Assembly: GCA_002104895.1 (NCBI GenBank)
Contig: MCFG01000390.1
Location: 1 to 62,890, forward strand
Origin: Anaeromyces robustus
Taxonomy: Eukaryota; Neocallimastigomycota; Neocallimastigomycetes; Neocallimastigales; Neocallimastigaceae
Direction: 5' to 3'
Length of the DNA stretch: 62,890 bases
The translations under genes were made by a program, and so were the position numbers. The notes beneath the pieces are model-generated. The model saw only the letters and a list, made by a program, of their open reading frames with translations, searched no databases and was not told the DNA's origin. This document shows, piece after piece, positions 1-62,890 of this stretch (the first letter of the stretch is position 1; the number at the start of each line of letters is the position of its first letter).

Positions 1-3000
1 AGTATAAAAATACTATTTATATACTTGGTACGGTAATATATAAATAGTTATTCTGTAATTAAATATAATCTATAAATAATATGATAATAAATATAAATAA
101 AACATTATATACTTCTAAAATAATTTTTATTTATATTTATTATCATATTATTTATAAATTCTATTTAATTTAATAATATTAATATAAAATATTTAAAATA
201 TGAAATATTAATATTAATAATTGTAAAATATAAGGAATATTATATGATATTCCTTATATTGAGATAGAATAATCTTTTATTATTCGTTCATATGCAAAAT
301 TCTAAGTAATTGATTGTGTATTATTACAATTTTTAATAATAAAATTGATCATTCCGAATTTTTTATTTGTTATTCATAAAAAAATCAGAACATAATTACA
401 CTATTATGGAATAATAAAGTACACTTTCATTATAATGTTTAGAAAAATTCAAACAACATATATTAATAAATCCATATCATACTGTACTATTGTAAAATTT
501 TATTTATACATTCATATAATTAGAGTCGAATAAAAATAAATAAAAATACTCAATAAATATTAATTAGTAAAAAGCAATAAAATATGAAAAGTGATTTATA
601 TGAAGTTCATTTTACTTATTTATTATTATTTTAAGACAGTTTTACTACAAGACTCTAAATATTAATATATAAAAAATTTTAAAGAAATTTTTTATAATGA
701 AAATCTATATAAATTATAATTGTTATATTGGTATTGATATTAATAAATTGTAAAAATATCATATATCATGTTTTATTTCTTATGTTTTTAATTATATATA
801 TATTATTATAGTTTTTTGTTATTAATTTATTATCAACATTTTAATTTTTATAATTGTATTAATGACTATTATTTCTTTAATAAAAAAAAATAATAACCAA
901 CTATATTAAATAGTTGTATTTTGTTATTATTTTTTTCTACACCAATGTATGATTATGTATACTTGTTTTGTTATTTACTCCAACTTCAGGTTAATATAAT
1001 TATCAACCAGGAAAAGCTAATATAATAATATTACTTTTGCCCTTTCAAGTAAATAAAAGAGAATACATTTTTATTCAATATTAAAATCTATAGAAAAATA
1101 ATTATCTATTTTTAAAAATAATATATAATTTTATTATTTAGATAGACTATAGGAAATAAATATAATTTTGTTTTTATAATTTAATCTTAAAAATTATTAA
1201 TAATAAAACAGAATTTTATTTATTTTTCTATATTTTTGTGCTTGTATTTACTTATTGTAATATGTTTTAAATAAAAATTTATACATCAGATTTAAAATCT
1301 GAATTATATAATATTTGAACAATTTATCACATAACAATAAGTATAGGTTTAGGTTTTCACTTGTAATTTATTAAAGAATCAAGAGAAATTAATCTCTACA
1401 TATTTTTGATTAAACAACTTTTATTTTAAGATTAATATCAAACAAAGTTGTTAGATACTAATTTTGAAACAAAGTCATTGATATTTTATTTGACTTAATA
1501 TGTTTTGGAGACTTATTAATTATTATTCTCTTTATTTTACTATTTTTTATTATTATTTGTTAATTCTTGAGGACACTCTTATTTTTTTCCTGTTTTTCGT
1601 TTTTCAGCTGAATCTATTCTAGGTTGAGCAACAGTAAATTGATGTATATCCTCAATTGATTCTGTATTTAAGATTATTTTTTTTCAGTTCTTAGTTTAAT
1701 ATTATTATTGCTTATTTTTATTTTAAAATAACCATTTATATATCAAACTATATTGTATTATCTTTTAGAGTCATATAATATTTTTTATTTTTATTTGCTA
1801 GTTGATTTACTATTATGCTTTTTCTTTCAGATCCAAAAATTTTATACAAATTTCATTAGAGATTAATTATTAATAGATTCATGAAATTAAAAAAACGAGA
1901 ATTTGATAGATATTAATTAATTTTATAATTGGAATTTTAAATAATAATTATACTTAATAGTAAATATATTGAATAATTTAATAGTTAATTTATATATTCT
2001 TAAATATTCATTTGAATTTATTAAAATTTTTACAAATTTTTACTTTAATATTGATTTTTATTACAATTTTAAAAGGAATAATTAGAAAATTATTATATAT
2101 TTTATAAATATTAATAATAATTAATAAGAATGTCATATAAAATATTAATAAATTGATTATTATAATTTTTTAATAAAATATTTATAAAATTATACTAAAT
2201 AGAAATTAAAAACAAAATATTATTAATATTATTTGTTAAAAGAATTAAGAATAGATACTAAATAAGGTATTTATAATATTTATCACTATAATTTAAATTA
2301 TAAATTAAATTAAGATAATAATTTCTTTAAAATAGTTATAATTGAAACTATATGCGTTAAAAATACTAATATTTAACAACTTTTATCTTATATTCTTTGA
2401 ATTTACGATATTAACGTAAATTATTACAATGTTTTTTTTAGGAGAAGTATTTAAGATATTAATTTTTTATTATGTATAAATTATTAAATTATAAAATATT
2501 GTATAATTATATATTTATTATAATTTATTAGTACATATGTAGATTATATCTTCTAAAAAATGAATATAGTAATAATGGTATTAAATGCTATTAAAAATTA
2601 ATATTAATATCATTATTTCATTAAACTTTTAATTATAAAATTTAAATTAACATTTCAATTTTGGTCAAGTTTAAAAGTATATTTAAAAAAACAGTAGTCT
2701 ATTTTGTTGTCAAATATTTAATAATAATTTTGATTTACACTTATTATATTTTTTAAAAATTTTATATTTACCTTCTTAAATGTTAATAAATAAAATTAAG
2801 AACTATCATCAATTTGATCTTTCTTGATCTTAACAATAATTGCTTGTAAAAAATTAAATTTATAATTTACCAAAAAATTAACAAAAAATGATAGGTTGTT
2901 ATTGAAAATATAATTTTTATATAGATATCAATATAGCAAAATAAAATTTATAGCAAATTTTTATATTGACAATTATAATTCAATATATAATACATAATTT

Positions 3001-3640
3001 GCTTATAATAAAAATTTTAATAATTAATAATTGAATATAAAAATTCTGAGAATAAATTTTATGAGAACATTGTATAATTAATAAATATGAAAAAAAATAT
3101 TTAAAATTGAATTTTATAATTTCAAATACTTAATAATACTATTAATTTTTATAATATTTAGTAATATTTAAAATATTAAAAATTTTTTATGATTTTGATA
3201 AAAATAAAAAGAAATTTCTTTACCATTTGACATATATATATTATCTACGATTAGTAACGATGGAGAAGAAATTTGATGAATTTTCTGACTCAAAAATTTA
3301 TAAATGAATGAGAAGAGATTAAGAATTAGATATTATATATACAAATAGTCAACAGATTATAATAATCCATAATCAGAAATGTTTAAAATTAAAAAAAATT
3401 TTTAACAATAATATATAAAAAAATTCAATGAACTAAATAATAATAATAATATGTAATAATATAATTTTATAATAATTTATATAAATATAATATAAAATAT
3501 TAATATTTATAATAAATTAAAATATTTTTAATTTTAGACTGGTATATTAAAATAATTTAAAAATAATATTTTTATTAAATATATCATATTATTTTAAATG
3601 ACCAGATAAAAAATTTAAAATTTTCATAAATTAGAAATAG

Positions 3641-3675
<35 letters not shown>

Positions 3676-4519
3676 GCACACAATTTGTACGTCAACTTTA
3701 TTAGAAATAGTATAAAAATTAAAAATTTCTATATTTATGTATTATTTTTATATATAATATTTATATAGTATTTATATAATATATTAGAAAATATTATAAG
3801 TTATTAAAAATAACTTTGACTAAAAATCTTGTAATTAAACACACTTCCTAAGATAAAACTTAAGATAAACTCAAACGATGATGATACAAGATAATCTGAA
3901 TATCACCGAATTCAACAAATCTTATTTGTATTATATAAAAAGTTAAAATAGATTTAAAAGAAAGAAATAAAATAACTGCTCAATTTATTTTGGTTCACCT
4001 AAATTTTATGATTATTATTAATAATAGAAAATCATATAGTAAAAGTTAAAATTTTAAAGTTAACAATTTAAAATATAATGTTATAATAATTAAAATAAGA
4101 TTTAAAATTGCATTATAATGGAAATTAATCATAGAAATTTTTAAATAAATCTAAAAATATAATAGTTTAAAAATTTATTTTTTAACTATATAGTTAAATA
4201 AATATAGTTATTAAATTAAAAGAAATTTAAAATATTTTATTAATAGTTTATTAGTGAAAAATAATTAATAACAAATTTGTATGAATTTAAATTTCAATAT
4301 TTTTGTAAAATAAATGTTAAATTTTCAAATATATTTATTTAATAATATTTATTCTAATTTTTAAAAATTATTGAATAACATTATCAAATAAACTAAAACG
4401 AAAAAAAAATATTAATGAAAATAATTTTTATAAATTTTTAATAATATTATAATTATTAAAATATTTAAATATTTCTAATTTTTTTTATAATTATAAATAT
4501 GTTTATTACCTTTATTCTT

Positions 4520-5410
4520 AATAATATTAGTGATACTAATAAAGAAAAGATAATTCAAAATTAAACAATTTTTTGTGATTACAAAATTTTGACATATATA
4601 AATTCTTAACTATTATAAATAATAATATATTAAATATTATATATATTTTTTTTAATATTATAATTTAAAGTGTTCTTTTAATAAAATTATTAATAACTAA
4701 ATTTCATATTTAAAATTTTTAGTTTTATTAAATTGGTTTTGGAGTTTTAAGTACTATTTATAAATAAGTGTAAAATTTCGCTTAAAAATATTCTTCATCT
4801 TCGTGTATTTAACAGTTAGTCATATAATGTTAAGGATTCGAATCAATTATAGATATAATCTACATTATATCTACAAATTTTTATAAAAAATAATTTAAAT
4901 AAATAAATAATGATATTTATATTAACAATAATTATAATTTATTCATTCTCTATACTAGATTATTGTATATATTGACCAAGTTACTCATTAAACCAAATAA
5001 AAATTTACAAATAATAAAAAATAATAATAATAAAAATAATAATAAATAAAATATTAATATAAGAATTTATAAGTCAATAAATATAATCTAAATTAAATTA
5101 TAAATTTACATGAAATAATTCTTTTAACGCGTTAGCGTTACTAATATCGTAATTTAGTGATAATTAATTCTAATAAAGAAAGGATAATTCAAAATTAAAC
5201 AATTCTTTGTGATTACAAAATTTTGCAATATATAAATTCTTAACTATTATATTAAATATTATATGTTTTCTTTTAATATAATAAATTAAAGTGTTCTTTT
5301 AATAATATTATTAATAAATAAATTTCATACTTAAAACTCCAAAACCAATTTAATAAAACTAAAAATTTTAAGTATTATTTATAAATGAGTAATAATTAGT
5401 ATAAATTTTA
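4520..5410. repeat. diverged direct repeat pair with an internal micro-inversion
   Basis: About 240 bp near 4525-4770 recurs in the same orientation near 5160-5395. Shared words include TAATTCAAAATTAAAC, TGTGATTACAAAATTTTG and AAAGTGTTCTTTTAATAA. Inside the pair, roughly 40 bp (4711-4750 versus 5331-5370) lie in opposite orientations, bounded by short TTAAAA/TTTTAA inverted repeats. The family is unknown; an old solo LTR or a non-autonomous element are both possible. Confidence 0.6.
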
Positions 5411-5874
5411 TTAAGTACTATTTTTATATTTTTTTTATAACTTGTATATCTTAATATATTCAAAATTCCTATTCTTATAAATTATCTTCTATATTACATA
5501 TAAATAATGCTAATGAAATATATATATTAATTTATTTATTTAATTCTTTGAAAACATAGTAGTTAAATCATTTTTAAATTTTTATACATTTTTCTATTAG
5601 TTAAGAAGTTTATAGAAAATAAAATATAAAATAAAAAAAATAAAAGTAATATCTTATTAATTTGTTTATATAAATTTTAGTATTTTCATAAAGATTTATC
5701 AATATTACAATTACAAAAATAATTTTATTTTTATTATTTTTTAATAATTTTGTTTAAAAATAAATTTATTTGAAATAATTAACTCTATTTGTCATAATGC
5801 ATTTTGAAAAAAATATAAGAATTATTATGTATTAATATTTTACTACAATTGTAACGATATCAAATAATTGCAAC

Positions 5875-5953
5875 TTAGTAAAGTAATTTAAACTATTACA
5901 ATTAAAAAAATTATATATTTTTTTAATTGTAATAGTTTAAATTACTTTACTAA
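5875..5953. repeat. 79-bp near-perfect palindrome
   Basis: Two arms of about 36 bp, starting TTAGTAAAGTAATTTAAACT, read as reverse complements around a loop of about 7 bp. It could be a tiny foldback element or a cruciform-forming site. No transposase or clear target duplication is seen. Confidence 0.7.
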
Positions 5954-6273
5954 TTATAACTTCATTTAATTATAATAGTAATTTGTTTAAATATGAATAT
6001 ATTTATATATAAAAATAATAATAATATAAAAATAATAATAACTGTGTTATAAAATATTATAATTTTTAAACAATTTAACCGATTACACTAATAATTGGAA
6101 TAATTTTTTGAAAATATAAAATATATATTATTTAATTGACTAATTTATTCAAGTTGATAATTAAAAATTAATTATATAAACTATAAATTATTAATTAAAA
6201 TATTATCATATATAAATATGATTTTATAACATTAAAATCACTTGTTATTGTCTTACTTTGTATCTATATTATA

Positions 6274-6319
6274 TTGTCATTAAAATCATCTATATGTATA
6301 TAGATGATTTTAATGACAA
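6274..6319. repeat. 46-bp palindrome
   Basis: TTGTCATTAAAATCATCTAT is followed at once by its reverse complement with almost no loop. It contains the word ATCTATATGTATATAGAT at the centre. Function is unknown. Confidence 0.7.
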
Positions 6320-6446
6320 AAATATTAAAATCTAGTTATTAAAACATAATTAATAATTCATAATTAGCTATATAAAATTAGAGATTATAATAAATAATAT
6401 TAGATAGAGTAATAAAATTTTATGTTTTAATTATTATGAATTATTA

Positions 6447-6449
<3 letters not shown>

Positions 6450-6494
<45 letters not shown>
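6450..6494. repeat. (ATT)n microsatellite
   Basis: About 15 uninterrupted ATT units. Confidence 0.85.
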
Positions 6495-6495
<1 letters not shown>

Positions 6496-6990
6496 ATTCT
6501 AATTTTTTATCAGAGAATGTTAAGGTTCGTAATAAAAGGAAAATATTAAAACAACACTAAAAGGCTACATTAATTTATGTTTTATGTTTGTTTTTATTTA
6601 TTAAAATTATTCTATATTATTTTCTATATATTCTATCTATTCTATTCTTGAAATTTTATCGCTATTTATACTTTATGGAAATTTTAAAGTTGATGGCTTT
6701 TCAAGAATATTGTAGAAGTATTTTGATTTTTAAATAGGAAATGAATTAATATTACATTATTATTCTAATATTTATAAATATTACATATATATAATTACAT
6801 GTAATTCATTAGAATTATAATTTTAATATATAAGAAGTAAATTTTTAGAAGATTTTACAGAAATATTGTAATAAAGCTTTAATTGATTATGTGATTTAGT
6901 AAATTTCTATATTTTAATTAACTATTTAATTTATATATTATTTATTGATATTTAATCATATGACTACTATTTATTCTTAATACGAATGTG

Positions 6991-7050
6991 GTGCATTTCG
7001 CAATCGTGCATTTCGGAATCGTGCATTTCGGAATTGTGCATTTCGGAATC
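6991..7050 (+). repeat. left-end 15-bp iterons of the deleted MULE
   Basis: Four tandem copies of GTGCATTTCGSAATY. They are probable transposase-binding units, by analogy with repeated binding sites in transposon ends; this is inference. Confidence 0.75.
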
Positions 7051-7469
7051 TGTGGCGCATGAAATTTTATATATTAAATAAATGAATAAATAAATAAATA
7101 ATAATTAAAAATTATAATTAATAATTACAAATTAAAAAATGAAATAAAATGAAATAAAAATAATTATAATAAAATCAAAGAATTGAAAAAAAAAAATACA
7201 AAAGAATACAAAAAAAATTTAAAAAAGAAAGATTCAAGTTATTCATTAACTTTTACAAACAAACAAAAATCATATTTTTTCAAAGTCTTTTATTTTATTT
7301 AATATTTTATAATATTTTTCATTTATATTTAAAATTATTTATATACAATATTTTAATTTATTTTATTATTAAATTGTAATAATAATAACTAAAATTTTAA
7401 TAAAATAATAAAAAATAAAAAAATATTTATTTAATGATTTTTTAAACATAATTGATATTATTATTTTTA

Positions 7470-7620
7470 CTAAATAAGATTGACATTGATATTGATAATA
7501 TTTTTATACTAAAAAATTTGATATTGATATTAATAATAATATATTTATATTAAAAATTTTGATATTGATATTAATAATATTTTTATACTAAAAATTTTGA
7601 TATTGATATTAATTATATTT
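7470..7620. repeat. about 49-bp tandem repeat inside the deleted MULE
   Basis: Three imperfect copies of a unit built on TTTGATATTGATATTAATAA followed by TTTTTATACTAAAAA. It lies between the transposase remnant and the left end. Confidence 0.6.
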
Positions 7621-7780
7621 TAATTATAGTTAAATAGATCAGTTTTAGATATAATTTAGCTAAAAACTAGCTAAAAAAAATCTTAAAGTAATTTTATTTC
7701 CTTATATTGTTACAAGAACAATAATTAAGCATAACATATAATTTAAAAAGGTTAGAAAAATACTAATTTATAATAAAAAA

Positions 7781-8165
7781 TTAGTATTTTTTATTATTTA
7801 AATCAATTAAGCAATTATACCATAATTCAACAATATCTTTTCTATCATATCCATTATAAATATAATCTTTTTCCATATACTTATAATTTTCAATTATATT
7901 TTTTATTTCATCAGTTTTTTAATTATTTTTTGTTTTTTTCTCCAGATTCCATTAATTCTCATTTCGTAATCATTGTAGGAAAAGGATTCTTCTTTTTTTA
8001 ATATATAAATTAATTTAAAAAATGAAGATTTTTTTGGAAATAAATTATTTAAGTAATTATTAAAATATTCTGAAGCATTTTTTTTTTTTTTTTGTTATAT
8101 GCTCTATATTCTTATAATAATTCCAATAATTAGTATTATATTTATGTAAATAATTATTTTTAAAA
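7781..8165 (-). pseudogene. MULE transposase, C-terminal remnant
   Basis: Reading the minus strand gives segments aligning with the C-terminus of the MULE transposase at 21451-22877: NYYKNIEHIT, then NNYLNNLF, EESFSYNDY, and the end motif DIVELWYNCLIDLN before a stop at 7781-7783. The FLYWCH finger and the first two catalytic acidic positions are absent, so no active enzyme is encoded. About a quarter of the parent protein is kept, and the distance to the other copy is moderate (many conservative changes). Confidence 0.85.
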
Positions 8166-8358
8166 TATAATAGTTTTATTTATTTAATGATAACAGAACA
8201 AGTCCTTTTTTATATACAATTTTTAACAAAATATTATTTAAAAGATTATTAATAAAATATTATTTTGATTTTATTTAGTTATTTATATATTTATTTATTT
8301 ATTTTTGATAAATGTGGCTATAAAATATTTTATCATCAAGCCACATACAATAATGTAC

Positions 8359-8388
8359 GATTCCGAAATGCACGATTCCGAAATGCAC
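8359..8388 (-). repeat. right-end 15-bp iterons of the deleted MULE
   Basis: Two tandem copies of GATTCCGAAATGCAC, the inverse of the left-end unit. Confidence 0.75.
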
Positions 8389-8582
8389 TTCTCCCTCTTA
8401 ATACTACTAATTAAAAATTTTTATTTAATTACTAGGCTAATTATTTTTTATTTTCTTATAATTATAACAATCCTAAATGAACATGATTGTTTTTATATTT
8501 TAAACACAACCAGTTCGTAACACAATTTATAAGTAATTGAATTTGTTTTATTAAAACTTTGTTTTATTAAAATATTAAAATA

Positions 8583-8842
8583 TTATTTATTAATTATTAA
8601 TAAAACAAACTTTTTGTTTTTGTTTTGGATAATAAGAGAACTATTGACCCAGACTTTGTCGTTTACTTTAAATTCTGGAGGTTGAATTCTGTGTTTATTT
8701 GTGAATTTTTCTTGTTTTGTGCTTGCTTGTTTTAAATCATCCTTAATTCGTTTGAATAGCTCAGATAAGCTTGTTGTTAATTCTTCTGCACGAGGTACGT
8801 CAATAAGACTTGGTACAGCTGGAGAGAAACGAGGATTATAAC
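8583..8842 (-). pseudogene. element C, integrase C-terminal segment
   Basis: The minus strand encodes the segment after the integrase core (YNPRFSPAVP, DVPRAEELT, PPEFKVNDKVW), matching the same region in A, B and D. This is the downstream half of the gene interrupted by element B. The GPY/F module and chromodomain expected next are not present. Confidence 0.8.
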
Positions 8843-9375
8843 TGTAACGTTTGCTTTTACACAATAGGTTTATAAACAATAAAGTAATTTAAAATAAATA
8901 TGTTTTGTTAGAAATAAGTTTTATTAATTTTAAAGTATAAATATTAATTATTAATTAGTTATTATAATATTTCAAATTACTTATAAACTAATTAATAAAA
9001 GCACGAATTTAAAAATATTTTATTAATGAATTTTACACCTATTTATATTTTTTTTTTTGAAAATAATAAAAATTTCTAAAAAGTTCTCGAAACTTAAATT
9101 TTTTTGATAAAAAAAGAATCTTATGGAAAAAGGATAAATTATAAAAAATTTTTATCCGAAAATTTCTGATTTTATTCTATTAATTTCTATGATAAAATAC
9201 AGAAATAAAATACAGAAATAAAATACAGAAATTAATAATAAATTTTTCTTAAAATAAAAAATTTTTTATAAATTGAGAATGAGTGTGAGTCGAACCCAAG
9301 GAGTTCAGCTCGATGGTCATAGTATTTAACCACTAAACCATGGTTACTAATTTACTGATTATGAGTTTCGTTACA
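8843..9375 (-). repeat. 3' LTR of element B
   Basis: It reads TG...CA on the minus strand, starting TGTAACGAAACTC. A tRNA-like segment follows (A-box TGGTTTAGTGGTTA, B-box GGTTCGACTC), then a three-fold TTTCTGTATTTTA repeat, a TATAAATA box and the R/U5 part. The same LTR recurs at 15535-16067 and, as a solo copy, at 56652-57181. Confidence 0.93.
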
Positions 9376-9410
9376 TGGTCCTCCTCTAGGATTCGGATAC
9401 CAGACGAATC
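9376..9410 (-). other. polypurine tract and hairpin of element B
   Basis: On the minus strand, a hairpin with stem GATTCG/CGAATC and loop TCTGGTATC is followed by a purine-rich tract (AGAGGAGGACCA) that abuts the 3' LTR. The tract is the expected primer for plus-strand DNA synthesis. The hairpin recurs in other families here. Confidence 0.8.
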
Positions 9411-9466
9411 TCAACATCAGGCTAAAATAAGAAAAAATTTTTTTTTTATTTATAAAGTTTCAATAT

Positions 9467-9510
<44 letters not shown>

Positions 9511-9709
9511 GTGTAAATTATAATATAAAAATATACATGTTTATTAATAAAATTACATTGATAAAGAATTACATTTGGATATTGATATTGATAAGATTAT
9601 TTAATATTAATAATAATAAGTATTATAAGTTGATATTGATATATAATAAGTTTGATATTAATAAAATTAAAGTATAATAATATTAAAGATTCTTTTTCAA
9701 TTTAAGTTT

Positions 9710-12700
9710 CTAATTTGCTTTGTTAAATTTCTTAAGTAGTTCTGGACAATTAAGATTTGACTCTGGTTCCCAAGAAGCTTCAGATAAAGGGTAGCCTTTC
9801 CATTTTATAAGGTATTGAATTTTGCCGTAGTGTTTTCTTTTATCGAGAATTTCTTCAACTTCATATTCTTCTTCTTCATTTACGATTATTGGTGGTGGTG
9901 GTTTTTGTTTTCTTCCGAATTTATCTTCATAATATGGTTCTAATTCTGAAACATGAATTACAGGATGAATTCTAATGTTTTTTGGAAGTTCCAATTCATA
10001 AGAAACAGGTGATACTTTTCTAATGATTTTGTATGGACCTAATTTTCTTGGTTTTAATTTCTTATTCTTATTTCTAATTACGAGCGAACTATTGATCCAA
10101 ACTTTGTCGTTTATTTTAAATTCTGGGGCTTTCATCCTATGTTTATTTGCAAATGTTTCTTGTTTCTTACTTGCTAACTTCAAGTTTTCTTTAAGTTGTA
10201 AAAATAATTCGGATAAGTTTTTTGTTAATTCTTCTGCGCGAGGAACATCGATATTGTTTGGTACAGCTGGAGAGAAACGGGGGTTATAGCCATAATTTGC
10301 GTAGAAGGGTGATTTTTTTAAGGATTCTTGAACCGAATTATTATAACAGAATTCTGCAAGAAATAAGTATTCATTCCAATTTGATCCTTTAAAGTTTGAG
10401 TAGCATCTAAGAAATTGTTCAATAACGGAGTTCACCCTCTCCGTTAAACCATTGGTTTGATGGTGAAAAGGTGAAGATAGTTTCATCGAAATGTTGAGAG
10501 ATTTGCAAATAGCGGTCCAGAGTTTGGAGGTGAATTGAGTACCTCTATCAGAAAAAATTTCATTTGGAAGTCCATGGAGTTTGAAAATATATTTCATAAA
10601 AGCTTGAGCAGTATCTTCGGAAGAAGGAACGTTAGGGAATGGAATAAAATGGCCCATTTTAGAAAATCTATCCAGAACCACAAAAATACAAGTGAAACCA
10701 TTTGAAGGGGGAAGGTCAGTGATAAAATCCATTGAAATAGAAGTCCAAGGGCGATCAGGAATTTCAAGTGGATTAAGGAATCCATAAGGTTTGTGTCGTT
10801 GAGTCTTTGAGCGGCAACAGATTTCACACGAACGGATGTAGCTTATTATGTCGGAGCTCATAGTAGGCCACCAAAAATCACGATTGATCAAAGAGAAGGT
10901 TTTCTTGAAGCCAAAATGCCCAGCAGAAGGAGAGTCGTGGCAAATGTTTAGAACTGAAGAGCGACAACTAGGCGGAACGTAAATTTTTCCTTTAAAGAGT
11001 AGAAAATTATTGCTAAGACAGAAGTCTTTTGGTTTGGTACGATCATCCCTTGAATTAAGTTTGTTGCAAGTTTCTTTGTAGAATTTATCATCATTATATT
11101 CACTAAGTATTTGATCATTCAAAGATACAAAAGAAATCATAGTAGAAAAGTTTTCAGGATGTAGTACTGTAAATGGAATATCATTGTCTAATTCTTCTTT
11201 GTTAGCAGCATAATCGGGTCTTCTTGAAAGAGCGTCAGCCTTACCATTAGCAGAACCAGCACGATAAGTTATTTTAAAGTTGAATTCCGACAGAAACAAA
11301 GCCCAGCGAACAAGTCTTTGTGACATTTTTTCTGGTTTCTTTTGATACAAAAGGTTACGGTGATCAGAGAAAATTGTAAATGGTTTTGAAGTCCCTTTTA
11401 AGAGATGTCTCCAATGTTCCAAAGCTTCGATAATGGCTAATAATTCTTTGTCGTAAATAGGATAGTTTTTCTCAGTAGCAGTAAGAGATCTGGAGAAAAA
11501 GGCTACGGGATGAATTTTATTATCCTTGGATGAAGTTTGAGAGAGAATGGCACCAATGGCAAAGTTACTACTATCAGTTTCAACTAGGAAAGGTAGATCA
11601 CGATTTGGGTAAGCCAAAACAGGAGCAGAAGAGAATTTTGATTTGAGATTATCAAAGGCATCTTGAGTTTCAGTTGACCAAAGGAATTTTGTATTTTTCT
11701 TTAATAGTGAATGTAAGGGATGTGTAATAGCAGCAAAACCTGGGATAAATCTTCTATAGTAATTCGCTAAACCCAAGAATGATTGAAGTTGTTTAACATT
11801 TAAAGGAACAGGCCACTCTAAAATGGAAGAAACTTTCTTAGGATCCATAAAAATGCCATCGCAAGAGATTCTATGCCCAAGGAAATCCAAGTAGGGAACA
11901 CAAAATTCACACTTTTCCAATTTTGCGAATAACCCTGCTTTTCTAAGTCTACGGAGAACTTCTGATAGATGTTCATAATGTGTTTCTAAGTCTGGGGAGA
12001 AAACAATAATATCGTCAATGTAACAAAAGGCAAATACTCCAAGAATATCTTCTAAAACATCATTGATAAAGTGTTGAAAGACAGCTGGAGCGTTCTTTAG
12101 GCCAAATGGCATTACCAAATATTCAAAATGCCCATATTTACAGGTGAAAGCGGTTTTGTATTCATCACCTTTTTTGATTCTTACTAAGTTATAGGCTGAA
12201 CGGAGATCGAGCTTTGAAAATACTTTCCCATTTACTAAGTGTTCGAGCATATCATTGATTAATGGTAATGGGTAAGAATCACGGATAGTTATGTCGTTTA
12301 AGTGTCTATAATCCACAACCATTCGAAGTTCACCATTTTTCTTTAATACGAAGAAAACAGGAGCACCACCAGGAGATTTAGATTTTCTAATAAAACCCTT
12401 TGCAAGGTTTTCTACAATATATTCCTTAAGAGTTTTAGATTCTTTTTCTGTCAACGGATAAATTGATCCATAGAATAATTGGGTGTTAGGTAACAAATTG
12501 ATCTCACAGTCGTAAGGTCGGTGAGGTGGAAGTTCATTCGCATATATCTCACTAAATACATCTTTAAATGGAATGAGTTTTTTGGGTAAAGATCTATTAA
12601 TTTTATTTTTTAATTCATCATTTATTTCTTTGTTTATTTTGTTATTAGAATTATTACATGTTTTCGGATTAATTATATTACATACATTAACATTTATTTT

Positions 12701-13102
12701 ATTACATTTTCTATCACTAATTATATCATTATTATTATTATTTATTTCTTTAATTTCTCTAATTTCATTGAATTTTGTTTCCTTTTGTGGGATATAAGTG
12801 GTAAAAGTACTTGGTATTACAAGACAATTTGATACACAATGATTTGATTTAAATGCGAGTTCTTTCGTAGCAAAATTGATTGAAGGATTATGGGTAGAGA
12901 GCCAATCTACACCAAGAATAGCGCAATAGGATGGAAGATCGATTACATAAAACTTTACTTTGCATATGTGATTGTTGTATTGAACAGATATTGGAAGAGT
13001 TTCACCGATAACCGATTGATTACCTCCTATTCCGGAGACTTTTGGAAAAGTGATTTCAGTAGAAACGGGAATATTATTTTCTTTAACAAAGTATTTGTCC
13101 AT
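9710..13102 (-). CDS. pol: element B pol: protease part, RT, RNase H, integrase, chromodomain
   Basis: An open stretch of 1130 codons. From the first Met it holds the second half of the aspartic protease (AILGVDWL near residue 61; the DSGS active-site motif lies just upstream in the same frame), an Asn-rich linker (about 110-165), reverse transcriptase (about 170-450; SKLDL at 296-300, YIDD at 361-364), RNase H (about 480-640, with SDHRNL), integrase (H/C zinc part, then a DD35E core), the GPY/F module and a C-terminal chromodomain (EEYEVEEILD, LIKWKGYP, SWEPE). The chromodomain is known in this group to steer integration to modified chromatin. Gag lies upstream in its own open segment. Closest relatives in the window are C, D and A. 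Confidence 0.9.
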   Translation of the reverse strand: MDKYFVKENNIPVSTEITFPKVSGIGGNQSVIGETLPISVQYNNHICKVKFYVIDLPSYCAILGVDWLSTHNPSINFATKELAFKSNHCVSNCLVIPSTFTTYIPQKETKFNEIREIKEINNNNNDIISDRKCNKINVNVCNIINPKTCNNSNNKINKEINDELKNKINRSLPKKLIPFKDVFSEIYANELPPHRPYDCEINLLPNTQLFYGSIYPLTEKESKTLKEYIVENLAKGFIRKSKSPGGAPVFFVLKKNGELRMVVDYRHLNDITIRDSYPLPLINDMLEHLVNGKVFSKLDLRSAYNLVRIKKGDEYKTAFTCKYGHFEYLVMPFGLKNAPAVFQHFINDVLEDILGVFAFCYIDDIIVFSPDLETHYEHLSEVLRRLRKAGLFAKLEKCEFCVPYLDFLGHRISCDGIFMDPKKVSSILEWPVPLNVKQLQSFLGLANYYRRFIPGFAAITHPLHSLLKKNTKFLWSTETQDAFDNLKSKFSSAPVLAYPNRDLPFLVETDSSNFAIGAILSQTSSKDNKIHPVAFFSRSLTATEKNYPIYDKELLAIIEALEHWRHLLKGTSKPFTIFSDHRNLLYQKKPEKMSQRLVRWALFLSEFNFKITYRAGSANGKADALSRRPDYAANKEELDNDIPFTVLHPENFSTMISFVSLNDQILSEYNDDKFYKETCNKLNSRDDRTKPKDFCLSNNFLLFKGKIYVPPSCRSSVLNICHDSPSAGHFGFKKTFSLINRDFWWPTMSSDIISYIRSCEICCRSKTQRHKPYGFLNPLEIPDRPWTSISMDFITDLPPSNGFTCIFVVLDRFSKMGHFIPFPNVPSSEDTAQAFMKYIFKLHGLPNEIFSDRGTQFTSKLWTAICKSLNISMKLSSPFHHQTNGLTERVNSVIEQFLRCYSNFKGSNWNEYLFLAEFCYNNSVQESLKKSPFYANYGYNPRFSPAVPNNIDVPRAEELTKNLSELFLQLKENLKLASKKQETFANKHRMKAPEFKINDKVWINSSLVIRNKNKKLKPRKLGPYKIIRKVSPVSYELELPKNIRIHPVIHVSELEPYYEDKFGRKQKPPPPIIVNEEEEYEVEEILDKRKHYGKIQYLIKWKGYPLSEASWEPESNLNCPELLKKFNKAN

Positions 13103-13422
13103 TAAGCTAAGTTGTGAGCCGGAATCCAGAAGAATTTTTGCTTTTGTTTTAATATTAGAAACTTTAAGGTTGAATTCGAATATAGGAAGCTTTATATTTG
13201 GTTGATCCGAGATTCTTGGTCTGGGTTTAAATTCGAAGTTTGAAATATGGGCGCTAGTTGTCGATTTTTTATATTTGTTCTTTAAAGAACAATTTTCAAG
13301 CGAATGTTCGGCGGAACCACAATAAGCACAAAGGTTTTCCCTTCTTCTTCTTTCCTTTTCTTCGTTTGATAAGGGTCCACGGAATTTAGGATTTGAAGGT
13401 TTTTTTGAAAAATTTGATTTTT

Positions 13423-14004
13423 TTATATTATTATTTTACTTTTATAATTATTTGATTTATTCTGTTGATTAAAGAACTGTTTGTGTGCAGAAAGTCGGCT
13501 ATCTATTCTGGAAGCTATGGTTTGCATTGCGATTAGAGTACGAGGGCCAGGAAACATTTCGAGTATCCGTGTAGCTACCTGATCGTTCAATCCTACGAGA
13601 AAGGCGTCCATCTTGGCTTCTTCATTCCAAGAGGACTCATCAGAGTATTTATTGAATTCTAAAATATAACTTCTTACATCCCCAAGTCGCCTTTGTTTTA
13701 TGGTTCTTAATTTCTGGTTAGCAATGAAAGTAGAGTCATAGTCCCCAAAAATGGCTTTAAATCTAACAAATTCTTCGTAATTATCCAAACACGGGTCGCG
13801 ATTTTCAAGCAAGGTGGCAGCCAAATTCATTGCCGAACCATAAAGTCTGGATATTAGGTAAGCGACTTTTACTGAATCCTCAGCAAATTTATCTGGATGG
13901 ATCATAAAAATGAGATCCATTTTTGCCAGGAATCCCTTGAGGTATCGACGGTCTCCAGCGAATCCGTCCTTGTAGGTGGGATTGTTAAAAGTTTCTTCTT
14001 CCAT
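13423..14004 (-). CDS. gag: element B gag
   Basis: 193 codons starting MEEETFNNPT. It contains the capsid-type Gag core shared with A, C and D (DGFAGDRR, RLYGSAMN, YDSTFIANQ, SSWNEEAKMDAF, MFPGP). Gag would form the virus-like particle in the cytoplasm. A CCHC zinc knuckle (CAYCGSAEHSLENC) lies between this segment and pol at about 13300-13345. The start is chosen because MEEE opens Gag in all four relatives. Confidence 0.85.
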   Translation of the reverse strand: MEEETFNNPTYKDGFAGDRRYLKGFLAKMDLIFMIHPDKFAEDSVKVAYLISRLYGSAMNLAATLLENRDPCLDNYEEFVRFKAIFGDYDSTFIANQKLRTIKQRRLGDVRSYILEFNKYSDESSWNEEAKMDAFLVGLNDQVATRILEMFPGPRTLIAMQTIASRIDSRLSAHKQFFNQQNKSNNYKSKIII

Positions 14005-14772
14005 GTTCTAATTGCTTTTATAAAAAATTTTTGATTGCTGAAAGTGTCTTGAGTAATATTGTAATGATTATTAATTGAATTTCTAAAACTATTATTCTAA
14101 TGATTATTATTATGATATTGGATTTCATTCGGACTAAATTAATTTTGAGAGTTTATTTTAGGACAATTTAAGGTAATTTAAAATTTCGCTTTTTGTGCCT
14201 TACAACAATAAATAACCGGCAAAAGCTACTAACTAGAGGTATATACTAGACCTCAAATAAAAAATGAAAACTATATATATTTAGGTCGCTTTACCTTTCA
14301 CGACCGACCTACAGCCTTCGGTGACTGGAGTTCGTCTTTCGCCAGAGTTTATCGTGGTATTAAACCCGTCGTCCGGTATTGCGTGCTTGTTATCACACTA
14401 ACAATCCCTATTACGAGGCAAGGCGTGCCTTACACAATCTCGATCCAACCGCCCTTTACTAATACCCAAATAATTAACGACTATAGTTTCTCACCTACGG
14501 AAACTAGTTAATGTACGCCGTTACCCTGTGTATGAGCTCTATACGCTCCTAGTATATTTACTAAATTACCTTAAAAAATCTTAAAAGAAGGACTTATTAC
14601 TTTTATTTCTTTGGAAAGGACCTTGAAATAAAAGTAATATTTTAAGTTATAAGGAATATAAATTTTCCTTATTTATAATTGAAACAACACAAAATTTTAA
14701 AACACAAGATATTTTCTTGCCAATATTTCAGGCAAGGAATTTATTATTATTATATATATAAGTATATATATA

Positions 14773-14810
<38 letters not shown>

Positions 14811-15534
14811 GATATTTGGTTTGTTCACTTATATTTTATTATGGAATTTATTTAAATACTATTTGATATATTCACTTATATTGGTTATAGAATTTATTTG
14901 AATAGTATGGATTCATTCATTTATATTGATTATAGAATTTATTTTAATAATATTAGTTTATTCACTTATATTGATTATAGGATTTATTTGAATGATATTG
15001 ATTTATACACTTATTTTGATTATAAAATTTATTTAAATAATATTGATTTATTCATTTATATTGATTATAGGATTTATTTAAATAATATTGGTTTATTCAC
15101 TTATATTGATTATAAGATTTATTTAAATAATATTGATTTATTCATTAATATTGATTATAGGATTTATTTAAATAATATTGGTTTATTCGCTTATATTGAT
15201 TTTAGGATTTGGTCCGAACAAAGTATCAAAGATAGGAATTAAAAAAAATATTGGACCACAAACTGTTAGCAGACCAGTAGAAAAACTTTAAAAATAGCGG
15301 TAGATTATCCATAAATCCAAAAGGAGAGATATATCCTAAGAAATATTTGAAATAGTCCAAAAGAAAAGTGTTCTTAATACTAAAAGGGAATTTCCAAGTA
15401 GTTTCCTTAATTCTAGACTAGGCGGTAGCTTCCAAAAGGAGTTGTCCCAAAAGTTATTCGGAAAACTAGCAGTAGAGTTTGTTTATAAAGGTATTGTGTT
15501 TTTTTTTTTTTTTTTTTATAAAAGGTGCTTTTAT
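14005..15534 (-). other. 5' leader of element B
   Basis: A non-coding leader of 1.5 kb between the 5' LTR and gag. It contains a 45-bp minisatellite (about 14820-15215), poly(A) tracts on the minus strand (about 14779-14808 and 15497-15517) and a GC-richer block (about 14170-14550). That block is also found in the leader of D and in part in C. A small hairpin at 14236-14254 (GAGGT/ACCTC) is conserved in all three. Confidence 0.75.
14820..15215. repeat. 45-bp minisatellite in the leader of B
   Basis: About eight to nine copies of a 45-bp unit built on TATTGATTATAGGATTTATT. The unit length is a multiple of three, so the plus strand shows a fortuitous 15-residue repeat protein; I do not regard that as a gene. 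A degenerate version lies in the leader of D (about 31213-31430). Confidence 0.8.
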
Positions 15535-15535
15535 T
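15525..15535 (-). other. self-priming-type primer binding site of element B
   Basis: The minus-strand 11-mer AATAAAAGCAC spans the last LTR base and the first 10 leader bases. It is exactly complementary to GTGCTTTTATT (minus strand of 15686-15696), which begins 43 nt after the TATA box in the same LTR. In Tf1-type elements such pairing lets the mRNA 5' end prime its own reverse transcription. No match to initiator Met-tRNA is seen. Confidence 0.75.
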
Positions 15536-16067
15536 GTAACGTTTGCTTTTACACAATAGGTTTATAAACAATAAAGTAATTTAAAATAAATATGTTTTGT
15601 TAGAAATAAGTTTTATTAATTTTAAAGTATAAATATTAATTATTAATTAGTTATTATAATATTTCAAATTACTTATAAACTAATTAATAAAAGCACGAAT
15701 TTAAAAATATTTTATTAATGAATTTTACACCTATTTATATTTTTTTTTTTGAAAATAATAAAAATTTCTAAAAAGTTCTCGAAACTTAAATTTTTTTGAT
15801 AAAAAAAGAATCTTATGGAAAAAGGATAAATTATAAAAAATTTTTATCCGAAAATTTCTGATTTTATTCTATTAATTTCTATGATAAAATACAGAAATAA
15901 AATACAGAAATAAAATACAGAAATTAATAATAAATTTTTCTTAAAATAAAAAATTTTTTATAAATTGAGAATGAGTGTGAGTCGAACCCAAGGAGTTCAG
16001 CTCGATGGTCATAGTATTTAACCACTAAACCATGGTTACTAATTTACTGATTATGAGTTTCGTTACA
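15535..16067 (-). repeat. 5' LTR of element B
   Basis: 533 bp, seen as identical to 8843-9375 by eye. The TATA box (TATAAATA on the minus strand, 15732-15739) and the inferred RNA start near 15696 make it the likely promoter of B. Confidence 0.93.
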
Positions 16068-19000
16068 ATAACCATAATTCGCGTAAAAAGGAGAAATTTT
16101 TAATGATTCTTGGATTGTATTATTGTAACAGAATTCTGCTAGAAATAAATAGTCATACCAGTTTGAACCTTTTAAGTTTGAATAGCATCTCAGAAATTGT
16201 TCAAAAACGGAGTTCACCCTCTCCGTTAAACCGTTGGTTTGATGATGGAATGGTGAAGAAAAATTTGTAGAGATTTTTAGGGATTTACAAATGGATGTCC
16301 AGAATTTAGAGGTGAATTGGGTGTCTCTATCGGTTAAAATTTAGTTAGGAAGTCCATGAAGTCGAAATACTGAATTCATGAATGCTCTAGCGGTGTCTTC
16401 AGAAGAAGGAACATTAGAAAATGGAATAAAATGACCCATTTTAGTGAACCTATCTACAATAACAAGAATACAAGTAAATCCATTAGAAGTGGGAAAATCT
16501 ATTATGAAGTCCATTGAAATACAAGTCCAAGGGCGATCGGGAATTTCCAAAGGTTTTAAAAATCCATAAGGTTTGTGTTTAGAATCCTTTGAGCGACAAC
16601 AAATTTCGTAAGAATGTACATAGTCTTTAATATCTTCTTTCATTGGAGGCCACCAAAAATCACGATTTGTCAAAGAGAATGTTTTCTTGAAACCAAAATG
16701 TCCAGCAGAAGGGGAATCGTGGCAAGTATTTAAAACAGAAGAATGGCAATTAGGAGGAACATAAATTTTACCTTTAAAGAGTAAGAAGTTATTACTGATA
16801 GAGAATTTGTTTACTTTGGTAGAATTTTGTCCAGAATTAAGTTTAGAAAGGTTTTCTTGATAAAATCTATTATTTTCATATTCATTAAGGATTTGATCAG
16901 TTAACGAAACGAAAGAAATCATAACACAAAAGTTTTTGGGGCAGAGAACTGTAAAAGGAATGTCACTGGCTAGCTCTTCTTCATTGGAAGCGTAATCTGG
17001 TCTTCGTGAAAGCGCATCGGCCTTACCATTAGCAGATCCAGCACGATAAGTGATTTTGAAGTTAAATCAGAAAGAAATAAAGCCCAACGAACAAGTCTCT
17101 GAGACATCTTTTCTGGTTTCTTTTGGTAGAGAAGGTTTCGATGGTCAGAAAAAATTGTAAAAGGCTTTGATGTTCCTTTTAATAAATGTCTCCAATGTTC
17201 TAAAGATTCTACGATAGCCAAAAGTTCCTTATAATAAATAGGGTAGTTCTTTTCTGTTGTAGTAAGGGATCTAGAGAAGAAAGCTACAGGATGAATTCTA
17301 TTATCGTTTGACGAAGTTTGTGAAAGGATGGCTCCAATAGCGAAGTTACAGCTATCAGTTTCAACAATGAAAGGAATATCACGATTTGGGTAAGCCAGAA
17401 CAGGTGCAGTAGCAAATTTCAATTTTATTTCGTCAAAAGCTATTTGAGTTTCAGATGACCAGATAAATTTAACATGTTTTTTGAATAAAGAGTGTAAAGA
17501 GTGAGTTATTCCAGCGAAACTGGGAATAAATCTGCGATAATAGTTGGCTAATCCAAGAAATGATTGAAGTTGTTTAATGTTCGTGGGAATAGGCCATTCT
17601 AAAATTGAAGATACTTACTTAGGGTCCATAAATATTCCTTCAGAAGAGATTTTATGTCCAAGGAAGTCAAGATAAAGGACACAAAATTCACATTTTTCTA
17701 ATTTGGCAAATAACCTTGCATTTCTAAGTCTTTTAAGAACTTCCGAAAGATGCTTATAATGTGAATCTAGATCTGGAGAAAATATGATAATATTGTCAAT
17801 ATAACAAAAGGCAAATACACCGATAATATCTTCAAGAACGTCGTTTATAAAATGTTGGAAAACGGCAGGAACATTCTTCAATCCAAAAGGCATCACCAAA
17901 TATTCGAAGTGTCCATATTTGCATGTAAATGCGGTTTTGTATTCGTCCCCTTCTTTAATTTTTACTAGATTGAAGGCAGAACGAAGATCAAGTTTAGAAA
18001 ATATTTTCCCGTTTACCAAATGTTCTAACATATCATTAATTAGTGATAGTGGATAAGAATCATGAATTGTAATCTCATTTAGGTGTCGATAATCTACCAC
18101 CATTCTAAGTTCACCATTCTTTTTGAGGACAAAGAAGACAGGAGCACCACCAGGAGATTTCGATTTTCTTATAAATTCTTTGGCTAAGTTTTCCTCGATG
18201 TATTCTTTAAGTGTTTTGGATTCTTTTTTAGTTAGAGGGTAAATGGGTCCATAGAATAGTTGATTATTTGGAAGAAGGTTGATTTCACAATCGTAGGGTC
18301 TGTGAGGAGGTAGTTCGTTCGCATAAATTTCGCTAAATCCATCTTTATATGGGAGAAGTTTAGTTGGTAATGACCTATTAATTTTGTTATTTAATTCATC
18401 ATTCTTCTTAGGTTCTTCAGATTTTTCAACCTTTTGTGGGATAAAAGTAGTGAATGTACTTGGAAGAATCAGACAGTTGGATATACAGTGATTGGATTTG
18501 AAAGAAAGTTCTTTATTGGTGAAATTTATCGTTGAATTGTGAGTATAAAGCCAGTCAGTACCGAGTATAGCGCAATATGAGGGTAGATCAACTATGTAGA
18601 ATTTGGTTTTGCAATTATGATTTTTATACTTTAAAGAGATAGGAAGGGTTTCACCAAGAATTGATTGATTACCTCCAATGCCAGCCACTTTAGGAAGATT
18701 AGTTTCATAGTTATAAGGAATATTGTTTTGCTTTGCAAAGTATAGATCCATAAGGTTAAGTTGAGAACCCGAATCGAGTAATATTTTAGTTTTGACAGAG
18801 ATATCTGAAACTTTGAGTTGAAATTCGAAAATGAGTAATTTTAAATCTGGCTGGTCTGAGATTTTTGGTCTTGAGTTAAGGTTTACTTCAGGATTGGTGA
18901 TATGGGAGGTAATAGTAGAAGCTCAAATTTTTTTATAACAGGGCATTTTTCCCAAGAATATTCAGAGGAAGCACAGTAGGCGCAAAGATTTTCTCTTCTT

Positions 19001-19613
19001 CTTTCCTTCTCTTCATTGGATAATGGTCCGCGAGATTTTTGGTTTTTCTTTGTAAAACTTGGTCTTCTATTATTGCCAATTTTGTTATGATTGTTATTGT
19101 TATTCGATTTATTCTGAGGAGTGAAGAATTGCCTTTGGGTAGAAATTCGGCAGTCAATCCTAGTAGCGATGGTTTTCATGGAAAGAAGTGATCTTGGTCC
19201 TGGAAAGATTTTTGTTGCAATTTGATCGTTTAATCCAGCTAAAAAGCATCCATTTTTGCCTCTTTGTTCCATGAGGATTCGTCGACATACTTATTGAATT
19301 CTAATATGTAATTTCTAACATCTCCCAGACGTTTTTGCTTTATGGTTCTCAACTTTTGGTTAGCGATAAATGTTGAATCATAATCATTTAGGCATGGGTC
19401 CACATTTTCGATTAAGGTTGCGGCCCAATTCATAGCAGAACCATATAGTCTGGAGATAATGTATGCAACTTTTATAGGGTCCACGGCGAATCTTTCAGGT
19501 TGCAACATAAAAATGAGATTCATTTTAGCGAGGAATCCTTTAAAGTAACGGCGGTCTCCAGCAAAACCATCCTTATTATTAACACTTGCATTAAAGAATG
19601 AATCTTCTTCCAT
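16068..19613 (-). pseudogene. element C gag and pol remains
   Basis: Minus-strand similarity to B and D throughout. Gag is at about 18880-19613 (MEEDS start, RLYGSAMNWAA, CCHC-like knuckle), then protease, reverse transcriptase, RNase H and the integrase zinc finger and core down to 16068. It is a broken fossil with several breaks. The remaining C-terminal piece is at 8583-8842 on the far side of element B. Confidence 0.85.
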
Positions 19614-19902
19614 TTTTAGTTTTTATTCTTAGTGAAAATTGTTAATTATTCTAAATATTTAACACTGCCACGATAATTAGTTCTATTTCTAAGCTTATAA
19701 TTCTTATGATTATGAATAGGATATTGAATTTCATTAGGCGTAATAAATTTAATTTATTTTGGAAGTTTTAATTAGGACAATTTATTTAAGGTAATTTGGA
19801 ATTTCACTTTTTATGCCTTACAACAATAAATAACCGGGAAAAGCTACTAACTAGAGGTATATACTGGACCTCAAAATAAAATTTAAAACTATATATGTTT
19901 TA

Positions 19903-20267
19903 AACCTTTAAAGTCCAATATCTTGCCAACCAGTGTCCAAATGGGCTGAAATTCAGATATGTTGTAGCTCTTGAGCAGAGCTTCTAAATGAGCATAAAAT
20001 CAAAGCGAAACGGAGGAAAGTCTCAATTATTTGGAAAGTTATCGTTATTTTTCTTCATATTATTTTTGCTAAATTCTTAAGGGTTAAATTATGTTAATTA
20101 ATATTTATTTAATGTGTCCAAACCCTTTACAATCACAATTTAAATACTTTTTAATATTTATTTATTTTATTGAAAATCGAATTTTAAGTGATTTAGTCAA
20201 TAACGAAATTTAATTGTAATTGATTTATTGGTGAATTTCAATTTTAAATCCACTAATATCCGAGACA
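19903..20267 (-). repeat. truncated LTR, family L2
   Basis: It matches the U3 third of the L2 LTRs at 29013-30332, 37630-38953 and 60558-61886, including the GC-richer block with AAACCTTTAAAGTCC and GGGCTGAAATTCAGATATGT. It joins the leader of element C directly at about 19902, and the rest of the LTR is missing. Confidence 0.8.
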
Positions 20268-20640
20268 TTTACTGTAAAGTTTTAGTTTGGTTTAGGAAAT
20301 AACTTGGTCGGAATACACAATAATCTAATACGTAGGGTGTGCAACTATTATTAATTTTATTATAAATTTTAATATAAATATTATTTCTTTATTTAATTTT
20401 TATTTAATTATTTTATTATTATATTTTATTAGATTATTATTAGTTTAATAATCTTACAAAGAATATAAGAATACATATTTCATCAATCTTATATTATTGT
20501 ATTGTTCAATGATAATGTATAAAAGTAAATTAATATTTATAATAATATATATTAAAAATAATATAAGATAAGAATATAATTTGTTAATAAAATAAAAGTA
20601 TAATTTATATTCAACTGTATTATTAATAAAATTAATAATA
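20268..20640 (-). other. AT-rich DNA, probably the far part of the LTR of element H
   Basis: No gene is present. The MULE at 20650 split a sequence whose other side (23761-23852) reads as the start of a minus-strand LTR, so this part may be the rest of that LTR. Its outer edge is not resolved. Confidence 0.35.
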
Positions 20641-20930
20641 ATTAAATTGAATGTGTTGCATTTCGCAATATGATATGGGGCGCATATTAAATTTTTGCAA
20701 TGAGGCGCATAAAAAACAAATAAAAAAATGAAAAATTTTTTAACACAAATTATAAAAGCCACGTTATGAAATAAAATAATATATAATTAAAAAAAATTAA
20801 ATAAATAAATAAAAAAAAAATATATAAATAAATGAATAGAATAAAACTAATAAATAAATTTTTTTTTTATTACTAAAAAAAAAAAAATAAAAAAAAAAAT
20901 AAAAAAAAAAATAAAAAAAAAATAAAAATT

Positions 20931-21413
20931 CATTATAAAATTAAATATATTTATTAAATTTTTTTTTATAAATGAATAATAATAAATATAATATATAATA
21001 AATAATATAACAGTATTATATATGTATTTTTATTAAAAAGACGATAACGAATAATAAATATAAAAAAATAATATAAACTTTAGAATAAAGAAAAGAAACA
21101 AATAAATAAATATTTTTTTATTAATTATTTATTTACAAAAAAAATATAAAAATAAAAATTCATTAAAAAATTAAATATATTTATTAAATTTTTTTTATAA
21201 ATAAATAAATAATAAATATGATATATAATAAATAATATAACAGTATTATATATGTATTTTTATTAAAAAGACGATAACAAATAATAAATATAAAAAAATA
21301 ATATAAACTTTAGAATAAAGAAAAGAAACAAATAAATAAATATTTTTTTATTAATTATTTATTTACAAAAAAAATATAAAAATAAAAATTCATTAAAAAA
21401 TTAAATATTTTTA
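20931..21413. repeat. 230-bp tandem duplication upstream of the transposase
   Basis: Copy 1 is 20931-21160, copy 2 is 21161-21390, and a short third start runs to about 21413. The copies differ by only a few bases. Each includes AACAGTATTATATATGT and AAAAGACGATAACRAATAAT. The duplication sits directly before the transposase start and so may cover its promoter. Confidence 0.85.
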
Positions 21414-21450
21414 TAAAAATTTTTTGATTTGAAAAAATTTTTAATATAAA

Positions 21451-22877
21451 ATGGACGATAAACTAAAAATTGAGATAAGTGAAACAAATAGGGGAAAAGA
21501 ACAAATTATAATAAATAAAAACTATAAATATAATTTTTCAACTCTTAAAAAAGATAATACAAAAGTATATAGATGTACTGAATATAGAACGTCAAATAAA
21601 TGTAAATCTTTCATTATTTTAAATAATAATAAAGAAGTTTTAAAATATGAAAGTTCACATAATCATCTTGAGAAAGAATTTAGTACATCTATTTCAATCA
21701 CAAAACATAAAATTAAAAATGAAATAAGAAAGAGCTTAATTCCCTTAGATATGAGGCCTAAACGAATATATGATGAAGTTTCTCAAGAATTGGGATTTAT
21801 ATGTCCTGAATATAATTCAATTAAATCCCAATTATCAAGAAGTAGAAATAAACAATTATTTCCTGATATTAAAACTTTCGAAGAAATTCCCGATGAATCA
21901 GAATATTACAAAACAGCAAGAAATGAAAATTTTATGATTTTCAAAAATTCTAATTTAGTAATCTTTCAATCTCCATTCCAAGCAAAGCTATTCTCTAAAT
22001 ACGATAAAGATATATTTGCAGATGGAACATTTTATATTGCTCCTACAATTAGTTATCAGGTGTTTATTACCAGAACATATGTTACAGAATTAAATGGCTT
22101 TTATACTACTTCTTTTTCGGTATTAAAAGATAAAAAGCAATCTACTTATGAAATATTATTTGAGGAAATAAAAAAAATGTTATTAAATATAATAATAATA
22201 TTGAAATCACACCAAAAAATTTCCACTGTGATTTTGAAAAAGGTATATCAAATGCAGTAAAAAAAACTTTTCCGGAAATAAATATTAAATATTGCATTTG
22301 GCATTATAAAAGATCATTGGAAATTAACAAAAATGCATTATGTTATAAAGAAGTAGAAGATAATAATATTTTATATATTTATTATAAAGCTATTTCTAAC
22401 TTACCTTTCATAAACCCTGAATACATATTTAATATTTATAATAAAATTAAAAGTTCATGCGAAGCATGTGATCGTTTCCAATTTTTAAAATTCTTAGAAT
22501 ATTTTAAGAATACATACTTAAATAATTATGATATAAAATCCTGGAATTATTACAAAAGTATAGAACATATTACAAATAATGCGTCTGAATCTTTTAATAA
22601 TTACTTAAATAATTTATTTGCAAAAAAACCTTCTTTCTATAAATTAATATATACATTACAAAAAGAAGAATCTTTATCTTACAATGATTACGAAAGAAGA
22701 ATTGGAGGAATATGGAATAAAAAGAAAAGAATATTAGGAAGAACGGAGGAAATTGATGGTTTAATTAGACACTACGAAAAACTGGAATCCGAGCTAATTA
22801 AAAATGGCTATAATAAAAATGATATTGTTGAATTATGGTTTAATTGTTTATTTGATTTAAATAAATATAAATTATAA
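21451..22877 (+). pseudogene. FLYWCH-MULE transposase, one frameshift
   Basis: The first frame (269 aa) starts with a FLYWCH-type zinc finger (about residues 15-75; C42, C51, H70, H72), which binds DNA. The start of the MULE catalytic fold follows, with ADGTF carrying the first catalytic Asp (D191). The second frame (22317-22877, open from about 22185) continues with CDFEKGI (second Asp), the CIWH metal-like motif and NNASESFNNYL (third, Glu position), then a C-terminal end DIVELWFNCLFDLN. A one-base change in an A run near 22170 explains the switch. Without it the enzyme would be about 475 aa and look complete. Two degraded relatives lie at 7781-8165 and 56363-56548. Confidence 0.88.
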
Positions 22878-22999
22878 CAAATGAAGATGATCACAAAAAT
22901 TATAAATTATAATTAATTGACTATCAAAATTATTCTAAAAAATATAAATCTAATTCAATAATAATGATTAAAGAATTTTATTTATCATTGATTGGGTTA

Positions 23000-23640
23000 G
23001 TTTGAAAAATATTAATATATTTATTAATAAATAATAATATTATTAAATATTATTAAATATTATTAAATAAAAAAAAATATTCAATATTATTATAATATTA
23101 AAAAATATTCAAAAAATATTCAATATTATTAAATATTGTTAAATAAAAATATTCAATATTAAATATTCAATATTATTAAAACATTATTAAATAAAAAAAA
23201 TATTCAATACTATTAAAATATTAAATAAAAAATATTATCAAATAAACAAATATTATTAAGTAAAAAAATATTATTAAATAAAAAAAATATTTAATATTAT
23301 TAATTAAAAAAAAAAATAAATAAAATATTATTAAAATACTAAAAAAATATTCAATATTAAATATTCAATATTATTAAAATATTAAATAAAAAAAAATATT
23401 CAATACTATTAAAATATTAAATAAAAAATATTATTAAATAAACAAATATTATTAAGTAAAAAAATATTATTAAATAAAAAAAATATTTAATATTATTAAT
23501 TAAAAAAAATAACTAAAATATTATTAAAATACTAAAAAAAATATTCAATATTATTAAAATATTAAATAAAAAATATTATTAAATAAAAAAAATATTATTA
23601 AATAAAAAAAAAAATTTTTAAATAATTTTTATATTATATT
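23000..23640. repeat. AT-only tandem repeats downstream of the transposase
   Basis: Short units on ATATTATTAAATAAAAAA. A longer duplication has a period of 196 bp (for example TATTATTAAG at 23251 and 23447). Confidence 0.75.
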
Positions 23641-23760
23641 TTTATTTATTTAATTATTTATATAATTATGCGCCCCATTGCGAAATGCAACCTATAAATC
23701 TTTGTCATGCGCCCCATTGCGAAATGCAACATTGCGAAATGCAACTCTCCCATTAAATTG

Positions 23761-23889
23761 TGTAAGGATTTGGGGCGCATAATCATGCTGAATAATAATT
23801 ATTTAATAGATATAATGTGGCTTATATCTATAATCAATTCAAATCCTTTACAACGTCCTCTTCAAAGAATTCGTATTCCAGGCGAATTC
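23761..23889 (-). repeat. start of an LTR, polypurine tract and hairpin of element H
   Basis: On the minus strand, a hairpin with stem GAATTCG/CGAATTC and loop CCTGGAATA (23867-23889) is followed by the purine-rich GAAGAGGACGT and then TGTAAAGGATTTGAATTG, which looks like an LTR start at 23852. The LTR continues to the MULE insertion point. It shares a GCCACA-loop hairpin with the L5 LTRs. Confidence 0.6.
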
Positions 23890-24253
23890 AAAGAGTTATA
23901 TAATTAAAATTTAATTATAAAATTTTATAAAGTTAAAGTTTGAAATTTTTAAGATTAAAGTATACTTTAAAAATAGTCTTAAATTTCACTCGAACAAAAG
24001 TTCGATTGGCCATGTGAAAAATAAAAGATAATAATATTTTTGGAATAAAATTTATTGAATATAATATTATTAAATATTAATAAAGTATAATATATATTGA
24101 TATAATTATTTTATAAGTTTTCATATTAATATATTGATATAAATAAAATTATAAAATTGATAATTATATATTTTATATTTAAAAAAAAAATTATTTTTGA
24201 TTCAAAAATTAAATTTTAAAAAATTTTGAAAAAATTTAATTTTTGGCTGTAGA
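23890..24253. other. no gene seen
   Basis: AT-rich DNA that fits the 3' untranslated part of element H. No open frame or repeat is recognised. Confidence 0.5.
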
Positions 24254-24876
24254 TGTAAAGATATTATGCGCCACATTATAATATCTTTAATTGTAAATTC
24301 AGCCACTTTACAAGTAACTGAATTACATAAAATATTTCTGTAAAATTATTGTGAAACAATAATTTAAATCAATTAAATAAAGTTCAAAACAAAATAAATT
24401 ATTAATTTATTTTGCGAAATATTAATTTTTTCACTTTTAATTTATGAAATTTTCCATTTTTTTTTAAATTCAAAATATATAATATAGTATTAATATTAAA
24501 ATAATAAATAAATAATAAATAGAATAAATTCAAATAAAATAGTATTTAGTTTAAATTAGTAATTTTAGTTTACTAAATTTAGTTATAGTTTATATTTTAT
24601 TAATAAATAAAATTTATTAGGATAGTTTTATATAGAAATATATTATAAATAAATAGGAAAAATATATTATATTATAATTAATAAAAAATATAAATAGTCA
24701 AGAAAATTTTATGTAATTTGAAAAAATGTAATTGTTAATAACTTATATTTTTATTCTTAAAATAATTAATAAAACATATATTTTAATAAAACAAATTTTT
24801 ATTAGCGTATTTTTTTTTAATTTTAGTGTTAGTGTTCTTATTTGTTGTTTTAATATATTTTAATAAATCTTTTACA
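24254..24876 (+). repeat. solo LTR, family L5
   Basis: About 623 bp, TGTAAAGATATTATGCGCC...TTTTACA, homologous throughout to the split solo LTR ending at 40004 in the opposite orientation. The flanks GTAGA (24249-24253) and GTATA (24877-24881) differ by one base and may be a decayed TSD. It has a TATA-like ATATAAATAG near 24692. No internal coding region is attached. Confidence 0.7.
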
Positions 24877-25125
24877 GTATAATTTTTGAAATTTTTGAAA
24901 AATTTTAAAAATTTTAAAAAGTATTGATTTTTCAAATCTTGAATTATTAATTAATTTATTATTAATTTATATTAAAAATTTTTTAGGCTATATGGATAGC
25001 CTAATTGATTTTTAATTAAGAGTGGGAAGCAAACAGAGGGTAGCGGCAAAAAGTGGTGCAGAAGATTAAATAAAAAAAAATAATATAATGATAGAATTAT
25101 CTAAAAAAATATTATAAAAAATAAA
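24877..25125 (-). other. AT-rich 3' flank of the pol remnant of H
   Basis: No gene is present. A short inverted repeat (AGGCTAT/ATAGCCT, near 24989-25006) and a GC-richer patch (GGAAGCAAACAGAGGGTAGC) are the only features. Confidence 0.4.
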
Positions 25126-25127
25126 AA

Positions 25128-26320
25128 TTAGTTGTCATAATTAATAGAAAAAGAGGTTCTATTACTATTAAGGTATTCGATAAAAATACGTTGGTTTCGA
25201 GGGTTATCTTCGACTTCGTTATAAATATCGTACTGCTTATAATTAGGTTCCATCTTCTGAACTTTATATTCGTACTGTTTCTTCTTATAATTCGTTCTGA
25301 AACCAAAAATTTCGACAATATCCTTAATAAATTCAGGATCTTTGTTTCTTTTGGAGAAACGAGTGGGCACAGGAGTGAAAAGTTCTAATTCTGATACATG
25401 AAAAACATTATAGTGTTTAGGAAAAGGTGACTTTTTTATATCAATTTCGTAGTTGTTGTGGAGGACATTGGTTACCTTGTATGGACCATATTTACAGGGA
25501 GCGAATTTAGAACTTGATTCGAGGTTCAAAGAAGGAGGAGCTTGTATCCAGACAAGATCATCAATCTTATACATAGGAGCGGTCATTCTCTTCTTATCTG
25601 ATGCGCGCTTATATAATTCTTGAGAACGGAGAAGGACATCCTGTATATGATTGAATCCTTCGGCAACCTTTTGAATGGTTTTGTGGTTTATATTAGTAGT
25701 TGGAAGTAGAGTGAATTCGTCCATATAAGAGTGGAATCCATAATTGACAAAGAAGGGAGTTTCGTTGGTAGAAGGGTGAATTGAGTTGTTGTAGGCAAAC
25801 TCAGCTAAAGGTAAAAAGTCAGCCCAGTCATTGTGGTAGAAGGACCTTGAAAAACAGCGGAGGTATTGTTCGATGTAGGAGTTACATCGTTCAACTTGTC
25901 CAACGGTTTCATGGTGGTCGGTAGTTGCTATTTTTGATTGAACACCTAAAATAAGAAGGAACTCTTGCCATAAATCACTAGTAAATTGAGTTCCTCTATC
26001 AGTTATTATATCATAAGGAAGCCCATGCAGTCTATAAATTGAATTGATAAAAGCTTTATCTGTTTGTGCTGCATTGAGTATATCCTTAAATGGAATAAGG
26101 TGTATCATTTTCGAAAATCGGTCTACAACTACCATTATTACAGTGTAGTTTTTAGAAGGAGGAAGCCCACAAAGAAAGTCGATTTTAATTGAGTTCCAGG
26201 GTCTTTCAGGAACTTCTAAAGGTTGAAGTAATCCAAATTTACGATGTCTTAACTTTTTATTTCTCATGCATGTTTCGCATGATTTAACAAAGTCTTTGAC
26301 ATCATCCGGAAAAATAGTTT
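25128..26320 (-). pseudogene. element H, Ty3/Gypsy integrase and C-terminus
   Basis: The minus strand encodes the second half of the integrase zinc finger (KSCETCMRNKK), a DD35E-type core (KIDFLCGLP, ITDRGTQFTS, HHETVGQVERC), a region with VWIQAPP, a GPYKV module and a chromodomain-like tail (DIVEIFGFRTNYKKKQYEYK). The tail resembles that of element J (62654-62890), so H and J form a lineage separate from A-D. Everything upstream in the element is missing and an unrelated LTR piece (26335-26652) adjoins. Fossil; the part that remains is largely open. Confidence 0.85.
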
Positions 26321-26334
26321 TAAAAATAAAGGTT

Positions 26335-26652
26335 CATAAAAAATAATAAAAATTGCTAGAAACTAAGATATTTTGATATAAAATGAATCTCATAGAAAAA
26401 TAAAGAAATATTATATAATTTTTCTTAAAGTTTCTAATTTTATTCCATTTAATTCTATAAAGAAATACAGAAATAAAATACAGAAACAAATACAGAATAA
26501 AATACAGAAATTTATAATAAATAAATTTAAAATAAAATTTTTATAAAATTTGGAACAAGGTGTGAGTCGAACCCAGAGTGTTCACCCAGATGGTCATAGT
26601 TACTAATCACTAGACCATGGTTACTATTTTACTAATTGTGAGATTCGTTACA
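26335..26652 (-). repeat. truncated L1-type LTR
   Basis: On the minus strand it starts TGTAACGAATCTCAC, with A-box TGGTCTAGTGATTA and B-box GGTTCGACTC starting 44 nt apart, then the CAGAAATAAAATA repeat of the B-type LTR. The R/U5 half is missing where it meets element H. Confidence 0.75.
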
Positions 26653-26787
26653 GTCAGTGTCACAATTGCTCAATACAAAATTTTATAATTAAAGACTATT
26701 AAGTTAACATAAAATTAACCATTCAGTTTACTCACAAAATTAATACCATATAAATCAAATTAATAATATTAAATAAAGTAATAATAG

Positions 26788-27921
26788 TTAGATTTTAATT
26801 TGTCAGATTCAGAACTCTCCTCTATATTCGGGACTATTAATTCCCAGAATTCAGTGAAACTAAGAAATTATCTTATATATTCTATATCACCTAAAATGGT
26901 ACAAATAGAGGAAATCCGTAACTCAGCTCAGGCTGTTATAACTAATAATAATATCGAAATCACCTTAGAAAATATTATTGTTTTACCCTCAAATGATGTA
27001 GATCCACCCAGAGTGTTGGATCCATCGACTGGAGCAGATCAAGGAGGGATAACCTTCATCAATAATGAAGTATTCCGTGTAGAAGATCTAGGTTACCAAA
27101 CTATGGAAACATTTACATTATGGTGTGATTGGAAAGTCAGCCAAATAAATGTAAATAACGCAGAAGAAGCCTGTAGTAATAAACCTGGAGATATGACCAT
27201 GATGTTACAAACCATTATGATGCAAAATGTTGTGCAAAAGAAAAAAGATAAATACACAGATAAACAAAGAATGCTAGAAAACCAAATAAGTCAATTAGTA
27301 TTAAAAGAAGAAATGAAGAATATGATAGCTGAAACCGAATCGAGATTTGAGACAGTTATAAATAAATTTACTGAAGAAAATAATCAACATGTTCTCACTA
27401 CTGTTCAAGGTGCTTCCCAACAATGGGAAAGCAAAGTTAAAAGTGAATATACAGAGCAATTAAATAAAATTAAAAGCGAATTTAAACAAGACCAAGCCAA
27501 GTTATTTGAACAAGTAAATCTTAATGCTAATGAAAACGAAGAAGAATTCAACAAAAGAATAAATAAAATTTGGAACTTGACTAAATTAGAAATAGACAAA
27601 TTAGCTGAGGATAATGATAAAATTAATATTTATTTAAAAAATACCAATGACACCACTAAACTCATGGATAACAACTTTAAAAAACTAGAAGAAAATGTTA
27701 AAGAGGATTTAAAAGAAAGCCGAATGTTAGTTCAGGACGTAATCAAGGATAAACAAAGAAGTTGGGAGAACTACTCTAAGGACTTAAGAGAAAAACTCAA
27801 ACTAGTCATTCCTAAAAGCAACCAGAAAGAACTTAACCAGTTAATTAAATCCATAGGAGAAGTAGCCACAGAACTTAGTTCTATTAAAGTAATAGGCAAA
27901 ATTTTAATACACAATAATTAA
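26788..27921 (+). CDS. coiled-coil protein of unknown function, 3' end overwritten
   Basis: The frame is open from 26788; the first ATG is at 26896, giving about 342 codons. I do not recognise a family. The first part (to about residue 110 from the ATG) looks globular, with ENIIVLPSNDVDPP and TFTLWCDWKV. The rest is highly charged, Lys/Glu-rich and likely a long coiled coil (for example KSEYTEQLNKIKSEFKQDQA). The last dozen residues come from an L2 LTR fragment that starts near 27889, so the original C-terminus is lost. The line 27121-27180 has 22 G+C in 60, higher than the flanks, which supports real coding. It could be a host gene or the Gag-like first frame of an element; the plus-strand RT piece at 28652 makes the second option possible. 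Confidence 0.55.
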   Translation, partial: LDFNLSDSELSSIFGTINSQNSVKLRNYLIYSISPKMVQIEEIRNSAQAVITNNNIEITLENIIVLPSNDVDPPRVLDPSTGADQGGITFINNEVFRVEDLGYQTMETFTLWCDWKVSQINVNNAEEACSNKPGDMTMMLQTIMMQNVVQKKKDKYTDKQRMLENQISQLVLKEEMKNMIAETESRFETVINKFTEENNQHVLTTVQGASQQWESKVKSEYTEQLNKIKSEFKQDQAKLFEQVNLNANENEEEFNKRINKIWNLTKLEIDKLAEDNDKINIYLKNTNDTTKLMDNNFKKLEENVKEDLKESRMLVQDVIKDKQRSWENYSKDLREKLKLVIPKSNQKELNQLIKSIGEVATELSSIKVIGKILIHNN

Positions 27922-28648
27922 TTAATAGAACACTTTTTAAAAGAATTAAGTTTTATTAAAAATATTTTTTATTAATAATTAATTAAGAAGATTTAAGAAT
28001 AAGTAATTAGATTATTAAGTCATTAAGTTTAGTTAATAAACTTACAAAGATTATAAGAAATTGTAATTTCCATTCCTATTTATATTTTTTCTAAAACTAT
28101 TAATTACTAATATATCTAATTATTATAATCTATTGCTAATATATTTATACATGTATAATTTTAAATAAAATATATGAAAAAAATAATATTAATAAAAATC
28201 TAATTATATAAAACAAATATAAAAACTATTTAATAAATTTAATTATAAGAATTATAATCTAAGATTTTAGATTTATAACTATTCTAACTATTTAACTATT
28301 TAACTATTTAATTATTTAGTATACTATTTAATTTCTTATCTATATATTAATTATTTTCATCTTTTAAATATTTTCTGTATAATTAATTATAGATAGAATG
28401 GCTATTTTAATTATTTAAAATTTTAAAAGTAATTTTTAAATCTTTAGAAATTTTTAGAATTCTAAGAAATTCTTTAAATTAATATAATATTCAACTATTC
28501 TAATAATTATAAAAACTAATTATTATAATAAATTATATAAAATTATTATTATTATTCTTACTAATATTTATAAATTATTTAATGGCGTTTTTCTGTAATT
28601 TCTGAATTATTATAATTATTACAAGTTATAATATAATTATTGAATTTA
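27889..28648 (-). repeat. truncated LTR, family L2
   Basis: Homologous to the inner part of the 1.32-kb L2 LTRs (from the AATAGGCAAA word to the GGCGTTTTTCTG word). Both ends are missing. It fuses the coiled-coil frame on its left to the RT piece of element E on its right. Confidence 0.75.
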
Positions 28649-28651
28649 TCA

Positions 28652-28828
28652 ATACAAAACTGCTTTTCGCACTAGATACGGACACTTTGAGTACGAAGTT
28701 ATGCCTTTCGGTCTTACCAACGCCCCAGCCACATTCCAACACTTTCTTAATGATATACTTTCGGAAGTCCTAGATAAATTCGCCTTTTCCTATATTGATG
28801 ATATATTAATATTTTCTAAAACTATGGA
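28652..28828 (+). pseudogene. element E, reverse transcriptase fragment
   Basis: The plus strand encodes a short RT core ([38 protein letters not shown]). It stops at the insertion point of the L5 solo LTR, whose 5-bp target copy ATGGA is at 28824-28828. The gene resumes at 40005. Fossil. Confidence 0.85.
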
Positions 28829-29012
28829 TGTAATGTTTAGACTAATATAGATTACAATAACTAACACAAAAAAAAAATAAAAAAAAATATTCAAATAAAA
28901 ATTTGTTTTGTTATAATAATTTTTTATTAATATTTAAATAATTAAAATTTTATATTCAAATTTAATAACGATTACACATTTCAAAATTTAAGAAATTTTG
29001 AAGTATTTTTAT

Positions 29013-30332
29013 TGCTAAGTGAGGGTAGTTTTGGTTTAATAATGGTCAGGTCAAGATGTTTAATTAATAACAAAATAACTAACAAATATATAATTAAAGG
29101 CAAATTCTTATTAATACACAATAAATTAATTAATTAATTAACACGTTTTAAAAGAATTAAGTTTTATAATAATATTTTTTATTAATAATTAATTAAGAAA
29201 AGTTTAAATAATAATTAGATTATTAAGTCATTAATTCAATAGTTAATTAATAATCTTACAAAGATTATAAGAAATTGTAATTTCAATCCTATTTATACTT
29301 TTTCTAAAACTAATAATTATTAATACATTTAATTATTATAATCTATTGCTAATATATTTATACATGTATAATTTTAAATAAAATATATGAATAAAATAAT
29401 ATTGATAAAAATCTAACTATATAAAACTAATTTAAAACTATATAAACTATTAATAAATTTAATGATAAAAATTATAATCTAAGATTTAGATTTATAACTA
29501 TTCTAATTATTTAACTAGTTAACTATTTAATTATTTAATTGTTTAGTATATTATTTAATTATTTATCTATATATTAATTATTTTTATCTTTGGATTTTTA
29601 TAATCTTTTCTGTATAATTAATTATAGATAAAATGGGATATTTTTAATTATTTAAGATCTTAAGTAAATTTTAAATTTTTTGAGATTTTTTGGAATTCTA
29701 AGAATTTCTGTAAATTAATATAATAATCAACTATTCTAATTTTTATAAAAATAATTAACAATTATTATAATATATGATATAAATTATTATTATTATTCTA
29801 ATTAATATTTTATAAATTATTTGAAGGCGTTTTCTGTATATCTAAATGATTATTATTATTATAAATTATAATATAATTATTGAAATAAAAAGATTTTATC
29901 TAAATAAATTTATAATTATTTATTTACGGATCCTCGCAAATATTTAATTATATTTTTATATTGTTTAAACCTTTAAAGTCCAATATCTCGCCAACCAGTG
30001 GTCCAAATGGGCTGAAATTCAGATATATTGTAGCTCTCGAGCAGAGCTTCCCAATGAGCATAAAATCAAAGCGAAGCGGAGGAAATCTTCAATATTTGGT
30101 GAGTTATCGTTATTTTTTTTCGTATTATTTTTACTATAATCTTAAGGGTTAAATTAAGATGATTAATATTTACTTAATTTGTCCAAACCCTTTACAATAT
30201 CAATTTAAATACTTTTTAATACTTATTTATTTTATTGAAAATCGAATTTTAAGTGATTTAGTCAATAACGAATTTTAAATGTAATTGATCTATTAGTGAA
30301 TTTCAATTTTAAATCCACTAATATTCGCGACA
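29013..30332 (-). repeat. solo LTR, family L2
   Basis: 1320 bp from TGCTAAGTGAGGG to TTCGCGACA on the plus strand, flanked by the TSD TTTAT (29008-29012 and 30333-30337). The TATA box (TATAAATAGG on the minus strand) shows that the LTR is on the minus strand. A GC-richer U3 block lies at about 29965-30110. It sits inside the L5 LTR. Confidence 0.9.
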
Positions 30333-30388
30333 TTTATATTTTTTCATAATTATATTTATTATATATTATACTGTAACGAAACTCAGAA

Positions 30389-31100
30389 TGATAAGCGTTA
30401 ATTATTATCTTAATTTAGAATCAAATTCTAAAAGTGATAATAAACTTATCAATGAACTCTAAAAAATGAAGAGTAGATAATTTTTAAAGAAAAAGTTTTA
30501 TTAGAAACAGTTTTAAATATGTTTTTTTAACACAAAATTAAGAACATTTAAACTTGATATAAGTTTATATTTTAGTTCTTTATTTTATAATAATTTTATT
30601 ATTAAAATATTTTAATAAATTTTTAAGGAATATTTGTTTGAACTTAATAAATTTATTAATTATTATAAGTTTATAAGTTATTGATCAATTAAAGAAATTT
30701 TACATGTTTTTATATTTTTATCTTGTTTTTAACTATTTATTTAACTATCTAACTATAATAATTTTTATATTTTTAATGATAATAAAATAAGTAATATTCT
30801 CATATTTGTTACTATTTAAATGTTTTATTCTTTTAAACTAATATTATTTTAAATATTTTATTTTTAAAAATAACTATATAATTTTAATTTTAAAAGTGTT
30901 TATTTTTATTTTTAAATAATATTTACTAATTTTATTTTTATAATTTATTTTTAATCTACGATATTTAATTTTATTTCTTATATTATTAAATATTAATATT
31001 TTTAAATTATTATAATTATAAATTGTAAAGATTTGGAGTGACCACTAGGTTATTGTAGGAAATTAATAATAAATAATAATATATTAAATTATTTGGAACA
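30389..31100 (-). repeat. L3-like LTR sequence in the 5' LTR position of D
   Basis: It shares with 43114-44245 a start-region hairpin (ATTATC/GATAAT around TTAATT...AAAGT), a TATA-like TTTTTATATTTTTA word and the distal words ACCACTAGGTTATTGTAGG and AAATTATTTRRAACA. Matching target duplications are not found, so how it came to replace the D LTR is unclear. Confidence 0.6.
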
Positions 31101-31427
31101 CTATTATATTTGGAAATATCACTTTAGTAAACCAGACCAATCTTAGAAATAAAATAACTTAAAACAATCCGTTTAAGAAAATAACCCTTTGAAAATCAAT
31201 TCAAGAAACAAATAATCTAACCCTAATAAATAAATTATATAAGTGAACAAAATATAATAATCCAAATAAATCTATAATTAAATGAACAAAAAATTAAGAA
31301 CTAAATAAATCGATTAGGAAATCTTAGTGAACAAAACCCAAGACTAAATAAATCAAATATATTAGTGAACAAATAAATATTAGCTAAATAAATTAATATA
31401 ATAATTAAGTGAACATTTTCCACAAGT

Positions 31428-31465
<38 letters not shown>

Positions 31466-33129
31466 ATTATAATTAATAAATTCCTTGCTTGAAATAGTAG
31501 CAAGAAAACCCTGTGTAATAAAGATCTTTGTGTGTAACTTTTAAAAACAAGGAATTTATAGATAATCCTTGTTTTTATCGTCCCTTTTTACTCTTTATAA
31601 AATTTCTTATATTCGCATTGGCCCTCGCTGGTAGGCAGAGGCGTAAGTCCTACATTCAGCTCCGGTAGGTTGATAGACCGAAAGAACAGCAGTGCGAAGC
31701 AAAGAATAATAAAAAAGAGTAAATACTATTGTCGTTATTATCATTATAGGTAAATAAGAGTTATTAAAATATACTAGGAGCGTATAGAGCTCATATACAG
31801 AGTTAGGAGATTAGTCTTCTTTTGTGCTGCATTCGACAAATAGATTTGGTTCTAGACTAGGTAAAACTCCAGCGAGAGGATAGTCACCGTAGTCTATTTA
31901 TATAGGAAAACGGTTCTAGGTCTGTAGCAACTCTGGTGAACAAGGAACTCCAGTCACTGAAGGCTGTAGGTTGGTCGCAAAGGTAAAACAACCCTAAAAT
32001 ATATAGTTTTTAATTTTATTCCGAGGTCTAGTATATACCTCTTGTTAAGCAACTTCTGCCGGTTTTTCTATAGTTGTAAGGCAAAAGAAGTGAAAATTAA
32101 AATATTTACCTATAAATCATTCCAAAAAGGCTTTAAAACTCGAAATCTCTTATTATAAATAAGGAAAGTCTTAATTGATATTCCTTCAACACTTATTTTT
32201 AAATCAACTTCTTACCTACGTATTTGTAACAATGTATTACTATTAGTTAAATACATTGAAAGAGTTATTCCTTGAAACAATGTTGAAATTATCTTAATTC
32301 TATTAAATAGAAAGTGATAACTTCATTGTTCAAGATATGATTGTATAAATCATATTTAATTATAAAATTTAAAAGAAATTTATTAAGTTTAGTATTTTAG
32401 TTTTAAAATTATTTTTATTAAAATTATAAATTTATTTAATACATCTCGTTTATGTATTAAAAATATTAAAATCTAGTTATTAAAAACATTATAAAATTTG
32501 TTATTATAATCTTTAATTATTATTAATCTAGTAGTTATTTTAAATAATATTATTATTCTAATTATTATTATTATTATTATTCTAATTTTTATGGATAATT
32601 AGTAACAATTTTTAAAAATATTAATTTTACATTTTCTTTTTATATTATTTTCTTATTTTTAAGTTTGTTTATAAATAAAATATTAATTTATTAAGATTAA
32701 AATAAATATTAATAATAAATAAAATTGTTATTAAAACTCATTAATCTTATAACATAAAAAGTATAATTAGTATTGTGTTAACCTAAGTCGTTAGCGTTGT
32801 TACAGTATTGACCCTCGCTGGTAGGCATAGATGTAAGACCTGTATTCAGCTCTTCGGTTGATAAACTGAATGAACAGCAATACGGAAAAGAAGTATTTAA
32901 AAATATTTAAAATTATCAATTAATTCAGAAGCTTATTTATAATATTCAATCCAAAAAACTATAATTCTCTAAGCAAAATCAAAATTTATACTGCCTTATG
33001 AATTCCATTATTCTACTTGTAATCACAAGAATAATAATCTTAGAAATAGAATTATTTATAGTAGCCATATTACTCAAAGCACTTCAAATAATAAACAATT
33101 TTAACAATAAGAATAAAAATTAAGAAAAA
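31101..33129 (+). other. 5' leader of element D
   Basis: Non-coding. It holds degenerate GTGAACAAA-type repeats (31213-31430), a poly(A) tract (31437-31462), two copies of a structured motif (31615-31695 and 32805-32883) and a block homologous to the leader of B (about 31780-32095) including the GAGGT/ACCTC hairpin at 32023-32041. A solo LTR (32225-32804) is inserted. No frame in it looks coding. Confidence 0.7.
32225..32804 (-). repeat. solo LTR, L3-like, in the leader of D
   Basis: About 580 bp, TGTAACAATG...CGTTGTTACA, flanked by the TSD GTATT (left copy ending at 32224, right copy 32805-32809). Near its left end it has the L3 hairpin (ATTATCTTAATTC...AAAGTGATAACT). Confidence 0.8.
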
Positions 33130-33860
33130 ATGGAAGAAGAAAACTTCAATAATATTAATCCAACCTTTAAAGACGGATTTGCAGGAGACCGTCGTTACTT
33201 TAAAGGTTTTCTAGCAAAAATGGAACTTATCTTTATGTTACAGCCTGATAAGTTCGAAGAAGGTCCAATCAAGGTTGCTTATATTATATCTAGACTCTAC
33301 GGTTCAGCCATGAACTGGGCCGCAACCTTGATAGAAAACAATGATCCTTGCCTCAATGACTACGACGCTTTCATATCCAAAATTAAAACTACCTTTGGAA
33401 GCTATGATTCCACATTCATAGCAAACCAAAAACTTAAAATGATAGAATTCAACAAATACGCCGACGAATCATCCTGGAACGAGGAAGCTAAAATGGATGC
33501 TTTCCTCACAGGCCTAAACGATCAAATAGCTACCCGAATATTAGAAATGTTTCCTGGCCCTCAATCTCTCTTTTCAATGCAAACTATTGCCTCAAGAATC
33601 GATTGTCGACTTTCTACCCATCGACAATTCTTCAACCCTCAAAACCATTCTATTAATAATAAAGGCAATAATCATAACAAATCCAATTAAGGCAAGAAAC
33701 CCTTCTCTAACTCTAAACAATCTACTTTCAGATTTCATGGACCTTTAAGTAACGAAGAAAAAGAAAGAAGAAGAAAAGAAAACCTTTGTGCTTATTGTGG
33801 ATCGCCAAATCATTCTCTCGACAAATGTCCTGCAAAAAACAAAAATAAACCTTCTTCCAG
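33130..33860 (+). pseudogene. element D gag
   Basis: Starts MEEENFNNIN and carries the Gag core shared with A, B and C (DGFAGDRRYFKGFLAKME, RLYGSAMNWAATLIE, SSWNEEAKMDAFL), then a basic region and a CCHC zinc knuckle (CAYCGSPNHSLDKC). Fossil; broken. Confidence 0.85.
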
Positions 33861-33949
33861 TGCACACATAACCAACCCAAACAAAACTCTCAGACCAAGA
33901 ATCTCCGATCAACCAAATTTAAAACTTCCAATCTACGAATTTATTTTAA

Positions 33950-36900
33950 ACGTCTCTAATGTCTCTACAAAAGCTAAAATATTACTTGACTCTGGATCAC
34001 AACTCAGCCTTATGGATATATACTTTGCCAAAGAAAATAATATTCCTTATACTACAGAAAGTAGTCTTCCTAAAATCTCAGGAATCGGAGGCAATCAATC
34101 AATTCTTGGTGAAACAGACCCAATATCAATTAAATATAAAGATCACATTTGTAAAGTAAAATTTTATATACTCGATCTTCCTTCCTATTGTGCTATATTA
34201 GGTACAGATTGGCTATCAATTCATAACCCCACTATAGATTTTGCTTCAAGAGAATTATCCTTTAAATCAAAACATTGTATCTCAAATTGTTTAGTATTAC
34301 CAAGTTCTTTTACTACTTATGTACCTCCCACTAAAGACAACATTAATGACAACAAAACCTCCAAAGAAGAAAACGACAAAATCAACAGATCATTACCAGC
34401 AAAACTTATCCCATTCAAGGACGTTTTCAGTGAAATTTATGCAAAAGAATTACCTCCTCATAGAGATTATGACTGTGAAATAAATCTACTACCAAACACT
34501 CAATTATTCTACGGTCCAATTTATCCATTAACTGAAAAGGAATCAATCACACTCAAAGAATACATTAAAGAAAATTTAAAAAACGGCTTCATTAGAAAAT
34601 CCAAATCTCCTGGTGGTGCTCCCGTTTTCTTTGTACTCAAGAAAAATGGTGAATTAAGAATGGTTGTAGATTATCGACATTTAAACGATATCACTATACC
34701 CGACTCCTATCCATTACCACTAATTAACAATATGTTAGAAAGCTTAAGGAATGGAAAAGTATTTTCAAAACTCGACCTCCGTTCAGCGTATAATTTAGTC
34801 AGGATTAAAGAAGGAGATGAATACAAAACCGCTTTCACATGCAAATATGGACATTTTGAATACTTAGTCATGCCTTTCGGATTAAAGAATGCTCCCGCAG
34901 TTTTTCAACATTTTATTAATGACATTTTGGAAGATACAATTGGAGTCTTCATATTTTGCTACATAGATGATATAATTATATTCTCCCCTGATATGAAGTC
35001 ACATTACGAACACCTTTCGGAAGTTCTTAGCAGACTTAGAAATGCAGGATTATTTGCAAAACTAGAGAAATGCGAATTCTGTGTTCCTTATTTAGACTTC
35101 CTTGGTCATAGAATCTCTGGTGACGGCATTTTCATGGACCCCAAAAAAGTTTCTTCTATTTTAGAATGGCCCGTTCCATTAAACGTAAAACAACTGCAAT
35201 CATTCCTGGGTTTAACAAACTATTACAGAAGATTTATTCCTGGTTTCGCTGCTATTACTCATCTTTTACACTCATTATTAAAAAAGAATATAAAGTTCGT
35301 CTGGTCAAACAAAGCTCAAGATGCCTTTGATGAATTAAAATCAAAATTTTCTTCCGCTCCTGTCCTAGCTTATCCAAATCGTGACTTACCCTTCTTAGTT
35401 GAAACCGATAATAGTAACTTTGCGATTGGAGCTATTCTTTCACAAACTGCGTCTACTGACAATAAAATTCATCCTGTTGCTTTCTTTTCGAGATCACTTA
35501 CTACTACAAAAAAGAATTACCCAATCTATGATAAAGAACTCTTAGCTATCGTAGAATCTCTAGAACACTGGAGACATCTTTTAAAAGGCACCTCAAAACC
35601 ATTCACAATCTTTTCTGACCACCGAAATTTATTGTACCAAAAGAAACCTGAGAAAATGTCACAAAGACTTGTTCGTTGGGCCTTATTCCTTTCTGAATTT
35701 AATTTTAAAATAACTTATCGCTCTGGATCAACAAATGGTAAAGCCGATGCTCTTTCGACCTGGTTACGCTTCAAGTAAAGAAGAATTAGATAGCGATATC
35801 CCTTTCACAGTACTTCGCCCTGAAAACTTTTGCAATATCAGTTCTTTTGCTTCCTTGAATGATCAAATACTTCTTGAATATAAAAATGATGAATTCTATA
35901 ATGAAACAATTAAAAAACTCAATTCTGGACAAACAAATAACTTCTCTTTAATTAATAACTTTCTTCTATACAAAAATAAAATTTATGTTCCCGCTAATTG
36001 TATATCCGCTGTTCTCAATATTTGTCATGACTCCCCTTCTGCTGGTCATTTTGGAATTAAGAAAACTGCTTCTCTTGTTAATAGTGATTTTTGGTGGCAT
36101 TCTATGAATACTGACATTAAAGACTATGTTCGATCTTGTGATACTTGTTGTCGTTCTAAAGACTTTAGGCATAAACCTTATGGCTTCTTAAATCCTCTTG
36201 AAACTCCTAATCACCCCTGGTCTTCAATTTCAATGGACTTTATAACCGATCTTCCTTCCTCTAATGGATTTACTTGTATACTTGTTGTTCTCGACAGATT
36301 CACTAAAATGGGACATTTTATTTCTTTCCCTAATGTTCCCTCTGCCGAAGACACTGCTTCTGCCTTCATTAACTCTATCTTTCGTCTTCATGGATTACCA
36401 GATGAAATTCTTTCAGATAGAGGTACTCAATTCACATCAAAATTCTGGACTGCAATTTGTAATTCTCTCAAAATTTCTATGAAACTGTCTTCTCCATTTC
36501 ATCATCAAACCAATGGTCTGACGGAGAGGGTGAACTCCGTTATTGAACAGTTTCTCAGATGTTATTCAAACTATAAGGGTACTAATTGGTATGATTACTT
36601 ATCTTTAGCCGAATTCTGTTATAATAATACAGTCCAAGAATCTTTAAAACACTCTCCTTTCTACGCAAACTACGGATACAACCCAAGGTTTTCCCCGGCA
36701 ATCCCTAGTTCAATAGATGTCCCTCGTGCAGACGAATTTACAAAAAACTTATCAGAATTATTTAAACAACTCAAAGAAAATTTAAATGAAGCCATAAAGA
36801 AACAAGAAAAATTCGCAAACCAACACAGAATGAAACCTCCCGAATTCAAGGTTAACGACAAAGTTTGGATAAATAGTTCCCTACTAATTCGAAACAAGAA

Positions 36901-37261
36901 TAAGAAATTAAAACCTAGAAAAATAGGACCTTACCGAATTCTGGAAAAAGTATCTCTTGTATCCTACAAAATCGAATTCCCAAAAAATATTCGTATTCAT
37001 CTGATTATCCACGTCTCCGAACTTGAACCCTTCTACGAAGATAAATTTAATAGAAAAAAGGAACCACCACTACCAATTATAGTAAACGAAGAAGAAGAAT
37101 ACGAAGTAGAAGAAATCCTTGATAAAAGGAAACATTATGGTAAAATTCAATACCTCATTAAATGGAAAGGTTACCCAATATCAGAAGCTTCATGGGAACC
37201 AGAATCAAATTCAAATTGTCCAGAACTACTCAAAAAATTCAATAAATCAAATAAAAAATAA
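33950..37261 (+). pseudogene. element D pol: protease to chromodomain
   Basis: Protease (LLDSGSQLSL), RT (SKLDLRSAYNL, MPFGLKNAPAVFQHF, YIDDIIIFSP), RNase H (SDHRNLLYQKK), integrase (HDSPSAGHFG zinc part; MDFITDLP, SDRGTQFTS and HHQTNGLTERVNS core), the GPY module and chromodomain (EEYEVEEILDKRKHYG, LIKWKGYP). Closest to B among the elements here. Fossil, with few breaks. Confidence 0.88.
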
Positions 37262-37629
37262 AGAAAAAACTTAGATTTTAAAAATGAATCTTAAACACTT
37301 TATTAATTATTAATATCACTATAAAAAATTTAAATATTATTTACTTTATTAATATCAAATTTATTCTATTACTATAGTCAAAATATATTTATACTTAGTT
37401 TAAAATTTAGTTAGTTTTATTACTATTAAAATATTATAACCTATTAATATCAATATTCATGTAATTCTATTATTAATATCATGTAATTTTATTATAAATA
37501 TCATGTAATTCTTTATTATTATTATCAATATTTTTATCATTATACAAACTCGAAATTTTACACAAAATTATTTATAATTATTAATAAAAAATTTTCTGGT
37601 ATAGTTTAGCCTAATTTTGAGATTCGTCT
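37262..37629 (+). other. 3' UTR of element D, first part
   Basis: AT-rich, with repeated TTAATATCA-type words like those in the 3' UTRs of A and B. It ends with the left half of the pre-PPT hairpin (GATTCG, 37621-37626), which the L2 solo LTR splits. Confidence 0.6.
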
Positions 37630-38953
37630 TGTTAAATGTGGGTAGATTTTGTTTAATAATGGTCAGGTCAAGATGTTTAATTAATAACAAAATAACTAAT
37701 TAAACAAATATATAATTGATAGGCAAATTTTTATAACACAACAAAATAATTAATTAAAAGAACACTTTTTAAAATAATTAAGTTTTATAATAATATTTTT
37801 TATTAATAATTAATTAAGAAAAGTTTAAATAATAATTAGATTATTAAGTCATTAATTCTAAGTTAGTTAATAATCTTACAAAGATTATAAGGAATTGTAA
37901 TTTCAATCCTATTTATACTTTTTCTAAATTTAATAATTATTAATACATTTAATTATTATAATCTATTGATAATATATTTATACATGTATAATTTTAAATA
38001 AAATATATGAATAAAATAATATTGATAAAAATCTAACTATATAAAACTAATATAAAACTATATAAACTATTAATAAATTTAATGATAAGAATTATAATCT
38101 AAGATTTAGATTTATAACTATTTTAATTATTTAACTAATTAACTATTTAATTATTTAATTGTTTAGTATACTATTTAATTATTTATCTATATATTAATTA
38201 TTTTTATCTTTGGATTTTTATAATCTTTTCTGTATAATTAATTAAAGATAAAATGGGATATTTTAATTATTTAAGATCTTAAGTAAATTTTAAATTTTTT
38301 GAGATTTTTTGGAATTCTAAGAATTTCTGTAAATTAATATAATAATCAACTATTCTAATTTTTATAAAAATAATTAACAATTATTATAATATATGATATA
38401 AATTATTATTATTATTCTAATTAATATTTTATAAATTATTTGAAGGCGTTTTCTGTATATCTGAATAATTATTATTATTATAAATTATAATATAATTATT
38501 GAAATAAAAAGATTTTATCTATATAAAATTTTATAATTATTTATTTATGGATCCTTATAAATATTTAATTATATTTTTATATTGTATAAACCTTTAAAGT
38601 CCAATATCTCGCCAACCAGTGGTCCAAATGGGCTGAAATTCAGATATGTTGTAGCTCTTGAGCAGAGCTTCTCAATGAGCATAATATCAAAGCGAAGCGG
38701 AGGAAATCTTCAATATTTGGTGAGTTATCGTTATTTTTCTTCGTATTATTTTTACTATAATCTTAAGGGTTAAATTAAGATGATTAATATTTACTTAATT
38801 TGTCCAAACCCTTTACAATATCAATTTAAATACTTTTTAATACTTATTTATTTTATTGAAAATCGAATTTTAAGTGATTTAGTCAATAACGAATTTTAAA
38901 TGTAATTGATCTATTAGTGAATTTCAATTTTAAATCTACTAGTATTCGCGACA
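37630..38953 (-). repeat. solo LTR, family L2
   Basis: 1324 bp with the TSD CGTCT (37625-37629 and 38954-38958). Nearly the same sequence as 29013-30332. It inserted into the loop of the D hairpin, just before the polypurine tract. Confidence 0.92.
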
Positions 38954-38984
38954 CGTCTGGTATCCGAATCCTAGAGGAGGACCA

Positions 38985-39583
38985 TGTAACGAAACTCAGA
39001 ATTAGTAAAATAGTAACCATGGTCTAGTGGTCAGACACTAGAACCATCAGGCCGAACCTCTCAGGTTCGACTCTCACTCTTTCCAATTTTGAAAAAAATT
39101 TTATTTTAAAAATTTATTATCAAAATTTTCTATACTTTTCCTTGTTGTAGAAACTACTCGAATTTAATCGATAAAATCTTATCGATTAAATTCTAAAAGA
39201 TTCTAGTTTTTCTTTTTATCTTAAATTTTATTTATCCGAGATTCATTTTAAATCAAAAAATCTAAGTTTCTAGAACTTTTAATACTTTTTACAAAGGAAA
39301 ACTATTTTTCCGTAAAAAGTATAAATACGTGTAAAATTTCGACTAAAGAAATATTTTTTCTTCGCGTTTTTATTAACTAGTTAAATAAGTAATTCAAAAT
39401 ATTACACTAACTAATCAATAAATTATTATATTTTAAATTTAATAAAAAATTAATAAAACAATTTAATATAAAACATATTTTTAATCCTCGTGTTGGCTTT
39501 CAAATTTTTGTGTGCTTTATTTCATCCTTTTGAATTACTTAAGGCTTGCGGACCTATTGTCCTACTTCAACCCCAACATTACA
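38985..39583 (+). repeat. 3' LTR of element D
   Basis: 599 bp, TGTAACGAAACTC...CAACATTACA. It has an A-box (39020-39033, TGGTCTAGTGGTCA) and B-box (39064-39073, GGTTCGACTC) 44 nt apart, a TATA box (39320-39327) and the candidate RNA start GCGTTTTTATT at 39364-39374, the same layout as A and B. Confidence 0.9.
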
Positions 39584-40004
39584 TATACTAATTTATTTAT
39601 ATTTAATTCTATTTATTTACGGACTATCTAACTAACTAAACTTTATTATTTAATAAATTTATTTATTATTTCTAAAAATAGAAATTTTAAATTAACTATT
39701 AAAACTAAGACTAAATAATTTCAATTGAGTTCATTTATTATTTATTTATTATTCTAATATTAATAATATATTTATTATATATTTTAAATTTAAAAACAAT
39801 GAAAAATTTTATAAATTAAAAGTGAAAAAATTAATATTTCACAAAATAAATTAATAATTTATTTTGTTTTGAACTTTATTTAATTGATTTAAATTATTGT
39901 TTCACAATAATTTTACAGAAATATTTTTTTTGTAATTCAGTCAATTGAAAAGTGGCTGAATTTTCAATTAAAGATATTATAGTGTGGCGCATAATATCTT
40001 TACA

Positions 40005-41713
40005 ATGGATGAACACAACACATTACTCATGTTAAGACTGTCTTAAATATTTTATTAAAAAATGGATTATACTGTAAGTTAAAAAAATGTGAATTTTTTA
40101 AAAACCAAATTGAATTTTTAGGAGCCTATTCTTAGAATTCCTGACCACTCTCGACCATTTATTTTAGAAACCGATGCTAGCAATTTCGCAATTAGTGCGA
40201 TACTTTCACAATACGACGATAATAACGTTTTACATCCCTGCGCCTTTATGTCCAAAGGATTGAAAAATTCAGAAACAAGATATGATGTATATGATAAGGA
40301 ACTTCTCGCCATTATTGCCGCCCTTAAGGAATGGAGAAATCATTTACAAGGTGCAAAATTCCCTTTTAAGATTTATTGCGACCACCGTAATCTCAAGTTT
40401 CCTAAAAGAGCCGATTTATTATCTGATCGTCAAATTCGTTGGTACGAATTTTTATCAAAATTTAATTACGAAATTGTATAAAGAAATGGAACCTCAAATA
40501 AAAAGGCAGATATTTTATCTAGACGCCCAGATTTCTTTCTAGGACTTATTGCTTCCTCTGTTAATAACTGATTTTTTCGATAATATTAAAAATCTTTACT
40601 CAAGCAATTCGGAAATATTAAAGATTATTGAGTAATAAAAATAATAATAAAAATTTTGAATTAACGATATTTTATATTATAATTATAGGATTTATTTGCC
40701 TAAGGAACTTCGCTATGACATTATTAATCAATATCATTCCAATCCTGTAGCTGGACATTTTAGCAACAAGAAAACAGAAGAATTACTCGCAAGATATTAC
40801 TATTGGCCAAATTTAAATAAAGATGTCGGTATTTTTGTACAAAATTGTATTCGCTGCGCCACAACTAAAGATAAAAATCATGCGCCATACGGACTTGTTC
40901 AATTATCTGATACTCCTTCCAAACCATGGACTCATGTTAATGTCGATTTTCTCACTGATCTTCCACCATCCTCTGGTTTTGACTCTATTATGACTGTATC
41001 CGACCAATTTAGTAAAATGGTTCACTTTATTCCTGTTTCTGGTACTCCGTCCGCCGAAGATGTTGCCAATTTATTCATGAAACATATTTTCTCTTTACAT
41101 GGATTACCTGCTTCTATTACATCGGATCGAGGAAGTCAATTTACCTCCCGATTTTGGAAAAAACTTTTAGATGTTAATTGCCTTTACTCGACTGTTCATC
41201 ACCATCAAAGTAATGGTCAAGCGGAATGGTATTGTTTCCCAAGTTTTACGCTGTATTACATTCGATAAACCAGTACTTTGGACTTATTACTTACCACTTG
41301 TTGAATTTGCAATTAATAATTCAGTTAATTCTACTACTTCTCAATCACCATTTGAAATTGTTTATGGCTATAAACTTAATTTTGATCCTTTTGTTTCCTC
41401 TCAGCATGCTTCTAATATTGCAGAATATACTACCTTAGATTGGTCAAGCCACTTTAATAAAATTTACAATATTATTAATAAAAATAAATTAATTTACAAA
41501 CAACAAGCTGATAAAAAACGCTCTACAGGCCCTGATTTTAATGTTAATGACTATGTATGGCTGAATTTTGTTCCCTCCTCAAGAAAATCTAAAAAATTCG
41601 ACTTAAGACGTTTTGGCCCCTACAAAATTATTGAAATGTTATCACCGGTCACTGCTAAACAAGAACTCCCTTCCGGTTCAAGATTCTCGAAATCGTTCAC
41701 ATTGAACGATTAG
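40005..41713 (+). pseudogene. element E, RT end, RNase H and integrase
   Basis: Continues the RT begun at 28652: RT end (KTVLNILLKNGLYC), RNase H (LETDASNFAI, YDKELLAIIAALKEWRNH, CDHRNLKF), integrase zinc part (HSNPVAGHFSNKKT, CIRCATTKDK), core (VDFLTDLPPSS, SDRGSQFTS) and a GPYKI module near the end. It ends without an obvious chromodomain. Fossil; several breaks. Confidence 0.85.
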
Positions 41714-41725
41714 AAAAATTTCATT

Positions 41726-41758
41726 AGTCGTCTGGAATCCGACTTTGGAGGAAGACCG
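41726..41758 (+). other. hairpin and polypurine tract of element E
   Basis: Stem AGTCG/CGACT (41726-41730 and 41740-41744) with loop TCTGGAATC, then TTTGGAGGAAGACCG abutting a new LTR at 41759. It has the same layout as in A, B and D but a different stem sequence. Confidence 0.75.
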
Positions 41759-42290
41759 TGTCAATAATATATTAATAAATATAATAAAATTATTTTTTAT
41801 TTAATAATAATAATAATTAAAATTTATTTCAAGCCTTAAAAATAGTTTAAGAATAATTTAAATATTTTATCAATTTTTATTATTAATAATTAGAATATTT
41901 TAGAAATTATTTTATTTCTGTAAAAATAACAATTATTAATGTATTAATAATATTTTTATGCTTTTAGTAATTAATTATTTTCTATTACTAATAATTCATT
42001 TTCTATTAGTAATATTAGTTAGTTTATTTATATAGCTTAAATTAGAAAAAAATATAAATATGAAGAAAAATCACTTTTATATTTTTTCTTCATAAAAGAG
42101 AATATTATCTGAATAATCTAAATTAAAGATTTAACCATAATCTTTATTAATTAATTTTTATATCGAATAATTAGAAATAATTTATAAATTTAATTACTAT
42201 TTAACCTTAATAATAATATTCTTAAACTAAATTTTAAAAAAAAAAAAAAAAAAAAAAAATTATTACAAGCCACGTTAAACAACTTTCAGC
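41759..42290 (+). repeat. 3' LTR of element E (right end uncertain)
   Basis: Starts TGTCAATAATATATT directly after the polypurine tract. It has a TATA-like AATATAAATATG near 42050. An A run lies at about 42239-42260. I could not fix the CA end because no second copy is in the window. Confidence 0.6.
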
Positions 42291-42329
42291 CTATTTCGTT
42301 TGTTTTACCTTTTGATAATACATAAGAAA

Positions 42330-42660
42330 AAAGAATTTACTATATATATATATAAGGAAAAAAAAATTTATTATATACATAAGAAAAAAAATATTATTTA
42401 TATAAGAAAAAAAATATTATTATGTATATATAAGAAAAAAAATATTATTATGTATATATATAAACAAGAAAAAAAAATTCTATTATAAACAAAAAAAAAT
42501 TATTATATATATATAAAGTAAACAAAAAAAATTTATTTTATTATATATAAACATAAAAATTTATTTATATATATATATATATGAAGTAAACAAAAAAAAA
42601 AAATTTATTTATTTTATTAATATGTAAAAAATTTTTTTTATATATTAATTTAATTTTTTT
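42330..42660. repeat. low-complexity tandem repeat
   Basis: Imperfect units of ATATATAAG followed by A runs and TATTATTAT. The frame through it is a composition artefact. Confidence 0.7.
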
Positions 42661-43113
42661 TCTCGAGATGTGTTCAGATGCAAAAATTTGAATACTTACT
42701 TATGAAATAATTTCAAGATGTAAATTAAATAATTTAATTATTTTTTGATTTACTATACCATAGATAAATTTTTTAATTTACTCGATATGTATTATGTATT
42801 TAAATGATAGAATTTAAATACTTTATATACTTATATTAAAAAATTTTTTATTGTACTACACACTTATAGATAAATTTTTATTTTATTAGAATATCTTTAT
42901 TAGATAGATAGATACTTATATTTTATTAATTTAAGAAATTTTTTTTACTATATATATAATGTTTTAATGTAAGTACGTAATATAAGTATTACGTCTACTA
43001 ATACGATTTTCATATATAAGAAATTCCTTTTTCGGAAGCGAGTTCCTTTTATGGGAAAAGTAGTACATTATACATATTAAATTACGTGGAGTATTACGTT
43101 TTGTAATGCCGAT

Positions 43114-44245
43114 CACGTAATTAACTTAGACTATTTTCGAAAAACTATTTTATATATAATATAGAGAGAGTGAAACATATGTAAATATTATCTTAATTTC
43201 TCATAAGCAAGAAAAGTGATAATATTTATGTTCTTTGGGAATAATTGTGTAAATTATTCGTTTTACACAAAATTTGTTTTATTAAAAACACAATAAAAAT
43301 TGTTTTATTATTAAAATGTTTTATTAATTTTTTTTATTTGAAATAAATTTTTAAAAATTAATTAAAATTAAAAATATGACTATTCTAATGATTATTTGTT
43401 TTAATCTTTTGAATATTATTATAATTTTTATTATTTAAAAATTATTAAACTAAACTATTTTAAAAACTAAACTATGTTTTAATTTTATTATGACTAATTC
43501 TAAGTTGTAATTAGCAAAGAATTAATTACATGAAATATTTACAGTTATTTATATTTTTCTTGAAAATTAAACTATTTACAATAAAAGGAAATAAAAAATA
43601 ATTATTTACAATAAAATAATTAATAAAATAAACAAATAGAATAAAATAATAAATATAAAATATTAATAAAAGAATTATCTAGAATATAGAAAATAATTAA
43701 TGTATTAATAAAAGAAGTATTTAGAATAATAAAATAAACAAGTTTGTTTATTAATTTTAATAAAATTAGTTTTTATTTTTAATTTAGAATTATTATTATA
43801 TTATAAAGAATAATTAAGAAATATTTTAAAGTCATGTTATATTATTAAAGTGTTTTAATTTATAATTTTATAATAATTATTAATAATAATATTTATTTTA
43901 TTTTATAAAAATATTAAAAACATTGTCTAAAATATTCATTTTGTGTTCTGTTTACTTTTAAAGTGTAATTTATTATTTTTATTAATAATAAAAGTAATTT
44001 CTCGAAGTAATGAATTTTATTTAATAATATTTATTAATTTAATTTTGATAAATTAAATTTTATTATATCTTTCTAGAAAAACTAAAGTTAATTTTGTTGT
44101 AGATTTTTGGTAAATTATTTAATTGCTCTTTAATAAGTTTTAGGTTATTTTTGATTTAACCTAAAACGTAAAGATTTGGATTGACCACTAGGTTATTGTA
44201 GGAAATTAATAATAAATAATATAATATATTAAATTATTTAAAACA
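43114..44245 (-). repeat. L3-like LTR sequence
   Basis: Candidate boundaries are TGTAATGCCGATCACG on the left and AAATTATTTAAAACA on the right; no matching TSD was found. It shares with 30389-31100 the hairpin near the left end (AAATATTATC/GATAATATTT), the TTATATTTTTCTTG word (minus-strand TATA) and the A-box-like ACCACTAGGTTATTGTAGG. Confidence 0.55.
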
Positions 44246-44750
44246 CTATTGATTATTCACTTAATTAATTAATAGAATTATTTAATTAATATATATTTGT
44301 TCATTTATTTATGGTTGATATTTATATTTTATTTATTATTAATTGGTTATTAATATCAACTCAAAGAGTCAAATAAAATAAAATACATGAATTTATATAT
44401 TCAAAAATCTATTCTAAATTATTACATGATTGGGCAAATTATTTAAAATAAGAATTATATAATTATTTAATTATTATTTTAATTAAATAAATATAATATT
44501 ATGAACTAGATAAATTATTATATTGAAATAAATTTATTTAAATTAATATTTAAATAAATTTATTTCAATAAATATATATTATTAAGTAAATTATTATTTA
44601 ATAATGGAGGAATGTATTTATTATTAATTAAATAAATATTATTATTCCAAGAGGTAGAGAGTAAGGTTCGAACCAGAGACAACCAACATAATAATAGAAG
44701 CAGGTAGAACTGAGCCTAATTGGTAGCCATAATGGATCCATATCATTACA
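44246..44750 (-). repeat. LTR-like sequence with a tRNA-like head
   Basis: On the minus strand it begins TGTAATGATATGGATCC at 44750. An A-box-like TAGGCTCAGTTC and a B-box GGTTCGAACC follow, 44 nt apart. The rest is AT-rich with no second copy seen, so the far boundary is open. Confidence 0.45.
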
Positions 44751-44794
44751 TAAAAATCAATCATTATAATTAATTATTATTTATTAATTTAATT

Positions 44795-45819
44795 ATTTAT
44801 CAAAGTAATACAAAATGGTAATATCTTAATTCTTTATAGAGAAGAAAGTGATATTACCTATGTATTTTTAGAATAACTGTCTAAGTTATTTTCTAGTAGA
44901 TTATAAATTTAAACACTAAAATTGTTTTATAAAAACATAAGTTTTATTATTAAGTTTAAAATATAAAATTTATTTATTAAAATTTATTAAATTTATTATT
45001 TATTAAATAGTAGTTTTTAATTTACTAAGCTATTTTATTATGATTATATATTTTAATCTAAGTAATTTATTCTAATAATTATTAATTCATTATTATATTT
45101 ATGACTAAGCTATTTATTAAAATAGTAGTGAAGAACTAATTACATAAAAATATTTACATGTATTTATATTTTTCTTTAAAATTAAACTATTTACAATAAT
45201 AAATAAAATAATACAAGTATTTATAAAAATAATAAATAAAATAAAAAAAGTAAAAATGTATAAAAATAATAATAAAAATAAATAATAAAAATAAATAATA
45301 TTATAAAATTATAAAAATAAACAGTTTATTTATTTATAAAGTAAATAAAATTAATTGTTATTTCTAATTTAGAAATGTTTGAGTGTAAAGAATATTTAAA
45401 AGTATTTAGAAAGTATTTTAAAAGTGTTTTTAGAAACTATTTTCGAGTCATATTATTTAATTAAAATATTTTAGAATCTTTTATTATTTTTATAATATTA
45501 ATTATAAATTGTTTATAATTTATATAAATTTAATATTTAATAATATTTTTAAGAATTGATTTACTTTGAGATAAAGATGATAAAGATATTGTTTAAGAAT
45601 ATATTTTATATTCTTATTGTTTTTATTAATATTATTAATTATTTTAAATGATGATTCAATATAATATTAAAATTTATTAATTATTTGAAGTTTAGAAAAT
45701 AATTATAATTAAAGTAAATTAATAATAAATTATAGAGAATAATAATAAATAAAGATTATTAGAATTTTTAAAAGTTAATATTATAATTAAAAGCAGTACA
45801 AAAATTTCATTATTTATCA
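44795..45819 (-). repeat. L3b repeat, copy 1
   Basis: About 1.03 kb, very similar to 54489-55548 in the same orientation. On the minus strand both start TGATAAATAATGAAATTTTT. Each has a minus-strand TATA (AAATATAAATACATG) and, near the plus-strand left end, a GGTAATATC/GATATTACC hairpin. Probably LTRs, but the outer flanks give no TSD. Confidence 0.6.
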
Positions 45820-47618
45820 TCCTGATTGTTAATATTAATAATAAATTATTAATAAAAGGAAGGAATATTATTTAATTCTTTTTAATCACTAACTTAATTA
45901 GCGGAAAGAAATAAACAAATTCTTTTCCCCAGTATCAAAAATAATTGAATGCAAGAGTATTATGTGTGACAATTTAACCTGTCCGCATTAGAAGTCAATA
46001 TAAACTAATATCTATATTAAATATTCTTATAAAAATTATCTAAATATAATTAATTTTAATTAACTATCTACAAAAAAAATTATATATTAATTACTATTTA
46101 ATTTAATTAGTATCAATAAATATAAAATATTAATAATTTATACTATTCAATTGATAGTACACACTGTCTGACGTGCAGCTTGCCTCTTCAATGGTGTCAT
46201 GCCACGTGTGTGCCACGGTTACTATATACACTATAATATATAGCAGTTCAGAGCCTACTAGCCCAATTACTATGTAGGTTAAACTAAACCCGGAAATCGT
46301 TGAATAATACAAGTTTTAAAAATAATTTATAAATATTGATGTATTAATATTAATTAGTAACCAATATAAAAAATATGCTTTTAGAACAATTATAAAAATT
46401 ATGAATTAACAATCTATCCTGTGTGTTTATTATAATCCCCGATATCTCCACCAAATTTTCATGTTACGGCTCATAACTCTTTTACAATGGATTATAACAA
46501 AATTAATTTTTAACACTTCAAGAATTGTTAAACAAAATTTTTATTTGGTTTAAGTTTATTTTATTTATAAAAGTTTTTAAAATGAAAAATTATTAAAATT
46601 AGAATAAAGATTAAATAAAGATAAAGATTAAGATAATTCAAAAATTATTTTAAAAATTACACGTATTTATATTTTTTTACAAAGTTAAAATTTGTTAAGC
46701 CTATCTAACATTTTCTAATTTTAAATATAATTACTAAGTAAAACTAAAATAAATTGAATTTAAATTATTAATAAAATTATAAGTTAATTATTATAAATAT
46801 TTATTATATAATAATTAATTACTATCTATTTATTATTATTATAATTATTAATATATTTAAGAGAATATTTTAGAATTATAACAGAAAATTTACTAAACTA
46901 TTACTAATAGAAATATAAAAAAATGGTTTAAATTGATTTTAAATTGTTAATATAATTATTATTTTATTATTATAAATATTAATTATATATTATTTAATTA
47001 ATTATTATTTATTATTATTATAAAAATAATATAAGTAACTGAAAATTTATAAAATATTTTTGTGGTGGTTTAGTTAAGTATTATTAATAAAATTCTGTAT
47101 TGTTAATATAAATTTTTATAATCAATTGAATTAAAAATAATTTTCATTAATATATAATAGTATAAAATAATTGTAATTATAATATATTTTAGTGCATAAT
47201 TTTATTTAATTTGGGGTGTAATTTGGTAGGGACTATTACTAATTAATACATGGCAAGGAACTTGGTTATTTTTAAAAACAATTGTAATTAGTAATTTTTG
47301 GCTGATTTTTAGTAGTAAATTGAAATAAGAATTGTTTATTTTATAATTAATATTCTTAATATATTGATTTAATAATAATATAATTGATTTAATTATTTAT
47401 TATAATTGACTTTAATAAATATTTTGATATTGATAATAAAATTTATATTAATAATTTTATAAGTGATATTAATAAAAAGTGGCTGGTAATAATAATAATT
47501 TTATAATTTTTATTTGATATTAATAATTTTTATTTAGATATTAATAATAAAATATTTTGTATTAATAATATATATATTTAAATTGATATTAATAATTTTT
47601 ATATTGAATTTTAGTAAT
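45820..47618. other. gene-free stretch left of element A
   Basis: No coding sequence. An isolated GC-richer patch lies at about 46135-46310. A short GC patch near 46436-46490 (CGATATCTCCACC) weakly resembles the U3 block of L2. From about 46930 to 47200 the DNA is similar to 55780-56080. The last 200 bp have repeated TTGATATTAAT words like the 3' UTRs of the Ty3 elements. Confidence 0.5.
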
Positions 47619-48006
47619 TGTAACGAATCATGAAAATGAGTAACCTGTCTTAGTGGTTAGTAACTAAGACTATGGTTCGAACCTCTCGAGTTCGAAACCT
47701 CTCAATTCCAAAATATCATATTTTTATTATTTTTATTTTTACCATAAATTTTACCAAACAAAATTATTCTGATTGGTTAAATTTTGGTCACTAAAAAAAT
47801 TTTTAAAATTTTTTTAAAATTTTTAGTATAAATACGAGTGAATTTTTCTCAAAAAATTTTATAAAAATTCGAGTTATTATTAATAAATAAAAATAATTAT
47901 TTAACACTAACTTGTAAAGTAGTTTTGTGTTCGATAATAAATTTTTATTTTACATTAAGAAGAAAGTATATTTTTTTATTGTTGTCGAACACTTCAGTTC
48001 TTGACA
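47619..48006 (+). repeat. 5' LTR of element A
   Basis: 388 bp, TGTAACGAATCATG...GTTCTTGACA. It has an A-box (47646-47659, TGTCTTAGTGGTTA) and two B-box-like words (GGTTCGAACC at 47674, AGTTCGAAACC at 47689), a TATA box (47827-47834), and an inferred RNA start at 47871. Confidence 0.95.
47827..47881 (+). promoter_or_regulatory. TATA box and inferred RNA start of element A
   Basis: TATAAATA at 47827-47834. The word GAGTTATTATT at 47871-47881, preceded by TTC, is the inferred first 11 nt of the transcript because it is complementary to the primer site. B and D show the same TATA-to-word distance (43-44 nt). Confidence 0.65.
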
Positions 48007-48016
48007 ATAATAACTC
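48006..48016 (+). other. self-priming-type primer binding site of element A
   Basis: AATAATAACTC, made of the last LTR base and the first 10 leader bases, is the exact complement of GAGTTATTATT at 47871-47881. The geometry is that of Tf1-type self-priming. No tRNA primer match such as TGGTAGCGCC is seen. Confidence 0.75.
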
Positions 48017-49023
48017 CTAATAAAATATAACTTTATACCTTAGTGTTAAATTATATTTATTTTTATATTTTTTAATATATATACAAGTAAGTCAGTGAAA
48101 CTTGTATTAAAGGAAAAGGTCACTAAATTAATAGAAAGACCGTATACTAATACAAGGGACGCTCTATGGCGCTTGAATAAATATTAATAATATATAAATA
48201 ATTATAAAATTTATTATCAGTTTTTAATTTTTTCTCTTTCTTTTTCTAATAAAACAAATTTTTATTTTTTTTCCTTCAAAAAAAAAAAAAAAATAAAAAA
48301 AAAAAAAAAAAAATAAAAAAAAAATAAAATATTTTTCTAAAAAACCATATTTATTTTTTTAAAAAAATTTTTTCAACTATAAAATATTTATTTAATAATA
48401 AGTTTTATTATATAAATATTATAAATAATATTATAAATTCGCCTCCCTTGCTAGCGTGTACAGAAGTTGGGTTTTGATACCATAATACTCAATCCAATTC
48501 TGTCGAAGCTGATACTTGGGAAGGATAACCTGAAACTATTTTTTAGCTAACAATAAGTTAGTTGTTATAAAATTTTTTCACCGTTACCTTCTTTTATTAA
48601 TTTTTTTAATTAATATTAACTCTCGGCTAAACAGAACCTTGAGAGCTAGTATAGGGCCCGTTGTAATTTTATTATAACGCGGTTTATAATATAACTGATT
48701 ATATATTTGATGACCCAACACTATATAATCAGGCTTATAATATTTGTCTTAAAATTTTTTTTATTAAATTATATAATTATATTTGAAAAAAATATTTTTT
48801 TTAATTGTTCCGATTTTTATATATAGTTTGATTTTATTTTAATCTATTTTATTTAACTTTATTTTAATTTCTTATCAACCACTATTTTTGAAAAAACTCA
48901 CTATTCTTGAAAAAACTCACTATTCTTGAAAAAATTCAAATTTATCAGTCGCTATTCTTGGAAAAAACTCAAATTTTTGTTCTCTATTTTTACAAAAAAA
49001 AAAAAAAATTTTTTTTCTAAGTC
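48017..49023 (+). other. 5' leader of element A
   Basis: About 1 kb, non-coding. It has A runs at about 48276-48330, a GC-richer segment at about 48428-48540 with the inverted words CAGAAGTTGGG and CCAATTCTG, and three copies of CACTATTCTTGAAAAAACT-like words at about 48880-48970. It is unlike the leaders of B and D. Confidence 0.65.
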
Positions 49024-52000
49024 ATGGAAGAAGAGATACTAAATAATGCTACTCTAAAGGACGGATTTGCCGGGGACCGTCGATTCTTAAAGGGATTCCT
49101 AGCCAAGGTTGAACTGGTCTTCTTACTGTATCCGGATCGCTACCACGACCACGAAACAAAAATTATTTATCTCATCTCTAGGCTATATGGGAACGCGATG
49201 AATTGGGCCGCCTCCCTGATAGAGAATGATGACCCCTGTTTGCATGACTATCAGGCCTTTGTTGCTAAACTTAAGGCATATTATGGAAATTGTGACGCAA
49301 CATATGTAGCAAACCAGATGTTGCGCACAATTAAACAACAAAAACTCGGGGGTATTCGTGGGTATATACAAGAATTCAACAAATATTCGGACGAGTCGAA
49401 CTGGAACGAAGAGGCCAAGATGGACGCTTTCATTGCAGGACTCCACAACCAAGTTGCAATGAAAATAATTGAAATGTTCCCAGGGCCCCAGAACCTCACT
49501 TCCCTCCAAATTGTGGCGTCCAGGATTGACTCCAGATTATCGTCCAGAAATATGTTCTACAGCAATAGGAATTTTAGTAATGGTTCCTATAGTAGAAAAC
49601 AAAATAATTCAAATAGGCCTCCAAATCAAAATCAAACTAGCCAGAAAAAATTTGGACCCTTAAGCAAAGAAGAAAAAGAAAGAAGAAGAAAGGAAAATCT
49701 CTGCCTATACTGCGGCTCACCCAACCATAAGTTAAAGGATTGCAATAAGAAAAATAAAAATAAAGAAAGTATATCTATGATGTCAATCCCAACTATGGCG
49801 TCAAATTCTAATGAGTCATCTTCAGAACGATTCACGAAGGAATTTAAACTCTCTTTTGAACTTTCACCCAAGATTCTCATTGATTCTGGTTCTAAGCTTA
49901 ATCTTATCGATGTTGACTACTGTAACGACCATAATCTACCTTATCATGACGACGGTAATTTACCTAAAATTATTGGTATAGGTGGTAGTCAATCTATTTT
50001 TGGTATAACTCCGCCTCTTAATCTCCGTTATAAGGACCACCTTTGTCGAACCCAATTCTATGTTACTGATTTACCTGTTTATCCTTGTATACTAGGTCTC
50101 GATTGGCTCAGGGAACACAACCCACACATCGATTTCTCTTCAAACACTTTATCCTTTGTTTCTAATCATTGCCTTACCTATTGTGTTACGTTACCTACTA
50201 ACGTTCCTGAATTTCCTGAAGAGTCTTCTGCTTTCCCTGCCATTGAAAATAATTCTCGTCGAAAAAAGTCTCGTTATAACAATATTCATAATAATTCTCG
50301 TAATAACAATTTCAGTAGGAACCATTCCGTAAATAATTCAAACTCTGATAACTCTCCTAACTACACTTCTTTTCTTGTCATTACCGATGAATCCAAAGGA
50401 AAATCAAAAAAGGATTCTGTTTCTGATAACTCCCTAGTTGTTAATTCGTTTTCTGTCTCTCTTGGTCCTTCAACTAATCCAAATTACAATTCAGTTCTAA
50501 ATCAAAATTCTGCCTATTCTAATTCCACTTCTACTTTTAATTCTAGTTCTAATGCTACCTCTGTTCCTAATTCTCGTCCTACGTCTTATTCCCTTATTAG
50601 TTCTAATTCTAACTCTATTTCTACTTCCAGTTCTACTTTGAAATCTGACTCTAATTCCATTACAAACTCTATTTCTAATTTTATTTCAGATCATGATTTA
50701 AAGCTCAAACTCCCTGCTGAATTAATTGAATTTCTAGATGTTTTTAGTGAAGCTTCCGCCAACAAGCTCCCTCCTCATCGTCCGTATGATTGCCAGATAA
50801 ATCTCATAGTTAATGGTAAACTTCATTATGGACCCATTTATCCATTAACTAATAAAGAAACAAAAGCTCTTGAAAAATATATAAAAGAAAATCTCAAGAA
50901 AGGGTTTATTCGTAAATATAAATCCCCAGCTGGAGCTTCTATATTTTTTGTCTTGAAAAAGAATGGTGAACTTAGATTAGTGGTTGATTATCGTCCACTA
51001 AATGAAATTACCATTAGAGATTCTTACCCTCTCCCATTAATTCAAGATATGCTGGAGCATTTGGGTAAAGCTAAAATCTTCTCAAAACTGGATCTCCGCT
51101 CAGCGTACAACTTGATTCGCATAAAAGAGGGAGATGAATATAAGACTGCCTTTACCTGTTCCTTTGGACATTTTGAATACACCGTCATGCCTTTTGGATT
51201 GAAAAACGCTCCTGCCGTTTTTCAACATTTTATTAACGATGTACTCGAAGATGTTATTGGAAAGTTCGCCTATGCCTACATCGACGACATTATAATCTTC
51301 TCTAAAGATTATAATTCTCATGTTAAACATGTTAAGGAAATTCTTATTCGCCTTAGAAAAGCTGGACTATTCGCCAAACTAGAAAAGTGCGAATTTTTCG
51401 TTCCATATATCGATTTCCTTGGTCACCGCATATCAGCCGAAGGTATTTTCATGGATCCAAAAAAGGTTGATTCTATTTTAAATTGGCCTACCCCCACTTG
51501 TGTCAAAGAAGTTCAATCGTTTCTCGGTCTCGCTAACTACTATAGACGCTTCATTCCAGGCTTTGCCAAATTAGCTCATCCGCTTCACCTTCTCCTTAGA
51601 AAAAATACAAAATTTTCTTGGTCTCCTGAAGCTCAGTCTGCATTTGATTCCTTAAAATTGAAATTTACTTCTTCTCCTGTACTTTCTTATCCTAACCGAG
51701 AACTTCCTTTTATTGTCGAAACCGATTCTAGTAATTTTGCTATCGGTGCAGTATTATCTCAGAAATCACCCAGTGATAATGCTATCCACCCTGTCGCTTT
51801 CTTCTCAAGATCTCTTACTGGTCCAGAACGAAACTACCCCATTTATGATAAGGAACTTTTGGCTATCGTCTCTGCTTTGGAAAACTGGCGTCATCTCCTC
51901 AAAGGCTCTGACATTCCTTTCTCTATTTATTCTGATCATCGAAATCTTCTTTTCCAGAAAAAACCCGAAAAGATGACTCAAAGACTCGTTCGTTGGTCCT

Positions 52001-53604
52001 TGTTTCTCTCTGAGTTTAATTTTAAAATTTTATATCGTTCTGGTTCTTCCAATGGTAAACCCGATGCTCTCTCACGCCGCCCTGATTATGCTAACTCTAC
52101 CGATTCTTCAGATATTCCTTTCACTGTTCTACATCCAGAAAATTTCTGTGCCCTTATTTGCTCAGCTTCTTCTCTTAATGATGATATTCTTTCAGGCTAC
52201 AAATCTGATTCCTTTTACCATGATGTTTGTACCTACCTCGAAAATAAAAAGCCTCCAATTCCTCATCACCAAATTGACAAATTTTCTTTAAGTAATGGTT
52301 TTCTTCTATTTGATAACCGTATTTATGTTCCTCCAAACTGTCGCAATCATATCTTGAAAATCTGCCATGATTCACCCACTGCAGGCCATTATGGCATTAG
52401 AAAGACTACCTCTCTCATCGTCCGCGACTTTTGGTGGCCATCTCTTTCCTCTGATTGTAAAAATTATATTAGGTCTTGCGATATTTGCTGTCGCTCAAAA
52501 TCTCCCCGTCACAAACCTTATGGCTTTCTTAACCCTCTTAATATTAGTGAACGTCCTTGGTCTTCCATTTCCATGGATTTTATTACTGATCTCCCTGACT
52601 CTGATGGTTTCTCCTGTATTTTAGTTTTTGTTGATAGACTAACCAAGATGTTCCATCTTGTACCTTTCCATAGCTTACCTTCTGCTGTCGAAACTGCCTC
52701 TGCTTTTATTGATTACATCTTTAAACTCCACGGTTTGCCTAATGAAATTATCTCCGACAGAGGTGCTCAGTTCACATCTAAATTTTGGAAAGCCGTTTGC
52801 CAGTCCCTGAACATCGAACTTAAATTTTCGTCTCCTTACCACCATCAGTCCAATGGCCAGACGGAGAGAGTGAACTCCGTTGTAGAACAATATTTAAGAT
52901 GTTTTTCCAATTATAAAGGTTCTGATTGGAAACAATACTTAAGTCTAGCAGAATTTAGCTATAACAATGCTGTTCAAGAGTCTACTGGTTTTTCCCCTTT
53001 CTTTCTAAACTATGGTTTTCACCCGAAACACTCACCTTTAATCCCTGAACAAACTAATGTACCACGCGCTGTTGAATTCACTAAAGACTTTCAAGACTTA
53101 ATGAAGAAGTTAAAAGAAAATTTGAAAACTGCTATTGAAATTCAGAAGAAACAAGCCGACAAGTACAGAAGTAAGCCACCCAAGTTCAAAAAGGGTGATA
53201 AAGTTTGGCTTGATAGTTCTTTAATAATACATAAGGGAAATAAAAAGTTTAAACCAAGGAAACTAGGCCCATACAAAATCTTAGAAAAGGTAACCGAAGT
53301 TTCTTACAAATTGGATCTACCTAAATCCATTAGAATTCACCCAATCGTACATGTTTCAAGCTTGGAACCATATTATGAAGACAGTTTCGACCGAATCAAA
53401 CCAGCTCCACCTCCTATTATTGTTAATGATGAAGAGGAATATGAGGTAGAAGAAATTTTAGACAGAAGAAAATATTATGGCAAGATACAATATTTAATTA
53501 AGTGGAAAGGTTATCCTCTTTCTGAAGCATCTTGGGAACCAAAAGAAAATTTAAACTGTGATGAAATTTTAAGAAATTTTAACAAAAAATTTAACAAAAA
53601 ATAA
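49024..53604 (+). CDS. gag-pol: element A Gag-Pol polyprotein
   Basis: One frame of 1526 codons. Gag core is about 10-180; CCHC knuckle is C227, C230, H235, C240. Protease has DSG at 287-289 and ILG near 356. A Ser/Asn-rich linker covers about 400-555. RT is about 560-850, with D690 and YIDD at 752-755. RNase H is about 880-1010 (D901, E944, D971). Integrase has the zinc part (H1115, H1122, C1152, C1155) and a DD35E core (D1185, D1245, E1281). GPY is near 1415 and the chromodomain is 1471-1519 (W1494, W1504). It makes the particle, copies the RNA to DNA and inserts it. A single gag-pol frame without a shift is known in the Tf1/sushi group, which also self-primes. Start: MEEE is the Gag start of all relatives here. 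Confidence 0.95.
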   Translation: MEEEILNNATLKDGFAGDRRFLKGFLAKVELVFLLYPDRYHDHETKIIYLISRLYGNAMNWAASLIENDDPCLHDYQAFVAKLKAYYGNCDATYVANQMLRTIKQQKLGGIRGYIQEFNKYSDESNWNEEAKMDAFIAGLHNQVAMKIIEMFPGPQNLTSLQIVASRIDSRLSSRNMFYSNRNFSNGSYSRKQNNSNRPPNQNQTSQKKFGPLSKEEKERRRKENLCLYCGSPNHKLKDCNKKNKNKESISMMSIPTMASNSNESSSERFTKEFKLSFELSPKILIDSGSKLNLIDVDYCNDHNLPYHDDGNLPKIIGIGGSQSIFGITPPLNLRYKDHLCRTQFYVTDLPVYPCILGLDWLREHNPHIDFSSNTLSFVSNHCLTYCVTLPTNVPEFPEESSAFPAIENNSRRKKSRYNNIHNNSRNNNFSRNHSVNNSNSDNSPNYTSFLVITDESKGKSKKDSVSDNSLVVNSFSVSLGPSTNPNYNSVLNQNSAYSNSTSTFNSSSNATSVPNSRPTSYSLISSNSNSISTSSSTLKSDSNSITNSISNFISDHDLKLKLPAELIEFLDVFSEASANKLPPHRPYDCQINLIVNGKLHYGPIYPLTNKETKALEKYIKENLKKGFIRKYKSPAGASIFFVLKKNGELRLVVDYRPLNEITIRDSYPLPLIQDMLEHLGKAKIFSKLDLRSAYNLIRIKEGDEYKTAFTCSFGHFEYTVMPFGLKNAPAVFQHFINDVLEDVIGKFAYAYIDDIIIFSKDYNSHVKHVKEILIRLRKAGLFAKLEKCEFFVPYIDFLGHRISAEGIFMDPKKVDSILNWPTPTCVKEVQSFLGLANYYRRFIPGFAKLAHPLHLLLRKNTKFSWSPEAQSAFDSLKLKFTSSPVLSYPNRELPFIVETDSSNFAIGAVLSQKSPSDNAIHPVAFFSRSLTGPERNYPIYDKELLAIVSALENWRHLLKGSDIPFSIYSDHRNLLFQKKPEKMTQRLVRWSLFLSEFNFKILYRSGSSNGKPDALSRRPDYANSTDSSDIPFTVLHPENFCALICSASSLNDDILSGYKSDSFYHDVCTYLENKKPPIPHHQIDKFSLSNGFLLFDNRIYVPPNCRNHILKICHDSPTAGHYGIRKTTSLIVRDFWWPSLSSDCKNYIRSCDICCRSKSPRHKPYGFLNPLNISERPWSSISMDFITDLPDSDGFSCILVFVDRLTKMFHLVPFHSLPSAVETASAFIDYIFKLHGLPNEIISDRGAQFTSKFWKAVCQSLNIELKFSSPYHHQSNGQTERVNSVVEQYLRCFSNYKGSDWKQYLSLAEFSYNNAVQESTGFSPFFLNYGFHPKHSPLIPEQTNVPRAVEFTKDFQDLMKKLKENLKTAIEIQKKQADKYRSKPPKFKKGDKVWLDSSLIIHKGNKKFKPRKLGPYKILEKVTEVSYKLDLPKSIRIHPIVHVSSLEPYYEDSFDRIKPAPPPIIVNDEEEYEVEEILDRRKYYGKIQYLIKWKGYPLSEASWEPKENLNCDEILRNFNKKFNKK

Positions 53605-53710
53605 TAGCAAAATAATACTTATTTTATTTTTATCAATATATTTTATTCTTATCGATATTTTATTAATATTAAATTTATATTTTATTTTTATCAATATATT
53701 TTATTAATAT

Positions 53711-53753
<43 letters not shown>

Positions 53754-53942
53754 TAATAAATAAATTTTTATTTTATATCTTATATAGTCAATTTTATTAA
53801 TGTAATTAAAAAATAATAATCCATGTAATTTTTTTTAAAATGTAATAATTAAAAGAAAATTTCACTCTTAGAATAGTTTACATTTTATAAATTTTAGTTT
53901 AACTCGAGATTCGTCTGGTATCCGAATCCTGGAGGAGGACCA
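53605..53942 (+). other. 3' UTR, hairpin and polypurine tract of element A
   Basis: Repeated ATATTTTATTAATATC-like words, a poly(A) tract of about 32 (53711-53742), then a hairpin (GATTCG 53908-53913, loop TCTGGTATC, CGAATC 53923-53928) and the tract CTGGAGGAGGACCA (53929-53942) touching the 3' LTR. Confidence 0.8.
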
Positions 53943-54330
53943 TGTAACGAATCATGAAAATGAGTAACCTGTCTTAGTGGTTAGTAACTAAGACTATGGT
54001 TCGAACCTCTCGAGTTCGAAACCTCTCAATTCCAAAATATCATATTTTTATTATTTTTATTTTTACCATAAATTTTACCAAACAAAATTATTCTGATTGG
54101 TTAAATTTTGGTCACTAAAAAAATTTTTAAAATTTTTTTAAAATTTTTAGTATAAATACGAGTGAATTTTTCTCAAAAAATTTTATAAAAATTCGAGTTA
54201 TTATTAATAAATAAAAATAATTATTTAACACTAACTTGTAAAGTAGTTTTGTGTTCGATAATAAATTTTTATTTTACATTAAGAAGAAAGTATATTTTTT
54301 TATTGTTGTCGAACACTTCAGTTCTTGACA
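53943..54330 (+). repeat. 3' LTR of element A
   Basis: 388 bp; no difference from the 5' LTR was seen by eye. Confidence 0.95.
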
Positions 54331-54488
54331 GTAATAATATATTGAATTTTTATATTAATAATATAATTTAATATTAATAAATTTATATTGGTAATATATA
54401 TTGGAAATTTCAATTTAATGTAGAATGTAGGAAAGTTCTACAAGCCACAAAGAATTTAGTAATCTTAATGAAATTAAGATTAATTGTT

Positions 54489-55548
54489 CATTCTTTATCA
54501 AAGATAATACAAAATGGTAATATCTTAATTCTTTATAGAGAAGAAAGTGATATTACCTATGTATTTTTAGAATAACTGTCTAAGTTATTTTCCAGTAGAT
54601 TGTAAAATTAAACACTAAAATTTGTTTTATAAAAACACAGTTTTATTATTAAGTTTAAAATATAAAATTTATTTATTAAGATTTATTAAATTTATTATTT
54701 ATTAAATAGTAGTTTTATTCTTAACTAAACTATTTTATGTTGATTATATATTTTAATTTAAGTAATTTATTCTAATAATTATTAATTTATTAATATATTT
54801 TATTATGACTAAGCTATTATTAAAAATAGTAGTGAAGAACTAATTACATAAAAATATTTACATGTATTTATATTTTTCTTTAAAATTAAACTATTTACAA
54901 TAATAAATTAAATAATACAAGTATTCATAAAAATATAATTAAAATAATTAAAAATTATTAAATAAAATAAGTAAAAATGTATAAAAATAATAATAAAATA
55001 AATAATAAAAAAAATAAATAATATTATTAATAAAATTATAAAAATAAACTGTTTATTTATTTATAAAATAAATAAAATTAATTGTTATTTCTAATTTAGA
55101 AATGTTTAAGTGTAAAGAATATTTAAAAAGTATTTAGAAAGTATTTTAAAAGTGTTTTTAGAAATTATTTTTGAGTCATATTATTTAATTAAAATATTTT
55201 AGAATCTTTTATTATTTTTACAATACTAATTATAAATTGTTTATAATTTATATAAATTTAATATTTAATAATATTTTTAAGAATTGATTTAGTTTAAGAT
55301 AATAATGATAAAGATATTGTTTAAAAATATAATTTTATAATCTTATTATTTTTATTAATATTATTAATTATTTTAAATGATGATTCAATATAATATTAAA
55401 ATTTATTAATTATTTGAAGTTTAGAAAATAATTATAATTAAAGTAAATTAATAATAAATTATAGAGAATAATAATAAATAAAAATTATTAGAATTTTTAA
55501 AAATTAATATTATAATTAAAAGTAATATAAAAATTTCATTATTTATCA
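54489..55548 (-). repeat. L3b repeat, copy 2
   Basis: Direct-orientation copy of 44795-45819 with a low level of differences. The same hairpin (GGTAATATC/GATATTACC) and minus-strand TATA are present. The pair flanks element A and its surroundings. Confidence 0.6.
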
Positions 55549-56362
55549 ACATGTTCTGGTTTGAGGAAATTAAATCAAAATTATACACACAAATATTTAA
55601 TAATAAAATTATGTTTTATTTTAAAATTTTATTTATTAAGAATATTAAAAAAAATTACTAAACTAAAAATTATTATATATATCTTTTTTTCTTTTCTCAA
55701 AATATTCTTTTCTATTTATAAAAATTTTTATAATAGTGTAGAAATGGTAAAGCCATTTCTTGAGGAAATAAAATTATATTTTTATATTGATTTCAAATTG
55801 TTAATATAATTATTATTTAATTTATAATAAATAATAATTATATATTAATTCATTACTAATTATTTATTATTAATTCAACTGTTAATATATTTTTAAGGAA
55901 ATTTTTAAATTTTTACAGAATTTAATTTTGTGGTTTAGTAATTATTTATTAATTTTATATTACAATTTTACTATTTTAAGATATAAAGTATCATTTAAAT
56001 TGTTGATATAAATTTTAATAATTATTTAAATTAAAGTTAAAATTTTATAATATATTAGATTATATTAAGGCATATATTAATAATATATTTGAAGTGATTA
56101 CTTTAAACTTTGATTACTAATATTTTAATAAAAATGAGGTTCTTTTTGAAAAGTTATTACTTATTGTCTTGACAAAGAAACTGTAATTTAATAAGTCATA
56201 AATAATAATTAGCAATTTACACTAAATTCCATTAGTAATGTAAAAGAAGATTTTAGAAATAGAATATTTGTTTTTCTCTCTTTTATATTCTTTTTTCTAA
56301 GAAAATTAATAATTATAACATATTAGTAATATTAGATATTATAATAAAATTGATAATAATAG
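55549..56362. other. gene-free AT-rich DNA
   Basis: Similar in part (55780-56080) to 46930-47200, so probably LTR debris. The 82-codon frame starting at 55561 is AT-composition noise. Confidence 0.5.
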
Positions 56363-56548
56363 AAAGTAATTTGGAGTAAAAAAAGAAAAATATTTAGAAG
56401 AACTGATCAAATAAATATATTAATTGGAATGTACAAAGAAGCAAAGTCTAATTTAATTAATAATGAATGTAATAGAAATGAAATCATTGAATTATGGTTT
56501 GAATGCTTAAATATTTTAAATTCAAATTTCATTAATCTTATATCAATA
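56363..56548 (+). pseudogene. MULE transposase, C-terminal scrap
   Basis: The plus strand reads VIWSKKRKIFRRTDQIN and later NEIIELWFECLNILN, matching the last 55 or so residues of the transposases at 21451-22877 and 7781-8165. No terminal repeat was found beside it. A third, more decayed member of the family. Confidence 0.75.
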
Positions 56549-56651
56549 TAAGATATAGATATAATATTATTATTAATATCAATATCAATATTAATATCAA
56601 TTACAATAACAATATCAATATAATTATAAATTTAAATCCTATTAATATCAA

Positions 56652-57181
56652 TGTAACGAAACTCATAATCAGTAAATTAGTAACCATGGTTTAGTGGTTA
56701 AATACTATAACCATCGAGCTGAACTCCTTGGGTTCGACTCACACTCATTCTCAATTTATAAAAAATTTTTTATTTTAAGAAAAATTTATTATTAATTTCT
56801 GTATTTTATTTCTGTATTTTATTTCTGTATTTTATCATAGAAATTAATAGAATAAAATCAGAAATTTTCGGATAAAAATTTTTTATAATTTATCCTTTTT
56901 CCATAAGATTCTTTTTATCAAAAAAATTTAAGTTTCGAGAACTTTTTAGAAATTTTTATTATTTTCAAAAAAAAATATAAATAGGTGTAAAATTCATTAA
57001 TAAAATATTTTTAAATTCGTGCTTTTATTAATTAGTTTATAAGTAATTTGAAATATTATAATAACTAATTGATAATTAATATTTATACTTTAAAAATTAA
57101 TAAAACTTATTTCTAACAAAACATATTTATTTTAAATTACTTTATTGTTTATAAACCTATTGTGTAAAAGCAAACGTTACA
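56652..57181 (+). repeat. solo LTR, B type
   Basis: 530 bp, nearly the same as the LTRs of B, flanked by the TSD ATCAA (56647-56651 and 57182-57186). A-box TGGTTTAGTGGTTA starts at 56687 and B-box GGTTCGACTC at 56731. It probably arose by LTR-LTR recombination and sits in or next to the LTR of element G. Confidence 0.93.
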
Positions 57182-57186
57182 ATCAA

Positions 57187-57620
57187 TATTACATTATTAT
57201 AAAAATATATAATTTATATTCTTATTTTATTTTAACATTTCAAAATAATACTAATGAAATAAAATAAAATAAAATAAAATAAAATAAAATAAAATAAAAT
57301 AAAATAAAATAAAATAAAATAAAATAAAATAAAATAAAATAAAATAAAATAAAATAAAATAAAATAAAATAAAATAAAATAAATAAGAAATATAATAATA
57401 TACAAGTACTAGTATATAAACTCTCTTAAAAAATTTTTTATATAAATGTGGCATTAAAAAAATTTATATACATTTACAATATGAAATATGGCGTAAAGGG
57501 CCTGTCAATGCAAAAAATTTCATGTACATTGCCGAAATGCCCTACACCCGTTAATTTTTAATTACTACGGGCTTAAATTACATTTAAGAATTTTATGCTG
57601 TGGCGTTAAATATCTTTACA
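57187..57620 (-). repeat. 3' LTR of element G (inner part)
   Basis: On the minus strand it starts TGTAAAGATATTTAACGCCAC at 57620, directly after the purine tract AAGGAGAGAGAT. The start resembles family L5. The far end is uncertain because a solo LTR and a microsatellite interrupt it. Confidence 0.6.
57256..57384. repeat. (AAAAT)n microsatellite
   Basis: About 25 units of AAAAT. The minus-strand frame of repeated phenylalanine, isoleucine, leucine and tyrosine across it is an artefact of the repeat. Confidence 0.9.
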
Positions 57621-57652
57621 ATCTCTCTCCTTAAAGTCGAGCTCCTGCAAGA

Positions 57653-58934
57653 TCATAATTTTCTAGGTTCAATGTTAATAACGAAAGGTTGATACTTATG
57701 TCTAACATAAAAGTCGTTATTAACCAATGAATCTTCGGTTTCATTACTTTTACCCTTTCTGGATCTACTAAGATACTGTTGAATTAGTTGTTTGTCTATA
57801 ACTTGGTCTTCTTTGACCCCGGTTTGTTCTACTGAGTCTTTACCTTTCCAAGACATTAAAAAGTAAGTTTCACCCTTAGAAGTTTTCATGTCGATTATTT
57901 TGTCAGGAGTTTTATCGAAAGAGTCAACAATTAAATGCGTATTTGATTAGCTAATTTTTTCTTTCTATTTTTTCCGTTAATTCCTTTATATAACCACACT
58001 TTTTGACCAACCTCAAAACAAGGGGCTTTTAATCTTCTTTTATCAGCATACTTTTTATACGTTTTCTTTGTATTATCTAAATTTTCTTTAAGGAGTTTAA
58101 TATTATTTTCAATTTCAGGAACTCTCTGATCAGCTCCATTTGGTTTATCAAAAGATGAAATTTCTGGGTAGAACTTTGGATTGAATCCATAATTTGAGAA
58201 GAAAGGTGATTGTTTAGTGGATTGATGAATAATGTTATTATAAGAAAATTCAGCAAAAGGTAATATATCCACCCAATTGTCTTTCGTTGATGAAACAACG
58301 AAGATATTGTTCCAGGATTCCATTTATCCTCTCCGTTTGACCGTCCGTCTGCGGATGATTAACAGTGGAAAGAGAGTGATTTATATCCAGTATTTTACAC
58401 ATTCTATTCCAAAACTCAGAAGTGAATTGGGAGCCTCTATCTGAAACAATGGAATCAGGAAAACCATGAAGACGGAAAATATTAATAATAAAAGAATCGG
58501 CAGCGATTGCAGCAGTGGGAAGACAGCGTAGCGGAATAAAATGAGCCATTTTTGTTAATCTATCCACTACAACCATAATAGTGGTCATTTCATGCGATTT
58601 CGGAAGTTCCACAATAAAATCCATTGATATTTCTTTCCAAGGTCTATCAGAAGTGGATAAAGGAGAAAGTAAGCCATATGATTTATGTTTAGAAACTTTT
58701 GCCTTACAACAAATGAAGCAAGATTTAATAATTTTTTTAATATCACTGCGCATTTTTGGCCACCAAAAATTTCGACTTGGTGTGAAGAGAGAAAGGAACA
58801 TATATTAAATTATTAAATAATAGAAAACCATCATCATCCAATTCTAAACCATCCATTCTTTTGAATGGAGCAATTCCATTTTTCTCACTTAATAAATAGT
58901 CTTTAACATTGTTGTAAAACTCGTCTAACTTCAA
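57653..58934 (-). pseudogene. element G integrase and chromodomain remains
   Basis: Zinc part (FICCKAKVSKHKSYG), core motifs (SMDFIVELP, VSDRGSQFTSEFWNRM, NHPQTDGQTERIN), a post-core region with VGQKVWLYKG, and a chromodomain-like end (ETYFLMSWKGKDS). Fossil; broken. Confidence 0.8.
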
Positions 58935-60389
58935 ATTTTCATGAATAGAATTGATAATAGAATTATCCGTGAGACCACAAACTTCGATGACACAGTAAGA
59001 AGCAATTCTACTAACGTTAAAAAGATGATCACTTCTTCTTGATAAAATGACCGTTTGCCTGACTTCTTTCCAGCGCGGTAGATGAGTTCAAAGTCGAATC
59101 TAGATAGAAATTCGTTCCATCTTATTTATCTTTGAGAAAGCATCTCAGGCTTTCTAGGGAATGTCAAATTCTTATGATCAGTGTAAATTAAAAATCGATG
59201 TCTAGTGCCTTCTAAATAATGACGCCATTCTTCTAAAGCTGTCTTTATTGCAAAAAATTCTTTGTCATAAATTGGATAATTTCGTTGGGATTTGTTGAGA
59301 CTTTTAGAAAGAAAAGCTATAGGATGTAATTTATTGTCAAACTCTTGAGAGAGAATTGCACCTACAGCAAAGTTACTTGCATCAGTTTCTACAATAAATT
59401 GGCGATTGCTATCAGGATGTTTTAATATAGGAGCAGAGGTAAAAAGGTTTTTTAAAGTATCGAATTCATTTTGCTTCTCAACACCCCAAATAAATGGAAC
59501 ATTTTTTCTTGTGAGTTTATGTAATGGGTTGGCAATTTTTGCGAAATCTTAATAAAAATACGATAATAAAAGATTGTATCTCTTTAACATCTTTTGGAAT
59601 AGGCCAATCTAATACACCTTTAACTTTTTCTTTATCCATTTCCAACCCACGTTTAGAAATAACATATCCAAGAAAAGTAGTTTCCTCTATATCAAACTCA
59701 CATTTCTCTTGATTTAAATAAAAATTATTTTTTAATAATCTTATTAATACTTTTATCACATAAGCATGATGTTCTTTAATATTTTTTGAATAAATAAGTA
59801 TATCATCTATAAAGGAAATTACAAATTCACCAAGATAATCACTCAAAACATCGTTGATGAAATGTTGAAATGTAGCTGGAGCGTTTTTTAATCCAAAAGG
59901 CATTACTAGATATTCATAATGACCATAACGAGTGTGAAATGCAGTTTTAAATTCATCCCCTTTTTTAATTCTTACTAAATTATATGCAGATTTTAAATCC
60001 AATTTAGTAAATATTTTAGTTCCTTTAACTCTATCTAGCAAATCACTAATTAAAGGAAGAGGATAAGAATTACGTATGGTCATCTCATTAAGTTTTTTAT
60101 AATCTACACAAAAACGTAATGACCCATCCTTCTTTTTTACAAAAAGGATAGGTGCTCCAGCAGGAGAAGTAGATTTTCTAATAAAATCTTTTTCTAAGTT
60201 CTCTTTTAAATATCTTTTTAATTCTTCTCTTTCAACTTCATTTAAAGAGTATAATGGTCCATAAAATAAACTACTATTATCTTTTAATTTTATTTCACAA
60301 TCGTAATTACGATGTGGAAGTAATTTTTTACAATTTTGTTCATTAAACACATCAATAAAATTCATATACTGTGGTGGTACGGCGACCAT
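58935..60389 (-). pseudogene. element G reverse transcriptase and RNase H remains
   Basis: RT is clear: [66 protein letters not shown] and the FIDDILIYSK active-site loop (an F in place of the usual Y before the catalytic pair). RNase H similarity follows down to about 58950. Fossil; broken. Confidence 0.82.
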
Positions 60390-60557
60390 GTTTTCATCTT
60401 TATTTATTAATTTTAATTTTTTAATAACTCTACATGCATAAGTGATTTTACTTTCTTTTTTATTACATACATTTTCATTTTAAAAATCATTTTTTCGTTT
60501 CGAATTATTATTATCTTTTTCATCTTTAATACTATTGCTAACACTATCAATAGAACA

Positions 60558-61886
60558 TGTTAAATGAGGGTAGTTTTGGTTTAATAATGGTCAGGTCAAG
60601 ATGTTTAATTAATAACAAAATAACTAATTAAACAAATATATAATTAATAGGCAAATTTATTTATTAATACACAATAAATTAATTAATTAAAAGAACACTT
60701 TTTTAAAATAATTAAGTTTTATAATAATATTTTTTATTAATAATTAATTAAGAAAAGTTTAAATAATAATTAGATTATTAAGTCATTAATTCTAAGTTAT
60801 TTAGTTAATAATCTTACAAAGATTAAAAGGAATTGTAATTTCAATCCTTATTTATACTTTTTCTAAATCTAATAATTATTAATACATTTAATTATTATAA
60901 TCTATTGATAATATATTTATACATGTATAATTTTAAATAAAATATATGAATAAAATAATATTGATAAAAATCTAACTATATAAAACTAATATAAAACTAT
61001 ATAAACTATTAATAAATTTAATGATAAGAATTTATAATCTAAGATTTAGATTTATAACTATTCTAATTATTTAACTAGTTAACTATTTAATTATTTTAAT
61101 TGTTTAGTATACTATTTAATTATTTATCTATATATTAATTATTTTTATCTTTGGATTTTTATAATCTTTTCTGTATAATTAATTCTAGATAAAATGGGAT
61201 ATTTTTAATTATTTAAGATCTTAAGTAAATTTTAAATCTTTTTGAGATTTTTAGAATTCTAAGAATTTCTGTAAATTAATATAATAATCAACTATTCTAA
61301 TTTTTATAAAAATAATTAACAATTATTATAATATATTATATAAATTATTATTATTATTCTAATTAATATTTTATAAATTATTTGAAGGCGTTTTCTGTAT
61401 ATCTGAATGATTATTATTATTATAAATTATAATATAATTATTGAAATAAAAAGATTTTATCTATATAAAATATTATAATTATTTATTTATGGATCCTTGT
61501 AAATATTTAATTATATTTTTATATTGTATAAACCTTTAAAGTCCAATATCTCGCCAGCCAGTGGTCCAAATGGGCTGAAATTCAGATATGTTGTAGCTCT
61601 TGAGCAGAGCTTCTCAATGAGCATAAAATCAAGCGGAAATCTTCAATATTTGCCAAGTTATCGTTATTTTTCTTCTGATTATTTTTATTAATATCTTAAG
61701 GGTTAAATTAAGTTGATTAATATTTATTTAATTTGTCCAAACCCTTTACAATATCAATTTAAATACTTTTTAATATTTGTTTATTTTATTGAAAATCGAA
61801 TTTTAAGTGATTTAGTCAATAACGAAATTTAAATGTAATTGATCTATTAGTGAATTTCAATTTTAAATCCACTAATATTCGCGACA
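60558..61886 (-). repeat. 3' LTR of element J, family L2
   Basis: 1329 bp, TGTTAAATGAGGG...TTCGCGACA on the plus strand, the same family as the solo LTRs in D and in the L5 LTR. This copy links L2 to an internal coding region. Confidence 0.85.
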
Positions 61887-62140
61887 TCGCTCCCCCAAAG
61901 AAAATCGAATTCCAGGCGATTGTCAATAACCAAATAATATGAATTAAAGTTTGGAATTAATAATTTTAAATAATTTATAGTTGAAAATAATATATATGAA
62001 TATATTATAAGTTGAATAATAAATATATAATATAAAATAGTTGATATTAAATTTTTAAAGATTTTTAATTGAATGATATATTTTGAATATATTGCAATAT
62101 ATGGAAATTTAAATTGAAAAAAAAAATTTTTAAAATTTAT

Positions 62141-62186
<46 letters not shown>

Positions 62187-62653
62187 AATTAATAAAAATT
62201 TTTTTTTTTTTTTTGAAAAATTATTAAAAAAAAAAATTTTTTATTTTTGAATAATAAAATTGATATCAATAATAGTGAATATTTTGTAATAAAATTGAAT
62301 ATTTTTAATAATTAATAGTCCATTTTAATATTAATTTTGATAATAATTGAGTGTGTATATTGTATATTTTGATTTTTAGTGTAAAATTGTAATTTTTGAA
62401 ATAAAGATGTAAAACGATCGCATGTTAAATTTTATTAAAATTGAAGTGTTTTTTAATTTTTATTGATTATTTAATTTATATGAAAAATTTGAAAAAATTT
62501 TTTGAAATTGAAATTTCAATTTGTTATGAATTTTGTTGAAATTTCAAAATGAATTGTTGAGATGAGTCTATGGTGTGTTAATAATTATTGTTGATATTTG
62601 TTTTTTGAATTATATTATTGATTTTTTATATATTGGTGTAAATTAAATTGAAA
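61887..62653 (-). other. 3' UTR of element J
   Basis: AT-rich, with a poly-T run on the plus strand at about 62142-62178. The pre-PPT hairpin has stem AATCG/CGATT (61903-61907 and 61917-61921) and loop CCTGGAATT on the minus strand. No coding sequence. Confidence 0.65.
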
Positions 62654-62890
62654 TTAATGTTTGCGAATGTTTTTATTGAAATTGATTAATAATTCTTGGT
62701 AACGTGGGTCGTTTTCAATAACTGTTGCAGGCACCCAGTGCCAGGTTAGTCTATGTTTATATCTTATTTTGTATTCATATCGTTTTTCTTTATAGTTGGT
62801 CCTAAAATCGGCTATTTCTACTATTTCGGCGGTAGTTTCTTTGTATTTTTTCCTGTTTTTAAATATTTCTGGAGTAGAAATGTATGGTTC
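62654..62890 (-). CDS. element J pol, C-terminal chromodomain-like end (partial)
   Basis: 79 codons to a stop at 62654-62656: KKYKETTAEIVEIADFRTNY, then KEKRYEYKIRYK and WHWVPATVIENDPRYQELL. It matches the tail of element H (DIVEIFGFRTNYKKKQYEYK) and is a divergent chromodomain. The rest of pol lies beyond the window. Confidence 0.8.
   Translation of the reverse strand, partial: EPYISTPEIFKNRKKYKETTAEIVEIADFRTNYKEKRYEYKIRYKHRLTWHWVPATVIENDPRYQELLINFNKNIRKH

What the first reader, a model, noticed from the sequence alone, without database searches (positions are those of the whole stretch)
53908..53942. Conserved CTGGWAT hairpin before the polypurine tract in five element families
A hairpin with a 9-nt loop (TCTGGTATC, TCTGGAATC, CCTGGAATT or CCTGGAATA) closed by TCG/CGA lies next to the polypurine tract in A (53908-53928), B (9390-9410), D (split by an insertion, 37621 and 38970), E (41726-41744), J (61903-61921) and H (23867-23889). 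Outer stem pairs differ but keep pairing: GAT/ATC, AG/CT, AA/TT, GAAT/ATTC. That is covariation across distant lineages. It might position RNase H at the tract, guide 3' processing or be bound by integrase. I know of no named motif like it.
Basis: partly seen in the sequence, partly recalled or inferred. Interest (0 to 1): 0.88.

Follow-up and report, generated by a model that had tools for sequence, protein, structure and literature searches.

The report
Conserved hairpin beside retrotransposon polypurine tract
Several distantly related jumping genes in an unnamed chytrid-like fungus carry the same small hairpin at a nearly fixed distance from the site where copying of their second DNA strand should begin, which suggests a built-in positioning signal for the copying enzyme.

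Summary
The core TCG-YCTGGWATH-CGA sits at the stated places and occurs 253 times in the 70 Mb host genome (0 for the reversed pattern). In 58 of 58 distinct contexts read, a purine tract follows; TGT comes 16-18 nt after CGA in 55, and in one of the other three that TGT belongs to an inserted LTR. I find eight families by flanks, plus a ninth with a shorter loop at the same spacing.

Two stem pairs outside the fixed TCG/CGA differ between families yet are Watson-Crick in 16 of 16 cells. Two gene-less mini-elements keep the hairpin with self-primer and tract, so it is probably a cis-acting replication signal.

Best explanation (inferred): reverse transcriptase halts or bends at the hairpin foot, 13-16 nt before the LTR, setting RNase H on the tract/U3 junction. 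Ty3 RT's two active sites are reported about 13 bp apart.

Against: naked RNA folding supports the hairpin weakly; one host genome was seen; three Azolla-associated chromoviruses and 20 same-genome Copia loci lack it.

Tract-side signals are known (U-box, fission-yeast TCTT, Sirevirus inverted repeat), but none like this was found. New variant of a known kind.

The parts
53908..53928 (+). Hairpin of element A: GATTCG-TCTGGTATC-CGAATC (core 53911-53925)
53929..53942 (+). Purine tract of A with the three bases before the LTR (CTGGAGGAGGACCA)
53943..54330 (+). 3' LTR of A, TGTAAC...TTGACA; TSD GTAAT
   Evidence: and sequence read directly
47619..48006 (+). 5' LTR of A
48007..48016 (+). Self-primer binding site ATAATAACTC, complementary to GAGTTATTAT inside the LTR
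47871..47880 (+). GAGTTATTAT in the 5' LTR, presumed 5' end of the RNA and self-primer
   Evidence: LTR position 253-262
49024..53604 (+). Gag-Pol frame of A: Ty3 capsid, RT, RNase H, integrase, Tf2-1 SH3, chromodomain
9390..9410 (-). Hairpin of element B, same lineage as A
8843..9375 (-). 3' LTR of B (533 bp, TSD GTTAT)
37621..37629 (+). Left part of D's hairpin, up to the insertion
38957..38970 (+). Right part of D's hairpin; the insert 37630-38953 is flanked by the direct repeat CGTCT (right copy 38954-38958)
41726..41744 (+). Hairpin of element E (AGTCG-TCTGGAATC-CGACT), LTR begins 41759
61903..61921 (-). Hairpin of element J (AATCG-CCTGGAATT-CGATT)
23867..23889 (-). Hairpin of element H (GAATTCG-CCTGGAATA-CGAATTC)

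Best explanation
It is a cis-acting signal of Tf1-like, self-primed Ty3 chromoviruses that marks the plus-strand origin. Shown: a fixed core with covarying outer stem, a spacing of 16-18 nt to the LTR in most contexts, and presence in two gene-less mini-elements. Inferred: while copying the RNA into minus-strand DNA, reverse transcriptase slows or distorts at the hairpin foot just after copying the purine tract. The RNase H site, about 13 bp behind the polymerase site, then lies on the tract/U3 junction and frees the plus-strand primer at the right base. The conserved loop may be gripped by RT or nucleocapsid, which would stabilise a weak stem.
For: Spacing CGA to TGT 16-18 nt in 55 of 58 distinct contexts although the tract sequence differs between families; every context has an uninterrupted purine run of 7-11 nt. 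Covariation: two outer pairs, three pair types each, 16 of 16 cells paired, 7 double-change cells and covariation score reached by 0 of 500 shuffles; arm swapping between families p = 1e-4. Gene-less F4 and F8 keep the hairpin together with self-primer and tract. 0 of 20 Copia loci in the same genome hold the core (fetched, checked), so it follows the Ty3 machinery. Foot-to-LTR distance 13-16 nt. Literature: preliminary work put Ty3 RT's active sites about 13 bp apart, and local distortions moved RNase H cleavage 10-12 bp downstream (PMC5371799 section 13); in HIV-1 the unzipped part is centred about 12 bp upstream of the junction (PMC3185511 passage).
Against: Minimum-energy folds of 44-52 nt pieces contain the hairpin only in A and H; only H clearly beats its shuffles. 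Hairpin energies are -0.4 to -5.2 kcal/mol. Three inner pairs never vary, and two of the five measures (pairs with a double change, further pair types) are matched by about 40% of shuffles. The shorter-loop family N has no pairing beyond TCG/CGA. Three Azolla-associated chromoviruses, about as close in integrase sequence, lack it. The plus-strand start was not measured. No other fungal genome was available.
Confidence: 0.5

Rival explanations
1. It is an RNA hairpin bound by Gag/nucleocapsid for packaging, dimerisation or end-to-end contact; closeness to the tract is incidental.
For: The loop is strongly conserved, as for a protein-bound loop; gene-less mini-elements must also keep packaging signals; weak stems are often stabilised by protein (general knowledge).
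Against: Near-fixed distance to the LTR across lineages with different tracts is not expected of a packaging signal. Loop or arm pairing with the tract or LTR start is no better than controls.
Confidence: 0.22
2. It is a double-stranded DNA site for a host or element protein, an inverted repeat with a specific centre, acting on transcription or chromatin.
For: TCG..CGA arms are a plausible dimer site; loop letters are conserved as sequence.
Against: Compensatory changes among unlike bases at pairs 4 and 5 fit pairing better than base-specific binding. 0 of 20 Copia loci have it. A transcription site need not keep 16-18 nt to the LTR.
Confidence: 0.13
3. Only the linear sequence matters (an enlarged U-box/tract motif); the inverted repeat is incidental.
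For: 12 of 15 core positions are invariant; folding energy is weak.
Against: 16 of 16 Watson-Crick cells at variable positions, mean 6.75 under swapping of 3' flanks, 8 of 40320 permutations as high; with five families only, 10 of 10 cells and 2 of 120 permutations.
Confidence: 0.1
4. It is part of a larger stem enclosing the tract, with the other arm in the LTR, as in Sireviruses.
For: Lineage A has GATTCGT complementary to ACGAATC at LTR position 5-11.
Against: Over eight families the complementarity is no better than between swapped families (p 0.43).
Confidence: 0.03

Closest known systems
U-box / TCTT box next to the polypurine tract (Ty1, retroviruses; Tf1, Tf2, Tj1, Tcry1, Tosmo elements)
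   Same: Conserved non-coding signal just upstream of the tract in self-primed chromoviruses, proposed to help define the plus-strand primer (PMC10085805, passages). Several families here also have TCTT or CTTT between hairpin and tract.
   Different: The known boxes are short T-rich stretches; no hairpin is mentioned in the passages. Here there is a 15-nt core with covarying stem. [quoted passage not shown]
Sirevirus / Pseudoviridae inverted repeat around the PPT/3'LTR junction
   Same: Precisely positioned inverted repeat whose left arm borders the tract (PMC2829016, passages; PMC3601003, passages, which calls for a search for such hairpins elsewhere).
   Different: There the right arm lies inside the LTR and the tract is in the loop; here both arms lie upstream of the tract and the loop is conserved. 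The enclosing form was tested here and not supported.
Tf1/sushi self-primed chromoviruses
   Same: Chromodomain Ty3 order, PBS complementary to an LTR stretch, 5-bp TSD.
   Different: The hairpin is not described for this group in the passages I read.
Ty3 bipartite primer binding site with a 3' part in U3
   Same: Cis signal near the 3' end acting in reverse transcription (PMC5371799 and PMC11381356, passages).
   Different: Ty3 uses a tRNA; A, B, F4 and F8 carry a self-primer.
TRIM / Helenus mini-elements
   Same: F4 and F8 have two LTRs, PBS, tract and no gene; PMC10886601, abstract and passages.
   Different: Fungal Helenus PBSs match a tRNA anticodon loop or, in several families, a tRNA 3' end; F4 and F8 have a self-primer.

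Membership tests
Tf1/sushi self-primed chromovirus (Ty3/Metaviridae) | RT-RNase H-integrase with chromodomain | tested here: met
   A; F5 integrase part with chromodomain; the other families were not scanned for the chromodomain
Tf1/sushi self-primed chromovirus (Ty3/Metaviridae) | PBS complementary to a stretch inside the LTR (self-primer) | tested here: met
   A 10 nt; B, F4, F8 10 nt or more; RNA 5' end itself not mapped; E, H, J, F5, F6 and N not tested
Tf1/sushi self-primed chromovirus (Ty3/Metaviridae) | 5-bp target site duplication | tested here: met
   A GTAAT, B GTTAT and F4 GAAAT; others not tested
U-box / TCTT tract-flanking box | T-rich stretch immediately upstream of the tract | tested here: inconclusive
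   CTT(T), TCTT or a T run in F1, F2, F3, F4, F6, F8 and N, not in F5 and F7 (read by eye)
Pseudoviridae PPT-enclosing inverted repeat | Left arm upstream of the tract pairs with a right arm inside the LTR | tested here: not met
   p 0.43 for eight families; lineage A alone has 7 nt
Ty3-type tRNA bipartite PBS | tRNA-complementary PBS after the 5' LTR | tested here: not met
   PBS of A, B, F4, F8 is complementary to the LTR; no comparison with host tRNAs was run, and the 3' tRNA part was not tested
TRIM (F4, F8 only) | Two LTRs, PBS and tract, no coding capacity | tested here: met
   Internal 484 and 626 nt, longest open stretch 49 and 58 codons; one copy of each, the second F8 copy (L019) could not be delimited because the contig ends
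Rfam families | Match above gathering score | tested here: not met
   0 matches in the window

The most novel reading that the evidence does not exclude
A sequence-specific hairpin, maintained over deep chromovirus lineages, works as a ruler: it stalls or grips reverse transcriptase one active-site spacing away from the plus-strand origin, so that the element's RNA structure, not the purine tract alone, dictates where the second strand begins.
Probability: 0.33. Interest if true: 0.72.

Novelty: new variant of a known kind. Interest (0 to 1): 0.55.

Why it matters
How reverse transcriptase picks the exact plus-strand origin is usually explained by features of the purine-tract hybrid itself. 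A conserved hairpin at a near-fixed distance of about one polymerase-to-RNase H spacing would add an RNA landmark to that model, testable in vitro with purified RT. It also gives annotators a sharp 3' end signature for these elements, including gene-less ones.

Tried and rejected
Non-TCG/CGA closures of CTGGWAT near tracts: 50 hits against 10 control hits; at the hits of the 30 loci fetched, 0 had a stem of 4 bp or more round a 9-nt loop; the other 20 hits were not read. Other loops closed by TCG/CGA at the right spacing: TCGC class 17 hits (16 of family N, 1 variant of H) against 2 control; TCGT class 1 hit against 53 control. TCGA and TCGG classes were not searched.

Loop-tract pairing: best duplex no better than shuffled (fractions 0.11-0.92). 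PPT-enclosing stem: not supported. Relatives of the integrase in IMG/VR: none by protein, one weak match of 72 residues by alignment, with no hairpin and tract seen; motif plus tract in IMG/VR: 0 for spacings 17 and 18 (spacing 16 not run). Rfam at relaxed threshold on L010, L014, L081, L062: no tRNA. A covariance model was not built: the pattern search already had no background hits, and a hit list would have been filled by canonical copies.

The first tree had element B in a wrong frame and was redone. In the second, long branches meet, E's row is only 40% filled, and the backbone between lineages is unresolved, so the number of independent stem changes is not fixed. Rows: 137 raw occurrences in stretches held (overlapping stretches counted twice) gave 58 distinct 130-nt contexts; none was lost at a stretch end. 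All 82 hits but only about 43 of the other 171 were in those stretches. One of the 58 (L071) has its tract cut by an inserted LTR that begins like D's insert, so its TGT at 14 nt is not its own. In the eight-family test one row per family was used and N was left out. F2 and F6 have identical flanks at the two tested pairs, as do F4 and F8, so independent families are fewer than eight.

Full report
WHAT WAS CHECKED. The window is 23% GC and part of a 70.17 Mb, 769-contig genome. Genes there are split into exons (chaperonin matches come in pieces). A CCT-theta exon is closest, among named species, to chytrid fungi (72-74% identity to Spizellomyces, Powellomyces and Cladochytrium; two unnamed proteins 94% and 88%). 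So the host is an unnamed chytrid-like fungus (inference). The window is full of LTR retrotransposons; element A has a 1526-codon frame with Ty3 capsid, RT, RNase H, integrase and chromodomain.

THE MOTIF. Every site in the finding is real. The common core is TCG-YCTGGWATH-CGA. In the host genome TCGNCTGGNATNCGA occurs 253 times and 0 times reversed. The stretches I fetched cover all 82 hits that are not of the TAT type and about 43 of the 171 TAT hits. They hold 137 raw occurrences and 58 distinct 130-nt contexts. In all 58 an uninterrupted purine run of 7-11 nt and then TGT follow. CGA-to-TGT distances are 17 nt in 32, 18 in 19, 16 in 4, and 14, 15 and 19 once each. The 14-nt case (L071) is an element whose tract is cut by an inserted LTR. 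Of 109 other CTGGWAT sites in the fetched loci, 0 have a stem of 4 bp or more round a 9-nt loop.

AN UNBIASED LOOK. Integrase search of the genome gave 92 matches. Of 20 matches whose 3' side was fetched, 11 have the full hairpin, 2 a copy damaged in the 3' arm (L068 a one-base loss, L069 two changes), 4 a shorter-loop form TCG-CAGGAGCT-CGA with TGT 16 nt later (family N, L072-L075), and 3 none on the element's strand (L066, L079, L080). L066 runs into a stretch with the motif on the other strand; L079's stretch probably ended short of the expected place, and the next 601 bases of that contig hold none either (L174). Sites with other loops closed by TCG/CGA at this spacing are family N and one H-like variant in the TCGC class (17 hits, 2 control hits), and one isolated hit in the TCGT class (53 control hits).

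LINEAGES AND COVARIATION. By flanks there are eight families (F1=H, F2=J, F3=E, F4, F5, F6, F7=A/B/D, F8) plus N. Integrases of A and H are 39% identical, A and F5 52%, A and N 47%. In the tree A/B/D form one group, H/J/F6 another; F5, E, N and these two join at an unresolved backbone. F4 and F8 have no protein and are not in the tree. Twelve of 15 core positions are invariant in the eight families. The TCG/CGA pairs never vary and say nothing about pairing. The next two pairs take three types each (T-A, A-T, G-C) and are Watson-Crick in 16 of 16 cells; 8 of 40320 swaps of 3' flanks do as well, and for five families with proteins 2 of 120. The count tool gives 100% paired cells, 7 double-change cells and a covariation score of 0.53, each reached by 0 of 500 shuffles, while two cruder measures (pairs with a double change, further pair types) are reached by 209 and 205 of 500; slid structures score 0.00-0.14. 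Swapping the 3' arm between families gives p = 1e-4. Pair 6 forms in 3 of 8 families only.

AGAINST A STABLE NAKED HAIRPIN. Folding 44-52 nt pieces puts the hairpin in the minimum-energy structure of A and H but not B, E or J; z-scores are -0.59, 0.63, 0.62, 0.40 for A, B, E, J and -3.25 for H. Taken alone the hairpins are worth -0.4 to -5.2 kcal/mol. If it forms, protein or the copying enzyme probably helps. Family N shows no pairing beyond TCG/CGA.

CIS-ACTING. A, B, F4 and F8 have a 10-nt PBS complementary to a stretch in their own LTR, the Tf1 type of self-primer; A, B and F4 have 5-bp target duplications. F4 (L010: LTR 571, internal 484 nt) and F8 (L014: LTR about 596, internal 626 nt) have no open stretch longer than 49 and 58 codons between LTR and hairpin, yet keep the hairpin and tract. 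An element moved by proteins of others needs to keep little besides replication signals, so the hairpin is probably one (inference).

MECHANISM. The distance from hairpin foot to LTR is 13-16 nt (F5 13; A, H and E 14; F4 and F8 15; J, F6 and N 16; derived). A review reports preliminary work putting Ty3 RT's polymerase and RNase H sites about 13 bp apart, and distortions that redirect cleavage 10-12 bp downstream (PMC5371799, section 13 read). For HIV-1 a distorted part of the tract is centred about 12 bp upstream of the junction (PMC3185511, passages). If minus-strand synthesis halts at the foot, RNase H would lie on or beside the tract/U3 junction. This stall-and-cut reading is inference: no pausing, cleavage or plus-strand start was measured. 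Integrase is unlikely to read the hairpin at the cDNA ends because it is not at an end.

CONTROLS AND LIMITS. None of 20 Copia loci of the same genome (331 nt each, several of one family), nor the Copia-bearing stretch L172, holds the core. Chromoviruses on contigs binned with an Azolla-associated cyanobacterium (L081-L083; integrase 44-45% identical to A) have a purine tract and TGTCA but no such hairpin; that these contigs are eukaryotic, and the link to Azolla (recalled from the cyanobacterium's name), are my inference. No other fungal DNA could be searched here.

LITERATURE. Searches listed no paper that describes this hairpin by title or abstract start, nor did the passages I read. Nearest are the TCTT box upstream of the tract in fission-yeast elements (PMC10085805, passages) and the inverted repeat enclosing the tract in Sireviruses and almost half of the classic Copia elements (PMC2829016, passages; PMC3601003, passages, which calls for a search for such hairpins elsewhere). 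The enclosing form was tested on the eight families and is no better than swapped pairs (p 0.43). The library holds open-licence papers only; the Tf1 plus-strand primer paper could not be read.

VERDICT. Real, strongly position-bound, pairing supported by covariation at two pairs, function inferred. A new variant of the known class of tract-flanking plus-strand signals.

Noticed in passing
53943-54330 and 8843-9375 (LTRs of A and B); L010, L014: The U3 parts carry tRNA-like A-box and B-box stretches (such as TAGTGGTTAG and GGTTCGAACC) by eye, also in elements with long coding frames. ARAGORN on the window and Rfam on the window and on L010, L014 and L062 find no tRNA. Resembles Helenus mini-elements (PMC10886601).
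   Followed up: partly
L081-L083, just inside the LTR: Azolla-associated chromoviruses have a stretch near the LTR start that looks like the reverse complement of a tRNA T-arm region (by eye); Rfam finds no tRNA in L081.
   Followed up: partly
L010 (contig C30) and L014 (contig C59) of the host genome: Two families of gene-less, self-primed mini-elements (TRIM-like) with the hairpin.
   Followed up: partly
L179, L182, L183: Copia elements of the same genome have a tract-enclosing inverted repeat (for instance AAACTTT/AAAGTTT). Over 13 distinct loci it is only marginal: 123 of 2000 permutations as high.
   Followed up: partly
37630-38953: Insert inside D's hairpin, flanked by the 5-bp repeat CGTCT, whose minus strand begins like J's LTR; the same LTR end is inserted in the tract of L071.
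   Followed up: partly
21451-22260: FLYWCH zinc-finger frame, perhaps from a DNA transposon (guess).
   Followed up: no
14773-15255: Eight overlapping copies of a repeat with 45-nt period.
   Followed up: no
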